DNA of 64,000 nt from Mycolicibacter virginiensis (GTDB lineage: Bacteria > Actinomycetota > Actinomycetes > Mycobacteriales > Mycobacteriaceae): positions 2,418,001 to 2,482,000 of the forward strand of contig NZ_CP092430.2 in the NCBI RefSeq assembly GCF_022374935.2. Reading direction: 5' to 3'. This document shows positions 1-64,000 of the stretch, in pieces (the stretch's first letter is position 1; every line of letters starts with the position of its first letter). The notes beneath the pieces are model-generated. The model ran no database searches and had not been told where the DNA came from. It saw only the letters and a program-made list of their open reading frames with translations. The position numbers and the translations under genes were made by a program.

Positions 1-58
1 TCGGGGCCTGGACGACGGGATAGGCGACGCCGAGCAGGGATTTGATGCGGTTGGCCAC
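1..58 (-). CDS. nitronate monooxygenase, N-terminal fragment
   Basis: Only the first 19 codons lie in the window, from a GTG start; the gene runs off the left edge. The residues VANRIKSLLG followed by VAYPVVQAP match the N-terminus of nitronate monooxygenases (2-nitropropane dioxygenase family), FMN enzymes that oxidise alkyl nitronates. The upstream in-frame ATG is cut off by a TAG, so the GTG is the first usable start. The call rests on a very short stretch. Confidence 0.55.
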   Translation of the reverse strand, partial: MANRIKSLLGVAYPVVQAP

Positions 59-108
59 GGCCTATTCAAGCATCCGCGCCGGCCGCATAGTGGATCACTA
101 AGGGCTTG

Positions 109-909
109 CTACGAAGCCTCGGCCCGCGCGCTGGGAGCGCTACCCTCGAGCAGGACGCGTGCCACGAGCTCGGGGTCGTCGGCCATCGGGACGTGGCCGC
201 ACCCGGGCAGTCGGATGTGGCGGGCCTGGGGGAGTCGCTTCTCGGCGATCCGCGCTTGGTAGGGCAGCAGGATCCGGTCACGCGCGGCCCATGCGACGGT
301 CACTGGGATGTCGGCCGGGATCTCGCGGTCGAACACTTCGGCGGCCGGGAAGATCTTCTTCATGGCGGGAATGGCCCGCCGCATGCCGTTGAGGTCGCCT
401 ATGAATTCGTCGGCCGGGATCCGCTCGGGGTGGGCTGACACCACCCCGCCCATGATGTGCCGTGCCCGCGGCGAACGAGCGAGCCTTGGCACCACGGGGG
501 CCAGCAGGCGGGCGCTGGTCGTCAGCCACGTGAAGAGCAGACGGATGTAGGCGAAGTCGATGGCGTTGTGCCAATACGCCGCGGGGGAGAGCACGGTCGC
601 GCTCGAGACCAGATTGTCTGCGGCGGCCTCCATCGCGATCCGGCCGCCCAGGGAGTTCCCGGCAATGTGCGGGCGCTCAAGTCCCAGCTGGTCCAAGAGC
701 CCGACCAGTTCGTCGCGCAGGGTTCCCTGTACGTCGTCGTTGCGAACCACAAAGTCGTGCGATTCGCCGTGACCGGGCAGGTCGAAGAGCACGACGGTGC
801 GATGGTCGGTGAGGTGCTCGAGTACGGGATACCAGGCCTGCCTGCGGTGCGTGATCCCGTGGACGAGCACCAAGGGCTCACCAGTTCCATGGATCTCGTG
901 CTTCAACAT
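109..909 (-). CDS. alpha/beta-fold hydrolase
   Basis: A 266-residue single-domain alpha/beta hydrolase. The oxyanion HG motif is at residues 17-18 (VHGIT), the nucleophile elbow GNSLGG has Ser86, an acid candidate lies in AARDR, and the catalytic His is in GCGHVPMADDP near the C-terminus. No signal peptide is seen, so it is probably cytoplasmic. The fold covers esterases, epoxide hydrolases, C-C hydrolases and haloperoxidases; nothing here fixes the substrate. It lies downstream of the nitronate monooxygenase start on the same strand and is divergent from mgtC. Confidence 0.85.
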   Translation of the reverse strand: MLKHEIHGTGEPLVLVHGITHRRQAWYPVLEHLTDHRTVVLFDLPGHGESHDFVVRNDDVQGTLRDELVGLLDQLGLERPHIAGNSLGGRIAMEAAADNLVSSATVLSPAAYWHNAIDFAYIRLLFTWLTTSARLLAPVVPRLARSPRARHIMGGVVSAHPERIPADEFIGDLNGMRRAIPAMKKIFPAAEVFDREIPADIPVTVAWAARDRILLPYQARIAEKRLPQARHIRLPGCGHVPMADDPELVARVLLEGSAPSARAEAS

Positions 910-1041
910 GTCGGCTCCTTGTCGCGGACAGTGACTTCGCCCCTGGGCAACGGTAGCCCTGTTGATGATCCCGTGGGCACCGCGGGTGGACCGATCAGCT
1001 GCGTAGGTGTAGCCGTTCTCGATAAGTGGTAACCCCCCTCG

Positions 1042-1803
1042 ATGACTACGTGGCTGGCGCAGGGGTTTTTCAGCGGAACAGGTCAGGGGACCCGGCAGGT
1101 CGTCGAGTTGGTGGCGGCGTTCGCGTTGACCGCGCTCATCGGTCTGGAACGCGAGATCCGGGGCAAAAGCGCCGGGTTGTGTACCCAGACGATTGTCGGC
1201 ACGTCAGCGGGATTGATTCTGCTGGTCAGCAAGTACGGGTTCGGTGACGTCATCGCCGCGGGCACGGTGATCCTGGACCCGTCGCGCGTTGCGGCGCAGA
1301 TTGTGTCGGGCATCGGCTTTCTGGGAGCGGGCCTGATCATCACGCGCCGTGGTGCGGTGATCGGGCTGACCACCGCGGCGGCCATCTGGGAGTCGGCGGC
1401 GATCGGGATGGCCGCCGCTGCGGGGCTGCTGTTGTTGGCCGTGGTGGTGACCATGCTGCACTTCGTGATCGTGATCGGGATCGCGCCGTCGGTGCGACGG
1501 ATGGCGACGCGACTGCCCGGTTCGGTACGCGTGCATGTCATCTACCAGGACGGCCGGGGAATCCTGCGGAAACTGTTGGAGGCGTGCGATCTGCACAGCT
1601 GGCATCTGACCTCGTTGGTCACCGATTCACCTGCGACCTCGCCCGCGACGGTGGGATTGCCCCTTGGATCGCACAGCCAGACCGCCGATCACGTCGGTGT
1701 CACGATCACCTTGTCGGGTCCCCGCGTCGTCGAGGCAACGCGGATACTTGCTGATATCGAGGGTGTCACCCGGATCGACCAACTGCATGACGACGCCGAC
1801 TGA
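1042..1803 (+). CDS. mgtC: MgtC/SapB family membrane protein
   Basis: A 253-residue protein with four to five hydrophobic helices in the first 150 residues and a soluble C-terminal domain, the MgtC layout. The conserved family block GLEREIRGKSAGL is present just after the first helix, followed by GIGFLGAGLI. MgtC supports intracellular survival and growth in low Mg2+ in mycobacteria and Salmonella; the C-terminal domain is ACT-like. I looked for an M-box magnesium riboswitch in the 132 bases upstream and did not recognise one. It appears monocistronic. Confidence 0.88.
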   Translation: MTTWLAQGFFSGTGQGTRQVVELVAAFALTALIGLEREIRGKSAGLCTQTIVGTSAGLILLVSKYGFGDVIAAGTVILDPSRVAAQIVSGIGFLGAGLIITRRGAVIGLTTAAAIWESAAIGMAAAAGLLLLAVVVTMLHFVIVIGIAPSVRRMATRLPGSVRVHVIYQDGRGILRKLLEACDLHSWHLTSLVTDSPATSPATVGLPLGSHSQTADHVGVTITLSGPRVVEATRILADIEGVTRIDQLHDDAD

Positions 1804-1815
1804 CGTCACGTGACG
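1804..1815. promoter_or_regulatory. perfect 12-bp palindrome CGTCACGTGACG
   Basis: A perfect palindrome one base after the mgtC stop and 80 bases before the CBM2 gene. The half-site CGTCAC is the same as in the two longer palindromes near 7.30 kb and 9.41 kb, but the central base is missing here. It may be an operator for the CBM2 gene or chance. Confidence 0.3.
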
Positions 1816-1895
1816 GTTTCAGTTGAGCAAAGGTACTGCAGGGGAGCGGCGGGGACAGGGGCGATAGCGCCCATTCGGCTTTAGTGTTGGCTGCT

Positions 1896-2327
1896 ATGGG
1901 CGCAGTACTCCACAGTCGCGTGAAACGCTGGTGCACAGCGCTTCACGTTGGCCTGGCGGTGGCGATGGTGGCCATCCTCGGATTCGCTACCAGCGCGGTG
2001 GCTCATGCGGCCGCGGCCACCGCGACGTTGTCGGTGACCTCGACGTGGCAGACCGGCTTCATCGCCCGCTTCACCATCACCAACTGGAGCTCGGTGCCGA
2101 TGACCGATTGGCGGCTTGAATTCGACCTGCCGGCCAATGAATCCATCTCGCACGCGTGGAACAGCAGCGTTGGCCGATCCGGCACGCACTATGTTCTGGC
2201 CCCGGCGAATTGGAATCGGATCATCGCGCCGGGCGGCACCGCCAGGGGTGGTTTTCGAGGCGTGGTGTCCGGGACATACTCGCCACCGGTGAATTGCATG
2301 CTCAACAGGCAGCTTCTCTGCACCTAG
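1896..2327 (+). CDS. secreted carbohydrate-binding module (CBM2) protein
   Basis: About 143 residues from the ATG; an in-frame GTG at 1884 is an alternative start. A basic N-terminus and a hydrophobic helix ending at AVAHA form a Sec signal peptide. The mature part is one CBM2-like domain: STWQTGFIARFTITN, then WRLEFDLP, SHAWN and WNRIIAPGG, with the spaced tryptophans typical of cellulose/chitin binding. There is no catalytic domain, as in the M. tuberculosis CBM2-only protein Rv1987. It is inferred to bind polysaccharide outside the cell. Two Cys near the C-terminus may form a disulfide. Confidence 0.85.
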   Translation: MGAVLHSRVKRWCTALHVGLAVAMVAILGFATSAVAHAAAATATLSVTSTWQTGFIARFTITNWSSVPMTDWRLEFDLPANESISHAWNSSVGRSGTHYVLAPANWNRIIAPGGTARGGFRGVVSGTYSPPVNCMLNRQLLCT

Positions 2328-2355
2328 CGGACTGTGCGCTCCACTCGCGGCCGAT

Positions 2356-3606
2356 CTAGTTGGTGCTTGGTGGGGCTTGGGGTTGGAAGGGTTGGTACCA
2401 CCACCAGTCGGCGCGTTCGCCGGTCGGTCCGGGGCAGGGTGCGACTACCGGTGCTGGGGTGCGGGGTGGGCGGGCCAGTGATCCTCGGTGGAGTTGTCGG
2501 CCGTCGGCATCGGTGACAACGAGATTCTCGGCAGGTCCGGTGATGGTGATGATGCCGCGGTGATGCAGCCGGTGGTGGTAGGGGCAGAGCAGTACCAGGT
2601 TGTTCAGTTCGGTGGCGCCGCCGTCTTCCCAGTGCCGGATGTGGTGGGCGTGCAGGCCGCGGGTGGCGCTGCAGCCGGGAACAGCACAGGTGGCGTGGCG
2701 GTGTTCGAGGGCGCGGCGCAGTCGACGGCTGATGGTGCGGGTCGATCGACCGCACCCGATCACTTCGCCGGCACGCTCGAACCACACTTCGCAGGTGGCG
2801 TCACAGGTCAGGTACTGCCGCTCGGCTTCCGAGAGTAGGGGGCCCAGGTGCAGGGCGCCGATCTGCTGTTGGACATCAAGATGCACCACCACCGTGGTGC
2901 GCTGACCGTGCGGTCGTCGGCGCACCTCGGTGTCCCAGCCGGTTTCGACCAGCGCTAGGAAGGCGTCGATCTGGGTCGGCATCGGGGGAGTGTTGTCGGG
3001 TGTGGCGCTGCTGGTGTCGCGGTCGCGGTTCCACGCGGCGATGAGAGCATCGAGATGCGATTGCAGTGCGGCGTCGAAGATCGCTGATTCGGTGTGCGGC
3101 AAGGCGATGCGCCAGATGTCGAGTTCGGCGTTGGAGTTCTTGGTGATCGCCGGCTGCGGGTCGGGCCGCGGACCGGGGTCGGGGCGTGGTTCCAGGTTGA
3201 CCGCGGTGCGTAGCTGGTTGACCGTGGCTACGCCGGCCAATTGTGCGTAGTGCTCGTCGGAACCCTCGGTTGCCCGCCCGGCGATGACGCCGACCTGGTC
3301 GAGGGAGAAGCGGCCTTCCCGCATCCCTTGGGCGCAGCGGGGAAACGCTTCGAGTCGGTGCGCCACCGTCGCGATGGTGTGCGCGTTGCCCGGCGATACG
3401 CCGGTCTTCCAGGCCACCAGCGCGCCGACCGAGCGTGCCCCGGTAGCGCCCCACAGTTCGTCGTGGTCGATCTCGGCGACGATCTCCACGATGCGGCCAT
3501 CGATCGCGTTGCGCTGACCGGTCAATTCCGACAGTTCCTCGAAGAGCACCTCGAGGCGCTGGTCAGGACGCGTTTCGGCGCTGGCGGCGGTCGCGGTCGA
3601 GGACAT
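2356..3606 (-). CDS. HNH endonuclease signature protein (DUF222 / 13E12 repeat family)
   Basis: 416 residues with an N-terminal helical DUF222 region (about 20-250) and a C-terminal HNH zinc domain: CAVPGCSATRGLHAHHIRHW, then NNLVLLCPYHHRLHH. The paired CxxC and CxxH motifs and the HH/N/H triad look intact. This family is highly repeated in mycobacteria (REP13E12), and its biological role is not established. A second divergent member lies at 21.7-23.2 kb. The C-terminus is proline-rich and may be disordered. Confidence 0.85.
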   Translation of the reverse strand: MSSTATAASAETRPDQRLEVLFEELSELTGQRNAIDGRIVEIVAEIDHDELWGATGARSVGALVAWKTGVSPGNAHTIATVAHRLEAFPRCAQGMREGRFSLDQVGVIAGRATEGSDEHYAQLAGVATVNQLRTAVNLEPRPDPGPRPDPQPAITKNSNAELDIWRIALPHTESAIFDAALQSHLDALIAAWNRDRDTSSATPDNTPPMPTQIDAFLALVETGWDTEVRRRPHGQRTTVVVHLDVQQQIGALHLGPLLSEAERQYLTCDATCEVWFERAGEVIGCGRSTRTISRRLRRALEHRHATCAVPGCSATRGLHAHHIRHWEDGGATELNNLVLLCPYHHRLHHRGIITITGPAENLVVTDADGRQLHRGSLARPPRTPAPVVAPCPGPTGERADWWWYQPFQPQAPPSTN

Positions 3607-3794
3607 GACATCAGCATGGCAGCAGGGTCTGACAAGTCGTCCGGAGACAACGGCAGCGCCAGGAACGGTCGAGTAACCCGGTCAGGAGGCGACACTGCTC
3701 GACGCATCACCGGATAGCAGGGGAGCCAAGTCGGAGACGATCACGGAGTGTGGTGCCCGCGTACCGTGGGCCTAGCGGCGACTCCTCTGTTGGT

Positions 3795-4361
3795 TCAGTC
3801 GTGCTTAGCCGCGTAGCGCAGCAGCACCGTGCCGCCCGGGAAGCTGCGGTTCTCCAACAGCCGCAGCGAGATCCAGGACGGCAGGGTCGGGAAGAATGGG
3901 GTGCCGCCGCCCACGGCGGTGGGGGCGATCACGATCCGGAATTCGTCCACGAGTCCGGCCTGCACGATCGGTGCCGCCAGCGTCGCGCCGGCCACCTCCA
4001 GGTTGCCGTCGGTTTCGGTTTTCAACTTCGACACCACCTCGACCGGGTCGCCGCGCTCCAGGCGGGAATTCCAGTCGACCGACTCCAGGGTGCGTGAGAA
4101 CACGACCTTGGGCATGGCGCGCCAGATGCGGGCGAAGTCGACGATCAACGGGGGAGCGTCCGGGGCCTCGTCGGCAGTGGGCCAGTAAGCGGCCATCAGT
4201 TCGTAGAGCCGCCGCCCGTAGAACGACAGCGCGGTCTCGCGTTCGAAGTCGTTCCAGTACTGGTGCAGTTCGTCGCTCGGCTCGCTCCAGTCGATGCTGC
4301 CTTGTGCGTCGGCGATGTAGCCGTCCACCGACACGTTGAAGCCGTAGATGAGCTTGCCCAT
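3795..4361 (-). CDS. dihydrofolate reductase family protein (RibD C-terminal domain)
   Basis: 188 residues with the N-terminal KLIYGFNVSVDGYIA strand/loop of DHFR-like RibD_C proteins and the C-terminal pattern VGGGTPFFPTL used in NADPH binding by that fold. It is close in length to yyaP/yjjI-type paralogues rather than folate-pathway FolA, so a reductase of unknown substrate is the safest call. It is divergent from a small membrane protein gene 50 bases away. Confidence 0.82.
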   Translation of the reverse strand: MGKLIYGFNVSVDGYIADAQGSIDWSEPSDELHQYWNDFERETALSFYGRRLYELMAAYWPTADEAPDAPPLIVDFARIWRAMPKVVFSRTLESVDWNSRLERGDPVEVVSKLKTETDGNLEVAGATLAAPIVQAGLVDEFRIVIAPTAVGGGTPFFPTLPSWISLRLLENRSFPGGTVLLRYAAKHD

Positions 4362-4411
4362 GGAGATCAGTGTGCACTGGACACCACCCGGGGCCAGGGG
4401 ACAATTGCTGT

Positions 4412-4558
4412 ATGTCGCCCGCGCTCTGGATCATCGTTGCCTTGCTCGCCGTCGGGACGATCGCCGGTGGGCTGATGCGGATGCGGGCGTGGTTGCAGAA
4501 ACCGGTGCCGCCCGAGGTGATCGAGGCCGCGCACCGCGATGACGCCGAGGACGATTAG
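4412..4558 (+). CDS. small membrane protein, 48 residues
   Basis: The ATG at 4412 follows a purine-rich CAGGGGAC. The protein starts MSPALWIIVALLAVGTIAGG, a single transmembrane helix, and ends in an acidic tail (HRDDAEDD). Codon use matches its neighbours. The function is unknown. Confidence 0.55.
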   Translation: MSPALWIIVALLAVGTIAGGLMRMRAWLQKPVPPEVIEAAHRDDAEDD

Positions 4559-4582
4559 CCAGCGATCGCGGCGCTTAGATGT

Positions 4583-4736
4583 TCACTGCAATGGCTCGGG
4601 CGTGAAGGTGACGTCGACACCGCCCACGGTCATCGTCACCTGGCCTTCCATCAGCATTACCTGCGCCGAGACCCGTCGATCGACAGTCTGAGCCAGCTGC
4701 TGCACCGGTGCGTGCGGTATCTGCAGCACCGACAGG
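4583..4736 (-). pseudogene. yaeQ: yaeQ family protein, 3' part, separated by IS insertion
   Basis: Encodes the YaeQ C-terminus from VLQIPHAP through LMEGQVTMTVGG to TFTPEPLQ and stop. Joining it to the 5' part at 6199-6604 across one copy of the 8-bp duplication restores an uninterrupted frame (AGLPNLS then VLQIPHA). YaeQ has a PD-(D/E)xK nuclease-like fold; its cellular function is not settled. The gene is inactivated here. Confidence 0.88.
4729..4736. repeat. target-site duplication, left copy (CCGACAGG)
   Basis: An 8-bp direct repeat directly abutting the left inverted repeat of the IS element. The identical octamer at 6199-6206 abuts the right end. Eight bases is the usual duplication length for the IS256 family. 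Confidence 0.92.
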
Positions 4737-6198
4737 GAGCGTGTCAAGTTTTCTGTGTAAGTCGTCTGCCTGAATAGTTCGGTTGTGGTGCTTACAGATA
4801 CGGATCGATGCGATCTGGGTAGACCAGCGTGAGCTGTTCGAGGGCCTTCTTCCAGTTGGTGACCACCTGTCCTTCCACGAGCCGTCCGGGGGCTGTTCGG
4901 CAACGTTTCTGGCCGCGTTCCTTGGCCCGATCAGCGGCCCGTTTGTCCTCGATGTTGCAGATCGCCAACCAGAGCAACTTCACCACGGCGGCGTCGTTGG
5001 GGAACTGGCCGCGAGTCTTGATGACTTTGCGCATCTGGTAGTTCAGCGACTCGATCGAGTTCGTCGTGTAGATCACCCGCCGCAGCTCAGGTGGGAATGC
5101 CAGGAACGGAATGAACTGCTCCCAGGCCCGATCGAAGACCCTGGTCACCGTCGGGTTCTTGGAGCCCAATTCCGATGCCCCGAAGGCATCAAGCTCGGCG
5201 CGGGCAGCGTCGGCGTCGACCGCGGTGTACACGGGTTTGAGGGCGTTGGCTACGGCCTTGCGGTCGCTGTAGGACACGAATCGCAGCGCGTTGCGGATTA
5301 AGTGCACCACACACGTCTGCACGGTGGCCTGTGACCAGGTGGCCGCGATCGCCTCGGGGAACCCGGTCAACCCGTCGCAGCAGACGATCAGCACGTCCTT
5401 GATCCCGCGGTTAGCCAGGTCAGCACACACCGACGCCCAGAACGCCGCTCCTTCGTTGTTCTGGACCCAGATGCCCAGAACATGCTTGATCCCGGCCATA
5501 TCGACGCCTACGGCGATGTGAGCGGCCTTGTTGCGGGTATGGCCGCCGTCTTTGACCTTCACGATCATCGCGTCGAGGTAGATCACCGGGTACAGCGACT
5601 CCAGCGGCCGGCGCTGCCAGCTCAAAACCTCATCGGAGATCTCGTCGACGATCTTGGAGATCGTCTCATGGGAGACCTCGGCGCCGATCGTGGAGGCCAG
5701 GTGAAATTGGATGTCTCGCAATGTCATTCCACCGGCATACAGGGAGATGATCATGTCATCGAGGCCCCCGATGCGGCGTTGGCCCTTGGGCACCAGCCGC
5801 GGGGTGAACGAACCGTCCCGGTCCCGAGGCACATCCAAAGGCACCGGGCCCGCCTCAGTTAGCACCGTCTTGGGTGACGCGCCGTTACGGGCATTGGGCA
5901 GCTCCCGGCCGACCGGATCACCCTTCTCATAGCCCAGGTGATCAGTCAGCTCGGCCGCCAAACCCCGCTCCAAGGCGAGCTTGATCAAGCCGGGCAACAA
6001 GCCGCCCTCACCGGTCAGCGCAACCTGTCCGGTATCGATCTGAGCCAGCAGCTCATCCACCGTGCCCGAGGCCCGAAGCGCCTCGGCCATCTCCACCGTG
6101 GAGCCAGCCTCAACCAACTGCGAGTCCACATCCCTGTCTGTCGTCACGTCCTGAGATCCTTCCGCTTCCCGGACCTACACAGACCATCTGACACCCCC
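4737..6198 (-). mobile_element. IS256-family insertion sequence, 1462 bp, intact
   Basis: Bounded by imperfect terminal inverted repeats: 4737-4762 against the reverse complement of 6173-6198, 19 of 26 positions identical, both containing GTGTCA and TCTGTGTA. It carries a single transposase gene and is flanked by a perfect 8-bp duplication. Intact ends, a full-length transposase and an unmutated duplication suggest a recent insertion. It lies inside yaeQ with the transposase in the same orientation as the broken gene. I cannot name the exact IS without a database search. Confidence 0.93.
4792..6147 (-). CDS. IS256-family transposase (DDE, MULE-like)
   Basis: 451 residues, full length for the family. 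The N-terminal helical DNA-binding part is followed by the RNase-H-like catalytic core: D192 in YLDAMIVKVKD, D258 in CCDGLTGFPEAI and E366 in TTNSIESLNYQ. The conserved C/H pair of CVVHLIRNALRF between the second D and E is present. Nothing is truncated, so the enzyme should be able to mobilise this element. The ATG start is 51 bases inside the right terminal repeat end. Confidence 0.95.
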   Translation of the reverse strand: MTTDRDVDSQLVEAGSTVEMAEALRASGTVDELLAQIDTGQVALTGEGGLLPGLIKLALERGLAAELTDHLGYEKGDPVGRELPNARNGASPKTVLTEAGPVPLDVPRDRDGSFTPRLVPKGQRRIGGLDDMIISLYAGGMTLRDIQFHLASTIGAEVSHETISKIVDEISDEVLSWQRRPLESLYPVIYLDAMIVKVKDGGHTRNKAAHIAVGVDMAGIKHVLGIWVQNNEGAAFWASVCADLANRGIKDVLIVCCDGLTGFPEAIAATWSQATVQTCVVHLIRNALRFVSYSDRKAVANALKPVYTAVDADAARAELDAFGASELGSKNPTVTRVFDRAWEQFIPFLAFPPELRRVIYTTNSIESLNYQMRKVIKTRGQFPNDAAVVKLLWLAICNIEDKRAADRAKERGQKRCRTAPGRLVEGQVVTNWKKALEQLTLVYPDRIDPYL

Positions 6199-6206
6199 CC
6201 GACAGG
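6199..6206. repeat. target-site duplication, right copy (CCGACAGG)
   Basis: Second copy of the octamer created by the IS insertion. With one copy and the IS removed, the yaeQ reading frame is continuous. Confidence 0.92.
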
Positions 6207-6604
6207 TTCGGCAGCCCGGCCACTTTGGGGCCGACGGTGCGCCACCAGGTGGCCACGCCCGAAGCGAAGGGGAACAGCAGCACCTGGTCGGCCTGGCCGG
6301 CCGCCTTGCCCAAGGCGCGTTCGTCGGGCTGGCCGACGTTGATCCACTCCAGGATCCGGCCGGTGTAGTCGGTGAGCGCCAAGTCCGGTACGCCGGGTGT
6401 GGACAGGCCCGCCCCGAACGCCAACTCACCGTCGACGTCGGCGAGGCGGTGCGCGCGCAGCCCAAAGGCCAACAGCCGCACCACCATGCGCTCATCGTTC
6501 TCACTGGGGTGACGGGCCACGGTCAGCGCGTGATCGGCGTAGTAACCGTGATCGACATCGGAGACGCCAAGTTCGACTTTGAATACCGTTGCAGAAAGGG
6601 CCAC
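6199..6604 (-). pseudogene. yaeQ: yaeQ family protein, 5' part, interrupted by IS256 element
   Basis: Starts at a GTG (VALSATVFKVELGVSDVDHG), the typical YaeQ N-terminus, and continues through HPSENDERMVVRLLAFGLRA and LEWINVGQPDERALGKAAG to AGLPNLS at the insertion point. Reading continues into the IS for about 30 codons before a stop, giving a chimeric tail. Without the conserved C-terminal strand the product is unlikely to fold. Together the two parts would encode about 187 residues, the normal YaeQ length. Confidence 0.88.
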
Positions 6605-6712
6605 GCCATAGTGTCCACCAATATGGCTGTCCATCGAGCAGCGAGGCCGCATCGAGTGGACAGGAAGCCGCGCTAGCCGTCGGATCGAGTCGCTGAGCTC
6701 ACGCTGCCGGGT

Positions 6713-6922
6713 TCACGCGATGCTGCTGAAAATCGCCGCAACCAGCCCGATCAGGATCAGCACGCCCGCCATGACCACGGCGTAGATCGCGCGGCGGTGT
6801 CGGTGTCGGCGGGCGCTGTCGATCGCCACAGCAATGATGACGAGGATCAACGCTGGATAGACCGACAGTCCGACGGTCAGCAGTGCCGCTTCACCGGCGC
6901 TGGCCAGAGTCACTTCGTGCAT
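6713..6922 (-). CDS. small two-helix membrane protein
   Basis: 69 residues with two hydrophobic helices (about 14-33 and 46-67) separated by a basic loop SARRHRHRRA. The positive-inside rule puts that loop in the cytoplasm. No family was recognised. It sits downstream of the yaeQ start region and has mycobacterial codon use. Confidence 0.5.
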   Translation of the reverse strand: MHEVTLASAGEAALLTVGLSVYPALILVIIAVAIDSARRHRHRRAIYAVVMAGVLILIGLVAAIFSSIA

Positions 6923-7098
6923 GCGGTGAGCCTACGGGGAACGGAGGGTGACCCCGTGATTCGTCCAATGAACATGGCGTACATAAACTGACATAATGTA
7001 CGTTATCGGCGTTAGGGATACCTGCTGGAAGAGGCCGGGTCGGATCTGTATCGTCGTTTCCTTCGCCTTGTATGCGGAGTCACCCCTGGAGTGACACC

Positions 7099-7257
7099 AT
7101 GGCCAACCATCACCCGTCTCGGTCTTGGCGCGGTTGCCCGCTGCGCAAACCACACAAGCGTCGCGGCGCCGGCCGCGCCGCCAAAGATCCCGCGCAGGTG
7201 CGTCGCCGCCTCGGATACGCTCGCCGCTATTCGCGGCGCGACGCCGGCCGCGACTGA
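7099..7257 (+). CDS. small basic conserved-type protein, 52 residues
   Basis: The ATG at 7099 is preceded by GGAG at a suitable distance. The product is rich in Arg/Lys, with the order CPLRKPHKRRGAGRAAKDP, then VRRRLGYARRYSRRDAGRD. I have an impression of a recurring actinobacterial small-protein pattern (C..CKPHK..G.GRA..., then RR.G..RR.SR.D), here with the second Cys replaced; this is recollection, not a search. It could be nucleic-acid binding. An inverted repeat GTCAC/GTGAC overlaps the leader at about 7079-7095. Confidence 0.4.
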   Translation: MANHHPSRSWRGCPLRKPHKRRGAGRAAKDPAQVRRRLGYARRYSRRDAGRD

Positions 7258-7294
7258 CCTGGAGTCGCCCCCCGCCTCACCCCTGTCCACCGCG

Positions 7295-7316
7295 TCAATA
7301 CGTCACAGTGACGAAA
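7295..7316. promoter_or_regulatory. palindromic operator-like site, copy 1
   Basis: The core CGTCACAGTGACG (7301-7313) is a perfect 6-bp inverted repeat around one base. With its flanks (TCAATA before, AAA after) it repeats at 9399-9420 with only the central base changed. No gene start lies close downstream, so this copy may be a relic. The form fits a dimeric TetR/GntR-type regulator. Confidence 0.5.
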
Positions 7317-7373
7317 TGATTAGGTATGGCCGGAGCGCCCTATCGACGTGAAATCACTTCTCGGAGTGGCGAA

Positions 7374-7904
7374 TCAGGCCTGAGGCGGCTCGGAGCTACC
7401 ACGGGTGCGCATCGTCCGCGCCAGCCGCCGGTGACGATGAGCGAAGAAGTGCCCGAGGATGGTGCGCACTAGTGTGCTCGATCCAGGGATGAGTCCTAAT
7501 AGCGTCCGCGGAGCTACGGTGATCTCGTCGGTGACGATGGTTGTCTCGCCGGCGGTACCGTTCGTTGGCTCCAGGGTGCGGTGATGCACCCAAATACGCA
7601 TTCCGGTCATTCGAGACTCTTCTCGGAACATCCGACCCGGCTCGATCCTGGCGATTGTGATGTCGTCGAAGCCGACCGGGATGACTCCGAAGAGCAACAG
7701 GTAGCTTTTGCCGATCCGAGTGCCGGGTGTCACGTCGCCGATGGAATTGCCACGGAAGCTGCGCGGCATAGTCATCTTGAGATACGGACCCATCTCATCG
7801 TTGATCCCGTCCTGCGAGGTGATCCGCCGCCACACCAAGTCAGGCGGGCTCTCGATCACGCTGGCTGTGCGGATTACCTGTTCATCGGTACGAGCCGATC
7901 TCAT
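7374..7904 (-). CDS. SRPBCC-family (START/polyketide cyclase-like) protein
   Basis: 176 residues. The first strand and helices TASVIESPPDLVWRRITSQD are the classic SRPBCC opening, followed by GTRIGKSYLLL and alternating strands; the C-terminus is basic (HRHRRLARTMRTRG). Such proteins bind hydrophobic ligands in a helix-grip cavity. It is divergently transcribed from a TetR gene with a palindrome between them, so it is probably repressed by that regulator. The start follows AGAGGA. Confidence 0.75.
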   Translation of the reverse strand: MRSARTDEQVIRTASVIESPPDLVWRRITSQDGINDEMGPYLKMTMPRSFRGNSIGDVTPGTRIGKSYLLLFGVIPVGFDDITIARIEPGRMFREESRMTGMRIWVHHRTLEPTNGTAGETTIVTDEITVAPRTLLGLIPGSSTLVRTILGHFFAHRHRRLARTMRTRGSSEPPQA

Positions 7905-7997
7905 GTCATTCCTCTGTTGGCTTGATTGGCGTGCTTGATCTGGGTTACGCAGGGCTGTTGTGAGACGCCGAGCAACCCCTCGCCGTTGTTAGGATCA

Positions 7998-8011
7998 CCT
8001 CAATACTGAGG
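7998..8011. promoter_or_regulatory. TetR-type operator candidate CCTCAATACTGAGG
   Basis: A 14-bp near-palindrome (12 of 14 symmetric positions) in the 120-bp region between the divergent SRPBCC and TetR genes, 13 bases before the proposed TetR start. The position and symmetry suit autoregulation plus control of the SRPBCC gene. Confidence 0.5.
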
Positions 8012-8024
8012 CGAATTCCTTGGT

Positions 8025-8680
8025 TTGACTACTCGCATTTCGGCAGGAGTCCAGCAATCGCTCCACCAGACCGGTACCGCCCCCGTAAGCAGCCGAAACA
8101 GGACCGTGCCAAGGAGACTCGGCAACGGGTCCTCGATGCTGCTGCTCAAGTTTTTTCCGAGCGCGGCTATTCGAAGGGCACCACCAACCGCATCGCTGAA
8201 ATTGCGGAGCTGTCCATCGGTTCGCTGTATCAGTACTTCCCGAACAAGGATGCGATCCTGCGCGCCCTGATGGACCAGCACGTCGAGGCGGGTAGGGAAC
8301 TGCTGGTCCAACGCACCGCCGACGGCCTGCCCGACCGCCTTGAGGACACGCTCCGAGTCTTTGTCCGCTCGGCCATCGACAACCATCGCGAAGACCCGGG
8401 GCTGCATCGAGTGCTCTTCGAGGAAGCTCCGCGATCCCCCGAGTTCCTCGACCACCTGCACCATCTCGAACGCATGGCGGTCGCATCCACCGTACAGCTA
8501 CTCGCTGCGTACCCCGAGGTGAACGTCAGCGATCTCACGACCGCCGCACAGGTCACCGTCGCCACCATCGAAGCGCTGGTCCACCGACTTATCGCAACAC
8601 CCACCCCGGTTGCCGCCGACGTAGCGGAAGACGCGATCGTCACGATGCTCTGCAGCTACCTTGCCGGCAGCGCCCGGTGA
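8025..8680 (+). pseudogene. TetR/AcrR-family regulator with apparent 1-nt frameshift near the N-terminus
   Basis: The body of a TetR regulator is clear: AKETRQRVLDAAAQVFSERGY, then the HTH TNRIAEIAELSIGSLYQYFPNKDAI, then a helical ligand domain ending YLAGSAR. Its frame has no ATG, GTG or TTG before codon 8270, which is after the HTH. A TTG at 8025 in another frame gives MTTRISAGVQQSLHQTGTA. One extra C in the run of five C at 8080-8084 would fuse the two as TGTAPRKQPKQDRAKE, a normal TetR N-terminus. So it is either a real deletion (dead gene) or a sequencing error. Confidence 0.75.
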
Positions 8681-8706
8681 TTTCTTAGACGGACGTCGGC
8701 CCGAAA

Positions 8707-9264
8707 TCAGCTCTGCAAGTGGCGAATCAGCTGTGACCAGACTCCGCGCAGCGATTCGACTACTTCCTCTGACTCCTGCGGATGTAGCCCGTTGAAGTTC
8801 TTGGCCGGGATCGACAGTTCGATGTCGTCGGGTACCTTCGCGCCGGCGATCGCGAGCGTCTTTCGTGCGTCCGCGTGCGCCCAGGCCGCGCCATAGCGGC
8901 CCAGCGCGGTGCCGATCACGGCTGCGGGCTTGCCGGTCAATGCGGCCTCGCCGTACGGGCGTGAGAGCCAATCGAACGCGTTCTTGACGACGCCGGGCAA
9001 ACCGCCGTTGTACTCGGGAGTGACCACCAACAGGGCGTCGGAGTTGGCCGCCTCTGCGCGAAGAGCTTCGACAGCTTCGTTGGCCGGTGCAACGTCGAGG
9101 TCTTCGTTGTAATGCGGCAACTCGCCTAAACGATCGAACAGAATCGGCTCGATCTGAGGGGGCGCAAGGTTGATGGCCGTCGCGGCCAGCTGACGATTAA
9201 GCGAACCGGATCGCAAGCTGCCGACGAGGACGAGAACCCGGGCACTGAGTAGTGATTGGCTCAT
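8707..9264 (-). CDS. NADPH-dependent FMN reductase (flavodoxin-like)
   Basis: About 185 residues. The phosphate-binding loop GSLRSGSLNRQ follows the first strand, and the family hallmark PEYNGGLPGVVKNAFDWLSR is complete. It probably reduces FMN or quinones with NAD(P)H in the cytoplasm. A TTG at 9276 has a better-spaced GGAG than the ATG at 9264, so four more residues are possible. The end of the gene shares a roughly 30-bp stretch with the region after the SRPBCC gene. Confidence 0.85.
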   Translation of the reverse strand: MSQSLLSARVLVLVGSLRSGSLNRQLAATAINLAPPQIEPILFDRLGELPHYNEDLDVAPANEAVEALRAEAANSDALLVVTPEYNGGLPGVVKNAFDWLSRPYGEAALTGKPAAVIGTALGRYGAAWAHADARKTLAIAGAKVPDDIELSIPAKNFNGLHPQESEEVVESLRGVWSQLIRHLQS

Positions 9265-9398
9265 TGGTTGCAACACATCTCCGCGCTAGCGTTGGAGTGC
9301 CGCGGGTTGGGCGGCTCGTTGCGATCGTAGTTGGCGATGCGGCGAAGGCCCTGCGCGGCAGGTATCCACTACCCTCTCCTCTCCCGGGCGCCGCTGGA

Positions 9399-9420
9399 TC
9401 AATACGTCACTGTGACGAAA
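9399..9420. promoter_or_regulatory. palindromic operator-like site, copy 2
   Basis: The core CGTCACTGTGACG (9405-9417) differs from copy 1 only in its central base. It lies in the 288-bp region between the divergent FMN reductase and epimerase-family genes, the natural place for a shared operator. The rest of that region shows no other feature I can support. Confidence 0.55.
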
Positions 9421-9552
9421 CGGCATGTAGGCCCTGTCCGGCCCAGCTGTCGTGAAAACGGTTATGGCAAAAGAAAATTGACATGCACTAGCCGCGCTAC
9501 ATCGGCTGAGGCAACATGTAGAGATCGGCGAACTTCCCAGGAGGTGCTAGCA

Positions 9553-10470
9553 GTGCGCGTGTTCGTCACGGGCGGTACCGGCGCGATCGGCAGCCACGCG
9601 GTGCCCGCACTGATCGCCGCCGGCCACGAGGTCACCGCGATGGTGCGAAATGACGCGAAGGCATCGGTCGTGGCCAGCCAGGGTGCTACCCCGCTTCAGG
9701 TGTCGCTGTTCGATCGCGATGCGCTCAGCGAGGCGTTTCGCGGCCACGATGCGGTGGTGAACATGGCTTCGGCACTTCCGTCTCCGCAGCGGTTCGTGTT
9801 GAAATCCGCCTGGGAGCAGTGTCATCGCATCCGTACCGAGGGGTCGGCGGCGGTCGTCGACGCAGCGCACGCGGCAGGGGTTTCGCGAGTGGTGCAAGAG
9901 TCGGTGGCGATGCTCTACCGCGATGGAGCGGATCGCTGGCTTGACGAGGATTGCCCCGTCGACCACTACCCCAGCTCCACAGGCAACCACGCGGCCGAGG
10001 ACAGCGCGCGGCGATTCGCCGAAACCGGCGGCGATGCAGTCATTTTGCGGTTCGGGCTGTTCTACGGGCCAGGAGCGGCGCATAGCGAACAGATCATAGA
10101 TATGGCCCGGCGTCACGTGGCGTTCCAGGCCGGCCGCCGCGACTCCTACATGTCGTCGATCTACCTCACCGATGCGGCCAGCGCAGTGGTTGCCGCACTG
10201 ACCTGCGCCGCCGGCACCTACAACGTCGTCGATGACGAGCCGGTCACCAAGTCGCAGAACACCCAGGCGCTAGCCGATTCCGCTGGTGTCAGGCCATGGA
10301 TCACTGGGCCGGGTCGGTTGGCGCTGCTGCTCGGCGATCGCACCACGTCGATGACCAGATCACTGCGTGTCAGCAACAAACGCTTTCGCGAGGCCACCGG
10401 ATGGGCACCTCGCTATCGCAGTGTCCGAGAGGGCTACTCAGCCATGGCGGCCATTGCCTGGGGCAGTTGA
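9553..10470 (+). CDS. NAD(P)-dependent epimerase/dehydratase (atypical SDR)
   Basis: 305 residues from a GTG preceded by an ideal GGAGG eight bases upstream; the open frame extends further left without a good start. The NAD-binding TGGTGAIG motif is at residues 6-13. The later block VQESVAMLYRDG, FGLFYGPGAAH and YLTDAASAVVAAL resembles extended SDR/NmrA-like reductases. The active-site Tyr-x-x-x-Lys is not obvious, so catalysis is uncertain. It is probably controlled from the palindrome at 9399. Confidence 0.8.
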   Translation: MRVFVTGGTGAIGSHAVPALIAAGHEVTAMVRNDAKASVVASQGATPLQVSLFDRDALSEAFRGHDAVVNMASALPSPQRFVLKSAWEQCHRIRTEGSAAVVDAAHAAGVSRVVQESVAMLYRDGADRWLDEDCPVDHYPSSTGNHAAEDSARRFAETGGDAVILRFGLFYGPGAAHSEQIIDMARRHVAFQAGRRDSYMSSIYLTDAASAVVAALTCAAGTYNVVDDEPVTKSQNTQALADSAGVRPWITGPGRLALLLGDRTTSMTRSLRVSNKRFREATGWAPRYRSVREGYSAMAAIAWGS

Positions 10471-10494
10471 CCGCCATCGCCGAGTGCCGCAGTG

Positions 10495-10731
10495 CTACCG
10501 CGGCGGTGGCGGCGTTACCGGCTGGCACGCATTGACTGCCGGATTCCACCAGTTACCCGGACCGCAGTTCGGCGGCGCGGTGGGCTGGCACGCATTGGCT
10601 CCGGGATTCCACCAGTTGCCCGGACCGCAGTCAGGCGGCTGAGCCGAGGCCACCGCGGGCTCTACCGTTGTCACATACGCCACAGGCGCTAACGCCACAG
10701 CCGCGGCGAATGCCACGCGAAGAACGAACAT
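10495..10731 (-). CDS. small secreted protein with duplicated CGPGNWWNP motif
   Basis: 78 residues. A signal peptide (about 1-30, ending VASA) precedes QPPDCGPGNWWNPGANACQP, and this motif repeats as CGPGNWWNP then AVNACQP. Each unit has two Cys twelve residues apart, likely a disulfide loop. The tail is Pro-rich. Short exported proteins of this style occur in mycobacteria; the function is unknown. Confidence 0.65.
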   Translation of the reverse strand: MFVLRVAFAAAVALAPVAYVTTVEPAVASAQPPDCGPGNWWNPGANACQPTAPPNCGPGNWWNPAVNACQPVTPPPPR

Positions 10732-10840
10732 AGTGAGACCTCCTTCGGGAGTGCCTAGACCCCCACTTTGGGCGTCGATCTAGTAGCACTACCCCATGCG
10801 GCGGTCTCGCAATCACACGCAGGAGATAGCAATTCGAGAG

Positions 10841-12868
10841 TCAGCCGAACAGGGCCGGATCGGCGACAGTGACGCTCGCCGGGACCTCTCCTTCGCGCAC
10901 TGCAGTAACAGGGACCTCGAACCATGACCCCTTACCGCCGCATTCGTTCGAATTGATCGTGTATCTGTATGTCCCACTGAGGGTGCCATCGGGTAGCGGA
11001 TTCAGTGTCAGAGAATTATCTGTGGTGTGTTCGCGGGTGGGGTCGGAGTCGCAGGGGACGCGGATTGGTGTTGACATCTGGTGCCAGCGGCCATCGACCA
11101 GTCGCAGAACACTGGCCAGTCCTGTGGCTTGGGTGGGGTTAGCTTCATCGAGGGCGGCTGCGGTGGCTACGCATCCTGACGCTGTGCATCGTGATCGATA
11201 CGCCCACCACTGGCGTAGTACGTCGCTGGTGTGGTTGAAAGTGCCATCGGAACGGGTTTGGCCGGTATTGAGAGTCAGTTGATACGCGCCAGCCAAGACG
11301 GGGCCCGTCATAGTTTCAGGAGTAGGCAGCTCAGCGATTATCGGATCTGGCATGGTGATCTCGGGCGGGTTGTCGCCGACTCGCACTGCTGTGAACGGTG
11401 TTTGGAAAACCCCGCCTTGCCGCCCACATTCACTGGTAATGACTGTCATGGTTACGGTGCTCTGGAACGATCCGTCAGACTGCGGTTGCAGCTGCGAAGC
11501 CGTTACGGTCGTGTCTTGGCCCTTCTCCATCGTGCCATCAGCGCCTATGGAACACGCGTCCATATCATCGCGTTTCCGCCTCGGAGACTCGTGCCAGTTG
11601 CCATCGACAAACTGAAAGCGCGTAGCAGTCCCGTTGTCTTGCAGCCGATTGTGATCCTCGGAATTCAATGGCAATCCAATGGCGAAACAGGCGGATTGGT
11701 TGCAGCTAGTTCGCATCGCCCACCACCGCTCGTAGTCCTCGTACGGCAGTGGATGCGGAGAACCCATCAAGGTCGACTGTGCGGGACGGTATTGAAAGCG
11801 AAATGTTCCGTCGAGTGGCGCCGTCGCGGCTATGGGGTGAATCTCCTCGACGTGGGTAGCCGGGTGGTTTCGGATATAGGTCCCCATGGCCACCACAGTG
11901 GCGATCAGGACGGTTACCACGGACAAGATTGCGACGCCACGCTTCCGGCCGCGTTGCCGACGGTTCTCCTGGGTTTGAATTGCGGCGGGGGTAGCCGTGA
12001 CCTGGCGTCGCACGGTCGAACGGTCAGCATCATTCTCGGCCTGGCTCAGTGCGGATGCGAACTCCGCACACGTGGCGAACCGATCTGCCGGGGCCTTGGA
12101 CAGTGCTTTCCCGAGTACCTCGTCAAGCGCAGCCAACTCCGGACGTAACGCGCTCAACTTCGGCGGTGTCGCGGTGAGGTGCTGCCCAATCACGGCTGCC
12201 GGGTTGGAGTTGCTAAACGGGGCTGAGCCGGTAAGCAGGTGATATGTGGTCGCCGCCAACGCGTACTGGTCAGCCCGCCCGTCCAGGCTCTGCCCCATCA
12301 GCTGTTCTGGTGCAGCGTAGGCAACAGTCCCGACCGTCAGATTCGTTGCCGTGAGTCCAGCAGAGTCAACGATCTCCCGGGCTATCCCGAAGTCAGACAG
12401 GGCGATACGCGGCGGGCCGGAGGACGCGGATTCGATCAGGATGTTTCCCGGCTTGACATCGCGGTGCAGCAGACCGCGCTGGTGCGCGTAGTCCAAAGCG
12501 CCGGCGATCGCCGAGACGATGGTTGTCACCTCGGCTACTGGCATGCCAGCGGGGTGCTTGGTACGCACCAATTGGCTGGCGTCGCAGCCGTCGACGTAGT
12601 CCATAGCGATCCACAGACGGCCGTCGAACTCGCCGCGATCGTGAACGCCGACGATGTGCGGGTGCCAAAGGCCTGCGGCAAGATCGGCTTCGCGAACGAA
12701 CCGCCCCCGAAACTCGTGATTGCCGGTAAACGCTTCGGGCAAGATCTTCAGGGCGTCACGCCTGGGTAAGCGTGGATGTTCGGCGAGATACACCTCGCCC
12801 ATCCCGCCTGCGCCAATACTTCTGACGATGGTGTAACCAGCGAATTCTGTACCGGCCAGCAGCGCCAT
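10841..12868 (-). CDS. receptor-type Ser/Thr protein kinase (Pkn family)
   Basis: 675 residues from the ATG giving [19 protein letters not shown]. The Hanks kinase domain covers about 11-275: GAGGMGEVY (19-27), Lys41, HRD with Asp137 in [11 protein letters not shown] with Asp159, and APE (186-188). A basic juxtamembrane stretch precedes one TM helix (about 311-330). The roughly 340-residue extracellular part holds two homologous domains. Each has WWA-x-R-x-x-C, a LVDGxWH or FVDGNWH stretch, a second Cys region and CGxxG before a TAVR strand. It is the mycobacterial PknF/PknJ style of sensor kinase. It lies 82 bases downstream of mpaB. Confidence 0.92.
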
Positions 12869-12950
12869 GTAGCGCAGCGTAGCCGGTCGTCGGCGATGAA
12901 CTCCGTAAGGACTTCGAATGGGTTGGCGTCGCCGGCGTTCCGTCGACCGC

Positions 12951-14159
12951 CTACGCGGAGCGCGCTGCCGCGGGATGGCCGCCATTGTCGGGTGCGGCAT
13001 CGACCAGATCGTGGTGTACTCCGTAACGCTGCCGCTGTTCGGCCATCAGCCGCGGATAGTTGGCCAAAGCGCGCCGGGTCCGCAGTTCATTGACCCCGGG
13101 GATGCGCGCCAGTACCTCGTTGACCCCGCCGACGGCCGGGCCCAGTACCCGCGGCAGGTACTTGAAGGCCGTGTCCGCCACACCAAGCCGGCTGGCGTTG
13201 GCGTCACCGAGAAACGCCCGGGTCATGCCATTGATGATGTTCACACCGACGCGGTGCTTCCAGGCTCCCCCGAACGGCATTAGCTCGGCGATCTCGCGCG
13301 CCAGATAGTCGTGCGTCAATGCGCGGACGAAGTCACGGTCCCCGTCGTCGGGTTCCACCGCGGTCAGCGCATACAGTTCGGCGATGCGGATCTGATCGGC
13401 TTCGGTGGCCGGATTCAGCTCGGGTGCAACACCGTTGAGGAGACCGACGTAGCGCCAGAAGTGGTAGATGTCGTCGAGTTCGTCTTGGGTATAGCGAACC
13501 CCCAGTTGGTGCATCGCTGCCAGGGCGATCCGACCGAACTCAACGATGGTGAACGCCATGTAGCTCTGCGGAATGGGTGCACCCCACGCATCGCTGTTCC
13601 AGTCGTTCTCGGCCAGCAGATGACGCCGGACGAACGCATGAATCATTCGGACCCGCAACGTCGTGGCCAGACCGGCGCCGTCGCGCCGCAGGCCGCCGGG
13701 CGTCAGGATCTCCTCCAGCCACGCGCCGACCTCGATCGACCGCACGGCGGCCTGGCTGGTGTAGCGGCCGGTCAACACCAACGGCATCCCGGCGGCGGCG
13801 TTCATGGCACCGGCAGTCAACGAGGCCGCACCCAAGACGATGCCGTAGGACGCGGTGTGGCGCACGATATGACCCGCGGCCCTATCCAGGCGGTCGTGGT
13901 CGAGCCAGTCGGGCTCGTGGTCAATCTGGTCGAACAATGCCCGCAGCGATTCCGGCGGCGACTCGACAGAGTCGATGCCGTGCTGGACCGCTGCCCGAAA
14001 CATGGCCATCCCCGCCCCGCTAGGCAGCGCGGCGAAATCGGCTACCACGGCATCGGCCAGCGGGTCGGCGATCCGTGTCCCGGCGATCCAGTCGCGGCCG
14101 GCCTGGCCGTATCGCGCAACGGCTAGGTCGGCATTGGGGACATTGGACACGTTTGCCAT
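12951..14159 (-). CDS. oxygenase MpaB family protein (DUF2236)
   Basis: 402 residues. The family features are the haem-ligand style helices: [31 protein letters not shown], and the C-terminal MTRAFLG and [15 protein letters not shown] segments. DUF2236 proteins include fungal MpaB and rubber-cleaving Lcp, haem b oxygenases acting on polyprenyl-like substrates; the substrate here is not shown. It is divergent from a TetR gene with paired TGAG/CTCA half-sites in the 57-bp spacer. Confidence 0.82.
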
Positions 14160-14166
14160 ACAGCTA

Positions 14167-14198
14167 TGAGAACATGAGAATGCCTCACCTACTACTCA
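14167..14198. promoter_or_regulatory. nested TGAG/CTCA inverted half-sites
   Basis: TGAG at 14167 and 14175 and CTCA at 14184 and 14195 form two nested inverted pairs within the 57-bp region between the divergent mpaB-like and TetR genes. This is a plausible TetR operator overlapping both promoters. Confidence 0.4.
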
Positions 14199-14216
14199 CT
14201 TTCATCCGGGGGTGCT

Positions 14217-14846
14217 ATGCCCGCGCAGGCACGGTCGCGGCCACAGCAGCAGCGCGCCCGCGAGATGCGCAGCCGCCTGCTCGACACCGCCCGCCAGCTA
14301 ATCGCGCGACGCGGTGTGGAAACGCTGACCACGCAGAGCATTGCTGACACTGCACATGTCAGCATCGGCACTGTCTATCGGTATTTTCCGGATCGCGCCG
14401 CCATCATCGCCGAGCTGGTGGACGATGCCACCCGCGACATCTCGTTCCAACTGGTGCGCGGCGTCGGCCAAGCCATCGATCTTGAGGTGGACCAGGCGGC
14501 GCTGCTTATCGTCGACACCCTGACGGCCGCGTACGAGCAGCACGGCCCGATCCTGCTCGCCGCGCTGACATCCTCATCTTTTGACCTACCGCCCTACCTC
14601 AACCACACCGCGATGGATGAGATTGAGCGCAGTCTTTTGCCGCTGGGCAGCGTCATCCCGAGCAGGGCGCGGCCGGATCTGTCGCCCGCGGAGTTGGACG
14701 ATCTGGTGTTCGTGACTATGGGGGTGACGTCGAGCGCGTGCCTGCGCATCGCCTTGCAGCGGCCCGTGACCGCGGATCGCGAGGCGATGGTCCGGCTGAC
14801 GGCGACCATGCTGGCCGCCGCACTCAAGGCCCCCGACGCTTCCTGA
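14217..14846 (+). CDS. TetR/AcrR-family transcriptional regulator
   Basis: 209 residues with an N-terminal HTH (AREMRSRLLDTARQLIARRG, then TTQSIADTAHVSIGTVYRYFPDRAAI) and a helical ligand-binding domain. The reading frame is intact. It is divergent from the MpaB-like oxygenase gene and very likely its repressor, acting on the half-sites between them. The following SDR may be in the same transcription unit (112-base gap). Confidence 0.88.
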   Translation: MPAQARSRPQQQRAREMRSRLLDTARQLIARRGVETLTTQSIADTAHVSIGTVYRYFPDRAAIIAELVDDATRDISFQLVRGVGQAIDLEVDQAALLIVDTLTAAYEQHGPILLAALTSSSFDLPPYLNHTAMDEIERSLLPLGSVIPSRARPDLSPAELDDLVFVTMGVTSSACLRIALQRPVTADREAMVRLTATMLAAALKAPDAS

Positions 14847-14957
14847 CAGGCTTTACAATTCTGCGCCAAACTGTCACGCTTGCGGCCGGACGTGGGGCTG
14901 GCGAAACCAATCGGAAGGTCCGCTGCTCCACATGCATCGACGACAGGGAGTCAGCAG

Positions 14958-15812
14958 GTGGCAGGCACCGAATTCTCCGGCCGCACCATGGTGGTGTCCG
15001 GCGCAAGCCGCGGTATCGGCCTGGCCATCGGACTGGGCGCGGCACGACTAGGCGCCAACGTGGTGCTGTTGGCCAAGACTGGCGAGCCGCATCCGCGACT
15101 GCCCGGCACCGTGCACACCGCGGCCGCCGAGATCGAGGAAGCCGGCGGAAAGGCTCTGGCGGTCGTGGGCGACGTGCGCAGCGAGGAAGACGTGCAGCGC
15201 GCCGTGGACGCCGCGGTCGACAGGTTCGGCGGCATCGACATCTGCGTCAACAATGCCAGCTCCATCGCGACCGAGCCGTCAGAGCATTTGTCCGCCAAGA
15301 AGTTTGACCTCATGCAGGACATCAACGTGCGCGGGACATTCCTGCTGACCAAGGCGTGCCTGCCGCACCTACGCAAGTCCGCGGCACCGCACGTGCTGAC
15401 GATCGCTCCCCCGATCAACATGAACCCGTACTGGTTGGGCGTACACCCGTCCTACACGCTGTCCAAATACGGAATGACGTTGCTGACGCTGGGCTGGGCC
15501 GCTGAATACGCCGACGCCGGAATCGCGAGCAACTGCCTGTGGCCGGAGACCTACATCGCGACCTCTGCGGTGGCCAACTCCCCCGACGGCGGCGAGTTAC
15601 TGGAGAAGGCGCGCAGCCCGCAGATCATGGCTGATGCCGCCGTGGAGATTCTGCGGCGCCCGGCCGCCGAGGCCAGCGGCCAGTGCTACATCGACGCCGA
15701 CGTGTTGGCGGAGGCCGGCGTGACCGACTTCTCCAGCTACGGGGGCGGACCAGAGCCGCTGATGGACTTCTTCGTCGACCGGCCGCTGGGCGCCGGGGTC
15801 TCCGGGCGCTAA
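14958..15812 (+). CDS. short-chain dehydrogenase/reductase
   Basis: 284 residues from a GTG preceded by GGGAG. The cofactor motif GASRGIG is at about residues 15-21, NNASS is the structural NNAG-type motif, and Tyr-x-x-x-Lys occurs in SYTLSKYGM. The length and the segment VLTIAPPINMNPYWL resemble the HSDL2-like/acyl-CoA-associated SDR subgroup. Its neighbour is a convergent enoyl-CoA hydratase overlapping by four bases, so lipid or steroid metabolism is possible but not shown. Confidence 0.85.
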   Translation: MAGTEFSGRTMVVSGASRGIGLAIGLGAARLGANVVLLAKTGEPHPRLPGTVHTAAAEIEEAGGKALAVVGDVRSEEDVQRAVDAAVDRFGGIDICVNNASSIATEPSEHLSAKKFDLMQDINVRGTFLLTKACLPHLRKSAAPHVLTIAPPINMNPYWLGVHPSYTLSKYGMTLLTLGWAAEYADAGIASNCLWPETYIATSAVANSPDGGELLEKARSPQIMADAAVEILRRPAAEASGQCYIDADVLAEAGVTDFSSYGGGPEPLMDFFVDRPLGAGVSGR

Positions 15813-16597
15813 GGCGTTGTGCTCCAGCGGGGTGCGCGTCGTTGGAGATACGCCTCGACGCCTTCGCGCGCGTCAGGGCTCCCCATCACCTGGTGATGGA
15901 GTTGGGTTTCCAGCTCAGCGACCTGCCGCGGGCCATAGCCGTTGATCACGGTGTCCCACAGCAACCGCTTGCTCAGCGTCGCCGACGTCGGTGCCACATT
16001 GACGGCAATGTCACGGGCGACCGAGAGCGCATGGTCGAGGACGTCCGCGGTCGGCAAGCAGCGGCTGGCGATGCCCATCTGGGCGGCCTCATGCCCGTCG
16101 AACGTGCGCCCGGTCAGCAGCACCTCGGCGGCAACGGCGGTGCCCGCCAGCCGGGGCAGCGTCCAATGCGCCATGCAGTCCGGAACGACGCCTCGGCGGA
16201 CCTGTGGCACGGCGTATTTCGCGTCCGCGGCCATGATCCGGATATCGGCCTGCAAAGCGATGGTCAGCCCAATCCCGATGGCGTGACCATTGACCGCGGC
16301 GATAACGGGAGTGCTCAACTCGAATGCCGCCGGGCTTATCGGCGAGGCGGTGAACGCGCCGGAGTCCTCGGGCGCCTCGAAGGGGCTTGTCGGCGATGAC
16401 AGGTCGGCTCCGGCGCAGAAGGCGTCGCCGGCACCGGTCAGAACGATCGCGCGAATCGCGTCGTCGGCGTCGCAGTCACGGTAGGCCTGGCTCAGCAGCC
16501 GCCCCATGGTTGCGGTGTAGGCGTTACGGGCCTGGGGCCGGTTCAGCGTGAGCAGCGCGACGCCGTCGGTGACGCTGACCGTCAGGTCGGTCGTCAG
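15809..16597 (-). CDS. enoyl-CoA hydratase/isomerase family protein, probable CTG start
   Basis: 262 residues from CTG. Crotonase landmarks are LTLNRPQARNAYT (N-terminal), GAGDAFCAGADLSS (first oxyanion loop) and VNGHAIGIGLTIAL with ADIRIMA (second). The first ATG (16507) would delete the LNRP strand. No ATG, GTG or TTG is available upstream in frame. A CTG at 16597 gives LTTDLTVSVTDG, a typical N-terminus. It overlaps the preceding stop as CTGA, the same geometry as ATGA/GTGA coupling. Carboxylate catalytic residues were not assigned. Confidence 0.82.
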   Translation of the reverse strand: MTTDLTVSVTDGVALLTLNRPQARNAYTATMGRLLSQAYRDCDADDAIRAIVLTGAGDAFCAGADLSSPTSPFEAPEDSGAFTASPISPAAFELSTPVIAAVNGHAIGIGLTIALQADIRIMAADAKYAVPQVRRGVVPDCMAHWTLPRLAGTAVAAEVLLTGRTFDGHEAAQMGIASRCLPTADVLDHALSVARDIAVNVAPTSATLSKRLLWDTVINGYGPRQVAELETQLHHQVMGSPDAREGVEAYLQRRAPRWSTTP

Positions 16598-17229
16598 CGC
16601 AGGTAAACCTCGCTGCCGCTGGGATACCCGCCGCCGGTGGTAGTGACGTGGACGTGGTCGTAGTGGCCGTAGCCGCCGCGCTGGGCCCCGCCGCCGGGTG
16701 TGTAGTAGACACCGCGCCAGATGGCGTCCTGCAGGCCGAATCGGCCGGCGTTCTCCATCACGTAGGCCACGATCGAATCGCCGAGCGCGATGCCTTCGGC
16801 GCTGCTCGGGTTGGGGACCATCACATCGAGCGCCAAGCCGTTGGGGTGCCAGCGCAGCGCGTCGGCCCGTACGCCACCGATCTGCATGATCTGGGGAAAG
16901 GCGTCGCTGATGCTGCGCGCGGCCTGGATCGTGCGCACCTGCAGGCCACGTTCGGGCGCTACCCCGGCGGGCAGGAACCTCGGCACGGTGCGCGTTCGTG
17001 ACGCCACTGCAAACCGCGCGGGTGGTCCCGCTTCCGGGGACGCTGCCGGTGCGGCTACCAACTGCAAACCGCCTGGTGAATTGTCTTCAGCAACCACCGC
17101 AATGGATTCTTTCGGCACCGCAGGATTGGCGCTACCTCCCACAGCAAAGAACAATGCAGCTGGTGCGAGGACTGCCGCCATCAATACCGATGATCGTTTG
17201 CGCTGGCTGGCTAACTCGTGTCGGCCCAC
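16594..17229 (-). CDS. exported M15-like (HxxGxAxD / HxH) conserved protein
   Basis: About 211 residues from GTG (a TTG at 17241 is an alternative). A signal peptide or anchor VLMAAVLAPAALFFAVGG is followed by a linker rich in Ala/Pro. The C-terminal domain has WHPNGLALDVMVPNP, an HxxGxAxD-like zinc motif, and GHYDHVHV near the end, together resembling M15/hedgehog-type peptidases. It looks like the mycobacterial exported family of Rv0320. Peptidoglycan hydrolysis is inferred, not shown. The last bases overlap the enoyl-CoA hydratase start. Confidence 0.75.
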   Translation of the reverse strand: MGRHELASQRKRSSVLMAAVLAPAALFFAVGGSANPAVPKESIAVVAEDNSPGGLQLVAAPAASPEAGPPARFAVASRTRTVPRFLPAGVAPERGLQVRTIQAARSISDAFPQIMQIGGVRADALRWHPNGLALDVMVPNPSSAEGIALGDSIVAYVMENAGRFGLQDAIWRGVYYTPGGGAQRGGYGHYDHVHVTTTGGGYPSGSEVYLR

Positions 17230-17267
17230 GGGGAGACACAATACGAGAAATTTGGCTAATAGTCACA

Positions 17268-17288
17268 AATTTATAAACCTCATAAATT
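17268..17288. promoter_or_regulatory. AT-rich inverted repeat AATTTAT-N7-ATAAATT
   Basis: A perfect 7-bp inverted repeat with a 7-base spacer, 39 bases upstream of the exported M15-like gene, in an unusually AT-rich patch (about 17240-17300). It is likely promoter/operator DNA for that gene and possibly for the divergent DUF732 gene. Confidence 0.45.
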
Positions 17289-17429
17289 CCTTATTGTCTT
17301 GCTCGTCACATCTGAATGGGCGACGGGCGCCACATTGCGTGCGATTCGCGCAGGTGGGCGCGGACTCGGGGCGGCCTCGTCCGTCTGCAAAGGAAGATCA
17401 CCTAAGCAGATGGGTCTACACTGCATCTC

Positions 17430-17762
17430 ATGAAATCGATGACCCTCGCCGCAGCGGTCTTGGGCTTGGCCGTGACCCTGGCAGCACCCGCTCACGCCGA
17501 CCCCGACACCGATTTCGCCCGAGAACTGCACACCTATGGCATCTACGGCCCGCGCGACTACAACGCCTGGTTGGGCAAGATCGTCTGCGAGCGGTTGGAC
17601 AAGGGCGTCGACGGCGACGCGGCCAAGTCGGTCCGCTTCATCACCCCCAACCTGCAGAAGGGCACCAACCAGGCGCAGGCCTGGCAGTTCCTCGGCGCGT
17701 CGGTCAACACCTACTGCCCGGACAAGCGGCCGGTGCTGGAGCGCGCGGCCCAACAAGGCTGA
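17430..17762 (+). CDS. secreted DUF732 protein
   Basis: 110 residues. The Sec signal peptide ends at APAHA. The mature part follows the DUF732 pattern: DTDFARELHTYGI, a conserved Cys before the middle (KIVCERLDKG), AWQFLGASVNTYCPD and a second Cys. This is a common small exported family in mycobacteria with no assigned function. It lies 82 bases before acn on the same strand. Confidence 0.88.
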   Translation: MKSMTLAAAVLGLAVTLAAPAHADPDTDFARELHTYGIYGPRDYNAWLGKIVCERLDKGVDGDAAKSVRFITPNLQKGTNQAQAWQFLGASVNTYCPDKRPVLERAAQQG

Positions 17763-17844
17763 TTGAGGGCCTTCTCCCCCTGGTCCCGTCGGTAAAGCGG
17801 ACTAGGGTCGGTGATAACCGATCCGACCGGTGGGAGGGCCCGCA

Positions 17845-20642
<2,798 letters not shown>

Positions 20643-20643
<1 letters not shown>

Positions 20644-21707
20644 TGGGCACCCGAACGGGGGCGACGGTCTCGGCGACCGGGAGCCGTGAGGCGATCCGCA
20701 CGCTCAACCCGGGCTACTTCGCGCTGGTGATGGCCAGCGGCATGGTGTCGACCGCGATGTATCACCAGAAGTCCCACTGGGTTTCGGTGCTGCTGCTGTG
20801 GGTGACGGTGTTCTCCTACCTGGTGTTGATCGTGGTCTCGACAGTGCGCATCGTCGCCTACCGGCGCGAATTCTTGGCCGATCTCTACGATTCCGGGCGC
20901 GCCTTCGGTCTGTTCACATTCGTCTCGGCCACCAATGTGCTGGGAGCGCGGCTAGTCATCGACGGGCACAGCACCGTCGCAGTCGGCCTGCTGGTGATCA
21001 GCACGCTGACCTGGCTGGTGCTGGGTTATCTGATTCCGTGGACCGCGGTGCTGGGGACCTCCGAGCGGCCGGTGGTGCGCCGGGCCAACGGCACCTGGTT
21101 CATCTGGGTGGTGGCCAGCCAGTCCATTGCGGTGTTGGCCGCGGTGCTCGAGGTGGAGGTGTCCGAGCCGTGGCGCCAAAGCCTGGCGCTGCTCGCGGTG
21201 GTCTCCTGGTCGATCGGGGTATTCCTCTACGGTGCCGCCGGAATCTTTGTCGCGCTGCGGCTGTTGCTCTACCCGCTGCTTCCCGAAGATCTCATCCCGC
21301 AGTACTGGGTCGCGATGGGTGCCACCGCGATCACGGTGCTGGCCGGCGCCCACATCGTCGAGATGGCCGAAGCGCCGATGGTGCACGCCACCCGCGGTCT
21401 GATCGCCGGCACGTCGGTGGTGTTCTGGGCGTTCGGCACCTGGCTGATCCCGCCGATGATCGCCGCCGGAGTGTGGCGCCATGTGGTGCATCGTGTTCCA
21501 CTGCGCTACGAAGCGCCATGGTGGAGTGTGATCTTCCCGCTGGGCATGTACGGGGTGGGCAGTCACTACCTGGGACAGGCCGACCAGCTGCCGATCGTCT
21601 ACTACATCGGTTCGGTCGAGACCTGGATCGCGCTGGGTGCCTGGACCGTTGTGTTCGTCCTGATGCTGCACCACCTGATCCATACCCTGGGTCCCGGGCC
21701 GCGCTAA
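20643..21707 (+). CDS. TDT-family (TehA/SLAC1-like) transporter
   Basis: 354 residues with about ten transmembrane helices. The N-terminus LNPGYFALVMASGMVSTA is the tellurite-resistance/dicarboxylate transporter opening, and the C-terminal GMYGVGSHYLG matches the last conserved helix. The family exports or conducts anions such as C4-dicarboxylates, sulfite or tellurite-related species. Its start overlaps the acn stop, so it may export a TCA acid. Its last four bases overlap the convergent HNH gene. Confidence 0.85.
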
Positions 21708-23182
21708 AACGGGGGTGGGTCGTTGGCGGCGGCGATTCGTCTGGCGTGTTCGGCCGCGGCGGCTTCGATCGCTGCGTCGGCAATGCGTTCCTGGTTGTGG
21801 TTGCGTTCCAGCCAGATCCGGTAGGCCCGATCCTGAGCCCGGGTACGCCGGCGGGTGGGCATCATCACGCCGCGACTACCGGTCGGTGACCACTCGGGCA
21901 GATCCAGCTCGCCGGTGGGGTTGGCTAACTGCGGGAAATACAGGGCACCACCGGGTTTGGTGACATAGGTGTGCCCGGTGGGCGCGGTCCAGATCACCGT
22001 TCCGTCGGGTTCTTGGCGGTCGCGCCACCCAGTGGGCCCGACCCAGAAAGTCTTCAAAAGATGATGGAGCCGGCACAGCAACTTCAGATTGCTCGGATGC
22101 GTAGGCCCGAGCGGCCACGGCACGGTGTGGTCGATGTCGGCGACCTCGGCGGGTCGACCGCATCCGGGAAACCGACACGTGAGATCGCGGCAGCGGATGA
22201 AGTCCGCCAGGGCCGCCGACGGCCGATACCCTGCTTCCGGCGCTGCATCCCGTGGATGACGGACCGTCCGTAGCTTCGCCGATTTTGCGATCGTGCGCAC
22301 TGCGTCGGCCTGCAGGCCACCGAACCCGGGCACATAGCCCGGCACGTCCGAGCGGCCCTCAAGAGTGGCCTGCTCAGCCATCACATGGATCATCACCGCA
22401 CCCACCGAGGCATCGCCAGTGGTAGCCGGGCAATCCGGCGAGCCGCATTCGCACGCCATGATGGCCGCACCCGCGGTCAGTGCCGAGAGGGCGTCGGCGC
22501 GGCGCTGTTGCTTAGTGCGCGGATCCGCCGGGCACACCGTGCCGGCCAACTCATCGAGCCGGTGGTCGAAGGCCAACGCATCGGCGGTGCGCACCTCGCC
22601 GAAGATCTCCGCCAGCCCTGAATGCTGCGGAGTCACCAGGATGTGACGAGATTGATCCAGGATGCGGGCTTCACGCACTGCGGCCGGTTCCACCACCTGC
22701 ACCCAATAGTCGACCGCTTCGACGATCCGGGCCCTCGACCACTTGCCCCACCGGGGCGCATTGCGCTCCAGCCACCGGTCCATCCGCGGGATCGCGTCCG
22801 GATCGATCATCAACTCGGTGCGATGCACTACCGCGGCCACCACCTGGTAATCGACCACACCCGCAGCGAACAACGCCTCCAGCTTGGGCAGCCGCTCAGC
22901 CAAGGCCAATCCCAGCCGCAACTGCCCCGCGGCCCGCCCGCGGCTGATGCCCTGAGCCGCCGCGATCTCCGCAGCCACCGCCTCCCAGCCATCGATGGCC
23001 CAGATCTCCCGAGCGGCAACCTGCTGCTCAGCCAGTCTGCGGTGATACAGCTCAGCCGCGGCGGCGAATACCCGCGCCAGAAAGGCCGCCTGCAGGCGCG
23101 CGGCCGCCTGCATCGCGTCTACCAGACCCGCGTCGTCACGCGCGCGGATGCCCTCCAGCGACGGAAGGGCGGTATCGAACAT
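21704..23182 (-). CDS. HNH endonuclease signature protein (DUF222 / 13E12 family), second copy
   Basis: About 492 residues from MFDTALPSLEGI. The DUF222 helical region is followed by HNH: CRFPGCGRPAEVADIDHTVP, then NLKLLCRLHHLLKTFW. It differs from the copy at 2.4-3.6 kb (DIDH instead of AHHI), so it is a distinct paralogue rather than a recent duplicate. It has a basic C-terminal tail with RTRAQDRAYRIWLERNHN. The role is unknown. Confidence 0.85.
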   Translation of the reverse strand: MFDTALPSLEGIRARDDAGLVDAMQAAARLQAAFLARVFAAAAELYHRRLAEQQVAAREIWAIDGWEAVAAEIAAAQGISRGRAAGQLRLGLALAERLPKLEALFAAGVVDYQVVAAVVHRTELMIDPDAIPRMDRWLERNAPRWGKWSRARIVEAVDYWVQVVEPAAVREARILDQSRHILVTPQHSGLAEIFGEVRTADALAFDHRLDELAGTVCPADPRTKQQRRADALSALTAGAAIMACECGSPDCPATTGDASVGAVMIHVMAEQATLEGRSDVPGYVPGFGGLQADAVRTIAKSAKLRTVRHPRDAAPEAGYRPSAALADFIRCRDLTCRFPGCGRPAEVADIDHTVPWPLGPTHPSNLKLLCRLHHLLKTFWVGPTGWRDRQEPDGTVIWTAPTGHTYVTKPGGALYFPQLANPTGELDLPEWSPTGSRGVMMPTRRRTRAQDRAYRIWLERNHNQERIADAAIEAAAAEHARRIAAANDPPPF

Positions 23183-23226
23183 ACATTCGATTGTACGCGA
23201 ATCCACTGACGTTCGCAGGGCCGTTA

Positions 23227-24291
23227 TCACCCGAGCCGGGCGCCGTCGGCGCCGAAGAAGTGCAGATCGTTCGCGTCGAAGCCCATTGACAGCCGGGCGC
23301 CGCGGCGTATCTCGGTGTTGCCGGGAACCCGGGCGACCACTGATTGCGAGGTCTGCGGGTCAACCGTCGTGCCATACAGGTAGGTGTCGGCACCCAGTTC
23401 CTCGACGAAGTCGACCTCGATACCGATCCCACGATCGGCGATCTGCAGGTGTTCGGGTCGAATACCGACGACCAGTTGCGTTGCAGCTGAAGATACTTCG
23501 CTCGGAACGTCGATCTGATGGCCGCCCAGCGAGACCGCGCCGTCGACGGTGGTGACCGTGAAGAGGTTCATCGCCGGAGACCCGATGAATCCGGCGACGA
23601 ACACATTGGCCGGCGTGCGGTAGAGCTCGCGGGGCGGGGCGCACTGCTGCAGCACTCCGTCGCGCAAGACCGCGACGCGATCCCCCATCGTCATGGCCTC
23701 AACCTGGTCGTGGGTGACATAGACGGTGGTGATCCCCAGTCGCCGCTGCAGTTCGGCGATCTGATTACGGGTCTGTACCCGCAGCATGGCATCCAGGTTC
23801 GACAGCGGCTCGTCCATCAAGAAAACCTGCGGACGGCGCACGATCGCGCGGCCCATCGCGACGCGCTGGCGTTCGCCGCCGGAGAGGTCCTTGGGCTTGC
23901 GCGCCAAGAGCTCGGCCAGCCCCAGCAGCTGGGCGGCTTCGGCTACCCGCGCGCGGATCTCGGCCTTCGGGGTCTTGGCCACCTTCAGGGCGAAGCCCAT
24001 GTTCTGCGCCACGGTCATGTGCGGATACAGGGCATAGTTCTGGAACACCATGGCGATGTCGCGATGGCCGGGATCGGTGGCGGTGACATCGGTATCCCCG
24101 ATGTAGATCTGACCGGCGTCAACGGGTTCCAGGCCGGCCAGCATCCGCAGCGTCGTCGTCTTGCCGCAACCCGAGGGCCCGACGAGCACCATGAACTCAC
24201 CGTCTTCGACCGCAAGGTTCAACGCGTCGAGGGCGGGGCGATCGGTACCCGGATAGTGCCGGGTCACCGAGTCGAAGGTCACTGAGGCCAC
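23227..24291 (-). CDS. sugar ABC transporter ATP-binding protein (MalK/UgpC type)
   Basis: 354 residues from GTG behind GAGGAG; an ATG eight codons earlier is possible. Walker A is GPSGCGKT (38-45), the signature LSGGERQRVAMGRAIV, Walker B VFLMDEPLSNLD, and the C-terminal TOBE/OB domain VVGIRPEHLQIAD is typical of carbohydrate importers. It energises uptake with the two permeases and lipoprotein encoded just upstream. The gene set and order match M. tuberculosis Rv2038c-Rv2041c. Confidence 0.93.
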   Translation of the reverse strand: MASVTFDSVTRHYPGTDRPALDALNLAVEDGEFMVLVGPSGCGKTTTLRMLAGLEPVDAGQIYIGDTDVTATDPGHRDIAMVFQNYALYPHMTVAQNMGFALKVAKTPKAEIRARVAEAAQLLGLAELLARKPKDLSGGERQRVAMGRAIVRRPQVFLMDEPLSNLDAMLRVQTRNQIAELQRRLGITTVYVTHDQVEAMTMGDRVAVLRDGVLQQCAPPRELYRTPANVFVAGFIGSPAMNLFTVTTVDGAVSLGGHQIDVPSEVSSAATQLVVGIRPEHLQIADRGIGIEVDFVEELGADTYLYGTTVDPQTSQSVVARVPGNTEIRRGARLSMGFDANDLHFFGADGARLG

Positions 24292-24304
24292 TGCGCTCTC
24301 CTCA

Positions 24305-25144
24305 CTACCGTCCACCGAAGCCCGTGGCCGCGATCCCGCTGACGAAGGACCGCTGGGCGATCGCGTAGATGATCACCAGTGGGGCCAACATCAGCATGGA
24401 TGCGGCCATCAGCACCGGCCATTCGGCGACGTACTCCCCCTGCATCCACACCAACCCGAGGGTCAGGGTGGCGATGCCCTTGCGCTGGATCATCAGCAGC
24501 GGCCACAGAAAGTCATTCCAGACGTTGATCCAGGTCAGCACCGCCAGCACCATCACCGCAGGTTTGGCGTGCGGCAACAGAATCCGCCAATAGATCGCCC
24601 ACGGTGAGCAGCCGTCCAAGATCGCGGCCTCCTCCAGATCGATAGGCAGGGTGGCGAAGAACTGTCGCATCAGATAGGTGCCGAACGCGCTGCCGAACAG
24701 ACCGGGGATGATCATCGCCCACATGGTGTCGGTCCACCCGAACACCCGCATCAAGATGAACTGCGGAATCACAGTGACCGTCAACGGCACCATCAGCGTG
24801 GCCAGATACAGCACGAACAGCGTGTCACGGCCGGTGAACGGCAGCCGGGCGAAGGCATAGCCGGCCAGCGAACAGAAGAACACCTGCCCCGCCGTTACGC
24901 AGCCGGCGTAGAGAATGGTGTTGAACAGCATCCGCCAGAACGGCATTCGGGCGAACACTTCGATGTAGTTGGACCATTGCGGATGGGCTGGCAACAGTAT
25001 CGGCTGGCTGATCTCGGCCTGGCGCTTCAGTGAGCCCGACAGCGCCCACAGAATCGGGAACAAGGCGCAGGCGGTGACGGCGCCCAATCCCGCGTAGACG
25101 CCCAGCAGCCCGGCAATGCGATGCCGCGTTCGTGGGCCGGTCAC
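24305..25144 (-). CDS. sugar ABC transporter permease (MalG/UgpE type)
   Basis: 279 residues, six TM helices, with the EAA loop EEAAILDGCSPWAIYWRILLPHAKP that contacts the ATPase. The GTG start overlaps the upstream permease stop as GTGA. It pairs with the next permease to form the import channel; Rv2039c-like. Confidence 0.93.
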   Translation of the reverse strand: MTGPRTRHRIAGLLGVYAGLGAVTACALFPILWALSGSLKRQAEISQPILLPAHPQWSNYIEVFARMPFWRMLFNTILYAGCVTAGQVFFCSLAGYAFARLPFTGRDTLFVLYLATLMVPLTVTVIPQFILMRVFGWTDTMWAMIIPGLFGSAFGTYLMRQFFATLPIDLEEAAILDGCSPWAIYWRILLPHAKPAVMVLAVLTWINVWNDFLWPLLMIQRKGIATLTLGLVWMQGEYVAEWPVLMAASMLMLAPLVIIYAIAQRSFVSGIAATGFGGR

Positions 25145-26025
25145 TGGTCCACCGCGTTCCTGCGTGACAAGCGCAGTTGGACGACGGTCAGGACCAGCAG
25201 CACGGCAAACATCACCCAGGCCAGCGCGGACGCATACCCGAAGTCCAAGAAGGCAAAGGCCTGCTGGAACAGCATGATGGCCAACACGTAAGTACCGGTC
25301 TCGGGCCCGCCGCTGCTGCCGGTGAGCACGTACACCAGATCGAATGCCTGGAATGCGTTGATCACCGAGATCACCACCACAAACCACACCGCGCCGCGGA
25401 TCATCGGCACCGTGATGGACACGAAGCGCCGCACCTCGCCGGCGCCGTCGATGCGGGCTGCCTCGTGCAGGGAGTCGGGCACGCCCTGCATGGCCGCCAG
25501 CAGGATCACCGTCGCAAACGGCACGCTCTTCCAGACGCTGACCAGACACAACGAGGCCATCGCCCAGTGCGGTTCGGTGAGCCAGGGCACCGGTGCGATG
25601 CCGATCCAGCCGAGCATGATGTTGAGCAGGCCGCTGTCGGTGTTGAACACGAACTGCCACACCACCGCGATCACCACCGAGGACACCGCCAACGGCAGAA
25701 AGGCGATCGCCCGAAACACGCCGATTCCCTTGATCTTCCGGTTCAGCAGTCCCGCCACCGCCAGGCTGATCAGCACCGTCGGGATCACGGTGCCCAGGGT
25801 GAACACCGTCGTATTGCGGACCGCGATGCCCAACAGCGGGTCAGCGGTGAACAGGTCGCGATAGTTCGCGGCGCCGACGAACATCGGCGGCGTAAACAGA
25901 TCCCATCGCTGAAAGCTCATGTAGAGCGAGAAGGCCAGCGGGAACGCCATGAACACCGCGACCGCCGCCAGGTTCGGGGCGATGAACCAGCGTCCTGCGC
26001 GTGCTCGTCTGCGGGTGGGATTCAT
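25141..26025 (-). CDS. sugar ABC transporter permease (MalF/UgpA type)
   Basis: 294 residues. A basic N-terminus (MNPTRRRARAGR) is followed by six TM helices and the EAA motif HEAARIDGAGEVRRFVSITVP. The ATG overlaps the stop of the binding protein (ATGA). Rv2040c-like. Confidence 0.93.
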   Translation of the reverse strand: MNPTRRRARAGRWFIAPNLAAVAVFMAFPLAFSLYMSFQRWDLFTPPMFVGAANYRDLFTADPLLGIAVRNTTVFTLGTVIPTVLISLAVAGLLNRKIKGIGVFRAIAFLPLAVSSVVIAVVWQFVFNTDSGLLNIMLGWIGIAPVPWLTEPHWAMASLCLVSVWKSVPFATVILLAAMQGVPDSLHEAARIDGAGEVRRFVSITVPMIRGAVWFVVVISVINAFQAFDLVYVLTGSSGGPETGTYVLAIMLFQQAFAFLDFGYASALAWVMFAVLLVLTVVQLRLSRRNAVDQ

Positions 26026-27362
26026 GCGGTGGCCAACACTTCGTCGATCTGCGGCGTAAGCCCACGTTTGAGAGAAGCCGCGGGGCGCTTGCCGCGCAGT
26101 ACCGGCCCGATCGCGCGGTCCATCAGCGCGTGGACCTTCTGCCAGTCCGGGGAGATCGGCAGTCCTTCGGAATGCGCCGGGCCGCCGGTCAGCACCGCAA
26201 GGTTGCGGATCCCGGTGTGCGCGGCGGTGAATCCGGGCGTGTCGATCGCCGAGCGCAATACCGGCACGAACAGCCCGGACTCGCCGATCAGCCGCTGTCC
26301 CACCGGCCCCGCCGCGAATTTGACGAATTCCCAGGCCTGTTCCCGATGGCGGCTGTCGGCGGCAATGGCCAGGCCGGTGCTGCCGATCGCGGATTGAGCC
26401 GCCATGCCCTTGGCTGCGGCAGCCGGTCCGGTCGGCAGCACCGCCACGTCGAATTCCAGCTCCTGCGCTTGGACGAAGGTCTGGTAGCGCCAGTGCCCAC
26501 CGAGCGCCATCGCCGCGTTGCCCGCGGTGAACAGGCCCATCGTGGAGATGGACTGGGTGTCCGCGGCGGCGGGCGCCACGCGATGCACGTTGGACAGGTC
26601 GGAGTAGAACTGGATGCCGGCGAGAAAGTCGTCGTCGTCGAAGTTCAGGTGCGTCGGGTTGACGCGCGGCACTGCCCACGGCACCCCGTTGTTCATGCCG
26701 AACAGTGCCGCGGAGTACGGCGGCGACCAGGTGTCGACGAAACCCCACTGGGTGACTCGGCCGTTTTCGGACCGCCGGGTGAGTGCGGCGGCGGTGGCCA
26801 GGAACTCGTCGAACGTCCAGGGCGTGTCCCAGCGGCCCGGCGGTGGCGGCACACCGGCGTCAGCGAAGATCTTGGTGTTGTAGAACAGGAACGCACCCGA
26901 CCACTGCTCCGGGAACGCGTACTGGCCGCCGTTGAAGCCGAACGTCTCGTAGAGCGCGGGGATGCTGTCGGAGCGGAGCGCCGCCGCGAACTGCCGATCC
27001 CGTTCCAGCAGAGTGTTCAAGTCCAACAGCACACCGCGGTCGGCAAGTCCGGCGTAGTTGAACTCCCACGCCATCAGCACATCCGGGCATTTCCCGCCGG
27101 CGCAGAACGTCGACATCTGCTGGGTCGGGTCGCCGCCGGCCAGAATCGTGCGCACCCGAATGTCGGGGTGTTCGTGCTGGAACGCGTTGACGATCCGCAT
27201 CCGGGCGTCGGCTTCTTCGGGATTGGCCGCGAAGAAGAACGTGAGGGTGTCGTCGTCGCTGCCGCAGGCTGACATCGCGGGCAACACTGCTGCGGCCCCG
27301 ATCGCTCCGGCGCCGCGCAGCACGCTGCGGCGCGTCAGCGATCGTGCACCGGAGGCCAGCAC
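26022..27362 (-). CDS. extracellular sugar-binding lipoprotein of ABC transporter
   Basis: About 446 residues from GTG. The twin-arginine signal LTRRSVLRGAGAIGAAAVL ends in the lipobox MSAC, so it is probably a Tat-exported lipoprotein. The mature part is a family 1 solute-binding protein (TLTFFFAANPEEADARMRIV, WSGAFLFYNTKIFADAG). It is Rv2041c-like. The ligand is not evident. The gene begins 11 bases after the YhgE stop and so is probably cotranscribed with it, unlike in M. tuberculosis. Confidence 0.9.
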   Translation of the reverse strand: MLASGARSLTRRSVLRGAGAIGAAAVLPAMSACGSDDDTLTFFFAANPEEADARMRIVNAFQHEHPDIRVRTILAGGDPTQQMSTFCAGGKCPDVLMAWEFNYAGLADRGVLLDLNTLLERDRQFAAALRSDSIPALYETFGFNGGQYAFPEQWSGAFLFYNTKIFADAGVPPPPGRWDTPWTFDEFLATAAALTRRSENGRVTQWGFVDTWSPPYSAALFGMNNGVPWAVPRVNPTHLNFDDDDFLAGIQFYSDLSNVHRVAPAAADTQSISTMGLFTAGNAAMALGGHWRYQTFVQAQELEFDVAVLPTGPAAAAKGMAAQSAIGSTGLAIAADSRHREQAWEFVKFAAGPVGQRLIGESGLFVPVLRSAIDTPGFTAAHTGIRNLAVLTGGPAHSEGLPISPDWQKVHALMDRAIGPVLRGKRPAASLKRGLTPQIDEVLATA

Positions 27363-27373
27363 CCGCGAAACCG

Positions 27374-29287
27374 TCAGACTTCGATCGGCGGGTAGAGGCG
27401 TTCGAGGGTGAACTGACGATCTCGGCGCGCAGCCCAGGAGCTGGCGACAAGTGACACCACCAGGATCCCGGCCAACACAGCAACCGACGTCCACAGCCGC
27501 TCGTCAATACCGCCGACGGTCAGTTGGCGTAACCCGTTGACGGCGTAGGTCATCGGGTCGTAGGGATGCAATATCTGGAACGGTTTCGCCGTGGTCTCCA
27601 CCGGATACACCCCGCCGGAGGACACCAGCTGAAACATCAGGAAGGCCAGGGTGAACACCCGGCCCACGGCCACACCGAGCACGGCGTTGAACGCCTGGAT
27701 CATCGCCAGGAACGACGCGGCGATCAACGCCAGGAAGGCGACCATGCCCAAGGCGTGTCGGGCCTGCAGCCCCACGCCGAAGTGCACCACCGTGTACATG
27801 AGCAAGACCTGGCACACCCCCAGCAGCAGGGCCGGCCAGTACGAGGCCAGCACCACCCGCAGCGCGCCAAGGCCGTTGACGATGGCGCGAGTCTGCAGCG
27901 GGGTCAACAACATCCACACGATCAGCGAGCCGATGAACAACGCCAGCGGCAAGAAGAACGGGGCGAACCCGGTGCCGAAGGTGGCGGCTTGATGAGTGAA
28001 GTCCATGTCCACCCCGACCGGGCTGGCCAGGATTGCCGCGACGTCGACACGTTGCTGGTCGGTGATGGTCGAGGCACGCTGGTCGGCCTCGCCCAGTCCC
28101 GACGCCAGCTGGGCGGCGCCGTCCTTGAGCTGATTGCTGCCATCGGTCAGTTGGACCAGGCCGTCGCTGAGCTGGTTCGCCCCGGCTACCAGCGCGGTGG
28201 CGCCGTCGCGCAGCGCGACCACATCCGACCGGAGACCGCCGTCGAGGGCGTGGGTCATGAAGGTGCGCAACCCGCTGTTGGGATTGGCCAGATCGTTCTC
28301 CAGCCGTTGGGTGTCGGCGCGCAGCTGATTCAGGCCCTCGTCGGTGGCCGGGTCCAGTCCCTCGACATCGAGCAGCCGCTGGGCGCCGGCGAGGGTGTCG
28401 CCGAGCCCGCGGACCGCCGGATCTGGGTTGGCGCGCAAGGCGTCCACCACCTGGTTGACGATCCCCGCGGCCTGTTGGTAGTTGATGTTGAGCGACGCGA
28501 TCCGGTCGCTGACCGTCTTGAGGTTGCCGCTGAGGCTCGCCGCGGCAGCGCCGGCGGCGTTCGGGTCGAAGCCCATGTTGGCGAGGTCATCGGTCACCTT
28601 GAGCAACGGATCGGTCGCCTGTTGGACACCATGGTTCAGCTGGCGGATTCCGTCCGCGAGCGCCGCCGAGCCGTCCCGGGCCGTGCCCATGTTGTCGGCC
28701 AACGTTTTTGACCCGTCCGAGAGCTGGCCGGCTCCATCCGCCGCCTTCTTGACCTCGTCGGTCACCTGGGTCAGCGCGGTTCCGATCACCTGTTGGCCGA
28801 CCTTGGAGCTCACTTCGTTGAGCACCTCGCGGGCGGCGTTCTGCCCCATGACCGAAGCCAGGTAGTTGTTGGCATCGTTGAACCGGAACTGGATCTCTGC
28901 CTTCTGCGGATGCGGGCCCGCCGGGGACACCACCGCCGTGCTGAAGTCAGAGGGCAGGGTGATCGAGAAGTAATAGGTTCCTTCGGAAACACCCTTGACG
29001 GCTTCGCTTTCCGACACCTGATGCAGATCGAGCTGCTTAGAGTCGACCAGCGCGCGGGTCACCTCGTCACCGGCATGCAACTGTTCCCCGGAGACCACCG
29101 CGCCGGTGTCCTCGTTGACCAAGGCGACCGGGATCTTGTCGATGGCGGCGAACGGATTCCAGAACGCCCACAGGTACATCGCGCCGTACAGCAGCGGCAG
29201 CACGATTATGGTGATCAGGGCCAAACGCGGCATGGTGCCACGCGAGTAGCGTTTGAGGTCGGTTCCCAGCGACATTCCGGCGAGCAT
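27374..29287 (-). CDS. YhgE/Pip-family ABC-2 type membrane protein
   Basis: 637 residues. An N-terminal TM helix (ITIIVLPLLYGAMYLWAFW) precedes a long extracellular part with repeated heptad-like segments (GQLSDGSKTLADN, GSAALADGIRQLN, ANQLSDGLVQLTDGSNQL). Five or so C-terminal TM helices follow. This is the phage-infection-protein/YhgE layout. A dedicated ATPase gene lies two bases upstream. The substrate is unknown; envelope export or stress resistance has been proposed for the family. Confidence 0.85.
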   Translation of the reverse strand: MLAGMSLGTDLKRYSRGTMPRLALITIIVLPLLYGAMYLWAFWNPFAAIDKIPVALVNEDTGAVVSGEQLHAGDEVTRALVDSKQLDLHQVSESEAVKGVSEGTYYFSITLPSDFSTAVVSPAGPHPQKAEIQFRFNDANNYLASVMGQNAAREVLNEVSSKVGQQVIGTALTQVTDEVKKAADGAGQLSDGSKTLADNMGTARDGSAALADGIRQLNHGVQQATDPLLKVTDDLANMGFDPNAAGAAAASLSGNLKTVSDRIASLNINYQQAAGIVNQVVDALRANPDPAVRGLGDTLAGAQRLLDVEGLDPATDEGLNQLRADTQRLENDLANPNSGLRTFMTHALDGGLRSDVVALRDGATALVAGANQLSDGLVQLTDGSNQLKDGAAQLASGLGEADQRASTITDQQRVDVAAILASPVGVDMDFTHQAATFGTGFAPFFLPLALFIGSLIVWMLLTPLQTRAIVNGLGALRVVLASYWPALLLGVCQVLLMYTVVHFGVGLQARHALGMVAFLALIAASFLAMIQAFNAVLGVAVGRVFTLAFLMFQLVSSGGVYPVETTAKPFQILHPYDPMTYAVNGLRQLTVGGIDERLWTSVAVLAGILVVSLVASSWAARRDRQFTLERLYPPIEV

Positions 29288-29289
29288 GG

Positions 29290-30051
29290 TCAGCGGTTCC
29301 CCTTCTCGTGCCGGCCGGGAACGAGCTCAGCACGCTCCAGACGGTCGACGGTGATCTGCCCGGCGAGCCCGAACCCGTCGGGAATCGGATTGGCCGATGA
29401 GGTGATCACGGTCTGCTTCTCCCCCAGCGCCACCAGCCGAGTAAGCAGGATGGCGCGATCGCGACTGTTCTTGATCTCGTCGATGCTGCCGACCACCAGC
29501 AGCGGTGGACGTGCGGTGTTGGCCAGTGCGATGCGCAGCAACAACCCGGTCATTTCGTCGAGGTGCTCGACGTAGTCGTGCAGTTGGGGTACCGGCAGGT
29601 CACCGAAGACCGGGCCGCAGATCGCGTCGCGCTCGGCATCACCGGCGCGGCGGATCAACTGGTACCAGGGTGCATCCCAGCGGATCTGTTCGGTGATCAG
29701 GTCTGCCACCGTCACCGACTCGTAGATCGCATCGATCTGTTCGATACCGGCCAGGGCAGCGACGCCGAAGATGTCGCGGGCCTTGCTGTGCCCGAGCACG
29801 GTGAGCGTGCCCGACGACGGCTTCATCCGGCCGGCCAGGTTCATCATCAGGGCGGTGCGACCCGAGCCGGGCGGGCCGACCAACACGGTGGTGCCGCCGG
29901 CCGGGATATCCAGGTCAAGCGGTCCGAAGACGCGCCCCCACGGCCCGGTCATGGTGATGCCGCGGGCCGTCACGGCCGGCGGTGACGGCGCTGCCTCCGT
30001 ACTCTCCCCTGCCGCCGTGGTCTCCCCCGCGGCCGTCGTTTCGTCTGGCAT
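29290..30051 (-). CDS. ATP-binding subunit paired with YhgE, atypical Walker A
   Basis: 253 residues. A Thr/Glu/Ala-rich head (TTAAGETTAAGE) precedes an ABC-like fold. Walker A reads GPPGSGRT (59-66), with Arg where nearly all P-loops have Lys. The LSGGQ signature is replaced by EHLDEMTGLLLRIALAN, and Walker B is LLVVGSIDEI. It is probably the partner of the YhgE protein, though the motif changes question normal ATP hydrolysis. Confidence 0.75.
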   Translation of the reverse strand: MPDETTAAGETTAAGESTEAAPSPPAVTARGITMTGPWGRVFGPLDLDIPAGGTTVLVGPPGSGRTALMMNLAGRMKPSSGTLTVLGHSKARDIFGVAALAGIEQIDAIYESVTVADLITEQIRWDAPWYQLIRRAGDAERDAICGPVFGDLPVPQLHDYVEHLDEMTGLLLRIALANTARPPLLVVGSIDEIKNSRDRAILLTRLVALGEKQTVITSSANPIPDGFGLAGQITVDRLERAELVPGRHEKGNR

Positions 30052-30136
30052 GGACGCCCCCTCACACATCGGTTCGCGTGACCCATCAAAGCAGAACCGG
30101 CAGCCATGGGCGGCCGTCACGTGTTCTTGCAGCGGA

Positions 30137-31024
30137 TCAGGTCCCTGGCAGTTGCAGCGTCGCGGTGCGCAACCGCTCGGGATCACCGGCGATATCAATG
30201 GTGTGGATGCGGCCGTCGTCGCCGATTCCAATGCGCAACAGGGCCAGCAGGCGGCCTGCGGGGGCGATCGCGATACCCGGTGCGCCGTCGATGAGCAGCA
30301 CGGTACCGGCGCGCGCCCGCCGGGTGAAGTGCCGAGTCTCGGTGGCGACATCGCCGGCGCCACGCATCTCGGTGGGCACACCGGCAGGTATCAACACGGG
30401 GTCGACGCGGCGCACCACGTCCGGTGCCAACAACTCCAGCAGGGTGGGGATGTCGCCGCCACGCGAGGCGGCCAGGAACGCGCGCACAATCTCGAGATGC
30501 TCGGCGCGGCGTCGCGGCTGGTCGGCCGGCGTGGCCCGCAGCCGGGCCCGGGCACGGCTGGCCAGCTTCTTGGCCGCGTCCGGTGAGCGGTCCAGTACCT
30601 CGCCGATCTGCTCGAACGGCACATCGAACACGTCGTGCAGCACGAAGGCGACGCGCTGCGCCGGCGACAACCGGTCCAGCACCACCAGCAGGGCCCGGCT
30701 GACCGCCTCGGAGCGCAGCACCTGTTCGTCGGCGGCCGGTGCGGCCAGCTCTGGGGAGCTTGCCAACTCGGGTGCCTCCGACAGTGATTGCTCGACGCGA
30801 CGCGCGCGTGCCCGCAACTGGTCTATGGCGGTGCGTGCGGTGATGGTGGTGAGCCAGCCGGGCAGATTGTCCACCGCGGCGAAATCGGCACTGCTGGCCT
30901 TCAGCCAAGCGGATTGGACAGCGTCGTCGGCGTCTGCCGCCGAGCCGAGCAGATGAAACGCCACCGAATGCAGATGTCGGCGGTTGTCTTCGAACCGTTG
31001 GGCCAAAACGTCGGTGTTGCCCAT
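30137..31024 (-). CDS. ECF sigma factor with C-terminal SnoaL-like domain (ECF41/SigJ-like)
   Basis: 295 residues. Sigma2 (FHLLGSAADADDAVQSAWLK, then LPGWLTTITAR) and sigma4 (SPAQRVAFVLHDVFDVPFEQI) are followed by a roughly 110-residue SnoaL/NTF2-like domain with DGAPG and a final AGDPERL. That ending corresponds to the DGK and NPDKL motifs by which ECF41 factors regulate themselves without an anti-sigma. ECF41 genes typically sit beside small redox genes. Here a DoxX gene is divergent, 72 bases away, and is a likely target. Confidence 0.88.
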   Translation of the reverse strand: MGNTDVLAQRFEDNRRHLHSVAFHLLGSAADADDAVQSAWLKASSADFAAVDNLPGWLTTITARTAIDQLRARARRVEQSLSEAPELASSPELAAPAADEQVLRSEAVSRALLVVLDRLSPAQRVAFVLHDVFDVPFEQIGEVLDRSPDAAKKLASRARARLRATPADQPRRRAEHLEIVRAFLAASRGGDIPTLLELLAPDVVRRVDPVLIPAGVPTEMRGAGDVATETRHFTRRARAGTVLLIDGAPGIAIAPAGRLLALLRIGIGDDGRIHTIDIAGDPERLRTATLQLPGT

Positions 31025-31096
31025 GGGTCACCTTTCCCGTTCGGGAGTCGTCACAGGGATAGAGCCACATCCACCGACGACAGGAAGAGCAACACC

Positions 31097-31450
31097 ATGA
31101 GCGTACAGACGATCTACCTGGTGACCGTCGTGGTGACCGCGGTCGCCACCGTCGCCATCGCCGTACCCGATTTCATACCGGCACAGTTCGTCCTGGCCAA
31201 TTCCGCGCGGGTGGGAGTGCCGCGGTCCTGGTTGCCGCTGCTGGGCGGGCTGAAACTGGCCGGCGGCGCCGGCCTGCTCGTCGGGCTGGCAGGGGTTCCG
31301 GAGCTTGGCGTCGCCGCCGCAGCTGGGCTGGTCGCGTACTTCATCGGGGCGGTCGTGACCCACGTGCGAGCCGGGGTGTTGTCCAACATCGGTTTCCCGG
31401 CCGCCTATCTGCTGCTGTCGACGGCGTCGCTGGCGATCTTGCTGGCCTGA
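31097..31450 (+). CDS. DoxX-family membrane protein
   Basis: 117 residues, four TM helices, with the DoxX-like PRSWLPLLGGLKLAGGAGLL and YFIGAVVTHVRAG segments. It probably acts in redox/detoxification at the membrane. Its upstream region has CGTCACA (31049) followed by CGAC (31075), an imperfect match to the ECF41 promoter pattern TGTCACA/CGTC, in keeping with control by the divergent sigma gene. Confidence 0.82.
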   Translation: MSVQTIYLVTVVVTAVATVAIAVPDFIPAQFVLANSARVGVPRSWLPLLGGLKLAGGAGLLVGLAGVPELGVAAAAGLVAYFIGAVVTHVRAGVLSNIGFPAAYLLLSTASLAILLA

Positions 31451-31451
31451 C

Positions 31452-31895
31452 CTAACCGAATTCGGCGGCCGGGTCGGTGTGGCTGACCGCACCGGCCCGT
31501 CGTGGCAGTTCGACCACGACGTTGGTGGCCTTGACCGAGGCGACCACCAGGCTGCCGGGTTGCAGCTGCAATTCGTCGGCGGCCTCCCTGCTGACCAGTG
31601 AGACCAATCGGAACGGTCCGGCCTGGACCTCGACCTGCGCCATCACCGTGTCGCGGGTGACCTTGGTGACCAGCCCGACCATCCGGTTGCGTGCCGACTG
31701 GCCCACCACCGGATTGCGTGAGACCGGTTCGACGGCAGCACGCTCCTGGGCGAACCGGGCCAGCTCGGCACCGTCGACCATGCGGGGGCCACTGCCCGCC
31801 GTCAGAGACAGGCGACCGGAGTCGATCCACCGGCGGACGGTGTCGTCGCTGACCCCGAGGAGCTCGGCGACTTCGGCAATTCGGAAGCTCGGCAC
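31452..31895 (-). CDS. HTH plus TOBE domain protein (molybdate-responsive/MopI type)
   Basis: 147 residues from GTG. The N-terminal excisionase/MerR-like HTH (FRIAEVAELLGVSDDTVRRWI) is joined to a TOBE domain (ARNRMVGLVTKVTRDTVMAQV, ELQLQPGSLVVASVKATNVVV). TOBE domains bind molybdate or tungstate; with an HTH this suggests a small sensor or regulator. No mod genes are in the window. It is convergent with doxX with a one-base gap. Confidence 0.85.
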   Translation of the reverse strand: MPSFRIAEVAELLGVSDDTVRRWIDSGRLSLTAGSGPRMVDGAELARFAQERAAVEPVSRNPVVGQSARNRMVGLVTKVTRDTVMAQVEVQAGPFRLVSLVSREAADELQLQPGSLVVASVKATNVVVELPRRAGAVSHTDPAAEFG

Positions 31896-31926
31896 GAGGT
31901 GAGTTTATCGCCGCTGTGGCGCCCGA

Positions 31927-32727
31927 TCAGGCTCCTGGGAAATACCGGATTGTCGTGATCGGCGCCCCACGGCCGGCCACGTCGAAGAAGAGCACGGCGC
32001 GTCGCCGTGCCGCGGTGATCGCCACCGCGACGGTGCTGCCCGCAGCCAACATCTTGGTCAGCCGCGCGCCGTCCAGCTGCGCCCCGAGTTCGGCAAGTTC
32101 CAAGGCGGTGTCATCACCGTAAGTTACTGTGGCACTGGGTGATAGCGAAACCCGGGCGGTGGCTGTGTTACCCGCGGCGAGTGCTTCCAGGAAGGCTTGC
32201 ACCGGCTTCTTGCCCCTGCTGCCCGGTCGGCGGAACCCGGCGACGAATCCGGCGGCGCCGGCCAGTCGCTGATTGCGTAGCAGTGCTTGTGACAACCCGA
32301 TCCCGGCGGGCAGCGACGCGACACCGTTGCCGAGGAACTGGCCCACCATGGCCGGGAGTTCCCAGTAGGCACGCAACCGCTGCAGTTCCCAGCCGCCGGC
32401 CGACTCGTGCAGGTCATAGCGCAGGATCGCCGGGATGTGCATGGTGACCGACGGTCCCATCGCGACCTCGAGCTGCAGATCCCGGACGACCGTCGTCCCA
32501 CACACAATGTCGAGATCGCGGTGGAAGGTGATGTCGCGCGGACCGATGAACGTGTCGTAGAACCGGCCGATCTGCTCGGGGCCGACGTGCGGGCGTGACC
32601 CCACCGGATCCTCCACCCGGCCGTCGGCGCTGAACAGGCCCGCCCAAGCGGACCTATCGTGGGCAGCCGCGGCGGCCGGTGACTGCTCGACTGCGGCCAA
32701 CAGCTCCGCGGCCTTGGCGCCCGTCAT
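31927..32727 (-). CDS. tandem NTF2/SnoaL-like protein, Rv2042c-type
   Basis: 266 residues. The first half is an NTF2-like cone (AAHDRSAWAGLFSADGRVED, PEQIGRFYDTFIGPRDITFH) and the second half a weaker one (AFLEALAAGNTATARVSLSP). Its ATG overlaps the pncA stop (ATGA). Position and size fit M. tuberculosis Rv2042c, which also follows pncA. The function is unknown. Confidence 0.8.
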   Translation of the reverse strand: MTGAKAAELLAAVEQSPAAAAAHDRSAWAGLFSADGRVEDPVGSRPHVGPEQIGRFYDTFIGPRDITFHRDLDIVCGTTVVRDLQLEVAMGPSVTMHIPAILRYDLHESAGGWELQRLRAYWELPAMVGQFLGNGVASLPAGIGLSQALLRNQRLAGAAGFVAGFRRPGSRGKKPVQAFLEALAAGNTATARVSLSPSATVTYGDDTALELAELGAQLDGARLTKMLAAGSTVAVAITAARRRAVLFFDVAGRGAPITTIRYFPGA

Positions 32728-33665
32728 CGGGCCGCCTCCGCCACAACGACACCGGCGCTGTGTATCGCAGCCAGCGCGGCGGCGCTCGACTCGGCCGACA
32801 CGCTCGCGGTCAGGTGCGACAACACGGTGGTGGAAAAGCCCTCGCGGACAGCGTCTTTGGCGGTAGCGCACACGCAGTGCTCGGTGGCGACACCGACCAC
32901 GTCGACGTTGTGTACTCGATGTTGGATCAGCCAGTCGCGCAGTGAGGTGCCCTCGTCATCGACACCCTCGAAGCCGCTGTATCCCGCGCTGTACGCGCCC
33001 TTTTTGAAGACCGCCTCGATCCGAGCCGTGCTCAGTGCCGGATGAAATTGCGCACCGGGACTTCCCGCGACGCAGTGCGGCGGCCAGGACGTTCGATAGT
33101 CCGGATGTTCGGAGAAATGCGCGCCGGGATCGACGTGCCAGTCCGCAGTAGCCACCACGTGCGCGTAGCGGGCCTTGCCCGCTGGGCTGTCCACGTAATG
33201 GCTGATCTCCTGCGCGACGGTCACGGCACCAGGCACCGGGATCGCTCCCCCCTCGCAGAAATCGTTCTGCACATCGACGATGACCAGCGCCCGCATGCGT
33301 CCACAGTATCGTCGGCGGCGCAGCGCTTCTCGGCCACACAGCGCCCAGGATCCGAGGACCGTCACCAGCACCGCGGCCTCGACCGCGGTGGTCCACGCCG
33401 GCGGGTAAAGCACACCGGCCAGATAGTGGGCGATGAATCCGTCCGCTGGTAGCGGGGCCATTCCAGCGGCGGCACGCGCCCGGCGCTCCAGCCAGGTCAG
33501 CGGGCAGTCCAGATGACCGATGACGATCAGCCCCGCCCAGATCGCCGCCGCCCCGTGCAGCCAAACGGTGCGCGGCCAGCGCACGGCGAGAAAGCCGCCG
33601 ACCACGACGTAGCCGACGAACGCAAGATGCGATGCGACGATGAGCACCACCGCGATCTGGTACAT
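32724..33665 (-). CDS. pncA: DUF2784 membrane domain fused in frame to nicotinamidase/pyrazinamidase PncA
   Basis: 313 codons without a stop. Residues 1-123 from MYQIAVVLIVAS form a DUF2784 membrane protein: four TM helices, HLAFVGYVVVGGFLAVRWP, then HLDCPLTWLE. PncA begins at MRALVIVDVQNDF, an internal ATG at 33296. Numbered from there, the triad Asp8/Lys99/Cys141 and metal ligands Asp52, His54, His60 and His74 all match the M. tuberculosis enzyme with a shift of three. I see no ribosome site before the internal ATG. The product hydrolyses nicotinamide and would activate pyrazinamide. Confidence 0.85.
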   Translation of the reverse strand: MYQIAVVLIVASHLAFVGYVVVGGFLAVRWPRTVWLHGAAAIWAGLIVIGHLDCPLTWLERRARAAAGMAPLPADGFIAHYLAGVLYPPAWTTAVEAAVLVTVLGSWALCGREALRRRRYCGRMRALVIVDVQNDFCEGGAIPVPGAVTVAQEISHYVDSPAGKARYAHVVATADWHVDPGAHFSEHPDYRTSWPPHCVAGSPGAQFHPALSTARIEAVFKKGAYSAGYSGFEGVDDEGTSLRDWLIQHRVHNVDVVGVATEHCVCATAKDAVREGFSTTVLSHLTASVSAESSAAALAAIHSAGVVVAEAAR

Positions 33666-33757
33666 CGGTCCGCCGTTTCGCCCTCCGCAGAAACCGCTTC
33701 CGTCCCTGTTCGTCACGGTACATTGGCGAACATCCAACGTGGTCAGGAGCAAATCTG

Positions 33758-34327
33758 ATGACAACCGGCGATTTCGGCCCGAACGGTCCTGGCTACGGCC
33801 CCGGAGGCCCCGGAGGCCCCGGAGGCCCCGGATATGGCCCCGGATATGGCCAGCCCGGCGGCTATCCGCCGCCGCAGGGCTGGGGGCCGCAGCCCGGAGG
33901 GGGACAGAAACCGGGCGGGCTGGGCAGGCGCTTTTGGGCCCGCGTGCTCGACGGCTTCCTGGTCGGCATCGTGGCGTTCTTCCTGTCGGTGTTCCTGTTC
34001 TCCGACGACTACCCGTTCCTGGTCACCGGCCTGTTCTCCGGGGCGCTGACGTTCGGCTACTTCGTGCTGTTCGAGGTGACCCAGGGCGCCACCCCGGGCA
34101 AGCGGCTGCTGGGCCTGGCGGTGCACGGGCCCGACGGGGTCTCGAAGCCGACGGCTTCGCAGTCGGCCATCCGCAATTCGTTCACCTTGCTGGCCGTGGT
34201 CCCCTACCTCGGTGCGCTGCTGGCCTTCGTGGCCTACGTGGTGATCGCCGTGACGATCAGCGGCAGCCCGACCAAGCAGGGCAAGCACGACGAGTTGGCC
34301 GGTGGCACCCGGGTGACTCGGGCCTGA
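33758..34327 (+). CDS. RDD-family membrane protein
   Basis: 189 residues. The N-terminal 55 residues are low-complexity Gly/Pro/Tyr built on a 9-base DNA repeat (GGAGGCCCC). Then RRFWARVLDGFLVGIV and a further two to three TM helices carry the RDD signature (R near the start, D in the first helix, KRLLGLAV later). CAGGAG precedes the ATG. It is possibly a transporter or exchanger; the substrate is unknown. Confidence 0.85.
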   Translation: MTTGDFGPNGPGYGPGGPGGPGGPGYGPGYGQPGGYPPPQGWGPQPGGGQKPGGLGRRFWARVLDGFLVGIVAFFLSVFLFSDDYPFLVTGLFSGALTFGYFVLFEVTQGATPGKRLLGLAVHGPDGVSKPTASQSAIRNSFTLLAVVPYLGALLAFVAYVVIAVTISGSPTKQGKHDELAGGTRVTRA

Positions 34328-34343
34328 TTCCCAACGCGAGACG

Positions 34344-35849
34344 TCAGTGCGCTAACGAAAAACCTTGCCAGGCCTTGCGTCGCTCGGGGGCCGGGTCGTA
34401 TTCCAAGCGGGTCTTGCGGTCGAACACCATGACGGCACGCTCGTCGGCGGTGTAGGCCGGCCAGCCCTCGTCCGGCACCCCCGCCCGGCTGAACGCTCCC
34501 CAACGGCGCTGCACCTGCTTGCTGACCTGCAACGCCGTCCGGCGGTCCGCACCGGCCGTGAGCAGCCGGCCAAAACCGCCAGTGCGGTACACATCGAACA
34601 CCGCGAACAACTCGGTGGCGTGCGTGGCACCCATGCCCGACCAGCGCAGCATCCGCGGCGCGTAGTCGTAGCGGTAGACGTAGGTGGGGGCATGGGCCCC
34701 ATGGGCATCGGCGATTTGCCACACCGCGGCATTGAAGGCGAAATCACCGCCGAGCCGGATGCACGCCGCCCGCTTCGGGTAGTCCGGATAGGCGGCGATG
34801 ATGCGGTCACGCACCCCCGCGTCGGTGCCGGCCAGTACCGCCTCGACCATCGGCTCGTCCACCGGCAGCATCTTGAGGAATCGGGTGAACAGCCGCCCCT
34901 CATCGGCGTTGCTGCCCACGATGAGCGGAACCCGGTGGGCTGATCCCTGCCGCATCGCCTCAATCGGGTCCACCGGCAGCACGTCGTCGCCGCAGACCGG
35001 CCCGATCGGGAACGCGCCCAGCATGTCTCGGTTGCCGTCGGCGATCAATCGGTCTTGGGCGGCCAGCAGCTCCGACGGCGTCACGCGCAGCAGTGCCTGG
35101 GCGCCGGACGGTCGTACCCCGAGCAATGCGGCGAATCGCTCGGCGAAGGCGGCAGCAATGTCGGTGTTGCGCACCAGACCTGCGGCCGGGCTTTCGGCGA
35201 TCGCACGAGTGAACAAGCCTTGCGCCGCGGGAACCGCCAACAGGGTGGCCACCGCGTGCGCACCCGCGCTCTCCCCGAAGATGGTGACGTTGTCGGGGTC
35301 ACCGCCGAATGTCGCGATGTTCTCCTGAACCCAGCCCAGGGCTAGCACCAGATCGCGCAGATACAGGTTGCTGTCCAGGGTGACCTCGGGGGTCGACAGC
35401 GAGGACAGATCGAGACACCCCAGCGCACCGAGCCGGTAGTTGACCGACACGTACACACAACCGCGACGGGCCAGCGCCGCACCGTCATAGATGGGGGTGG
35501 CCGAACTGCCCATGATGTAGCCGCCACCGTGGATGAACACCATGACCGGCAGCGGGCCCGTGTCGGTGTCCTCCGGGGCCACCACGTTGAGCGTCAGGCA
35601 GTCCTCACTGGTCGGCTGGAACCGGCCGGGACCCAGGACGGTGTAGAACCGTTCCTGCGGCGCGCAATTGGTGAAACCGTGGCAATGGCGTACCCCCGAC
35701 CACGGCTCCGCCGGCTGGGGCGCCCTGAACCGCAGCGGACCGACCGGCGGGCGGGCATACGGAATGGACCGCCATCTGCGCACCCCGTCGCGGACGAAAC
35801 CCTCCACAACGCCGGTGGCGATGCGGGCCTGCACAGGGTGGTTATGCAT
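34344..35849 (-). CDS. lipT: type B carboxylesterase LipT
   Basis: 501 residues. Carboxylesterase features are the oxyanion HGGG (107-110), the EDCLTLNVV loop, and the nucleophile elbow FGESAGA with Ser194. The size and order pncA-lipT-lppI match M. tuberculosis Rv2045c. It lacks a signal peptide. The last 17 bases before the convergent RDD gene contain nothing notable. Confidence 0.9.
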   Translation of the reverse strand: MHNHPVQARIATGVVEGFVRDGVRRWRSIPYARPPVGPLRFRAPQPAEPWSGVRHCHGFTNCAPQERFYTVLGPGRFQPTSEDCLTLNVVAPEDTDTGPLPVMVFIHGGGYIMGSSATPIYDGAALARRGCVYVSVNYRLGALGCLDLSSLSTPEVTLDSNLYLRDLVLALGWVQENIATFGGDPDNVTIFGESAGAHAVATLLAVPAAQGLFTRAIAESPAAGLVRNTDIAAAFAERFAALLGVRPSGAQALLRVTPSELLAAQDRLIADGNRDMLGAFPIGPVCGDDVLPVDPIEAMRQGSAHRVPLIVGSNADEGRLFTRFLKMLPVDEPMVEAVLAGTDAGVRDRIIAAYPDYPKRAACIRLGGDFAFNAAVWQIADAHGAHAPTYVYRYDYAPRMLRWSGMGATHATELFAVFDVYRTGGFGRLLTAGADRRTALQVSKQVQRRWGAFSRAGVPDEGWPAYTADERAVMVFDRKTRLEYDPAPERRKAWQGFSLAH

Positions 35850-35876
35850 GAGCCGAACGGTAGCGAATCACCCGGT

Positions 35877-35996
35877 GGTTAGCGAACCTCGACGAAGGAG
35901 AGGTGCGGCTGGACCGCCGCTTGGACACGGCCGGTTAGCGAACCTCGACGAAGGAGAGGTGAGGCTGGACCGCCGCTTGAGCAGGGCCGGTTAGCC
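35877..35996. repeat. 56-bp tandem repeat, two copies plus partial third (MIRU-like)
   Basis: Units begin at 35877 and 35933, with a partial third at 35989 (GGTTAGC). Each contains CGACGAAGGAGAGGTG and GGACCGCCGC. Read on the minus strand each unit ends with HLSFVEVR followed by TAA. A related 57-bp unit is at 52991-53066. It fills most of the lipT-lppI intergenic region. Confidence 0.8.
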
Positions 35997-36003
35997 TAAC
36001 GGC

Positions 36004-36711
36004 ATGCGTCTCACCGGGCTGGTCGCCGTACTGCTGTTGGTCGCGGGATGTTCTGGCGCCAAGGTCGAAGAGCCGACGCCGACTTCGACTGGTTCGTCTT
36101 CCTCCAGCACGGCACCGCCGTCGACATCGGCGACGTCAACCTCGGCGAAGCCCACGGGGCCGCTGGCTCCCCCGGCTGCGGGCGCGGCGATCGCCGACGT
36201 CATCGCCTGGATAGAAGCCGGCCAGCCCGTCGACACCGCCGACTACCACAAGGCCACCCGCGACGGCGAGGTCACCGATCTCATCAATGATGTCGCCTTC
36301 ACGGTGGGAGCTGCGCCGCGCCGCGCCACCACCTGCATCAGCGATTCCGGTTCCCCCGACAGCGCCTTGGCCTGTGTGGTGGATCTGGCGAACCCGCCGG
36401 CACAGCCCGCCGACATCTACGGCGAGTGGAAAGGCGGCTGGGTCGACTTCGGCGGCAACACGCTGCGGGTGGGCTCCGCGCACGGCGATCCGGGCCGGTT
36501 TGTGCACGGCGACGGCGCGCAGCTGCCGGACGGATCGACCCTGTCGTTCGGCGACTACCGTTGTCGGGCGGATCGAGTCGGGCTGATCTGCGTGAACTAC
36601 GCCCACCGGTCGGCGGTGCTGCTGCGCCCGGCGGGCATCGGAACCTTCGGCTGCCTGCACCCGGTACCGCCCCCAGCCGACGCCGGCGAGCAGTTCAGCT
36701 GCGCCAGCTGA
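36004..36711 (+). CDS. lppI: lipoprotein LppI-like
   Basis: 235 residues. The signal ends in lipobox LVAGC (Cys16), followed by a Ser/Thr/Pro-rich linker (20-60) and a Cys-containing C-terminal domain (TTCISDSG, LACVVDL, YRCRADRVGLICVNY, FGCLHPV). It lies after lipT as in M. tuberculosis (Rv2046). The function is unknown. Confidence 0.8.
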   Translation: MRLTGLVAVLLLVAGCSGAKVEEPTPTSTGSSSSSTAPPSTSATSTSAKPTGPLAPPAAGAAIADVIAWIEAGQPVDTADYHKATRDGEVTDLINDVAFTVGAAPRRATTCISDSGSPDSALACVVDLANPPAQPADIYGEWKGGWVDFGGNTLRVGSAHGDPGRFVHGDGAQLPDGSTLSFGDYRCRADRVGLICVNYAHRSAVLLRPAGIGTFGCLHPVPPPADAGEQFSCAS

Positions 36712-36714
36712 GCT

Positions 36715-37062
36715 TCAGCGCCAACGGTCGGCCGAATCGACGGCCTGCAGCAGAATGTCGCACAGTTGCCGCAGCTCGTCGTGGGGAGCGTCTTCGGACA
36801 GCGCGGTCGCGATGTCCTCGGCCGCACATCGCACCTGATAGACCCGATCGGACAGGGCGGTCGCCTCGTCGGCGGAAAGCACCACGGAGTCGGGCGTCAG
36901 GGCCGTCGTCTTCCCGCTGCTGATCAGGGCACGCTGCTCGTAGGCGCGCTGCCGGCAGGACTGCCGGCAGTACTGGCGGCGCCGGCCGATCCCGGCATCA
37001 CCCACATCGCGGCCACACCATCGACACGGCTGGGGGCGGGGACTGCGAGGCACGTCGAACAC
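36715..37062 (-). CDS. small zinc-ribbon-like protein, Rv2049c-type
   Basis: 115 residues with PCRWCGRDV and RRRQYCRQSCRQRAYEQR, a four-Cys zinc-binding N-terminus, and a helical C-terminal half. It ends three bases from the convergent lppI stop. In M. tuberculosis pks12 lies between these genes; here it is absent. Confidence 0.75.
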   Translation of the reverse strand: MFDVPRSPRPQPCRWCGRDVGDAGIGRRRQYCRQSCRQRAYEQRALISSGKTTALTPDSVVLSADEATALSDRVYQVRCAAEDIATALSEDAPHDELRQLCDILLQAVDSADRWR

Positions 37063-37118
37063 CTTAATCCGAGGACGGCGACGTTCCCGGTATCATGAGA
37101 GGTCGCGCCATATGCGCC

Positions 37119-37145
37119 GGGAACTTCAGAGGGTTCGCTCGCGTT
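37119..37145 (+). promoter_or_regulatory. SigE/SigH-type promoter candidate for rbpA
   Basis: GGGAAC (37119-37124) and CGTT (GTT at 37143-37145) are separated by 18 bases, matching the GGAAC-N18-GTT pattern of SigE/SigH-class sigma factors. It lies 48 bases before the rbpA ATG. Stress control of rbpA is known in actinobacteria. A TTGACA at 37144 could also contribute. Confidence 0.55.
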
Positions 37146-37192
37146 GACACTCGCGAGGCATTTTTCACCAATAGGCATAAGGAGAGTGGGTC

Positions 37193-37528
37193 ATGGCTGA
37201 TCGTGTTCTGCGGGGCAGTCGGCTGGGAGCCGTGAGCTACGAGACCGACCGCAACCACGACCTGGCACCGCGCCGCATGGCGCGCTACCGCACCGACAAC
37301 GGTGAAGAGTTCGAGGTGCCGTTCGCCGACGACGCGGAGATCCCCGGCACCTGGATGTGCCGTAACGGCCTGGAAGGCACCCTGCTCGAGGGCGACCTGC
37401 CCGAGCCGAAGAAGGTCAAGCCGCCGCGCACCCACTGGGACATGCTGCTGGAGCGCCGCTCGGTCGAAGAGCTCGAAGAGCTGCTCAAGGAGCGCTTGGA
37501 GTTGATCAAGACGAAGCGGCGCGGCTAA
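37193..37528 (+). CDS. rbpA: RNA polymerase-binding protein RbpA
   Basis: 111 residues, standard length. The N-terminal tail and central zinc/core region (LGAVSYETDRN, YRTDNGEEFEVPFADDAEIP, MCRNGLEGTLL) precede the basic linker and the C-terminal sigma-interaction helix (HWDMLLERRSVEELEELLKE). It binds group I/II sigma factors and stabilises open complexes with CarD. AAGGAG precedes the ATG. Confidence 0.97.
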   Translation: MADRVLRGSRLGAVSYETDRNHDLAPRRMARYRTDNGEEFEVPFADDAEIPGTWMCRNGLEGTLLEGDLPEPKKVKPPRTHWDMLLERRSVEELEELLKERLELIKTKRRG

Positions 37529-37546
37529 AAACCGCGGGCTTGTTCG

Positions 37547-37582
37547 CACCGCGGCGTCTCGCCCGAGACGCCGCGGTGTTTT
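37547..37582 (+). terminator. intrinsic terminator after rbpA
   Basis: The stem CACCGCGGCGTCTCG (37547-37561) pairs perfectly with 37564-37578 and is followed by TTTT. It sits 19 bases after the rbpA stop and just before the convergent ppm1 stop, so it may stop transcription from both sides, though only the plus strand has the T-run. Confidence 0.88.
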
Positions 37583-38333
37583 AGCTTCGGGCGCTCCGCA
37601 GCCGGTTCACCCGGCCGCCGATCCCCCACCGCGCGACCTTGACCATCGCTTCGCGGATGTTCGAGCCACTCATCTTCGACACGCCCAGCTCACGTTCGGT
37701 GAACGTGATCGGCACCTCGGTGATGGTGAACCCGTTGTTGACGGCGCGCCAGGTGAGGTCGACCTGGAAGCAGTAGCCCTTCGAGTCGACCGCGTCCAGA
37801 CCGATCTTCTCCAGCACGCCGCGCCGGTAAGCCCGGTAACCGGCCGTGATGTCGTGGATCCCAACGCCGAGCAGCAGCCGCGCATAGGTGTTGGCGGTCT
37901 TGGACAGCACCAGGCGGCGCACCGGCCAGTTTCGCACCGTCCCACCGTCTACGTAACGCGAGCCGATAGCCAGGTCGGCGCCCGCGTCAATGGCGTCCAG
38001 CAACCGGTAGAGCTGCTCGGGCGCGTGGCTGCCGTCGGCATCCATCTCCACGATCACCTCGTAGTTGCGGTCCAGCCCCCAGGCGAAACCGGCCAGGTAC
38101 GCTGCGCCGAGTCCGGCCTTGGAGGTCCGGTGCATGACGTGAATGCGCTCGGGGTCGGCGGCCGCCCGCTCGTCGGCCAGCTTCCCGGTACCGTCCGGGC
38201 TGCCGTCGTCGACGACGAGGACGTGCACGTCGGGTCGGGCCTGCTGGAGTCGGTCCAGGATGATCGGCAGGTTCTCCAACTCGTTGTAGGTGGGGATGAC
38301 CACCAGAGTGTGCAGGCTGGGACGCTCACTCAT
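37581..38333 (-). CDS. ppm1: polyprenol monophosphomannose synthase Ppm1 (catalytic domain)
   Basis: 250 residues, a GT2 enzyme. [13 protein letters not shown] opens the fold, DDGSPDGTG follows, and MDADGSH carries the metal-binding DxD (Asp98/Asp100). It transfers mannose from GDP-mannose to polyprenol phosphate for PIM, LM and LAM synthesis and glycoproteins. In M. tuberculosis it is fused to Lnt (Rv2051c); here it is a separate gene overlapping lnt by eight bases, as in M. smegmatis. Confidence 0.95.
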
Positions 38334-40119
38334 CGGCGCCGTTCCTCCCGTTCTCCGCATCGGCGCCGGTGCGGCCCCGCTTGAAATGACGTCGCGTAAT
38401 CCGACCGCGCATGAAGTTTCCATTTTGCCGTATGGCGGCCAACAGGGACGCAACGGCCGCTCCAAGCAACACCCATTGCAGCACCGGCGCCCACCGCGTC
38501 GCCGGGGTCAGCGTGGTCTTGAGCCGTATGTGGCTGTCGAGGTAGGCGGGCTCGAAGAAGGCGGTCCGGGCCAGTTCACGGCCGTCGGGGGCGATCACCG
38601 CACTGATCCCGGTGGTTCCGGCGACCACGACGTAGCGGTCATGCTCGACGGCGCGCACCTTGGCAAACGCCAACTGCTGGTCGCTCATCGTCTCGTCGAA
38701 GGTGGCGTTGTTGGTCGGCACTGCCAGCAGCTGGGCGCCGGCGAGCACCGACTGGCGCGGCGCGCGATCGAAGATCACTTCCCAGCAGGTGGCGACCCCG
38801 ACCGGGACACCGGCGACATGCACCACCCCATTGCCGTGACCGGGAACGAAATAGCCGGCCCGATCGGCATAGCCGGACAGGTGGCGGAAGAACCCGCGCC
38901 ACGGCAGGTACTCACCGAACGGCTGCACGATCCGCTTGTCGTGGCTCTCCCCCGGCCCGGTGCGCGGATCCCACACCAGCACCGAATTCGACGCCACCGG
39001 ATTGTCCCGGCTCCAGCCGGGCGCGGCACGCACCGTGCCCACCAGGATCGGGGCGTCGACCGCCTGAGCGGCGACGGTGATCTGCTGCGCCGCGTCGATG
39101 TTGGTCACCGGGTCGATGTCCGAGGCGTTCTCCGGCCAGATCACGAACAGCGGTTGTGGGGCGCGCCCGGTCGCGACATCCTCTGCCAACCGCAGGGTTT
39201 CGCGGACGTGGTAGTCGAGCACCTCCCGGCGCTGGGCGTTGAAGTCGAGCCCCAGCCGCGGCACGTTGCCCTGCACGGCGGCCACCGTGATCGACGGTTC
39301 GTCGCCGGCGCCCACGCCGGAACGGCGCACCCCCGGCCACACCACGACGGCGGTCAGCATCACCAGACAGATACACAGTCCGGGCACCAGCACCGCCGGC
39401 GGGCGGTCGGCGGGCCCCAGGACTGCCGGGGAAGGCGGAGCGTTCCGCAGCCACCGCACGATCTCCATGGCCAGAGCGGTGCCGGCGCAACCGATCAGCA
39501 CCACCCCGGTCGACAACAGCGGAACACCGCCGAGTGCGACCAGCGGCAGCAACGGTCCCGCAGTCTGGCCGTACCCCACCGCCCCCCAAGGGAACCCGCC
39601 GAACGGGACCACCGACTTCGCCCATTCCTGGGCGGCCCACAGCAGCGCGAACCAGATCGGCCAGCCGGCCAGGGATCGCACTGCCACCGCCGCCGATCCG
39701 AAAAGGGCGGGAAACAGTGCGCACATCAGCGCCAGGATCAGCCAGGGCACCGCGCCGACCAGCCCGCCCACCCACGGCAGCAGCGGCAGGTAGAACGCCA
39801 GGCCGCACAGCAGGCCGTAGCCGAAACCCCCGGCAATGGTGGTTTCGCGGCGAACGAGCACCCAACTCAGCAGCGCGAAGGCCAAAATCGCGGCCCACCA
39901 CCAGTTCAGCGGGGCGAAGCTGGAACGTAACAGCATGCCCGCAGCCACCGATGCGGCCAGCTGCGCCCAGCGATCCGCCGCGGCGATGCCCAGCCGCTCC
40001 AGCCGGTTCGGCCCGGTCGGCTCGGCGTGGGTGAGTACGCCGCCGTCAGATTCGGTGGGAACGTCAGCGGCCGGTTCGGTGGGGGTTTCCGTCGCCGGTT
40101 CCTCGGTCGGCTCAACCAT
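38326..40119 (-). CDS. lnt: apolipoprotein N-acyltransferase Lnt
   Basis: 597 residues from [11 protein letters not shown]. An acidic/Pro/Thr cytoplasmic head is followed by about six TM helices, then the nitrilase domain with catalytic Glu (WPENASD), Lys ([16 protein letters not shown]) and Cys (ATCWEVIFD), and a last TM helix. It N-acylates the lipid-modified Cys of lipoproteins. It overlaps both the amidohydrolase upstream and ppm1 downstream by eight bases, so the three genes form one operon. Confidence 0.95.
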
Positions 40120-41725
40120 GCAGGACCACACCACGGTGCACCGTGCGACGGCATCGGGGGCTGGCGCCGGGCTCGAGCACCGGCAACGCGGGCACCCGGG
40201 CGCGTGGATCGGTCGACCATCGCTGAACGGAGTCGCTGGGCGCCTCGACGGCCAGGGCACTGGTCTCCCACACCGCGTACGAGGCGGGTGCGCCGGGCAC
40301 CAGGGTTCCGGTGAGGCCGTCGTTGATACCGGCGGCCCGCCAGCCACCGCGCGTCGACGCGGCGAAAGCCGCCCGCATCGAAACCGCACTGCCCGGCGTG
40401 CGGTGGTTCGCGGCGGCACGCACCGCGGCCCACGGATCCAATGCGGTCACCGGGCTGTCAGAACCAAACGCGAGGGGCACGCCTTGGGATGCTAACAGCG
40501 CAAATGGGTTCAGCCCGGCGGCTCGCTCGGCGCCCAGACGCTGGGCGTACATGCCCTCCCGGCCGCCCCACAGTGCGTCGAAAGCCGGCTGCATGCTGGC
40601 GATCACACCCCAGGAACCCAGCTTGGCGGCCTGCTCGGCGCTGACCATCTCCAGGTGCTCCAGCCGGTGCCCGCAACGGGCCACCGCGGGCACCCCGAAC
40701 TTCTCCACCACGCGTTCCAGCGCCGCAACCACCGTGGCGACCGCCGCGTCGCCGATCACGTGGAATCCGGCGGTCACCTGCGCCTCGGTGCAGGCCCACA
40801 GGTGGGCAGTGACCGCGTCGAGGTCCAGGTGGCAGAACCCGGTACAGCCGGGGGCATCGGCGTAGTCCTGGTGGAGCCAGGCGGTGTGCGAGCCCAACGC
40901 CCCATCCACGAACAGGTCGCCGCCGAGCCCGCGCGCGCCGGTCTCGGCGATGAGTTCGCGTGCCCGGGCAGCGCTGGTGACAGCTTCGCCCCAGTAGCCG
41001 ACGATCTCGACGCCGTGGCTGGCTTCGCCCAGGGCCCGCAGCTCGCGCCAGTCGTCGCGACCGCCGATGTCCGGGCCGGCACATTCATGTACCGCGACGA
41101 CCCCGGCCGCGGCGGCGGCATCGAGCGCAGCCACCCGGGCCTCGGCGCGCTGCGCGGCGGTGAGCAGGGTGCCGGCCATGGCACGGACCCGGTGGTGGGC
41201 ATCGCCGGACAGCGGGGCGGCGGCGTCGATTCCGGCCGGCAAGTCCGGCACCAGGTTGCGCAGCACGGTGGAGGCCAACGCGGAGTGGACGTCGGCGCGA
41301 GACAGGTATGCGGGTCGATCCCCCACCACGGCGTCGATGGCCGCGGTGTCTGGGGCACGGTCCTCGGGCCAGCCGGATTCGTCCCAGCCGTGTCCGCGGA
41401 TCGGCTCACCGGGGTGGGCTGCGGCGTAGTCGGCGATCAGTTGCAGGCAGTGCTGCACCGAGGTCGCCGGCCGAAGGTCCAGGCCGATGCGGCACAGGCC
41501 CGTCTCGGTGACGTGGACATGGCTGTCCACGAATGCCGGTGTCACCAGCGCGCCGTCGAGTTCGATCACCTCGGCCTGCGAGAACTGGTCGCGGCCGACG
41601 TCGTCGCTGCCCAGCCAGGCCACCACGCCGTCCCGGACCGCCATCGCGGTGGCGTCGGGATGACTCGGGCTGTGGATTCGCCCGCCGAGCAGCAAAGAGG
41701 CAGGCCTGCCGGTCACAACGGTCAC
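40112..41725 (-). CDS. amidohydrolase family 3 protein (YtcJ-like), Rv2052c-type
   Basis: 537 residues. The metal-binding strand is [12 protein letters not shown], followed by [10 protein letters not shown], the residues HECAGPD and HVIGDAA, and SMQPAF. The final Asp is in [13 protein letters not shown]. Related enzymes hydrolyse exocyclic amides or formamides; the substrate is not evident. It is the first gene of the lnt-ppm1 operon, in the position of M. tuberculosis Rv2052c. Confidence 0.87.
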
Positions 41726-41759
41726 GACGTAGAAAGTACGGGTTGGCGCGGGCTGCCGG

Positions 41760-42251
41760 TCAGGCGACCGGAAGGGCGCGCTGCCCGGTGTCGGTGACGT
41801 CGACGAATTCGGCGTCGATGTAGTCGGCTCGGCGCCCGGACGGGCGCCGGGTGGTGTACCAGTGCCGACCGACGGTGGCCGCCGCCACCAGCGGGGTGTG
41901 CCTGCCCAGCGCGGTGGCCGCTACCGCGCCCAGCAGCGGGCGGGCCGCGGCCCGGGTCGGGGGCGCCAACAACAGCAGACCCACCAGCGAGGTCACCGGC
42001 CCCGGAACGAGAACGAGCACGCTGCCGGCCGTGACCAGCCCGCTGTCGGCGAGAACACCCGGGTCAGTCGGCTTACGCAGCCGGCGCAGCTGGCGCCTGA
42101 GCTGCCCGCTTGCCAGCACCAGTCCGGCCAGGAAGATGCCCAGCAGCAGCAACGTCGTCCAGCCGAAGCCGATCGCCCAGATCAACCCGGCAACCGCCGC
42201 CAGCTCCACCAGGGCGTAGAGACCGAAGATCCGCAGCACACCGCTCACCAT
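41760..42251 (-). CDS. fxsA: FxsA-family membrane protein
   Basis: 163 residues with three TM helices (LYALVELAAVAGLIWAIG, LLLGIFLAGLVLASG, GSVLVLVPGPVTSLVGLLLL). The VLVPGPVTSLVGLLLLAPPTR block is the FxsA hallmark. E. coli FxsA relieves phage exclusion; the mycobacterial role is unknown. Its position matches Rv2053c. Confidence 0.87.
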   Translation of the reverse strand: MVSGVLRIFGLYALVELAAVAGLIWAIGFGWTTLLLLGIFLAGLVLASGQLRRQLRRLRKPTDPGVLADSGLVTAGSVLVLVPGPVTSLVGLLLLAPPTRAAARPLLGAVAATALGRHTPLVAAATVGRHWYTTRRPSGRRADYIDAEFVDVTDTGQRALPVA

Positions 42252-42326
42252 GCCATCCCAACGTTCGGGCCGGTGATGTGGTTCCAGACCGGCGCGGCGA
42301 CCTGCCGGGAGGGCAATACTGATGCG

Positions 42327-43028
42327 ATGACGACGATCCGAATCGAGGCGCCCGCCGGCCCCATCGATGCGCTGCTCGACACTCCGGCTGGGCCCGGGCC
42401 ATGGCCCGGTGTGGTGGTGATCCACGACGCGATCGGCTACGGCAGGGACATGCAGGCCATCTCCGAACGGATCGCGGGCGCGGGCTACCTCGCGCTGTCG
42501 CCGAACCTGTACTCCCGGGGTGGCCGGGCGCGCTGCATCACCCGGGTGATGCGGGAGCTGCTCACCCAGCGCGGCCGTGCCCTCGATGACATCCTGGCCG
42601 CCCGCGATCATCTGCTGGGCATGCCCGAGTGCTCGGGCGCGGTCGGTATCGCCGGCTTCTGCATGGGCGGCCAGTTCGCATTGATCCTGGCACCCAAGGG
42701 ATTCGGGGCCTCCGCCCCGTTTTACGGGGTGCCGCTGCCTCGTCACCTCGAGCAGACCCTCGACGGCGCGTGCCCGATCGTGGCCAGCTTCGGAGGCCGC
42801 GACCCGCTGGGCCGCGGCGCCGCCGATCGGCTACGCCGGCTGGTCGAGGACAAGGCCATTGCGCACGACATCAAGGTGTACCCCGGAGTCGGCCACAGCT
42901 TCGCCAACGAGCTGCCGGGCCAGCCGCTGATCCGCATCGCCGGCTTCGGCTACAACGCGGCCGCGACCGCCGATGCCTGGGAGCGCGTGTTCGGCTTCTT
43001 CGGCGAGCACCTGCGCCCCGAGGCGTGA
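42327..43028 (+). CDS. dienelactone hydrolase family protein
   Basis: 233 residues. The triad is Cys112 in GFCMGG, Asp159 in FGGRDP and His190 in PGVGHSFAN, the arrangement of carboxymethylenebutenolidase-like enzymes. It is cytoplasmic, divergent from fxsA and corresponds in position to Rv2054. The true substrate is unknown. Confidence 0.9.
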   Translation: MTTIRIEAPAGPIDALLDTPAGPGPWPGVVVIHDAIGYGRDMQAISERIAGAGYLALSPNLYSRGGRARCITRVMRELLTQRGRALDDILAARDHLLGMPECSGAVGIAGFCMGGQFALILAPKGFGASAPFYGVPLPRHLEQTLDGACPIVASFGGRDPLGRGAADRLRRLVEDKAIAHDIKVYPGVGHSFANELPGQPLIRIAGFGYNAAATADAWERVFGFFGEHLRPEA

Positions 43029-43046
43029 CCGCTCAGCTTTGACCGC

Positions 43047-43742
43047 TTAGGCCGGACCGGCGGCCGCCAGCACCCGCGGAAACAGCACGTTGTTCTCCTT
43101 GTGTACGTGCAGGTGGATGTCGGACTCCAGGTCCGCCAGCCCGGCCAGCATCGCGGTGTAGCTGGCGCAGGCATCCGCCGGGACGGTGTAGCCGTTGGTG
43201 AGTTCACGCAGTTCGGCCAGCAGATGACCGGCATTGTCATGCTCTTGCTGGTTCTCGGCCAATTCGGTGCGCACCTCGTCAGGCAGCGGCCGGCCCGATC
43301 CCCCGGCATGCAGGCTGATCTGGGGGAACAACATCGTCTCTTCGGTGCGCAGGTGTGGTTCCATGCCGCCGCGGAGCCGATGGAACACCTCGCGAACCCG
43401 CAGCAGCTCGTCGTGGTTGGGGCCGTGCACTCGCGCCACCTTGTCCACCAACTCCGCCAACCGCGGGAACTCATCCCACAGGAACCGGTGGTGGGTGCTG
43501 ACGATGTGGGCGATCAGCGAGGTGTCGTCGTAGTCGGCCCAGTCAGCTGGCCGACCCGGTGACGTGGCGTTGAGCGCGGCCAGCAGTTCGTCGGCGTCGA
43601 CTCCGTCCGCGGCGCACGCCGCACCCAGGGTGCGCTGACCGTGGCAGCAGAAATCGATCCCGAACCGGCTCAGGATGCGGGTGGACGACGGGTCGGCGGT
43701 GACGATGTCACCGAGAATCTGATCGGAAGTGACGGTGGCCAT
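43047..43742 (-). CDS. iron-sulfur cluster repair di-iron protein (RIC/ScdA/YtfE)
   Basis: 231 residues from an ATG preceded by TAGGAG. The N-terminal ScdA domain has DFCCHGQRTL (Cys32, Cys33), and the hemerythrin-like domain supplies His/Glu ligands (HIVSTHHRFLWDE, HLRTEETMLFP, EHDNAG, HLHVHKENNVLFPR). It repairs nitrosylated Fe-S clusters. A palindrome lies about 36 bases upstream and may be the binding site of an NO- or redox-responsive repressor. Confidence 0.92.
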   Translation of the reverse strand: MATVTSDQILGDIVTADPSSTRILSRFGIDFCCHGQRTLGAACAADGVDADELLAALNATSPGRPADWADYDDTSLIAHIVSTHHRFLWDEFPRLAELVDKVARVHGPNHDELLRVREVFHRLRGGMEPHLRTEETMLFPQISLHAGGSGRPLPDEVRTELAENQQEHDNAGHLLAELRELTNGYTVPADACASYTAMLAGLADLESDIHLHVHKENNVLFPRVLAAAGPA

Positions 43743-43777
43743 GGTGGCTCCTAGAGGTCGGGGTTCCGATCCAACAA

Positions 43778-43795
43778 TGCTCATTTCAATGAGCA
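43778..43795. promoter_or_regulatory. palindrome TGCTCAT-N4-ATGAGCA upstream of RIC gene
   Basis: A perfect 7-bp inverted repeat with a 4-base spacer, in an AT-rich promoter stretch, 36-53 bases before the RIC start. It is likely an operator; the regulator is not in the window. Confidence 0.55.
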
Positions 43796-43821
43796 AAGTC
43801 CATTATATGTGATGCAGTCGA

Positions 43822-44211
43822 TCACTCCGGGCCGGCCGGGGTCAACGCGAGCCCGACGTTGGTGCGCATGCCGCCCCGCAGCTTGCTGAAGAAGTTGAAC
43901 ACCGGCCCGATCAGCTTGTAGCGCTTGCCGATTGCCGCATACACGGCGCCGTTGTCCGATTTGTCCAACACCGTCGCGACGGCCTCGATGGCCTCGCCCT
44001 TGGGCCGTCCCCGCACATCGCAGACCGCCAACGTCACCCGCGGGGTGTTGCGGATTCGCTTGACCTTCCAGGACGACTCCTGGGTGATCACCAGCAGGCG
44101 GTCGCCATCGGCTGCGGCCCACACCGGGGTCGGCTTGGGCCGGCCATCCTTGGTGAACGTGGTCAGCAGCAAATAGTCGGACTTGGCGATCTCGGCGAAA
44201 GTTAGGGCCAT
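43822..44211 (-). CDS. PPOX-class flavin/F420-dependent oxidoreductase
   Basis: 129 residues, split beta-barrel. SDYLLLTTFTKDGRPKPTPVWAA and the SWKVKRIRNTPRVTLAV segment are typical of the mycobacterial PPOX group that uses F420 or FMN (Rv2061c/Rv1155 style). The C-terminus VGLALTPAGPE is complete. The substrate is unknown. Confidence 0.85.
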   Translation of the reverse strand: MALTFAEIAKSDYLLLTTFTKDGRPKPTPVWAAADGDRLLVITQESSWKVKRIRNTPRVTLAVCDVRGRPKGEAIEAVATVLDKSDNGAVYAAIGKRYKLIGPVFNFFSKLRGGMRTNVGLALTPAGPE

Positions 44212-44295
44212 GACCGCGAACCTACCCGCCCGGAGCCCCGGAGCCTGCGTGCCTACTCAAAATGCGAGCGGGGCGCCCGGCGCACAGTCCAACCG

Positions 44296-44613
44296 TTACA
44301 GCGGTGGGCGGTTTGCGATGGGATGCAAGTCGGCGAGCTTGGGTAGCTCGGACTTCGGCTGCTCGGCATCCACAAACGCCGTCACGGCATCCAGGGTGAT
44401 CAGTCCGTAGCGGACCAACAGATCAACCGCGTTCAAGCCGAAGTGAGTGGCGACTCGGATCAGGTTGTCGGCGGTGATCAAGCGCCCTTCGTGTGCAGCC
44501 TTGTAATAGGCAGACTTCCGGTAGCCGAAGGCCTCGTATACCTCAGTTGCCGGAAGCGGCCTACCGACCAGGTAAGGCAGCACGACCGACGGGTCCTTTT
44601 TTCGATCGTCCAT
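44296..44613 (-). CDS. phage-type helix-turn-helix immunity repressor-like protein
   Basis: 105 residues. TEVYEAFGYRKSAYYKAAHEG looks like a short HTH, and RLITADNLIRVATHFGLNAV with DLLVRYGLITLDAV resembles small repressors of mycobacteriophages. No other phage gene is near. A 145-bp AT-rich intergenic region upstream could hold its operator (GGAATGTCGCGTTCC near 44692 is an imperfect inverted repeat). It sits at a break in M. tuberculosis-like gene order. Confidence 0.65.
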   Translation of the reverse strand: MDDRKKDPSVVLPYLVGRPLPATEVYEAFGYRKSAYYKAAHEGRLITADNLIRVATHFGLNAVDLLVRYGLITLDAVTAFVDAEQPKSELPKLADLHPIANRPPL

Positions 44614-44758
44614 GGTTTTACACTCTAGTCCTGTTAGGCGGGAAGAGGTCAGAAAACTTTACCGAAATTCTTCGCCTATTCCCACAACCTGGGAATGTCG
44701 CGTTCCGTCACATCCTACTAACCGGCCGGTCGCGGCCCTGCGCCGGGTTCCCGGTTTG

Positions 44759-45508
44759 TTAACGCGGCATCTGGCGCCACACAGATTGCGGGAGAATTCT
44801 CAGGGTGGCGAACAGCGGGCGCAGTGCCCACGGCACCCACACGGTGCGGCGGCGCTTGCGCAGTGCCCGCGCCGCCGCGAGCGCAACCTGACGCGGGGTG
44901 CTCGCCAGTGGAGCGGGATCCATGCCGGTGGTCATCCGTCCGACGACGAATCCTGGTCGTACGAGCAGCAGGCGCACACCCGTGCCGTGCAGTGCGTCGG
45001 CGAGCCCGCTGGCGAAGCCGTCGAGGCCGGCCTTGGCCGAGCCGTAGACGTAGTTGGCCCGTCGGACCCGCACCCCCGCCACTGAGGAGAACACCACCAT
45101 GCGCCCCCGCCTAGCGGTCCGCATTGCCGCGGCGAGGTGGGTGAGCAAACTGATCTGGGCGACATAGTCGGTGTGTACGACGGCCACCGCGTGCGCCGCA
45201 TCCGACTCCGCCCGGGCCTGATCGCCCAGCACGCCGAATGCCAACACGGCGGTACCGATCGGGCCGTGCTCGGCGATCAGCTCCGCCACCAAGGGGCCGT
45301 GGGCGCTCACGTCGTCGGCATCGAACTCCTTGGTGTGCACCGCGGCCGCGCCCGCGTTGCGCACCGCCGCGACTTCGGCGTCAAGCCGATGGGCCGAGCG
45401 CGCCGCCAGCACCACCGTCGCCCCCGGCGCGAGCTGCTGCGCCAACTCGAGGCCGATCTCACTGCGTCCGCCGAAAATCACCAGCGGCCCGTCAACCGTG
45501 TCGTTCAC
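44759..45508 (-). CDS. short-chain dehydrogenase, Rv2073c-type (DprE2-like)
   Basis: 249 residues. [16 protein letters not shown] is the cofactor loop in the same style as DprE2, followed by [25 protein letters not shown] with Ser, Tyr and Lys. Its divergent neighbour is the Rv2074-like gene, as in M. tuberculosis. The substrate is not known. Confidence 0.88.
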
Positions 45509-45543
45509 GGCTGAGATTATCGCCTGCGCTAGCGTGGGCGGTG

Positions 45544-45957
45544 ATGGCGAACGCGACGACTCGACTGACCAGTGACGCGTTGGCGTTTCTCACCGAACGC
45601 CACCTGGCGATGCTGACCACCTTGCGTGCCGACAATTCGCCGCACGTGGTCGCGGTGGGCTTCACCTTCGATCCCAAGACCCATATCGCCCGGGTGATCA
45701 CCACCGGCGGTTCGCAGAAGGCGGTCAACGCGGAACGGGCCGGGGTTGCCGTGCTGAGTCAGGTCGACGGGGCTCGCTGGCTCTCGCTGGAGGGCAGCGC
45801 CACCGTCAACGACGCACCCGCAGCGGTTCGTGACGCCGAGCTGCGGTACGCCCAGCGCTACCGCACCCCTCGGGTGAATCCGCAGCGAGTGGTGATCGAA
45901 GTGCAGGTGGAGCGGGTGTTGGGTTCCGCCGATCTGCTCGACCGCGGCAACCGCTAG
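45544..45957 (+). CDS. F420-binding PPOX protein, Rv2074-like (biliverdin reductase family)
   Basis: 137 residues. [32 protein letters not shown] and [18 protein letters not shown] follow the M. tuberculosis Rv2074 pattern, a cofactor F420-dependent biliverdin reductase. The adjacent GTG at 45541 is an alternative start. It overlaps the convergent pepE by four bases. Confidence 0.88.
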
Positions 45958-47099
45958 TCAGCCGACTCCGTCACCGGCACCACCACCAGGTCATGCGGCC
46001 GGCTGTTCAGTGATTCCACGCCGTCGGCGGTGACGATCACGATGTCCTCGATGCGGGCGCCCCAGTGGCCGGGAAAGTAGATGCCGGGCTCGACCGAGAA
46101 CGCCATCCCGGCCCGGAGCGTCTCGTCATTGCCAGCCACGATGTAGGGCTCTTCGTGCACCGACAGGCCGATGCCGTGCCCGGTGCGGTGCACAAAGTAT
46201 TCGGCCAGGCCGGCCTTCGCCAGCACGTCACGGGCTGCCGCGTCGACCTGTTGCGCGGTCACTCCCGGGCGAACGCTGGCGACCGCGGCGCGCTGCGCCT
46301 CCTGCAGCACCGAATAGTGTTGCGCTACCTCGGGGTTCGGCTCCCCCAGGCTGTAGGTTCTGGTGGAGTCGGAATTGTATCCGGGTTCGACCGGTCCGCC
46401 GATGTCGACGACCACGATGTCACCAGCCTGCAGCACCCGCTCGGAGCATTCATGGTGCGGGTCAGCGCCGTGCGGGCCCGAACCCACGATGATGAAGGCC
46501 ACCTCCGAATGGCCTTCGGCCACGATCGCTTCGGCGATGTCGGCGGCGACGTCGGCTTCGGTGCGGCCCGGCACCAGGAACTCCGGCACCCGGGCGTGCA
46601 CCCGGTCGATCGCCGCACCGGCCTTGCGCAGGGCATCGATCTCGCTGGGGTCCTTGATCATTCGCAGATCACGAAGCACACCGGTCGCCAAGACGGGCGT
46701 GGTGCCGAGCACGTCGACCAGGGGCAGCAGATGCAGTGCCGGCATCGAGTCGGTGACAGCAACCGCCGACGACGCTGCACCGCCGAGCGCCTCGCCCACC
46801 ATGCGATAGGGATCCTCGCCATCAACCCAGTCCCGCACCGCCACACCGAGATCGGCCACCGCGGATTCACGCAGTGCCGCCAGCTCCAGTCGCGGCACCA
46901 CCATGGTGGGCGAACCCGAGGCCGGCAGCACCAGCGCAGTGAGCCGCTCGAAAGTCTGGGCCCGCGACCCGATCAGGTAGCGCAGGTCGTAGCCGGGCGT
47001 GATCACCAGGCCGGCCAGGCCGGCGTTCGCGGCGGCAGCGGCCGCGGCGGCCAAGCGGTGGGCGTAGACGCTGCTCTCGAACCGGGAAGTCACGCACAT
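45954..47099 (-). CDS. pepE: Xaa-Pro dipeptidase/aminopeptidase PepE (M24)
   Basis: 381 residues. The pita-bread fold metal ligands are in VVVDIGGP and NSDSTRTY (two Asp), [16 protein letters not shown] (His), [11 protein letters not shown] (Glu) and [10 protein letters not shown] (Glu). It cleaves Xaa-Pro bonds in the cytoplasm. Corresponds to Rv2089c. It is divergent from the exonuclease gene. Confidence 0.92.
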
Positions 47100-47185
47100 C
47101 AGGCTATCGGGCGGGCCCAAACGGCGGTCCAGCTGCGCCTCTCCTCCGTCGAGCCAGCTAACCGACGGCCAATAGGCTGGCACCC

Positions 47186-48139
47186 ATGACTGCTCCCGTG
47201 TTGCTGCTCGACGGTGCCAGTATGTGGTTCCGCTCCTACTTCGGGGTGCCGTCCTCGATCACCGCGCCCGACGGCCGGCCGGTGAATGCGGTGCGCGGTT
47301 TTTTCGACTCGGTGGCCACCCTGATCACCCGCCAGAGTCCGGGACGGCTGGTGGTCTGCCTGGATCTGGACTGGCGGCCGCAGTGGCGGGTGGACCGCAT
47401 CCCGTCCTACAAGGCCCACCGGGTGGCCGAAGAGGTGCCCGATGATTCAGACATCGAAGAGGTCCCCGACGAGCTGAGCCCGCAGGTGGAGATGATCGCC
47501 GAGCTGCTCGACGCGTTCGGCATCACCACGGGTGGCGCGCCGGACTTCGAGGCCGACGACGTGCTGGGCACCCTGGCGGCCGCCGAACAGCGCGACCCGG
47601 TGATCGTGGTCAGCGGTGACCGCGACCTGCTGCAGGTGGTCGCCGACCAGCCGGTCCCGGTGTCGGTGCTCTACCTGGGCCAAGGGCTGGCCAAAGCGAC
47701 GCTGTTCGGCCCGGGCGAGGTGGCGCAGCGCTACAACCTGCCGCCGGAGCGGGCCGGGGCTGCCTACGCCGAGATGGCGCTGCTGCGTGGTGACCCCTCC
47801 GATGGGTTGCCCGGCGTGGCCGGCATCGGCGAGAAGACGGCGGCCGGCCTACTGACCCAATACGGGTCGCTGGCGGCGGTGCTGGCCGCCGCCGCTGATC
47901 CGGGATCGCCTATGGCCAAAGGGGTTCGGGCCAAACTGCAGGCCGGGCAGGACTACATCGCCGCCGCCGGTCCGGTGGTACGTGTGGTCACCAACGCGCC
48001 AGTCACACTGTCGACACCGTCGGACACCCTGCCGCGGGTGGCCGCCGATCCGGCGCGGGTCGCCGAACTGGCGGAACGCCTGGGTGTCGCGTCCTCGATT
48101 GCCCGGCTCCAGCGAGCGCTCGACGCGCTGCCGGATTAG
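47186..48139 (+). CDS. 5'-3' exonuclease (PolI N-terminal-like)
   Basis: 317 residues. [44 protein letters not shown] and [11 protein letters not shown] contain the metal-binding acidic residues. The helix-hairpin-helix [16 protein letters not shown] binds DNA. It is a stand-alone FEN/PolI-type exonuclease, as in Rv2090, probably in Okazaki or repair processing. Confidence 0.92.
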
Positions 48140-48148
48140 TGCGGCGGC

Positions 48149-48865
48149 CTACTTGGGCCGGCCGACCTCGTAGGTTCCCGAGTTGTCCTGGAAGGTGACG
48201 GTCACCTGGCGCTTGGTCCCGTCGATGCTGACCTCGCAGTTGAAGGTGTCGCCCTGCTTGACCACCGGGCTCTGCCCGTTGTTGCAGCGGACGTCCTTGA
48301 CGTTCTTGGCGCCGTAGCCGTTGGTCTGGTCGGCCAGGATCTGCTGCACGCCTTCCTGGGCCTTGTCGATGTCGAGCTTGGTGGTCACGAAGAAACCGGG
48401 CTTCCAGAAGCCCAGCACCAGCAACACCAGCACGGCGATGCCCACGCAACCGGCGAGCACTGAGCTGACCATCCCGGACGGGCGCTTGGTCGCGGTGCCC
48501 GGCGCCGGGTACTGGCCCGGCTGCTGCGGGTACTGGCCGTACTGGCCCGGCTGGCCGTATTGCCCCGGCTGGCCGTACTGGCCGGGCTGACCATACGGCG
48601 ACGGCTGGCCGTACTGGCCCGGCTGGCCGTACGGCGCGGGCTGACCGTACTGCTCGGGCTGCGGGTAGCCGGGGTACTGCTGCGGCGCCGACGGGTACGC
48701 GCCCTGCTGCGGGTATTGGGGGTACTGCTGCGGCGTGTAGGCCGGCGGCTGCCATTGCTGCTCAGCGCCGGTCGCGGGACCCTGTCCGGTGCCCTGGTCG
48801 TCGGGCTGGCCGGGCTGCTGAGGCTGCCACGGCTGCGTCGGGTCGTATCCCTGCGGTCCGCTCAT
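48149..48865 (-). CDS. DUF4333 membrane protein with Gln/Pro/Tyr-rich N-terminus
   Basis: 238 residues. The first 125 are low-complexity repeats of QYGQPG/PYGQPG, followed by one TM helix ([21 protein letters not shown]) and a DUF4333 domain outside the membrane ([20 protein letters not shown] with RCNNGQ and FNCEV). Rv2091c position. The tandem DNA repeats could vary in number between strains. Confidence 0.88.
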
Positions 48866-48938
48866 CGTTGTTCCTCAAGTCCTCTCACGTAGCGGGTGCT
48901 GATCACCGCCGGCTCTCCACCGTAGCGCCCGGACCAGC

Positions 48939-51779
48939 CTACCCGGCGTCAACGGCAACGACCCCGCGCAAAACCGTGTCGATCGCCTGTTTTGCTGTGG
49001 CCCGCAACTCCGCGCTGGGTGCCGCATTCCGCAGCTGATCCAGCAGGTCGAGCACTTGGCGACACCACCGCACGAAATCGCCCGCCGATAGGGGTGTGCC
49101 CCCGCCGGCCGCATCTGACGCGGCCAGTGCCGAGGCCAGATCGCCGCTGCGCGCCCACCGGTAGACCGCGGCGACAAACCCGTCGTCGGGTTCCCGGGTC
49201 GGGTTGATGCCGTGCCGGCGCTCGTCGGCCCGCAACGCCGCCGACAGCTTGCGGGTCTGGTGCAGCGCGCGGCGCACCGCTTCGGTGGGCGCCTGCAGGG
49301 TCGGCGGTCCGCCGGGCCCGTCAGCGCCGCGGGTTTCGTAGAGCACCGCGGAGACCACCGCCGCCAGTTCCGGGGGCTTGAGGCCCTGCCATGCCCCGGT
49401 ACGCAGGCACTCGGCCACCAAAAGGTCGCTCTCGCTGTAGATCCGGGCCAACATCCGGCCGTCGTCGGTGACGCGGGGATTGCCGTCCCGGGCGTCGGCC
49501 GCGTCACCGAGCGGCTCCGCACCATCGCTGCGCTCTGCTTCGCCGGCGCGAATGAAGCCGCGTTCGCTCAGCAGCCCGACGATCCGGTCGAAGGTGCGCG
49601 CCAGCGAATTGGTGGCGGCCTCGACCTTCCTGCGCAATTGTGCGTTGTCGGCCTCCACACGCAGGTAGCGCTCGGCGACACGTACCTGGGCTTCGCGATC
49701 CGGCGCGTCGTGAACGGGATGATCGCGCATGCTCTGGCGCAGGGCCGCCAGCTCCGGATCCACCGGTGCGTCATCGGCGTCGCCGCGGCGTTTGCGCCCG
49801 CTGGGAACCACCAGGCCCGCGGCCGCGGATCGCAGTGCCGAGGCCAGGTCGCGGCGCACTCGCGGCTGGCGGTGTTCCACTCGCTTGGGCAGGCTCATGG
49901 TGCCGATCGGCGGGACGGCACCCGAATAGTCCGCCGAGGAGATCCGGCCGGCCCAGCGATGCTCGGTGAGCACCAGCGGCCGTGGTTCGTCGGAATCCCG
50001 GTCGGCCTGCAGCACCACCGCCAGCCCCCCGCGACGGCCGTGGCTGAGGTTGATGATGTCGCCGCGGCGCAGCGCTGCCAGGGCGTCACTGGCTGCCCGA
50101 CGGCGCTGCAACCGCGAGGCCCGCGCGTGGGCGCGTTCGCGTTCGGAGATCTTCGCTCGCAGCCGGGCATAGTCGAGCACTGCTGAATCGCGCCCGCCGA
50201 ACTCGGCGGCGATCTCGTCCAGCGTGCGCTCACCGCGTTCGGCGCTGCGTACCAGGCCGACGACGGACCGGTCGGCCTGGAACTGGGCGAACGACTGCTC
50301 CAGCAATTGGTGGGCCTGCTCGGGACCCATGTGCTGCACCAGGTTGATCGTCATGTTGTACGACGGCGCGAACGAGCTGCGCAGCGGGAAGGTACGGGTG
50401 GACGCCAGGCCGGCCACCTGGTCCGGGTCGGCGGTGCTCTCCCCGGGATGCCACAGCACCACCGCATGGCCTTCGACGTCGATGCCGCGCCGACCGGCCC
50501 GGCCGGTCAGCTGGGTGTACTCCCCCGGCGTCAGCGCGGCGTGCTGCTCACCGTTGAACTTCACCAGCCGTTCGAGCACCACCGTGCGGGCCGGCATGTT
50601 GATGCCCAGCGCCAGGGTTTCGGTGGCGAACACCGCTTTGACCAAACCCGCGGCGAACAGCTCTTCGACGGTGTGGCGAAAAACCGGCAGCAGACCGGCG
50701 TGGTGGCCGGCCAGGCCACGCAGCAGCCCCTCGCGCCACTCGTAGTAACCCAGCACGTCCAGGTCGTCGTCGGCCAGATCACCGCAGCGGTGGTCGATCA
50801 CCTCGGCGATACGGGCACGTTCGGATTCGGTGGTCAGCCGCAGCGGCGAGCGCAGGCACTGCTTGACCGCGGCGTCGCAGCCGGCCCGGGAGAACACGAA
50901 GGTGATCACCGGCAGTAGGCCCGCCGAGTTCAGGACCGCGATCACGTCCGGGCGCATCGGCGGCCGGTAGGTCGGCCGATCTGGGCGACCGGAACCTCCG
51001 TGCCTTGATCGGCGGGTGCTGCCCCAATCGGTGAGTCGGTCGGCTTCGCGACGATGGGCGATGTGGCGCAGCAACTGGGGGTCCACGCGCGGCCGGCCCG
51101 CCGCGGCGCGGCCGTCGGGATCTGGCCGGGACTCGAACAGGTCGAAGAGTCGTTTGCCGACCATCATGTGCTGCCACAACGGCACGGGTCGATGTTCGTC
51201 GACCACGACGGAGGTGTCGCCACGCACCGTCTGAATCCAGCCGCCGAACTCCTCGGCGTTGCTGACCGTCGCCGAGAGGCTGACCAGCCGCACCTCCTCG
51301 GGCAGGTGCAGGATGACCTCTTCCCACACCGCGCCGCGCATCCGGTCCGCCAGGAAGTGCACCTCGTCCATCACAACGTGGGAAAGTCCTTGCAATGCAG
51401 ATGAATTCGCGTACAGCATGTTGCGCAGCACTTCGGTGGTCATCACCACCACCGGCGCATTCGCGTTGATCGACAGGTCACCGGTCAAAAGTCCCACCCG
51501 GTCTTTGCCGTAGCGGGCCACCAGATCGGTGTGCTTCTGGTTGCTCAGCGCCTTGATCGGCGTGGTGTAGAAGCACTTTCCGCCGCCGGCCAGGGCCAGG
51601 TGGACCGCGAACTCGCCGACGACGGTCTTACCGGCGCCGGTGGGAGCACACACCAGCACTCCCCGACCGTCCTGCAGAGCCTCGCAGGCCCGACGCTGAA
51701 AGCCGTCGAGTCCGAAGGGCAGTTCCGCGATGAACCGACTCAGCTCGGTCTGTCCGGGTATCTCCGGCGGACTATTCAT
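48939..51779 (-). CDS. helY: DEAD/DEAH-box helicase HelY
   Basis: 946 residues, Ski2/Mtr4-like. Motif I APTGAGKT (45-52), motif II DEVH (138-141), [15 protein letters not shown] (motif III), and [12 protein letters not shown] (motif VI) are present, followed by a long C-terminal helical region. It is probably an RNA helicase. The start overlaps tatC by eight bases, so it is coupled to the Tat genes as in M. tuberculosis (Rv2092c). Confidence 0.95.
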
Positions 51780-52680
51780 GCGGCGTAGTGACCGGTGTGG
51801 GCGCCTCGATCGGCGAGGCTTGGTCGTCGGCCAGCGCGGTGGCCGCCTCCCGCTTGGCCTTGCGCTTGTCGTGCAGCCGGGCGATCTGGATGGCGAACTC
51901 CTGCAACAGGGTCAGCGTGCAACCCAGCACGATCATCGAGAACGGGTCCGATCCCGGGGTGAAGAACGCGGCGAACACGAACATCGCGAAGATCAGCCCG
52001 CGCCGCCATTCCTTGAGCCGGGCGTAGCTGATCACGCCGACCATGTTGAGCATCACGAGCAGCAGCGGGAACTCGAAGCTGATCCCGAACACCACCAGCA
52101 GGTTCAGCAAGAACCCGAAATAGCGGTCACCGGACAGGGCCGTCACCTGCACGTCGCTGCCGACGGTGAGCAGAAATCCGAGCGCCTTGGACAGCACCAG
52201 GTAAGCCAGGATGGCGCCGGTGACGAACAGCACGGCCGCCGAGACGACGAACACCACCGCGAAGCTCCGCTCTTTGCGGTAGAGCCCCGGGGTGATGAAC
52301 GCCCACAGTTGGTAGAACCAGACCGGGCAGGCCAGCACGATTCCGGCGGCCAAGCCCACCTTGAGCCGCAGCATGAATTGGTCGAACGGCGCGGTGGCCA
52401 GCAGCCGGCACTGCCCGTCGGGAGCGATCGAGGCGCGGGCTGAGGCCGGTAGCTCGCAGTACGGGTGACGCAGCCATTCGCCGAGGCTTTCCAGCCCGAA
52501 GAGCGGCTGGGTGTACCAGATGAAGCCGATGATCGTGGTGAGCACGATCGCGGCCATCGAGATCAGCAGCCGGGTACGTAGCTCCCGCAGGTGGTCGACG
52601 AGCGACATCGTCCCGTCGGGATTGGTGCGGCTACGCCGCTGACGGGGGTCGAGCCGCCGCAGAATTCCGAGCGTGCGCAC
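51772..52680 (-). CDS. tatC: Sec-independent protein translocase TatC
   Basis: 302 residues from GTG, six TM helices. [15 protein letters not shown] is the signal-peptide-binding N-terminal motif, and [15 protein letters not shown] is the TM5 signature. It forms the Tat receptor with TatB/TatA, and clients here may include the twin-arginine sugar-binding lipoprotein. The C-terminal tail is basic then Pro/Thr-rich. Confidence 0.96.
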
Positions 52681-52719
52681 AGTCGAATGGGGCGCGGTCG
52701 CCGCGACGGCGGGACCGGG

Positions 52720-52950
52720 CTACGCCGACTGGCCACCGGCCGCCGGCGGGTCGACCCGCTCGGACTGGACGGTGGTTGAAGTGGCAGTCGAATCCGGCTT
52801 GCTCTCGTTTTGCAGCTCGCGGACCTCGGACTTGAAGATGCGCAGCGACTTACCGAGCGAGCGTGCCGCATCGGGCAGTCGCTTGGCGCCGAAGAGAATG
52901 ATCACGGCGACGGCGAGGATCGCCAGGTGCGACGGTCCTAAAGCGTTCAC
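52720..52950 (-). CDS. tatA: Sec-independent translocase subunit TatA
   Basis: 76 residues from GTG. One TM helix ([14 protein letters not shown]) is joined through [21 protein letters not shown], the canonical FGxxxLP hinge and amphipathic helix, to an acidic/Ser tail. It polymerises to open the Tat pathway. It lies 39 bases before tatC. Confidence 0.95.
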
Positions 52951-52990
52951 TTTGGTTACCTCCAGACGTCGCCACGATGCTACCGCAGCT

Positions 52991-53066
52991 CATTAGCCCG
53001 GCGGTTCAGCGAGGCTCGACGAAGGAGAGGTGAAGCTGGGACCGCCGCATTAGCCCGGCGGTTCAT
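52991..53066. repeat. 57-bp MIRU-like unit with overlapping stop/start codons
   Basis: The unit starting CATTAGCCCGGCGGTTCA at 52991 repeats that opening at 53048. On the minus strand the upstream gene's TAA overlaps an ATG (TAATG) that opens a 14-codon frame, MRRSQLHLSFVEPR, ending at TGA (53006). This stop/start overlap is how M. tuberculosis MIRUs sit in operons. The related 56-bp units are at 35877. Confidence 0.8.
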
Positions 53067-53280
53067 CCCGTCGCCGGGTATCCCCCGTCCAGCTCTGGCC
53101 ATCGAAGTAGCGCAGCAGCTCAGGGTCAGCCGGATCGGGATACCAGTTCGGCGCCACGGGCGGTTGACCAGCGGACTTCGCCTTTGCCTTGAGCAGGAAA
53201 ACGATGCCCACCACCACTCCTGCCATCAGGGCCAGGAAGGCGATGTCGGCTATGAGGGCTCCGACGCTGTACAGCGTCAA
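53050..53280 (-). CDS. small DUF2510 membrane protein
   Basis: 76 residues from a TTG that overlaps the pafC stop (TTGA). One TM helix (IADIAFLALMAGVVVGIVFLL) is followed by the DUF2510 motif NWYPDPADPELLRYFDGQSWT. The 3' end runs into the MIRU-like repeat. Its role is unknown; the position suggests cotranscription with pafBC and tatAC. Confidence 0.8.
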   Translation of the reverse strand: MTLYSVGALIADIAFLALMAGVVVGIVFLLKAKAKSAGQPPVAPNWYPDPADPELLRYFDGQSWTGDTRRRDEPPG

Positions 53281-54242
53281 GGGCGTACCTGCTCATATAT
53301 CGCCAACGCGGCTATCGAGGCGTCACGCACCCCGGCAACCACCGATTCCGGCGCCTTGACCTGCACCTCGTCGCCCATGCCGAGCAGCAGCCGGATCAGC
53401 CACGCCTCGGAGGCGTAGGTCAACTGGGCTTCCCGCCAGCCGTCGGCCAGCTCGCCGAGCGCCTGCATCGGGTAGTACTCGAACATCCACGCCGCCGACG
53501 GCGCCACCCGCACGATGGCGACCGGCAGTGACGGGTCGGCGTCGAACAGTGAGGTGTCGGTTTCGGCTCGCCGCGCCGGCTCCGGCGGAGCTGATGGCTC
53601 GTCGAGCAGCCGGGCGCCGTCGATGCGGTCGAAGCGGAACAGCCGCACCCCCTCGGACTCGCGGCACCAGGCCTCCAGGTAACTGTGTGCGCCGATCAGC
53701 ACCACCCGGATCGGGTCCACGATCCGCTGCGACACGCTGTCTCGGGATGCCGCGTAGTAGTCGATCGCCAGCGCGCGGTGTTGCTGGACGCCGTCGCGGA
53801 CGACGTCTTGTCGGACAGAGTCGGCAGCCGACTCGTCGTGCGTGGCGGAGGTGGGCGCTGCTGGTGCCGCGGCCCCGGCGGCCTCCTCGATCTTGGCGAT
53901 CGCGCTGCGGGCAGCCCGCGGGTCGACGATGCCGGGCATGTCGACCAGGGTGCGTAAGGCCATCAGCATGGCCGTGGCCTCGCGCGAGGTCAGGCGCAGC
54001 GGCCGATCGACGCCGGCGGATTCGAACACGTCGAGGCGGTCTTCGTAGAACGTCACGTCGATCAGTTCGCCGGGCCCGTAGCCGGGCAGGCCGCACATTA
54101 CCAGCTGCTCCAGGTCGGTCTGCAGCTGGCTGAGGCTCACGCCGAGTTCGGCGGCGGCCTGTTCCTTGCTGATTCCGGGGCGAGCTTTCAGATACGGCAC
54201 CATGTTCAGCAGCCGGACCAGGCGTTTCGACAGCTGGGTCAT
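53277..54242 (-). CDS. pafC: WYL-domain transcriptional regulator PafC
   Basis: 321 residues. The winged HTH (MTQLSKRLVRLLNMVPYL, KEQAAAELGVSLSQLQTDLE) is followed by a WYL domain (HRALAIDYYAASRDSVSQRI, GAHSYLEAWCRESEGVRLFR). It acts with PafB as the DNA-damage activator that controls most of the LexA-independent response in mycobacteria. The start overlaps the pafB stop by four bases. Confidence 0.95.
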   Translation of the reverse strand: MTQLSKRLVRLLNMVPYLKARPGISKEQAAAELGVSLSQLQTDLEQLVMCGLPGYGPGELIDVTFYEDRLDVFESAGVDRPLRLTSREATAMLMALRTLVDMPGIVDPRAARSAIAKIEEAAGAAAPAAPTSATHDESAADSVRQDVVRDGVQQHRALAIDYYAASRDSVSQRIVDPIRVVLIGAHSYLEAWCRESEGVRLFRFDRIDGARLLDEPSAPPEPARRAETDTSLFDADPSLPVAIVRVAPSAAWMFEYYPMQALGELADGWREAQLTYASEAWLIRLLLGMGDEVQVKAPESVVAGVRDASIAALAIYEQVRP

Positions 54243-55234
54243 ACCGGCACCTCCCCCACGCGAGCGCTCAGGCGCGCTACCACGTCGTCGCGCAGCGACG
54301 GCGGGTCCAACACGATGGCGTCGGCGCCGTAGCCGGCGATCTCCCGGGCCAACCGGTCATGGGTGCCCATGTCGACGCCGATGACGTCGCCGTCGCGGCC
54401 GGCCAGCGCCTGACGGCTCAAGACCGTGCCGGCCCGGCGCAGCGCCACCGCGCGGCCATCGGCGACCCAGATACGTGCCTGCAGCCCGCTGGGCGCATCA
54501 CCGACCGCGTCGGCGACGATCGCGCGCAGATCGGCGGTGTCGGGTCGGGTGACGGCGTCGGCCGGCCCGATCGGCCGCACCTCCGGCGCGATCCTCGACA
54601 TCCGGAAGGTGCGTACCGCGTTGCGGTCGCGGTCGTGACCCACCAGATACCAGCGTCCGGCGTGGGTGACCACTCCCCACGGCTCGACGGTGCGGGTGAC
54701 ATACGGCTCGACCGGTGAGGGGCGGTGCCCGAACTGCACGGCCTGGCCCGCCTGGACGGCGTCCATCAACGCGCCTAGCACCGGTTCGGCCCGGTGACTT
54801 CCTGGCAGCGCCGTTGGCGGTGCCACCAGCACGTCGGCCTGGTTCGGGTCCACCTCGACACCGGCCGCATGCAGTTTGGCGACGGCGCCCTCGGCGTTGG
54901 CCCGCAACTCCGGGGACTGCCACAGCTGAACCGCGACCGCGACCGCGGCGGCCTCCTCGCGGGTCAGGTCGATGGCCGCCAAGGCGTAGGTATCGGGGTT
55001 GATCCGGTAGCCCTCGACCGTGTCGAACCCCGACACTTTGCCGGTCTCCAGTGGAATGCCCAGGTCACGCAGCTCGTTCTTGTCGCGCTCGAACATCCGC
55101 GAGAACGCGTCGTCGCTGGGGCTGTCGCCGTAGCCGACCACGGTGGTCCGGATCTTCTCGGCGGTGAGGTAGCTGCGGGTGGCCAGCAACGCGATGACGA
55201 GATTGAGGAGTCGCTCGACTTTCGCGGTCGCCAT
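54239..55234 (-). CDS. pafB: WYL-domain transcriptional regulator PafB
   Basis: 331 residues. The N-terminal HTH KVERLLNLVIALLATRSYLT is followed by a WYL region with PYVTRTVEPWGVVTHAGRWYLVGHDRDR. Heterodimer partner of PafC, sensing DNA damage. Confidence 0.95.
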   Translation of the reverse strand: MATAKVERLLNLVIALLATRSYLTAEKIRTTVVGYGDSPSDDAFSRMFERDKNELRDLGIPLETGKVSGFDTVEGYRINPDTYALAAIDLTREEAAAVAVAVQLWQSPELRANAEGAVAKLHAAGVEVDPNQADVLVAPPTALPGSHRAEPVLGALMDAVQAGQAVQFGHRPSPVEPYVTRTVEPWGVVTHAGRWYLVGHDRDRNAVRTFRMSRIAPEVRPIGPADAVTRPDTADLRAIVADAVGDAPSGLQARIWVADGRAVALRRAGTVLSRQALAGRDGDVIGVDMGTHDRLAREIAGYGADAIVLDPPSLRDDVVARLSARVGEVPV

Positions 55235-55271
55235 GACAAGACAGGATAAGGCTCGTGCGTTACGTGCTTGT

Positions 55272-55763
55272 TCAGATGTGGTTCGCCGGCGTGCATGTCA
55301 TCCCCGGGAACTCCCAGGTGCTGCACTGGTAGTCCGAGAATTCAGGGTCTTCGGCACGTGGCTCGCCAGGACGATCGGTGCGAGCCGTCATCTTGGCGCC
55401 GTAGACGCCCGGGTACAGCGGGATCAGTCGCTCGTCGTTGGGGAACCCCACCGAGAAGCTGTCGCCGTTGTGCACCGCGCGGGTCTCGGAGTAGGACAGG
55501 GTGTGCGACGGGCCGGCCAGTTCCAGCGGGGCGCCGGAGGCGGTCAGGTGCATCTGCAGGGTCAGTGACGTGCCGGGCAGATCGGTCCGGCAATCGCTGA
55601 CGTCGACGCGGCTGCCCATGTAGTCGGCCCCGTTGACCGAGTAGACGAACGGCTTGGCGACGCTGAACTGGCAGATGACGACGCTGTCGGCGTTCGCGGC
55701 CGGCGACGCGGCCAGCGCGACGCCCAGTCCGATGAGCGCGGCCAGGCCGCGGAGCCGAGTCAT
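55272..55763 (-). CDS. exported Cys-containing protein between pafA and pafB
   Basis: 163 residues. The signal peptide ALIGLGVALAASPAANA is followed by a mature domain with Cys at VVICQFSV, VSDCRTDLPG, YQCSTWEFP and MTCTPANH, probably two disulfides. It begins five bases after the pafA stop and ends 37 bases before pafB, so it is inside the pafABC transcription unit. I recall no such gene between Rv2097c and Rv2096c. The function is unknown. Confidence 0.75.
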   Translation of the reverse strand: MTRLRGLAALIGLGVALAASPAANADSVVICQFSVAKPFVYSVNGADYMGSRVDVSDCRTDLPGTSLTLQMHLTASGAPLELAGPSHTLSYSETRAVHNGDSFSVGFPNDERLIPLYPGVYGAKMTARTDRPGEPRAEDPEFSDYQCSTWEFPGMTCTPANHI

Positions 55764-55768
55764 CGCCG

Positions 55769-57127
55769 CTACATGCTGGCGATCAGGCGCTTGACCCGCT
55801 CGTCGACCGACCGGAAGGGGTCCTTGCACAGCACGGTGCGCTGGGCCTGGTCGTTGAGCTTGAGGTGCACCCAGTCGACGGTGAAGTCGCGCCCTGCTGC
55901 CTGTGCGGCACTGATGAATTCGCCGCGGAGCTTGGCGCGGGTGGTCTGCGGCGGGGTGTCGACGGCCTCGTCGACGTCCTCGTCGGTGGTGACGCGGGTG
56001 GCCAATCCCTTGCGCTGCAGCAGATCGAACACCCCGCGCCCGCGCTTGATGTCGTGATAGGCCAGGTCCAGCTGGGCGATCTTGGGATCCGAGAGCTCCA
56101 TGTTGTAGCGATCCTGGTAGCGCTGGAACAGCTTTCGCTTGATCACCCAATCGATCTCGGTGTCCACCTTGGCGAAGTCCTGGGTTTCCACGGCGTCGAG
56201 CTGGCGGCCCCACAAATCGATGACCTGCTCAAGCTGGGGGTTGCTGGCCCGGGTCTGCACGTACTCCACGGCCCGCCCGTAGTACTCGCGCTGAATGTCG
56301 AGGGCACCGGCTTGGCGTCCGCCGGCTAGGCGCACCGGGCGCCGGCCGGTGACGTCGTGGCTGACTTCGCGGATCGCCCGGATCGGGTTGTCCAGCGAGA
56401 AGTCCCGGAAGGACACCCCGGCCTCGATCATCTCCAGCACCAGCGCCGCGCTGCCCACCTTGAGCAGGGTCGTGGTCTCGGACATGTTGGAGTCGCCGAC
56501 GATGACGTGCAAGCGCCGGTACTTCTCGGCGTCGGCGTGCGGTTCGTCGCGGGTGTTGATGATCGGCCGCGACCGGGTGGTGGCGCTCGAGACGCCTTCC
56601 CAGATGTGCTCGGCACGCTGGGACAGGCAGAACGTGGCGGCTTTGGGGGTCTGCAGCACCTTCCCGGCGCCGCAGATCAGCTGGCGGGTTACCAGGAACG
56701 GCAACAGCACGTCGGAGATCCGGGAGAACTCCCCGGCCCGCACGATCAGGTAGTTCTCGTGGCAGCCGTAGGAGTTGCCGGCCGAATCGGTGTTGTTCTT
56801 GAACAGGTAGATGTCGCCGCCGATGCCCTCGTCGGCCAGCCGCTGCTCGGCGTCGATCAGCAGGTCTTCGAGGACGCGTTCACCCGCCCGGTCGTGGGTG
56901 ACCAGCTGAATCAGGTTGTCGCACTCGGCGGTGGCGTACTCGGGGTGACTGCCCACATCCAGATACAACCGAGCGCCGTTGCGCAGGAACACATTCGAGC
57001 TACGCCCCCACGACACCACCCGGCGGAACAGATAGCGCGCCACCTCGTCGGGCGACAACCTCCGATGACCGTGGAAGGTGCAGGTGACACCGAACTCAGT
57101 CTCAATGCCCATGATTCTGCGCTGCAC
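55769..57127 (-). CDS. pafA: Pup--protein ligase PafA
   Basis: 452 residues from GTG, the same length as in M. tuberculosis. [14 protein letters not shown] opens the glutamine-synthetase-like fold. [38 protein letters not shown] and [12 protein letters not shown] are the active-site blocks. It ligates the C-terminal Glu of Pup to target lysines for proteasomal degradation. Confidence 0.97.
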
Positions 57128-57188
57128 GTCATCGAGCGTACTGGTTGAACCAGCGCAACGGGGCTCAGCGCCGCTGGTGGCGTGGCGG

Positions 57189-57812
57189 TCAGGCCGGTGG
57201 GTTGACCGGGGCCTCGACGTTTTCCAGCACCACTTCGGCGACCTGGCGCATGGTGGTCCGCTTATCCATGGCCGCGCGCTGAATCCACTTGAAGGCCTCG
57301 GGTTCGGTGAAGCCGTGCACGGTCTGCAGCACGCCCTTGGCCCGCTCCACGAGCTTGCGGGTTTCCAGCTGGTCGGTCAGGTTGCTGACCTCGCGCTCCA
57401 AGGCGGTGATCTCGTCGGCCCGGCTGAGCGCCAATTCGATGGCCGGGACCAGGTCACCGGCGGTGAACGGCTTGACCAGGTAGGCCATCGCCCCCGCGTC
57501 CCGGGCGCGTTCGACCAGGTCGCGCTGGCTGAACGCGGTCAGGATGACGATCGGTGCGATCCGCTTGGCGGCGATCTCCGAGGCTGCGTCGATGCCGTCG
57601 CGGCGCGGCATCTTCACGTCGAGGATCACCAGGTCCGGGCGCAGCAGTTCGGCCAGCTCGACGGCTTCTTGGCCGTCGCCGGCCTCGCCCACCACTTCAT
57701 AGCCTTCTTCGCGCAGCATCTCGGCGAGATCCAGCCGGATCAGCGCTTCATCCTCGGCGATCAGCACCCGCCGGGCTGGGCGTGGGCTGCTGTCGGACGT
57801 GGGCTCGGTCAT
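57189..57812 (-). CDS. pdtaR: ANTAR-domain response regulator PdtaR
   Basis: 207 residues. The receiver domain has acidic pocket AEDEALI and phospho-acceptor Asp65 ([13 protein letters not shown]). The C-terminal ANTAR RNA-binding domain has [15 protein letters not shown] and [20 protein letters not shown]. It matches Rv1626. ANTAR proteins bind dual hexaloop antiterminators. The cognate kinase is not in the window. Confidence 0.93.
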
Positions 57813-57892
57813 CCCCCTATTCTGTCGTGGCTGCCGGCTGGGGCAACCCCGAGGGGCATCGTCTAAGGTAGGAAGCCGCGCGTCAGCGCAGG

Positions 57893-57969
57893 GCCCTCGT
57901 ATCCCAACTGGCAGAGGAAACGGATTCAAAACCCGTGCAGTGTGAGTTCGAATCTCACCGAGGGCACCA
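57893..57969 (+). tRNA. tRNA with CAA anticodon (Leu by anticodon), short variable loop
   Basis: 77 bases including CCA. The acceptor GCCCTCG pairs with CGAGGGC, the T-arm GTGAG/CTCAC is perfect with TTCGAAT loop, and the D-arm TCC/GGA encloses a GG-containing loop. The anticodon loop is TTCAAAA (CAA). Unusual points are an A-C mismatch closing the anticodon stem and a 5-base variable loop, whereas Leu tRNAs normally have a long variable arm. Its 3' end is the attachment site of the island. Confidence 0.8.
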
Positions 57970-57970
57970 C
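57943..57970. repeat. att-like direct repeat, left (tRNA 3' end)
   Basis: The 28 bases TGAGTTCGAATCTCACCGAG plus GGCACCAC cover the T-arm, acceptor 3' strand and CCA. A copy with one mismatch (G57964 to C) lies at 63203. tRNA 3' ends are the classic target of tyrosine integrases. Confidence 0.88.
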
Positions 57971-58171
57971 GAATAGGCAGTTCAGAGCGATCAAAAGCCC
58001 AACGCGACAGATCGCACTCAGTCAGCGGGGCCCTAGAATGTTGTCTTGCAAAAGCGCAGCTCAAGGGATCGCGCTCGCGTAGAGAATCGGTGGCACCAGC
58101 CCCGTCGTAGGAGCGACGAGCCCTGTACCGGCGTTGAGGGCGAGACCAAAGCTCAGCAGCGCCGCCCGGTG

Positions 58172-58420
58172 CCTATCTTGACGGCGGAACGTCTCGAGGA
58201 ACTGTGACGAGCGACGGCCCGGACGAGCCTGTGTTTCTCGGCCCCGACGGCGGCGCTATGACGGTCAGGTGCTTCCGGATCACGTTCGACAAGGCTGTCG
58301 AAAAGCTCGGGTTGACCGGCCCTGACTCCCCACGCCTTCCACACCTTGCGGCATACGGCCGGGTCGTTGGCACTGGCGTCTGGCGCTTCGATCGCGACCG
58401 GGTATGAGACGTCCAACTTG
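58172..58420 (+). pseudogene. tyrosine recombinase/integrase remnant, frameshifted
   Basis: Three pieces of the catalytic domain are in three frames: PILTAERLEEL (58172-58204), TSDGPDEPVFLGPDGGAM then FDKAVEKLGLTG (58207-58320), and LTPHAFHTLRHTAGSLALAS (58322 on). The HxLRHTA box of mycobacteriophage-type integrases is recognisable but disrupted by an insertion of three codons and flanked by two frameshifts. The N-terminal and final Tyr regions are missing. Confidence 0.8.
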
Positions 58421-58534
58421 ATGCGCTTTCAGCTCGTCACGGTTCCGGGCCGCTGTATGTGTCCGACTCGCGGACGCCACGACTGAGGCGTCGGAGGGTC
58501 CATAGTTCGTCACTCGCGTACGCGACTCGCATGA

Positions 58535-61500
58535 TCATTGCCAGCCGCGATCGTGAAGTATGAGCGCGCGTTCAGCTGCCCAGATCTCCTGACGCAAAGA
58601 ATCATCGATGAGGTCAAGGGCACGCGACCGTACAGCGCCGGTGGCGTCGGTGTGGATCCGCATCAGAATCTGGACGAGCAGGTCGTCGCGGCGGTAGTGC
58701 GGTGATCCCGAATCGGAAGCGAAGGAGGCAAGCGCACGCTCGCAGATCACCAGCGCGAGATCCGTTGCGGCGCTCGTGGCCTCGGCTTGCGCCTCGAGGA
58801 GCTCATTCCAACGCTTTGCCGCGGCCCGGCTCTCGACTAGGCATACAACGACGTCGGCGAAATCGTTCAGCTGGGTTCCGGAGAAGGTGCCCACGACCTC
58901 GGCCGCGGCGTCGCGAACCGCTTGGGAAGTGTCGTCGAACAGCCTTGTCAGTGCTGCTGCACACTGGTCACGAAACGGCGAGGTCGCGAGGTTCGCGGCA
59001 TACACCCGCGCCGCGCCAAGCCTCTGTGGCTCCGCACCTTCGAGGCAAGTCGCGGCGAGTGCGGTTGCGTCGTCGTCGACCAGCGCGGCCGAGGTCGCCA
59101 GCGCAGCCCCGTGCTGTTGCACCTCTTCGAGCTCGGAATACATCATCCGCTCCACAAGGGACCGCAGGCGCGCGAAGTCCACCTCGATCCGGGACTGGAC
59201 CAGTTGTTGGACGTAGCGGGTGGCTAGCAAGTGGTCGGGGCCATCTTCGGTGAGGCGATCTAAGGCATCGAGCGCCGCGTTGGGGTCCCACCGCGACCAA
59301 ACGAGCAGGATCTGCGCCGCCAAGGCACGCACCCCGGGGTTACCGTCACCGACGAGCCTCGCTACGGCCGGTGCGAGCGGGGCGACGTTGCGCGGGTCGC
59401 GGGCGATCAAATGGGTGATGACTTCGGTGATGGCGCCGCGCACCGAGTTGAGGCCTTGATACAGCAGCGACTCGTCGATCGTGTCGGCCTGCGGGAGCGC
59501 TGAGTCGTTGGCCGGATCCGGGTGGTTGGCGTACCACGCAATCAGCTCGGCCATCACTTTAGAGACTGGCCCCTCCGCATGCAGCAGGGGACGTGCGATG
59601 TCCATCCCGCACGGACGATTTGGGAGCCGGTGGCACCGCTGTATCAGTGCCTCGATCAGCTCGGTCGACAGCCAGTCGGCACTGTTGGCCACTCCGCGAA
59701 GGATCGAGGTGAAGTACCGGGTGTCGGTGGCGTCGGGCAATTCGATGGCCAGACGGGCGAACCGCTGCGGGTCGGCCTGGGCATTGGTCTCGAGTTGACT
59801 GGCGAGTTGCCTTATTCCGCCGATGGGAGGACCGTCTCCGCGAAACTGGATGTCTTCGTCCGCCGCATAGCGCTCGATGGCGCCGCGCCACTGCGCGTCC
59901 GACATCCTTTCAGCAGCTTCGGCAACGATGGGCGATCGAACGAAGCCCCCGTTAATGCCGCTCGGTACCGGCGCGTCGTCGCAGCCGAACTTGCGCTGCC
60001 ACTCGGCAAGCCGCTGCTCCATCGCGGGCGTGCGGCGTTCAACGGCGACGCCGCCCAGCAGGGTGAACTGCGTGAACCCATGCCCGTAACGGCCTCGCGC
60101 GGTGCGCTCGTAAGGCGGATAGCACGCGAGCAGTGCCGACTCAAGTTCTGCCAGCGCGTGGTCCCCGGCGTGGGGGGTAACCGCTTCAAGCAGCCTCCTT
60201 GTGCCCCACGCCTGACCGTTGGACCAGCCAACGTCCAACCAATCAGTGTGGGCGGTCAATGCGTGGACGGCGTCGTCGGCGAAGTGCTGCGGGTTGGCAG
60301 CGAAACCCTCGAAGAGGACTGCCACGATCGTCTCCGATTTCGTCGCCCAGACTTGGTCGACCACGGCGGCGAACCGGCCCGGGTCATCACGAGCGCAGGT
60401 GGCAAAGGCGACTTCGGCGCCCCCGAGGAGCTCATCGACGAAGCTGTCCGATCCGCCCTGTAGGTGCCGAAACGCCCAGATCCGATCCGGCCTCAACCGG
60501 CCCTCCCGTTGATCGAGCAGGGACGCCTCGACCAGGCGCAGGAAAGTTGGCCATACATGGTCGAGGAACGACGCGGACGCGGTCGCAGCAGTGCGGACGT
60601 AGTCGCCAAGTGCCAGCCGGTTCGGGATGAGGTTGGCACCAGGCTCGAGCGGACTGGGCAGGCCGGCGGCGGTCGCCGCCACCATGCGCTGCGCGAGGTA
60701 GTGGCCCAGTAGTTCGTTGGCCCGGTGCGGATTGTCGGTGGCCAGACTAAGCGTTGGGTAACGCAGTTCACCCGTGTAGACCTCGGCGGCCAGCGCTCCC
60801 GAATCGACGAGCCGAAGCAACAACTCGAAGGCGGCGCGATGCGTGGCGAGGTCCGCGTGCGCCAGTACCCAAATTACATGCGGTGTCCAGGAATCGGATT
60901 CGTCCAGACGTGGCGTCAACAGCTGCAAGGCTCGGTCGAGGAACCGTCCGTTGCCGCCGACCAGCGCTGTGAGCGCCCGGCGGATTAGCACGGGGTCATC
61001 GCTATTCAAAGAGGTTTCGAAGTAGCCGAGTCCGTCAAGATCGGCGAACCAGGCGGGCGCCGCAGCCGTGCGCCAAGCACGGCTGTGCAGCGGCGACGAC
61101 GGATCGTCCAGGTGCGGGCGAAGTAGTTCTACTTCGGCTGCGTTCGGGGCCACTTGCGACAGCCAGGCGAGCACGACGTCGCGCAAGTGGAATCGGACGC
61201 CAGCATCAGTGAGCAGGTATTTCAGATCCGAGAGGTACTCGTCGGTCCGATCGCGGTTGTACGCGAGCACTTGTCGGACCTGTGCGCGCCGGAACAGATC
61301 CTGGTCGTCGGCGAGGAGGTCCCCGATCGTGTAGCCGCGAGCACAGAATCGTCGCGCGAACACGTAGTCGAAGAAGCTCTCGTGGAAGAACGCGACGTGG
61401 TCGCCGTCGCGGTTGAGCACGCGGCTCGAGATCAGCTCGGTCAGGTCGGGCCGCCATTCGTCGGCGATATCTACCGGAGCGCGCAACAGCTGGTGGCCGC

Positions 61501-63010
61501 TCATGTAGTCGACTAAGACGTCGAGCACCTGGGTCCACGCCGGAGGACGGCCGAGCCGTTGGTGTATCTCATCTCGCTTTGCGTCCCAGAACGCGCGGAA
61601 CAGGTCGTTGGCGTTCGCGATGCTCAGTTCGGATGACTGCGCCAGCAAGGTCGGTGCAATCTCAGCAAGCAGGGCCAGGTGGAGTGGGAGAGCCAGGATC
61701 TCCTTATGCGCTCGGCTCAACCGGTCGCCGTCGAATCCGAGGGCCGCGGTCGTGGCCAGCACCTGGGATTCGGTGAACGTGCCGACGGTCAGCACCGTGG
61801 CTTCGCCGGCCGCCACCACCCGGCGTAGCCGGGCGTCATTAGTCCTGTCGAAGGTACGACACGACAGCACAATTCGTAGATTCGGCGTCGCGGCGGCTTC
61901 GGTGATCATCTGCTGGACACAGTCAAGGAACTGGGGGCTGCGTCCCGATGTGGCGCTGACGATATCGAGCTGGTCGACAACGAGCACGCTCAATGCGCTC
62001 TTCGCGTGGGCGGCGAGCGTCACCACCGGCGATGCAGGAAGGTCTAGTTCGTCGCCGACGTCGCCGGGGCGGCGCGTGGGGCTCACCCGGTCGAGACGAA
62101 GTGCCAGGTGGGGAATGCGGTCATCCTCCAAATCCCGCATGAATTGCAGGAGTACGTCGCTCTTCCCGGTACCTGCGGCGCCGTCGACGAGCACGATACG
62201 GTGCGATTCGACGAGTTCGCGAAGCTGCTGAGCTTCGGTACGCACGATCAGTTGACCGCCGATCAAGGTCTGCTCTCGCGAGGCGCGGAAGCGGGAGTTG
62301 GCGGCGTCGACTTTGACCGCCAGGCCGTGTCCCCTGCGCCACAAATTCGGTTCGTAGCGCTTGCCGCGTAACTCACGCCACAGGTCTGCGGCGGTCAGGT
62401 ACTCGCCGGCGTGATCGCGCACAAGCTCGGTCATCACCGCGACCACGTGGTCGAGGTCGCCGGTCAACGCCACTTCGGCTTGCAACCGAACCATCGCCTT
62501 CAGTTGGTCGTCGCCGATCGTGGCGACTTCAATGCGGCGCAGCGCGCTGAACGCGACTTCAGCACCAGGGTCGCCCCAGAGCTTGCACAGCTTGTCGAAC
62601 TTGGCCCTCCATTCAGGCGCCTTCAGGTAGACGTCGACGAACTGCTCCGCCGACGCCGCGAGGCGGGCCCGGTCGGCCAACTCACCGAGCGCGTCGGTGG
62701 CGTGGGTGGACGCGAAAACGCACTGGGCCCGAGGGTCGCGCAACTTTGTGAAGAACGTGCTGAGCACCCCGGCAGACTCGAGTGCCGTCAGATTCCACAC
62801 ACCTTCGCGGGTGCGTTGCCGCTTGCACTGGTGGTAGACATCGCGGTCGGAGTACCGCAACACGAACTCGACTCCGTCGTCGCCGGGTCCCGACGGCTCG
62901 AGGTCGATCGCCTCGGCCACGTCGTCGAGCACGTCGAACACGTACCGGGCGGTCCAGCGGTCCTCAAAACGATTGCCCAGCTTGTCGGAGAGCCCGCCCG
63001 GCATCGGCAT
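58535..63010 (-). CDS. predicted antiphage STAND NTPase with N-terminal PD-(D/E)xK-like nuclease (Avs-like)
   Basis: 1491 residues. Residues 1-130: nuclease-like domain, Glu16 (LGNRFEDRW), Asp45/Glu48 (GDDGVEFVL), Gln61-x-Lys63 (YHQCKRQ), as in Cap4/Mrr-type effectors. 250-560: P-loop NTPase, Walker A GAAGTGKS (277-284), Walker B SVLVVDQLD (Asp346, Asp349), a sensor strand IVLSCR, a GxP-like LALPLHLALL and the winged-helix motif FFHESFFDYVFARRF (541-555) typical of NACHT/STAND proteins. 560-1491: helical repeats, with HEAT-like units (NPGVRALAAQILLVW, SQAVRDAAAEVVGTF) in the last 290. Inferred mechanism: the C-terminus senses a phage protein, the NTPase oligomerises and the nuclease cuts DNA. 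The frame is intact. A second ATG is two codons in. Confidence 0.85.
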   Translation of the reverse strand: MPMPGGLSDKLGNRFEDRWTARYVFDVLDDVAEAIDLEPSGPGDDGVEFVLRYSDRDVYHQCKRQRTREGVWNLTALESAGVLSTFFTKLRDPRAQCVFASTHATDALGELADRARLAASAEQFVDVYLKAPEWRAKFDKLCKLWGDPGAEVAFSALRRIEVATIGDDQLKAMVRLQAEVALTGDLDHVVAVMTELVRDHAGEYLTAADLWRELRGKRYEPNLWRRGHGLAVKVDAANSRFRASREQTLIGGQLIVRTEAQQLRELVESHRIVLVDGAAGTGKSDVLLQFMRDLEDDRIPHLALRLDRVSPTRRPGDVGDELDLPASPVVTLAAHAKSALSVLVVDQLDIVSATSGRSPQFLDCVQQMITEAAATPNLRIVLSCRTFDRTNDARLRRVVAAGEATVLTVGTFTESQVLATTAALGFDGDRLSRAHKEILALPLHLALLAEIAPTLLAQSSELSIANANDLFRAFWDAKRDEIHQRLGRPPAWTQVLDVLVDYMSGHQLLRAPVDIADEWRPDLTELISSRVLNRDGDHVAFFHESFFDYVFARRFCARGYTIGDLLADDQDLFRRAQVRQVLAYNRDRTDEYLSDLKYLLTDAGVRFHLRDVVLAWLSQVAPNAAEVELLRPHLDDPSSPLHSRAWRTAAAPAWFADLDGLGYFETSLNSDDPVLIRRALTALVGGNGRFLDRALQLLTPRLDESDSWTPHVIWVLAHADLATHRAAFELLLRLVDSGALAAEVYTGELRYPTLSLATDNPHRANELLGHYLAQRMVAATAAGLPSPLEPGANLIPNRLALGDYVRTAATASASFLDHVWPTFLRLVEASLLDQREGRLRPDRIWAFRHLQGGSDSFVDELLGGAEVAFATCARDDPGRFAAVVDQVWATKSETIVAVLFEGFAANPQHFADDAVHALTAHTDWLDVGWSNGQAWGTRRLLEAVTPHAGDHALAELESALLACYPPYERTARGRYGHGFTQFTLLGGVAVERRTPAMEQRLAEWQRKFGCDDAPVPSGINGGFVRSPIVAEAAERMSDAQWRGAIERYAADEDIQFRGDGPPIGGIRQLASQLETNAQADPQRFARLAIELPDATDTRYFTSILRGVANSADWLSTELIEALIQRCHRLPNRPCGMDIARPLLHAEGPVSKVMAELIAWYANHPDPANDSALPQADTIDESLLYQGLNSVRGAITEVITHLIARDPRNVAPLAPAVARLVGDGNPGVRALAAQILLVWSRWDPNAALDALDRLTEDGPDHLLATRYVQQLVQSRIEVDFARLRSLVERMMYSELEEVQQHGAALATSAALVDDDATALAATCLEGAEPQRLGAARVYAANLATSPFRDQCAAALTRLFDDTSQAVRDAAAEVVGTFSGTQLNDFADVVVCLVESRAAAKRWNELLEAQAEATSAATDLALVICERALASFASDSGSPHYRRDDLLVQILMRIHTDATGAVRSRALDLIDDSLRQEIWAAERALILHDRGWQ

Positions 63011-63412
63011 GTGCTCAGTGTACGGAGGAGCGGTTGTGCGTCTGCGACACCAACGGGCCCGACGTGGGTTTGCTCGCTGCGGGTTCCGTCGTCGCGCAGA
63101 CCCGACGGGTCAGCTCAGCCGTTCGTTGTCCTTTGGGTCGCGTAGCCGGCGCGCGATCTAGTCCAGCAGGAGCTGAGCGGACGCTCGACCAGTGCTCCGG
63201 GATGAGTTCGAATCTCACCGAGGCCACCACAAACGTCACGTCGACGCCGCCTGTCTGAACAGCGCAACCGCGCATCTCGATTTGCTATAGCGCGCGCTTT
63301 GCTCACGGACGGCTCCTGGCCACGAGCCCCGAACGATTCGCCATTGTCGCCCCTACCGACACCGCCGAACCTAAACTCGGGCACGCCGCGACTGGGCAGC
63401 CGAGGAGGGCCA
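63011..63412. other. intergenic region holding the right att-like repeat
   Basis: 402 bases between the STAND gene start and the next gene. Apart from the att copy at 63203-63230 I see no supported gene, RNA or terminator. A GGAGGAG at about 63023 is followed by a TTG frame of unconvincing composition. The promoter of the STAND gene must lie in its left part, but no clear -10/-35 pair stands out. Confidence 0.6.
63203..63230. repeat. att-like direct repeat, right
   Basis: Copy of the tRNA 3' end, 27 of 28 bases identical to 57943-57970. The upstream part of the tRNA is not present here, as expected for the distal end of an integrated element. Confidence 0.88.
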
Positions 63413-63976
63413 TTGAGGAAATCCGTGCTGGGTGTGCTGGTGCTGCTGCTGGGCGTGTCGGCCGGCTTTCTGGTGTGGACCTCGACCAAAACGCACGACA
63501 CCACACACGTGCCGGCCAAGGCGCGCGGGCAATACGACGATGCGTCAACCGGCCATGACGGCGGAGTCGGCGGCAACCTCATGCAACGCGACCCGCTGCA
63601 GGAGCTTGCGCGCGAGCCCAGCTATGACGATTGCGAATCGTGCCATCTGCCGTTTGTGCCGTTTTTCGGGACGCGGGCCGGGTTCAACTGCGAGATCAAC
63701 TACCGGCGTGGCGAACTGCCCGATTCGGCTTACTGCATGTCGGTAAATCCGCCGCAGCATGTATCGATGGACACCGATGGAGAGTTGTCGATTTGCCGTG
63801 ACGGCGTTAACTGCTTGTCCAATCCCCCGTTCGATCAACCGATCCTCCCGTTCGGCCAGAGCGCCGGCGCCGGACCGTTCACCTGCCAATCGGACGCCAC
63901 TGGCGTGACATGCACCGTGGACTCGTCGGGACGCGGGTTCGTCATCTCAAAGGCGGGGATCGAACCCGTCGGCTGA
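63413..63976 (+). CDS. exported DUF6636-like protein
   Basis: 187 residues from a TTG seven bases after GAGGAGG. The N-terminal signal anchor is VLGVLVLLLGVSAGFLVW. The mature part has paired Cys (DDCESCHLPF, FNCEINY, YCMSVNPP, ICRDGVNC). The ending PFTCQSDATGVTCTVDSSGR and GFVISKAG resembles the DUF6636 secreted family of mycobacteria. The function is unknown. It is the first gene beyond the island. Confidence 0.72.
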   Translation: MRKSVLGVLVLLLGVSAGFLVWTSTKTHDTTHVPAKARGQYDDASTGHDGGVGGNLMQRDPLQELAREPSYDDCESCHLPFVPFFGTRAGFNCEINYRRGELPDSAYCMSVNPPQHVSMDTDGELSICRDGVNCLSNPPFDQPILPFGQSAGAGPFTCQSDATGVTCTVDSSGRGFVISKAGIEPVG

Positions 63977-64000
63977 GGCGCGTCAGCGCGGCGAATACAT

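What the first reader, a model, noticed from the sequence alone, without database searches (positions are those of the whole stretch)
58535..63010. Candidate undescribed single-gene antiphage system: nuclease-STAND-HEAT protein of 1491 residues
The sequence directly shows a QxK-type nuclease motif set, a complete P-loop NTPase with NACHT/STAND-like winged-helix motif FFHESFFDYVFARRF, and a very long helical-repeat C-terminus in one intact gene. Established Avs/bNACHT systems use this order: effector, STAND NTPase, repeat sensor that recognises conserved phage proteins. Its place as the only cargo of a tRNA island fits a defence gene. Which Avs clade it belongs to, or whether it is a new one, cannot be judged without searching.
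Basis: partly seen in the sequence, partly recalled or inferred. Interest (0 to 1): 0.87.

Follow-up and report, generated by a model that had tools for sequence, protein, structure and literature searches.

The report
Nuclease-NACHT antiphage receptor in tRNA island
A mycobacterium carries, as the only intact gene of a small foreign DNA island, a large protein built like our own NLR immune receptors, with a DNA-cutting front end, an NLR-like switch and a long sensing arm; it very probably makes the cell destroy DNA when a phage is sensed, and it belongs to a widespread, hardly described branch of a known kind of bacterial immune receptor.

The parts
58535..63010 (-). single gene, 1491-aa nuclease-NACHT-HEAT protein
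   Evidence: homologues; codon-position bias
62357..62992 (-). residues 7-218, PD-(D/E)xK nuclease of the Cap4/DUF4297 fold (E16, E38, E48, QxK 61-63)
61091..62335 (-). residues 226-640, NACHT-type STAND module (Walker A 277-284, Walker B 341-349, R385, winged-helix motif FFHESFFDY 541-549)
58538..61090 (-). residues 641-1491, helical solenoid, HEAT/ARM-like in its last ~470 residues; likely sensor
57893..57969 (+). tRNA-Leu(CAA), the integration site
57944..57969 (+). att repeat, the 3' end of the tRNA
63204..63229 (+). second att repeat (25 of 26 bases), far end of the island
58207..58320 (+). possible integrase remnant, piece A
   Evidence: frame seen; only phage hit (two records of one phage) is the phage VWB integrase, E 0.03; no Pfam hit
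58319..58450 (+). possible integrase remnant, piece B (other frame), with an LRHT motif typical of tyrosine recombinases (recalled)
   Evidence: weak match to a neighbour ORF that itself resembles integrases (E 0.008 in a small set); no Pfam, phage or plasmid hit

Best explanation
A single-protein, NLR-like immune receptor brought in by horizontal transfer. At rest the NACHT module is held closed with ADP, the winged-helix histidine (H543) near the nucleotide (inferred from eukaryotic NACHT proteins, recalled). The C-terminal HEAT-like solenoid binds a conserved component of an incoming phage, or a host protein altered by it (inferred; trigger unknown). Nucleotide exchange and oligomerisation bring the N-terminal Cap4-like nucleases together, and these cut DNA without sequence specificity, so that phage production stops, probably at the cost of the cell (inferred). 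Shown here: the gene and its conservation, the three-part fold (predicted models), intact catalytic and nucleotide-binding residues, the island with its att repeats, patchy distribution, defence neighbourhood. Inferred: trigger, oligomer, DNA cleavage, antiphage effect.
Against: No plaque, cleavage or oligomer data. The window protein scores below the Pfam cut-offs for NACHT, nSTAND1 and HEAT and has no confident PADLOC match (best E 0.0012). Walker B reads DQLDI and lacks the second acid common in NACHT proteins (recalled). Some relatives sit among metabolic genes (Rhizobium phaseoli). The PADLOC counts are of models, not of proteins; one GajA/GajB pair supplies most of the rows shown; the control also has defence-like hits (PDC-S02, BrxH, PD-T4-6 and others), and mad3 is matched in both sets (2 and 1).
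Confidence: 0.8

Rival explanations
1. Same receptor, but aimed at plasmids, integrative elements or a rival island rather than phage: a guard against incoming DNA or competitors, carried by the element itself.
For: The gene rides on islands, and 7 plasmid records have partial matches; no match in 50,697 phage records, and none of 115 pattern matches in viral contigs was confirmed.
Against: Neighbours include phage-defence genes (Gabija, type I specificity subunit, methyltransferases, a restriction enzyme); receptors of this plan with known triggers respond to phage proteins (passages).
Confidence: 0.12
2. A decaying passenger: the island is immobile (integrase broken or lost) and the gene merely persists without function.
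For: At most two short integrase-like pieces in different frames; no sigma-70-like promoter in 57900-63400 (such a scan covers mycobacterial promoters poorly).
Against: Intact 1491-codon frame, motif residues kept, third-codon-position bias against the G155 relative.
Confidence: 0.05
3. A non-immune STAND regulator (for example of development or stress) with a DNase domain.
For: STAND NTPases also serve as regulators (recalled; mentioned in a passage); one homologue lies in a metabolic neighbourhood.
Against: Patchy distribution, island carriage, defence neighbours.
Confidence: 0.03

Closest known systems
PDB 9n00/9n01/9yix, 'AAA family ATPase', 1523 aa
   Same: Collinear homologue of the family profile (E 2.3e-74; profile residues 11-658 and 890-1489), with QxK, Walker A and the same order of parts
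   Different: About 22% identical to the window protein over residues 271-631; phmmer with the single window protein does not find it; FGHQTLLD in place of FFHESFFD; no held paper names both 9N00 and 9N01; not among the rows of the fold searches
Avs3 and Avs4 (AVAST; 8dgc, 8dgf)
   Same: Effector nuclease, STAND, C-terminal repeats; Foldseek's best matches for residues 1-640
   Different: No sequence membership (profile against Avs4 E 0.17, and 0.029; no Avs model for the window protein); HEAT-like rather than TPR repeats (TPR of Avs is recalled)
bNACHT25/bNACHT32 (clade 6)
   Same: Single protein, PD-(D/E)xK DNase plus NACHT, DNA degradation on infection (PMC12169576, passages)
   Different: NCH1 domain at the C-terminus there, a long helical solenoid here; bNACHT sequences not at hand to compare
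Cap4/DUF4297 nucleases: HerA-DUF4297, HamA (Hachiman), LmuA (Lamassu)
   Different: There effectors of multi-subunit systems (partly recalled), here fused to its own switch and sensor
PADLOC candidate PDC-M54A
   Same: STAND part of relatives L002 and L014 matches (E 1.9e-19 and 1.4e-12)
   Different: Window protein and relative L046 do not match it; only ~300 residues match
DSR2
   Same: HEAT repeats in the region that binds phage proteins (PMC11263360, passages)
   Different: Sir2 NADase effector; only the kind of repeat is compared here

Membership tests
STAND NTPase, NACHT-like | P-loop with GKS/T, Walker B, sensor arginine | tested here: met
   G280, G282, K283, D349, R385 in 61 of 61 rows, D346 in 60 of 61
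STAND NTPase, NACHT-like | NBD-HD1-WHD-HD2 fold | tested here: met
STAND NTPase, NACHT-like | winged-helix histidine in an F-x-H-like motif (definition recalled) | tested here: met
   H543 in 61 of 61 rows, with the seed caveat; kept in L080, L151 and L152, found without seeds
STAND NTPase, NACHT-like | score above the Pfam NACHT gathering cut-off (a detection aid, not a definition) | tested here: inconclusive
   window protein 16.8 against 26.7 bits, i.e. below it; distant relative L160 28.8 bits, above it; L152 not listed for NACHT
bNACHT (validated clades) | placement in a published bNACHT clade | not testable with these tools
   bNACHT sequences not at hand, founding paper not held
bNACHT25-like (clade 6) | NCH1 C-terminal domain | not tested
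   no NCH1 model or structure used
Avs1-4 | match to an Avs sequence model | tested here: not met
   no Avs model among the four PADLOC families listed for the window protein at E up to 5; relative L002 hits Avs2 only at 7.5e-6 over 143-388, L014 and L046 none
Avs1-4 | C-terminal TPR sensor (recalled) | tested here: inconclusive
   listed matches are mostly HEAT/ARM proteins, for ~1022-1489; residues 641-1020 barely tested
Cap4/DUF4297 nuclease | PD-(D/E)xK core with catalytic acids and QxK | tested here: met
   no Pfam nuclease family was listed for the window protein
Cap4/DUF4297 nuclease | nuclease activity on DNA | not testable with these tools
   bench assay needed
tRNA-targeted genomic island | tRNA 3' end repeated at the far end; empty site in relatives | tested here: met
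   25 of 26 bases; G022 and G016 lack the island
tRNA-targeted genomic island | own integrase | tested here: inconclusive
   only short pieces with weak or no matches

The most novel reading that the evidence does not exclude
This family is a separate lineage of bacterial NLRs with a HEAT sensor and a trigger not shared with Avs or bNACHT, and it travels as a near-minimal cassette: one receptor gene between two att repeats at a tRNA 3' end, moved by integrases supplied in trans. The window island (5.3 kb, tRNA-Leu) and a second one in Schumannella (5.1 kb, tRNA-Ser, exact 26-bp repeat) would be two independent cases of such non-autonomous immune cassettes.
Probability: 0.12. Interest if true: 0.7.

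Novelty: new variant of a known kind. Interest (0 to 1): 0.48.

Why it matters
If it works as inferred, it adds a HEAT-sensing branch, spread over many phyla, to the bacterial NLR-like receptors and extends it to mycobacteria, where it could influence phage susceptibility. Having effector, switch and sensor in one gene makes the trigger question directly testable with homologues of harmless hosts, and the structure of a distant homologue is already deposited.

Tried and rejected
Avs membership: rejected on sequence. Conserved partner gene: clustering (blastp 1e-10) of 1,017 neighbour ORFs of 79 loci gave no cluster in more than 7 loci, and the largest is Streptomyces only, so no constant partner was seen. 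att repeats as a general rule: of 69 loci with enough flank, exact direct repeats of 18 or more bases flank the gene in 3, one of them a run of N (L069), leaving L055 and L071; one of 32 control stretches also had one (21 bases). Integrase remnant: piece A hits only the VWB integrase (E 0.03); piece B nothing in phages or plasmids; a suspected remnant in L055, read by eye, found no match, so it is not claimed. No match in the phage collection, none confirmed in viral contigs. Function of 9n00 not found: (both 9N00 and 9N01) gave no paper; one search was swamped by words that begin with 'avast' and tells nothing. Other paper searches listed no title or abstract start that describes this family; I saw listings and, for six papers, passages. 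Founding Avs and bNACHT papers are not held. dS is saturated against L080, so only codon positions are used.

Rows dropped: 17 of the 77 loci are not in A1: broken or truncated frames (L006, L007, L008, L009, L011, L038, L057, L069, L073, L075), near-copies or further Streptomyces (L019, L033, L042, L044, L048), and L027 and L068 by choice. A2 and A3 use 59 of the 61 rows (without L005 and L063). A first tree left out the two Rubrobacteraceae proteins, the best-matching named ones; I mended this with their intact N-terminal frames. The G239 protein is in neither tree (my frame filter found none). PADLOC neighbour sets (213 ORFs) leave out L042, L044, L019, L084 and L085 and ORFs under 110 or over 900 aa; the comparison draws on 32 genomes (L026 gave no neighbour ORF), 114 and 99 ORFs of a simple longest-ORF caller, and only 25 of 165 models were shown.

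Full report
Observation. The window (G000:C1:2418001-2482000 of a 4.98-Mb single-contig genome) holds one ORF at 58535-63010 on the minus strand, 1491 residues, ATG start.

Family. One scan of the genome collection gave 77 loci that encode a relative, at 25-38% identity in the best segment; 69 of 77 match from residue 5 or before to residue 1400 or beyond. They come from cyanobacteria, actinobacteria, Chloroflexi, planctomycetes, proteobacteria and others. In the genus 3 of 297 genomes have one, the window's own included; the closest, G155, is 53% identical over 1-1489. At E <= 1e-30 the profile of residues 1-640 finds 6 of 396 genomes of the phylum, including the window's own, two of them with partial matches, and 4 of 292 in the phylum of a cyanobacterial centre, including that centre, whose copy is split. 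In 32 genomes of relatives it is the only strong match; further matches are weak (E 5.7e-5 to 9.6e-4), apart from one copy split in two pieces. So the family is widespread but rare, as defence genes are, and not a core gene.

Island. tRNA-Leu(CAA) lies at 57893-57969; its last 26 bases recur at 63204-63229 with one mismatch. Between them I see the gene and, at 58207-58450, two short pieces in different frames that may be a tyrosine recombinase remnant: piece A's only match in 50,697 phage records is the integrase of Streptomyces phage VWB (two records, E 0.03); piece B has only a weak local match; neither has a Pfam hit. The relative G022 has both flanks (94% and 89% identical) with 451 bases of other DNA between them, and G016 likewise lacks the gene. 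The two other members of the genus that have the gene carry an integrase ORF 4-5 kb from it (Pfam Phage_integrase 1.7e-18 in G239; 3.3e-5, below the cut-off, in G155), and in G239 39 bases of a tRNA-Met recur beyond the gene.

The same habit elsewhere. Of 79 loci (77 plus the two genus relatives), 11 have a tRNA within 1.2 kb of the gene, and in 11 of 11 its 3' end faces the gene. That is 11 tRNAs in 177 kb, against 11 in 752 kb of flank further out and 1 in 256 kb of control stretches. The loci are not all independent. In Schumannella (L055) tRNA-Ser and an exact 26-bp repeat bound a 5.1-kb stretch with this gene as its only large ORF in my calls. Flanking exact repeats are otherwise uncommon (2 of 69 loci).

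Neighbourhood. ORFs next to the gene match 165 PADLOC models at 1e-15 (114 ORFs), control ORFs from the same genomes 17 (99 ORFs). The counts are of models; one GajA/GajB pair supplies most of the 25 rows shown, and the control has hits too (PDC-S02, RtcR, mad3, BrxH, SngC, MkoA, DpdF, PD-T4-6, PsyrT, mad6). Still, Gabija, a type I specificity subunit and candidate defence genes stand next to the family, and at 1e-8 in wider sets also methyltransferases, a restriction enzyme and TIR proteins. On a Sinorhizobium numidicum plasmid the gene adjoins a tyrosine recombinase and a multiubiquitin-ThiF-DUF6527 cluster. A Rhizobium phaseoli copy sits among metabolic genes. A Nostoc plasmid has a related STAND core in a protein annotated as SEFIR.

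Descent. In a maximum-likelihood tree of 64 rows over the first ~1,080 residues the window and G155 proteins fall in a group of ten (SH-aLRT 99) with five cyanobacterial, two Rubrobacteraceae and one Chloroflexi protein; 22 other actinobacterial proteins lie together elsewhere (100) (a first tree without the Rubrobacteraceae agrees, group support 92). Both are quick searches without bootstrap. With the island this points to acquisition from outside the main actinobacterial lineage of the gene, though Rubrobacteraceae, themselves Actinomycetota, are among the nearest.

Mechanism. The anatomy implies a STAND immune receptor: sensor binds its trigger, the switch exchanges nucleotide and oligomerises, the nucleases act on DNA. 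PMC12169576 (passages) reports DNA degradation on infection for the nuclease-NACHT proteins bNACHT25/32, PMC12931631 (passages) states the tripartite plan, and PMC11263360 (passages) shows HEAT repeats in the phage-protein-binding region of DSR2. Trigger and stoichiometry are unknown here.

Known or new. The family profile finds one PDB sequence at full length, 9n00 (also 9n01, 9yix), E 2.3e-74, named only 'AAA family ATPase'; one search for both codes 9N00 and 9N01 found no paper. PADLOC 2023 has no confident model for the window protein, though two of three relatives match candidate PDC-M54A in the STAND part. I therefore call it a new variant of a known kind, not a new system.

Noticed in passing
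L055:9408-14579: A second single-gene island in Schumannella: tRNA-Ser, exact 26-bp repeat of its 3' end, 5.1 kb, this gene as the only large ORF.
   Followed up: partly
L085:4742-6532: In the G239 island a 596-aa ORF with a D-x(n)-QxK-like stretch near its start (read by eye) and no Pfam hit lies between integrase and receptor; possibly another defence nuclease.
   Followed up: partly
L087:2294-2744: At the same tRNA-Leu site the relative G022 has other DNA with a small ORF: the site may be a hotspot.
   Followed up: no
L156:4857-6878: Multiubiquitin, ThiF and DUF6527 genes (ubiquitin-like cluster) beside a homologue on a Sinorhizobium plasmid.
   Followed up: no
L152:1378-3954: Relative with a different N-terminus that holds a QxK stretch, and a FLHQTFFDY winged-helix motif: possible effector exchange on the same STAND core.
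   Followed up: partly
window:53277-57866: By reading (recalled, no search): two WYL-type regulators, a Pup-ligase-like protein and an ANTAR-type response regulator lie left of the island: ordinary core genes.
   Followed up: no
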